NCBI GenBank assembly: GCA_002712305.1
Contig: PATE01000066.1
Coordinates: forward strand, 1 to 6,288
Source: Gemmatimonadota bacterium
Lineage (GTDB): Bacteria > Latescibacterota > UBA2968 > UBA8231
Reading direction: 5' to 3'
Length of the DNA stretch: 6,288 nucleotides
Position numbers and translations under genes: made by a program. Within the stretch, counting starts at the first letter, position 1. Each line of letters begins with the position of its first letter. Shown here piece after piece: positions 1 through 6,288 of this stretch. Under the pieces are notes generated by a model. That model was not told the origin of the DNA. It made no database searches and saw only the letters and a program-made list of their open reading frames with translations.

Positions 1-461
1 ATGTTCCTCTTGGTTTTACCCTTTTCGCCAGTCGCATTCGTGCCATGCTGACGGTGAGTGCTCTTGATCTGGGGCTGTTGCAGCGCAAGGAGGAGGGGAA
101 CAGTCGCTATCTGCGCATTTTCGATGCGCGCACGCGCACCGACTTCTGCGTCGACAGCTCAAATGGTCAGATCACCAGCTACAATCGGTGTTCGGGTGAC
201 ACAGATGTGCTGCGTTCCATGTCGGTAGATCTCAACTTCCTTCCCGTCACCGAGCTCTACGTAGCTGATCGCCTCGGTGCCGTGCACGTAGGTCTGGGTG
301 CACGCGCCTTCAAGCCACGTACGCTTTACGGCACATTGGGCATGTTCTTCCCGTCTGAATCGGGACGCGCCATCGGTGCACAGCTGTCGATGGGTCGTGA
401 ATACATCTTCTTAGGCATGAAGTGGGGGCTCGACATCCGTCGGATCTCCAAGTGGCTCTGA
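1..461 (+). CDS. C-terminal part of a probable outer-membrane beta-barrel protein (5'-truncated)
   Basis: The reading frame is open from base 3 to a TGA at 459-461 and has no stop before the window edge. The first ATG in frame (45) has no Shine-Dalgarno sequence before it and sits inside continuous coding, so I read this as the last ~152 residues of a longer protein. No family motif is recognised. Several stretches alternate polar and hydrophobic residues with frequent Gly and aromatics, for example GAVHVGLGARAF, TLYGTLGMFF and YIFLGMKWGLDI, as expected of strands in an outer-membrane barrel. Two cysteines (codons 147-149 and 189-191) are 14 residues apart in a polar segment and could form a disulfide in an exposed loop. 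The protein ends in KWL, so the usual terminal aromatic residue is one position from the end. It converges on the YtoQ gene across an 18-bp gap. That the gene is real is fairly sure; the barrel assignment is inference, and a soluble beta-rich protein is possible. Confidence 0.62.
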   Translation, partial: VPLGFTLFASRIRAMLTVSALDLGLLQRKEEGNSRYLRIFDARTRTDFCVDSSNGQITSYNRCSGDTDVLRSMSVDLNFLPVTELYVADRLGAVHVGLGARAFKPRTLYGTLGMFFPSESGRAIGAQLSMGREYIFLGMKWGLDIRRISKWL

Positions 462-479
462 TCCGCGTCCACGACCCGC

Positions 480-935
480 CTACTGCTTACCTTCGATCAC
501 GTAGCTGAGCAGATCCACCACCTGCTCGGGTTGGGAGGCCACGGCCAGGGCGGCGGCATCCACTTCCTTGAGGGCGTGCGTGAGATCGGCATCGTGCAGG
601 ATGATGAGTGGTTTGCCCAGGGCGCAGGCGAACCCGGCGTCGAAGGCCGCGTTCCACTGCCGATACTTGTCGCCAAAACGGACCACCACGATATCAGCGT
701 GCCGGATCAGCGTGCGGGTGCGGATGGCGTTGACCTGGGCCCCTTTATGGTCCTTCCAAAAACCATCATTCTCCTCTCCGAGAATGCGCACGCCCACATC
801 ATCACTGGCGCCATGATCGGTCACCGGCGCACTCACATCGACGGGCAGATCTGCGGCGGTGGCTCCCGAGATGATTCGCTCACGCCAGTCACTGTGGATC
901 TCACCGGATAGGTAGATACTCCAACGTCTCTGCAC
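480..935 (-). CDS. ytoQ: YtoQ family protein (nucleoside 2-deoxyribosyltransferase-like fold)
   Basis: This complete 151-residue protein matches the YtoQ family, named after the Bacillus subtilis protein, in length and motifs. Family hallmarks are YLSGEIHSDWR at residues 8-18, the KDHKGAQVNAIRT block at 61-73, the strand HADIVVVRFGDKYRQWN at 79-95, and FDAGFACALGKPLIIL at 98-113. The family is placed near nucleoside 2-deoxyribosyltransferases, small Rossmann-like enzymes that cleave or exchange N-glycosidic bonds. In those enzymes a catalytic Glu precedes the Gly/Ala-rich ALGKP helix, whereas here the matching residue is Asp99. As far as I know no reaction has been established for YtoQ. It should be cytoplasmic, since there is no signal peptide or membrane segment. 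The start is GTG at 933-935, chosen because a perfect AGGAGG lies 6 bases upstream and the family motif begins seven codons in. The stop is TAG. It diverges from the small helical gene and converges on the barrel gene, so it is probably monocistronic. Family call: high confidence; enzymatic role: inferred only. Confidence 0.93.
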   Translation of the reverse strand: MQRRWSIYLSGEIHSDWRERIISGATAADLPVDVSAPVTDHGASDDVGVRILGEENDGFWKDHKGAQVNAIRTRTLIRHADIVVVRFGDKYRQWNAAFDAGFACALGKPLIILHDADLTHALKEVDAAALAVASQPEQVVDLLSYVIEGKQ

Positions 936-941
936 GGTTTG

Positions 942-947
942 CCTCCT
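942..947 (-). promoter_or_regulatory. Strong Shine-Dalgarno site that sets the GTG start of ytoQ
   Basis: The minus strand reads AGGAGG here, fully complementary to the 16S rRNA 3' tail, with a 6-base spacer to the GTG at 933-935. It supports GTG as the start codon. Confidence 0.85.
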
Positions 948-959
948 GGTTCCATCACC

Positions 960-977
960 GACGGCCGGATCGCCGTC
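960..977. repeat. 6-bp inverted repeat in the ytoQ leader
   Basis: GACGGC (960-965) and GCCGTC (972-977) are perfect inverted copies separated by CGGATC. The repeat lies just upstream of the ytoQ Shine-Dalgarno site on the minus strand, so it could be a short hairpin in the ytoQ mRNA leader or a small operator. No T-run follows it on either strand, so it is not an intrinsic terminator. A GC-rich 6-bp repeat can occur by chance. Confidence 0.3.
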
Positions 978-1040
978 TCAAGCTTGTGAGCTGTGAACAC
1001 GACCTGTATCTTCGCGCAGCGTGAGGTTCAACCACTATCT

Positions 1041-1045
1041 GAGGA
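1041..1045 (+). promoter_or_regulatory. Shine-Dalgarno site of the small helical-protein gene
   Basis: GAGGA lies 9 bases before the ATG at 1055-1057, a workable spacing. It supports this small gene being translated and fixes its start. Confidence 0.65.
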
Positions 1046-1054
1046 ACGTGTCCG

Positions 1055-1348
1055 ATGAAGTCAGCCCTCGAACTAGCCCTGGAAAAGACCGATTCTCTCG
1101 TCGAAGACAAGGGCAAACTGACTCCTGAGCAAGTCAGCGCCATCGACGAGGTCAAGCGAGAATACGAAGCCAAGTGGGCAGAACAGGAAATCGTCCTTCA
1201 GCAGCGCATCGCCAAGGTGCAGGCCGAGTCTGACCCGCAGACCTTCGCCGAGCATTCGCGTCAGTTTCAGACCGAGATGAACTCGGTGCGTGACAAGATC
1301 TACGCCGAGCGTGACGAGAAAATCGCCGCCATTCGCGCCCAGAGCTGA
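1055..1348 (+). CDS. Small charged helical (coiled-coil-like) protein of unknown function
   Basis: This complete 97-residue protein runs from ATG to TGA with GAGGA 9 bases upstream. I do not recognise a named family. The sequence is almost wholly helix-forming and very rich in Glu, Lys, Arg, Gln and Ala. Residues 1-20 form a first short helix (MKSALELALEKTDSLVEDKG). A loop then leads to LTPEQ, a helix-cap-like motif at residues 22-26. Two longer helices follow at about 24-58 and 61-95, separated by SDPQTF at 59-64, suggesting a helical hairpin or coiled coil. It has no Cys, no signal peptide and no membrane segment, so it should be soluble and cytoplasmic. It is divergent from ytoQ and faces the large protease gene with only 9 bases between stop codons. 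A small structural or regulatory binding protein is possible, but nothing in the sequence names a partner. The gene itself is convincing because of its ribosome site, its protein-like composition and the fit to the gap. Confidence 0.82.
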   Translation: MKSALELALEKTDSLVEDKGKLTPEQVSAIDEVKREYEAKWAEQEIVLQQRIAKVQAESDPQTFAEHSRQFQTEMNSVRDKIYAERDEKIAAIRAQS

Positions 1349-1357
1349 AGGTCTGAC

Positions 1358-4300
1358 CTACGGCAGCAGGACAAGCCCACCGCGGTGGCGTCGAACCTGC
1401 TTGCCGTCGTCGCGATCGGTCGCCGTGACCACGTAGAGGTAGGTACCCGACGCCACCAGGCGTCCATCGTCGCCGGTACGATCCCATCGAAGTTGACCAA
1501 ACCCCGCTTCATGCAGCTGGGGCCCGAGTCGCCGCACCCGCCGCCCACTGACACCGTACACGTCGACCTGAACGCGCGCCGCGTGGGATAGCACCCAGGT
1601 GAAGGCACCCTCGCTACGCACCGGGTGCGGGGCGACCAGCACGTTGGCCAGCCGGAGGCGCTCATCGACCCGAATCCGCAGTTCGCCCACGCCGAATTCG
1701 ATTCCATCACGCACGAGCGCCGAACGTAGGCGGTGAGGGCCAGGGGGCAGGTGATGCAGCAGGGCCGGTGCACCGTCGGAGGTGGTCCAGGTGGAGTCCG
1801 CCACGATCGACTCGCCATCGACCTGCAGTTGAAGTTGGCCAGATGCCAGCGGCGGAGCCAGGACACGGATGGCGTGGGTCGAACCTACCGCATCGCCATC
1901 CCGCAGACGCTGGCCCGTTTCTACATCGAAGAACGCGATTGTCGTCAACCCAGGCAGGTTCAGGACCAACTCGACGGCATCGTTGAGACCCCGACCATCT
2001 GCCGTTGACGGCTGCAGACGTACAAACAGGCCCTCTCCCAAGTCAGGTAACAGGATGGGATCGAACAGGGTCCTCTGCGATTCACCTCTGGCAAGGGGAT
2101 CTATCGACGTCTGTGCCAGAACACGACCGTCCTGCTCCAGGGTCAATCGCGCCCCACCGGACGAGGTGAGCCCTCGGTTGCGAATCCAGCACTGCACGTG
2201 GAGTTGACCGTCAACGACATCTGCGGATGCGGCCCCCAATTCGAGGTCGGCCGCCGGATCATAGTGCATTTCAAACCGGCGCACGGTCTGCGTTGTATCG
2301 GGACCGATCTGGGCTCGAATTCGAAGGAACCGATAGTCGGCCGCGTCGATCTGGCTGGCCAGGTCGAGGTTCCAGGGTGCTGTCCCCCTCGCAAGGGAGA
2401 CCCATTCGTTGTCCGGGCCGCGTCCTTCGACCTCAATAGACGCACCGTCCCCGTCGACCTGTAACGATGTCCACGAGGCGGCCGGTCCTACGGTTTCGCC
2501 AACGACCTGCCCTGCAGCCACGTCTGAAGCACGTGAATATCCGAACAGGCCGGACCCCCATAGATCGCCGAGCCAGATCAGGTCATTTACAGGATCGAAC
2601 TGCCCGGAAATGACACGTGTCGTGTCCTGGTCGCTGTGCCACTCGTCAAGGAATCGCCCATCCTCGGCACTGACCATACGAATGCGCCGTTCTCCGGCGA
2701 ACTCGATCAGATAGAGGCGCTCCCCATCTGCGACGACGCCATCGGTCCAGCGAAAGGTGAACCCACTCTCCGTAGGAGGGATGACGAAGTCTCGCTGCAG
2801 ATGCCAGTCTCCCGTCTCGTCGACATCGAAGACGCGAACGCCCCAGCCTACACGGGTCCCACGATGGGAACTCATGGATACGTTGTAGATCTGTTCACCA
2901 TCGGAGGTGATCAACGCGTGCAGCACCTGTCCTGGCAGACGGTCCTGCTCGGTCACGACTCGGCCGGTGACCCAATCGAGCAGCCCATCTGGGACGTTCA
3001 CCGTGTCCAACCGACCCGACGCCGGATCGACTCGCTCGATCTGAAAACTCATCCCTGCTTCACTATACAGGAAACCATCATGGTAGGTGGCGCTGATCCC
3101 GGCGGTGGTGGTGTCGGTCAGGATGCCATAGTCACCGCCACGGATACTGCCATTGAAACCGGTGCCGACCCGCGAGAACGTGTCGCCTCCCGGGTAGATC
3201 GTCGACGAATCATTGAACCAACGTTTGGCATACAGATACGTACCGTCTGTGGCCAGAACCCCTGCTCCGGGCAGGCTCAGGAGTGTAAACCCAATCTCTC
3301 TCGTCGGCGTCGACGGTCGGAAGGCAGGTGTGTCGGCGCGGGCCACCAGCGCATCACCTCGCAACCGGACGCCGGAACCGTCGAGAAGATCGTCGGCCCC
3401 TTGCGACCAACTCACCGAATCAGCCGGCGTCTCCTGCGACCATCGCAGGGTACGTGTCTCGGACCACGGTCCCAATTGCATCCCGTCGACCAATCGGGCT
3501 CGCCAGTACAACACGTCGCCAAACTTGGCCCCCGCAGGTGGCTGAAGCTGGGCAGTTGCTCCCGCCGCTTGAGAAACGGCCATCGTCTGGGTGATGGCAT
3601 CCTCGAACGCCGGTGTCGTGGACAGGGCGAACTCTATGACGTCCAGCGGATTCGGGATGACGGATTGCAGATCGAGGGGGGCCAGGGCCTCCAGCTGGAG
3701 GTCAGTGCTGATCATACCTGACGGCGGCCACAGCAAGGTCGGACGCCGCGGGACAAGCACGTCGATGAACTCGTCGAGTCGATTGTTGGTTTCGTCGCGC
3801 TCTGCCGTCGAATTGTCGGCATCGATGTCAACCCGCAACAGATGAGTACCGCCGAATTCCGGTTGCCAGGAAAGCAGGAGCGTATCGGCCCCGATGAAGG
3901 GAGCCCGAGAGGCGTCGAAGAGCGTGTCGATGCCAGCGGATCTCTCGGCCACGATGTGGACCCGGATGCTGTCCTGTCCGAGGCGGGCGGCGCTGTTCAG
4001 GATTACCTCGATCGTGGTAGTCTCACCGCGCTGCGGGGGCTCTGCACCGACACGGATGCTCTGCGCGACATAGTCCGGATCAGATTCGAGGGCCAGACGC
4101 TGCATTGGATCACCGATCAGCTGCATCGTGAGTGGCACGTCAATGAACCCAGGATGAACCGAAAGCAGGCGTGATTTCGCCCATGTGAGAGCGCCTCCAA
4201 AGCCCAGTGGATCATCACTGAGCAATGCATCGTAGAGGAAATCGCTCAGCAGGTCGTGCTGGGCGGTCCGACTCTCGGCCGTGGCAGAGATAAACGCGAT

Positions 4301-6288
4301 AGCACCGTCCTGGGGTAGTTCGACAAACTGTTCGCTCAGCGCTTCGGTAGTGGGCTCCGAAAACAGACCGTTGAGGCAGGACAGGGCGATGACCAGTGGC
4401 AATCGACGGCCATTGGCCACCTGGCTCATGTAGTCCCAGTCGGGGAACTGTGCCGAGAACAGGAACTGCATCGTCGCCACTGCGCCATGTCCGGCGAAGT
4501 TGAAGATCAGCGCCCCGTTATTGAAGCCATCGAGGAATTGCTTTCCCGTGACATTGGGGATGTCTGAATCGTCGGGCGCATAGTAGCGTTGTGCCTGCAG
4601 CCCCATAGGGGCCATATGCCGGGCATACACGCTGTCACTCGGTGCGGTAAACAATCCTGCACCATGCCAGTTGGCAGCCAGGATGACTTGACTTCGCCAG
4701 TCGCCTTCGGCGGGCTCGTTGTCGTAGCGAATGATCTTGTCCACAACCAGATCGGCCTCTTGTGCATCGTCGACGGCGAGGCGCCCGATTACCAGGTCCG
4801 CCAGCAGATCATCCCCATCGACCAGGGCCAAAAGATGGTCGGAGGGAGAATACCCACGACCTCGCGCATTGTAGTACAGGGTGGGTACAAGGGTCTGATG
4901 CCGCCTTCCCGTGCGGATGCCCCGGTAGTCCCAGGTGGCATCGCCCATGAGAAGGATGAAAACAGGTCGAGGTGTCCAGCGCCGATAGATGTCGGTGATG
5001 AACTCTGCCAGCGGTTCGCGAGCGAACTGCCCGCCACTGTACTCATCAAAGACGTCCTGTACCGAGACCGTTCGTACTCGCAAGCCATCCCCAGCTCGAT
5101 GGGCAGCCAGACGCTGCGCGGCCTGGCCAAACTCAGCATGGTGAATGATCACGGCCTCTGCGCCTGAATCATGGCTGCGGAGGTCCGAGGGTTCGTCGAG
5201 TTCGAGCACCGGTAGGCGGATCGATAGACTGTCCACCATGAGGTAGTCGGGTGCATCCCCAACAACATCTTCGAAGGTTGCGCTGTAGAGGGAGTCCTCA
5301 AATTCTACAACAAGCCCCGTGAATAGACGCCGGTGGGCCACGTCGACGAGAGTCACCGCTGGATGCCGAAAGCCTTCCACCGTGATCTGATGCCCCTCAG
5401 GCGCTGGCTCGGTCGCGAAGTTCAGCAGTCCCGGGTGGGCGTGGAACTGGCGACGAAAGGTGAGCTCAAACCAATTGAACCAGATGTGATCCTCGCGCGA
5501 GAGATCTGCGATGGCCTGAAACAAGACCCGATTGCGGTCGGCCAGCAGCGACGAGGGGATGGTCTCATCAAAGAGAAATGCGGTCTGACCACTCCACACA
5601 CCCTCGGCAAGCGGCTCATTGTTCAGCGTCACGAAGGCATGATGATCGCCCACCACTGCCGGCGTCTTACCTGTGGCCGACACACGCAGCCGGGCCAAAT
5701 ATGGATCGCCATCTTCTAAGAGGCCGGTCACGTCACCCACAAAGATCTGACTGGAGCGGACCGATGGGTCCCTGGCGATCAAGGGACGATCATTGCGCCA
5801 GAACCATCGATCGCTCAAGGTGTCGGGGGCTTCTTCCAGCTGGTCGAAGGACTGGTCGAGTTCGAAATGCTGGCGATGGGAGTACCACTTGATCGTGGGA
5901 AAGTCGGAATCAGGCGCTCCATCGACGATGTCATACCGCGGGCTCGTCTGTTCGCCCCCCCATGTGAGCCAGTAGGTCTGGGTCGGACCATACTCGCTCT
6001 CGTGATCACGTTCGCCCTCCGGGCCGGGGGCTCGACGATATCGCCCTGCAAAGATGATCTCGTCGTCTTCATCGAAACGACCATCCTCACCACCGATCAC
6101 ATGAAGTGGTTGATCATTGCCGGTGAGCACGAGCCGAAGTCTTGCTGGGTCTACATCGCCAGGATCGATACCAAAAAAGCGGAGACGGGCTGCCGTAATG
6201 CGATAGAGACCATCCGCGTCTACGAAGATCTTCACCCAGGGCAACGACGAGTCATACCAATCGCCACCGACCTGGCGACGGGCAGGTG
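1358..6288 (-). CDS. Giant multidomain C25 (gingipain-type) cysteine peptidase with FlgD-like/type IX sorting tail, N-terminus outside the window
   Basis: At least 1642 residues are encoded, ending in TAG at 1358-1360. The frame stays open to base 6288, so the start and any signal peptide lie beyond the window. The TTG at 6242-6244 falls inside conserved sequence (GGDWYDSSLPWVKIFVDADG) and is not the start. Residues are counted from the codon at 6284-6286. Visible regions are: a PorU/gingipain-like N-terminal segment with DGLYRIT (26-32) and EDGRFDEDDEIIF (67-79); a beta-rich domain (~130-360); the C25 caspase-like peptidase (~374-730); a CARDB-like Ig domain (~736-846); an Fn3-like domain (~847-950); a propeller-like region (~989-1254); a beta-sandwich (~1264-1342); a second CARDB-like domain (~1344-1444); another Ig-like domain (~1448-1540); and the FlgD-like/sorting tail (~1544-1642). 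Catalytic His600 (AGHGA) and Cys637 (LSCLNG) are both present. It is probably a secreted, surface-attached protease. The sorting tail argues against it being the PorU sortase itself, which lacks one. Substrate unknown. Confidence 0.93.
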   Translation of the reverse strand, partial: PARRQVGGDWYDSSLPWVKIFVDADGLYRITAARLRFFGIDPGDVDPARLRLVLTGNDQPLHVIGGEDGRFDEDDEIIFAGRYRRAPGPEGERDHESEYGPTQTYWLTWGGEQTSPRYDIVDGAPDSDFPTIKWYSHRQHFELDQSFDQLEEAPDTLSDRWFWRNDRPLIARDPSVRSSQIFVGDVTGLLEDGDPYLARLRVSATGKTPAVVGDHHAFVTLNNEPLAEGVWSGQTAFLFDETIPSSLLADRNRVLFQAIADLSREDHIWFNWFELTFRRQFHAHPGLLNFATEPAPEGHQITVEGFRHPAVTLVDVAHRRLFTGLVVEFEDSLYSATFEDVVGDAPDYLMVDSLSIRLPVLELDEPSDLRSHDSGAEAVIIHHAEFGQAAQRLAAHRAGDGLRVRTVSVQDVFDEYSGGQFAREPLAEFITDIYRRWTPRPVFILLMGDATWDYRGIRTGRRHQTLVPTLYYNARGRGYSPSDHLLALVDGDDLLADLVIGRLAVDDAQEADLVVDKIIRYDNEPAEGDWRSQVILAANWHGAGLFTAPSDSVYARHMAPMGLQAQRYYAPDDSDIPNVTGKQFLDGFNNGALIFNFAGHGAVATMQFLFSAQFPDWDYMSQVANGRRLPLVIALSCLNGLFSEPTTEALSEQFVELPQDGAIAFISATAESRTAQHDLLSDFLYDALLSDDPLGFGGALTWAKSRLLSVHPGFIDVPLTMQLIGDPMQRLALESDPDYVAQSIRVGAEPPQRGETTTIEVILNSAARLGQDSIRVHIVAERSAGIDTLFDASRAPFIGADTLLLSWQPEFGGTHLLRVDIDADNSTAERDETNNRLDEFIDVLVPRRPTLLWPPSGMISTDLQLEALAPLDLQSVIPNPLDVIEFALSTTPAFEDAITQTMAVSQAAGATAQLQPPAGAKFGDVLYWRARLVDGMQLGPWSETRTLRWSQETPADSVSWSQGADDLLDGSGVRLRGDALVARADTPAFRPSTPTREIGFTLLSLPGAGVLATDGTYLYAKRWFNDSSTIYPGGDTFSRVGTGFNGSIRGGDYGILTDTTTAGISATYHDGFLYSEAGMSFQIERVDPASGRLDTVNVPDGLLDWVTGRVVTEQDRLPGQVLHALITSDGEQIYNVSMSSHRGTRVGWGVRVFDVDETGDWHLQRDFVIPPTESGFTFRWTDGVVADGERLYLIEFAGERRIRMVSAEDGRFLDEWHSDQDTTRVISGQFDPVNDLIWLGDLWGSGLFGYSRASDVAAGQVVGETVGPAASWTSLQVDGDGASIEVEGRGPDNEWVSLARGTAPWNLDLASQIDAADYRFLRIRAQIGPDTTQTVRRFEMHYDPAADLELGAASADVVDGQLHVQCWIRNRGLTSSGGARLTLEQDGRVLAQTSIDPLARGESQRTLFDPILLPDLGEGLFVRLQPSTADGRGLNDAVELVLNLPGLTTIAFFDVETGQRLRDGDAVGSTHAIRVLAPPLASGQLQLQVDGESIVADSTWTTSDGAPALLHHLPPGPHRLRSALVRDGIEFGVGELRIRVDERLRLANVLVAPHPVRSEGAFTWVLSHAARVQVDVYGVSGRRVRRLGPQLHEAGFGQLRWDRTGDDGRLVASGTYLYVVTATDRDDGKQVRRHRGGLVLLP
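1361..1657 (-). other. FlgD-like / type IX secretion-type C-terminal domain (inside the large gene)
   Basis: The last ~99 residues match the pattern shared by FlgD Ig-like domains and type A sorting domains. APHPV comes near the start, then VQVDVYGVSGRRVRRL, then a Trp-Asp-x-x-Gly-Asp-Asp-Gly turn (RWDRTGDDGRLVASG), then GTYLYVVTA, ending in RHRGGLVLLP. In Bacteroidota such tails direct passage through the type IX system and are then cut and replaced by a surface anchor. Many candidate phyla carry similar tails without a proven exporter, so the transport route here is inferred. Confidence 0.8.
2558..3262 (-). repeat. Five degenerate propeller-like protein repeats (inside the large gene)
   Basis: Five spaced copies of a blade-like strand motif occur: LATDGTYLYAKRW, SATYHDGFLYSEAG, LITSDGEQIYNVS, VVADGERLYLIEFAG and QFDPVNDLIWLGDLW. 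Their starts are about 55, 59, 58 and 46 residues apart, near the length of a beta-propeller blade. The shared core is a small residue, then Asp-Gly, then a hydrophobic-Tyr pair. The copies are diverged at the DNA level, so this is an old protein repeat and not a recent tandem duplication. A propeller of five to seven blades is likely, probably for binding a ligand or partner. Fold inferred from pattern only. Confidence 0.55.
3749..4081 (-). other. First CARDB-like Ig domain (inside the large gene)
   Basis: Directly after the peptidase, residues ~736-846 read like a CARDB-type adhesive Ig fold: RGETTTIEVILNSA opens a strand pair and HLLRVDIDADN followed by ERDETNNRLD gives the characteristic acidic Asn-Asn turn. 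In gingipain-like proteins an Ig domain at this position packs against the catalytic domain. The family call rests on these motifs alone. Confidence 0.7.
4097..5167 (-). other. C25 peptidase domain with intact His-Cys dyad (inside the large gene)
   Basis: Within the large protein, residues ~374-730 follow the gingipain pattern. First comes a lead-in DVFDEYSGG, then RPVFILLMGDATWDYRG, the strand and Asp loop typical of the family. Next are VPTLYYN, then SDHLLALVDGDDLLADLVIGR split over two adjacent motifs and a KIIRYDNEP helix end. The catalytic His lies in FNFAGHGA (codon 4487-4489) and the catalytic Cys in IALSCLNGLF (codon 4376-4378), 37 residues apart. The domain closes with AFISATAES and LTMQLIGDP, also family-like. 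Nothing suggests inactivation. Confidence 0.92.

What the first reader, a model, noticed from the sequence alone, without database searches (positions are those of the whole stretch)
1358..6288. Gingipain-type protease fused to a propeller and two CARDB-like domains plus a sorting tail
Classical gingipains and the PorU sortase are simpler: peptidase, Ig domain and, in gingipains, adhesin and tail. Here the catalytic domain is followed by about 900 residues of binding-type domains, including a propeller-like region between Fn3-like and discoidin-like segments. An active His-Cys dyad with this long tail suggests a protease targeted to a particular surface, polymer or partner, and not a general housekeeping sortase.
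Basis: partly seen in the sequence, partly recalled or inferred. Interest (0 to 1): 0.6.

Follow-up and report, generated by a model that had tools for sequence, protein, structure and literature searches.

The report
Propeller-bearing PorU-like surface protease
An uncultured bacterium of the phylum Latescibacterota makes a surface protease related to the enzyme that sorts proteins exported by the type IX secretion system, with a built-in five-bladed ring domain; in two sister families it is the only such enzyme left, so it may do the sorting there by itself.

Summary
Confirmed: window 1358-6286 (-) encodes most of a ~1,832-aa secreted C25 cysteine protease. Its order is PorU-like N-terminal region, C25 (His600/Cys637), CARDB, Ig-like, propeller, sandwich, weak CARDB, Ig-like, FlgD-type tail. 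The middle is a real propeller: AlphaFold pLDDT 85, five-bladed, closest to glutaminyl cyclases and olfactomedin (Z about 17). Pfam does not name it.

The protein is a single-copy, class-wide clade in Latescibacterota (37 of 47 genomes of the class held), separate from canonical PorU (100/100). The propeller is its most conserved part. It fails the PorU and PorU2 curated cut-offs.

The window's genome also has two canonical porZ-porU pairs. But in 20 of 21 genomes of two sister families the propeller protein is the only C25. There canonical PorU and PorZ are gone, while SprA, PorV and tailed cargo remain, and the gene usually sits beside a membrane glycosyltransferase-like gene, often within a surface-glycan operon.

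Best explanation: a PorU-like C-terminal sorting protease whose propeller recognises the glycan anchor or cargo, replacing PorU and PorZ there. This is inferred from co-loss, synteny and conserved catalytic residues; no activity is shown. New variant of a known kind.

The parts
1358..6286 (-). coding sequence of the propeller-bearing C25 protein (5' end outside the window, at about 6856 of the contig)
5177..6286 (-). PorU-like N-terminal region (aa 1-370 of the window part)
   Evidence: NF033707 and NF052324 match from aa 16/aa 4 onward, below cut-off
4094..5152 (-). Peptidase C25 domain (aa 379-731)
   Evidence: PF01364 E 2e-66; PDB relatives PorU 6za2 E 6.9e-36 and RgpB
4487..4489 (-). catalytic His600 codon (GHG)
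   Evidence: aligned with RgpB H211; invariant 29/29
4376..4378 (-). catalytic Cys637 codon (SCLNG)
   Evidence: aligned with RgpB C244; invariant 29/29
4634..4636 (-). Asp551 codon, aligned with the S1-pocket Asp163 of RgpB
   Evidence: 26 of 29 orthologues Asp; role from knowledge of RgpB
3752..4069 (-). CARDB/Ig domain 1 (aa 740-845)
   Evidence: PF07705; CARDB structures 3idu, 2kl6
3452..3751 (-). Ig/Fn3-like strand-rich block (aa 846-945)
   Evidence: model strands; no Pfam match
2519..3337 (-). five-bladed beta-propeller (aa 984-1256)
   Evidence: model pLDDT 85; Z 16-17 to glutaminyl cyclase and olfactomedin; most conserved block
2252..2512 (-). beta-sandwich after the propeller (aa 1259-1345), family unknown
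   Evidence: model strands pLDDT > 90; no Pfam match above cut-off
1967..2251 (-). second CARDB-like block (aa 1346-1440), weak
   Evidence: PF07705 20.3 bits, cut-off 22.7
1652..1966 (-). Ig-like linker block (aa 1441-1545)
   Evidence: no Pfam match; poorly conserved
1361..1651 (-). C-terminal FlgD_ig-type sorting tail (aa 1546-1642)
   Evidence: PF13860 2.2e-9; CHU_C T9SS signal 0.014

Best explanation
The protein is secreted (Sec, then T9SS through its FlgD-type tail) and works at the cell surface as a PorU-like C-terminal sorting protease: the C25 Cys-His dyad cuts the sorting domain off T9SS cargo and may pass the new C-terminus to an anchor. The olfactomedin/glutaminyl-cyclase-type propeller in the same chain recognises a conserved partner, most likely the surface glycan anchor (the job PorZ does as a separate protein) or the cargo/PorV. 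In families f3 and f4 of the class it is the sole C25 and stands in for the lost PorU-PorZ pair; in the window's own family it is a second sortase beside canonical PorU/PorZ. Shown: domains, intact dyad, clade, co-loss pattern, synteny. Inferred: cleavage of cargo, transpeptidation, glycan binding.
For: C25 and dyad conserved 29/29. Best solved relative is PorU, E 6.9e-36, ahead of gingipains. Only C25 in 20 of 21 f3/f4 genomes, including closed G027 and G030; the 21st, G042, has no C25 match but carries the propeller part at a contig end. Canonical PorU and PorZ are absent there while SprA, PorV and 6-22 Por_Secre_tail proteins per genome persist. In f1, 24 of 25 genomes keep a near full-length PorZ, and those lacking the propeller protein keep a short C25, porV-linked in seven of the eight that have any C25. 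In f3/f4 the gene lies at the end of a glycan cluster: membrane PMT-like protein upstream, touching or within 225 nt, in 14 loci; then GT4, epimerase, XrtA-type deacetylase and GT in f3; phosphodiesterase downstream. The propeller is more conserved than the catalytic domain (32% vs 22% of columns at 90% or more). PorZ propellers deliver A-LPS to PorU (PMC8545088), a precedent for the role.
Against: Scores 224 bits against PorU cut-off 420 and 182 against PorU2 cut-off 450. Not next to porV. The propeller is five-bladed and not PorZ-like (PorZ has two seven-fold propellers). The co-loss rests on one or two events in related families. G025 (f2, 91% complete) has SprA, PorV and 14 tailed proteins but no C25, so such systems may run without one. 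f3/f4 have fewer tailed cargo. In the window's own genome the neighbours are not a full glycan operon.
Confidence: 0.5

Rival explanations
1. A gingipain-like secreted endoprotease: ordinary T9SS cargo that is tethered by its propeller and CARDB domains to a polymer, prey or host surface and degrades proteins there; loss of PorU/PorZ in f3/f4 is unrelated.
For: Own FlgD-type cargo tail; strong RgpB similarity with the S1 Asp position kept in 26/29; the sister clade in f7-f9 consists of long C25 proteins without a propeller that coexist with canonical PorU; lost in part of f1.
Against: Single copy, class-wide, vertically distributed and with a near-invariant propeller, unlike a niche protease; the only C25 in f3/f4; glycan-operon linkage; closest solved structure is PorU.
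Confidence: 0.33
2. A dedicated second sortase (PorU2-like) for a subset of cargo in all lineages, each pair of sortase and cargo having its own tail type; the general sorting in f3/f4 is done without a C25.
For: Matches the PorU2 N-terminal model over its full length (18-879 of 879), as PorU2 should, though at 182 of 450 bits; G025 runs SprA/PorV without any C25.
Against: Below the PorU2 cut-off; no PorV2 partner was found next to it; no paper on PorU2 was found.
Confidence: 0.12
3. Assembly artefact: a C25 gene and a propeller gene joined by misassembly.
For: Metagenome-assembled contig with some undetermined bases upstream of the window.
Against: Same full-length order in genomes from many independent projects, including closed chromosomes.
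Confidence: 0.01

Closest known systems
PorU, T9SS C-terminal signal peptidase/sortase (NF033707; PDB 6za2)
   Same: N-terminal region, C25 domain, Cys-His dyad, Ig-like domains, Ig-type C-terminal tail; found in T9SS-bearing genomes
   Different: 224 of 420 bits; model covered only to 735 of 1095; not beside porV; 1,830 aa instead of about 1,150-1,300; carries a propeller, a sandwich and weak CARDB/Ig-like blocks; separate clade
Gingipains RgpB/Kgp (peptidase family C25)
   Same: catalytic fold and dyad; Asp at the S1 position; own sorting tail
   Different: PorU-like N-terminal region, propeller, class-wide single copy, no haemagglutinin-adhesin repeats found
PorZ (NF052228, PF21544)
   Same: beta-propeller protein acting with PorU, sorting tail; present in f1 where PorU is present, missing where the propeller-C25 is the only C25
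   Different: PorZ has two seven-fold propellers and is a separate chain; the propeller here is one five-bladed olfactomedin/glutaminyl-cyclase-type domain with no sequence match to PorZ
Olfactomedin and glutaminyl cyclase five-bladed propellers
   Same: fold, Z 16-17 over about 215-240 residues
   Different: 9-12% identity; no match to the Pfam olfactomedin family; only one weak match to Glu_cyclase_2 among 32 members
Long C25 proteins of other Latescibacterota classes (L131, L133, L149)
   Same: nearest non-propeller relatives on the tree, FlgD-type tail
   Different: no propeller detected

Membership tests
Peptidase family C25 | Pfam C25 score and Cys-His catalytic dyad | tested here: met
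   225 bits, cut-off 23; H600/C637 align with RgpB H211/C244
PorU sortase (NF033707 equivalog) | score at or above curated cut-off 420 | tested here: not met
   224 bits; canonical copies in the same genome reach 606 and 670
PorU sortase (NF033707 equivalog) | clade with the porV/porZ-linked PorU of the phylum | tested here: not met
   separate sides of a 100/100 branch
PorU sortase (NF033707 equivalog) | cleaves cargo CTDs and attaches the anchor | not testable with these tools
   needs protein chemistry
PorU2 (NF052324) | score at or above cut-off 450 | tested here: not met
   182 bits, though over positions 18-879 of 879
T9SS cargo | C-terminal Ig-type sorting domain (TIGR04183/PF18962) | tested here: inconclusive
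   FlgD_ig 37.6 bits over cut-off 27; CHU_C 0.014; no TIGR04183 match in the window protein, 19.7 bits (cut-off 23) in orthologue L143
T9SS cargo | T9SS translocon present in the genome | tested here: met
   SprA over cut-off and PorV family in G000
Gingipain | general Arg/Lys protease activity | not testable with these tools
   S1 Asp position kept in 26/29, not diagnostic because PorU has an Asp there too
PorZ | two seven-fold propellers, PF21544/NF052228 match | tested here: not met
   five-bladed model; no PF21544 hit to the propeller and no listed hit at its locus
Olfactomedin domain | sequence family match | tested here: not met
   no olfactomedin match in Pfam for any of 32 members at E <= 1
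Olfactomedin/glutaminyl cyclase fold | five-bladed propeller fold | tested here: met
   Z 16-17
Discoidin (F5/8 C) domain | sequence family match in the segment after the propeller | tested here: not met
   no match

The most novel reading that the evidence does not exclude
Displacement of the T9SS attachment complex: in part of Latescibacterota the PorU sortase and the PorZ anchor-delivery protein have been replaced by one chain that carries both the C25 transpeptidase and an olfactomedin-like propeller that presents the surface-glycan anchor made by the adjoining operon.
Probability: 0.3. Interest if true: 0.75.

Novelty: new variant of a known kind. Interest (0 to 1): 0.52.

Why it matters
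T9SS sorting is studied almost only in Bacteroidota, where PorU, PorV, PorQ and PorZ form the attachment complex. A lineage with SprA, PorV and cargo but with a different, propeller-fused C25 as its only C25 protein would show that the sorting step can be rebuilt with another enzyme, and would make the question 'what must PorZ supply to PorU?' testable in a single polypeptide. It also exposes an unnamed bacterial five-bladed propeller family.

Tried and rejected
Idea that the propeller is a PorZ propeller in fusion: rejected as homology (five-bladed, olfactomedin/glutaminyl cyclase matches; no PF21544 hit), kept only as a functional analogy. PorZ did not appear among the structure matches; that absence alone excludes nothing. 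Idea that a hidden PorU sits beside porV in f3/f4: the conserved ~1,000-aa neighbour is a T9SS-dependent M6-like inactivated metalloprotease with a Por_Secre_tail, not a C25. Idea that an exosortase drives the XrtA-type glycan operon: no exosortase seen by eye among the ORFs of the region viewed (not searched by profile). Model of C25-to-sandwich (pTM 0.50) is too uncertain for the placement of the propeller relative to the active site. Searching for the propeller elsewhere: 1 of 387 Verrucomicrobiota, so the domain is rare there. Papers joining Latescibacter* with T9SS: none.

Full report
What is there. Window 1358-6286 (-) is one open frame that leaves the window at its high end. On the 11,935-base contig it runs to 6862 from a TTG, with an ATG two codons in (MTRVVVIWLALLGLGVESAHA...), so about 1,832 aa with a signal peptide by eye. 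Residue numbers below count from the window edge (1,642 aa). Pfam gives Peptidase_C25 379-731 (E 2e-66), CARDB (7.2e-8) and FlgD_ig 1562-1625 (1.2e-7). Block-wise scans give a weak second CARDB (20.3 bits, cut-off 22.7), FlgD_ig 37.6 bits for the tail, and nothing above cut-off for the Fn3-like, sandwich and last Ig-like blocks.

Catalytic site. A profile of 29 orthologues finds PorU (6za2) first, E 6.9e-36, then RgpB and Kgp; in the RgpB alignment H600 falls on H211 and C637 on C244. Both residues and their motifs (GHG, SCLNG) are invariant in 29 of 29. D551, opposite the S1 Asp163 of RgpB, is Asp in 26 of 29; PorU has an Asp there too, so it does not settle specificity.

The propeller. The model of aa 930-1360 (32-row alignment) has mean pLDDT 85.1. 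Re-alignment of Foldseek's best chains puts glutaminyl cyclases (3mbr, 2iwa) and olfactomedin domains (6qhj, 4rml) on top, Z 16-17, 3.1-4.3 A over 214-241 residues, 9-12% identity. Four DG(x)LY-type motifs plus one NxxxW motif, the latter assigned by eye, mark five blades; the aspartates at their positions are invariant. Pfam has no family for it: the best over 32 members are DUF6923 (0.0013) and Glu_cyclase_2 in one member (0.0027). It is the most conserved block of the protein: 32% of columns at 90% or more, against 22% for C25.

Who has it. Named relatives are Latescibacterota MAGs (several still filed as Gemmatimonadetes, one as Handelsmanbacteria). All 64 genomes of the phylum held were searched with the propeller profile: 37 have it, all within the window's class (16 of 25 in family f1, 0 of 1 in f2, 21 of 21 in f3/f4); no genome outside the class has it. 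Complete copies are all in C25 frames of about 1,800-2,200 aa. Outside the phylum the genome scan gave only a giant ORF in a Spartobacteria MAG and an Omnitrophota ORF with the propeller; 1 of 387 sampled genomes of the former's phylum has it.

Relation to PorU. The window genome has four C25 places. Two, of 1,270 and 1,295 aa frames, score 606 and 670 with the PorU model (cut-off 420) and each lies directly behind a PorZ gene. The window protein scores 224 (PorU) and 182 (PorU2, cut-off 450). In a tree of the shared N-terminal plus C25 region the 19 propeller proteins are one side of a 100/99 branch and 27 canonical PorU proteins are one side of a 100/100 branch. Long C25 proteins of other classes without a propeller lie nearest the propeller clade, but the tool warns of long branches meeting there. 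So it is an old paralogue of PorU, not PorU itself.

The pattern that matters. In f3 and f4 (G026-G046) 20 of 21 genomes have exactly one C25 gene and it is the propeller type (in G036 the C25 and the propeller lie on two contig ends); G042 has only the propeller part at a contig end. These genomes keep SprA over cut-off, PorV-family proteins and 6-22 Por_Secre_tail proteins. They have no PorZ: PF21544 0 of 22 in f2-f4, and NF052228 only fragment matches, E 5e-10 or weaker, against near full-length matches (E 1.5e-41 or better) in 24 of 25 f1 genomes. In f1, G016, G018 and G020-G024 lack the propeller protein and keep a porV-linked PorU; G006 lacks it and keeps a short C25. Within the class only G010 (75% complete) and G025 (f2) have neither kind. 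This is few independent events, so it is suggestive, not proof.

Context. In f3/f4 a 507-566-aa PMT-like membrane protein lies directly upstream of the propeller-C25 gene, touching or within 225 nt, in 14 loci, preceded in most by a GT4 glycosyltransferase and an NAD epimerase, and in f3 by an XrtA-type polysaccharide deacetylase (TIGR03006, 293 bits, cut-off 276) and a further glycosyltransferase; a type I phosphodiesterase follows in f3. The PMT assignment is weak: one orthologue matched PMT_2 at 3.8e-4, below cut-off, another nothing. In the window genome the flanks are a divergent PMT_2 membrane protein (1.6e-12) and a YtoQ-family protein.

How it probably works. T9SS carries PorU and PorZ to the surface, where both keep their own tails; PorU cuts the CTD off cargo and, with A-LPS delivered by PorZ, attaches the anchor (PMC11285876, PMC8545088). 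The simplest reading of the above is that the propeller-C25 does the same step, with the recognition part on the same chain. Shown here: domains, intact dyad, distribution, tree, synteny. Inferred: cargo cleavage, transfer, glycan binding. The main rival is a surface-tethered gingipain-like protease.

Novelty. Peptidase, CARDB, Ig and tail are known parts. The combination with an olfactomedin-like propeller, and its standing as sole C25 in two T9SS-bearing families, was not found described: no paper in the library joins Latescibacter* with T9SS, and none mentions PorU2.

Noticed in passing
L071:10001-10720 and L073:10001-10198: The same unnamed five-bladed propeller occurs without C25 inside a 4,679-aa ORF with glycosidase-like stretches in a Spartobacteria MAG, and at a contig end in an Omnitrophota MAG.
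   Followed up: partly
L006:4454-10601, L007:7300-13319 and G000:C4:24635-26785: The window's genome holds two adjacent porZ-porU pairs and a third PorZ, plus a partial C25 at a contig start (C40): several parallel PorU/PorZ sets in one genome.
   Followed up: partly
G025 (family f2): SprA, PorV-family proteins and 14 Por_Secre_tail proteins but no C25 and no PorZ match in a 91%-complete genome.
   Followed up: no
L136:9155-12199, L142:3183-6215: In f3/f4 the gene next to porV, where other families have porU, encodes a T9SS-dependent M6-like inactivated metalloprotease with a Por_Secre_tail (below the equivalog cut-off).
   Followed up: partly
L144:17013-17837: XrtA-system polysaccharide deacetylase over its curated cut-off in the operon that ends in the propeller-C25; no exosortase noticed in the stretch viewed.
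   Followed up: partly
window 480-935 (-): YtoQ-family gene conserved 332-483 bases downstream of the propeller-C25, same strand, in seven loci of the window's family.
   Followed up: no
G046:C48:66419-67873: A second, partial copy with the later propeller blades and the FlgD tail but no C25 match, in a genome that also has a full copy.
   Followed up: no
window 3-461 (+): Frame of 152 aa at the window edge with no NCBIfam match; a similar ORF is in five loci.
   Followed up: no
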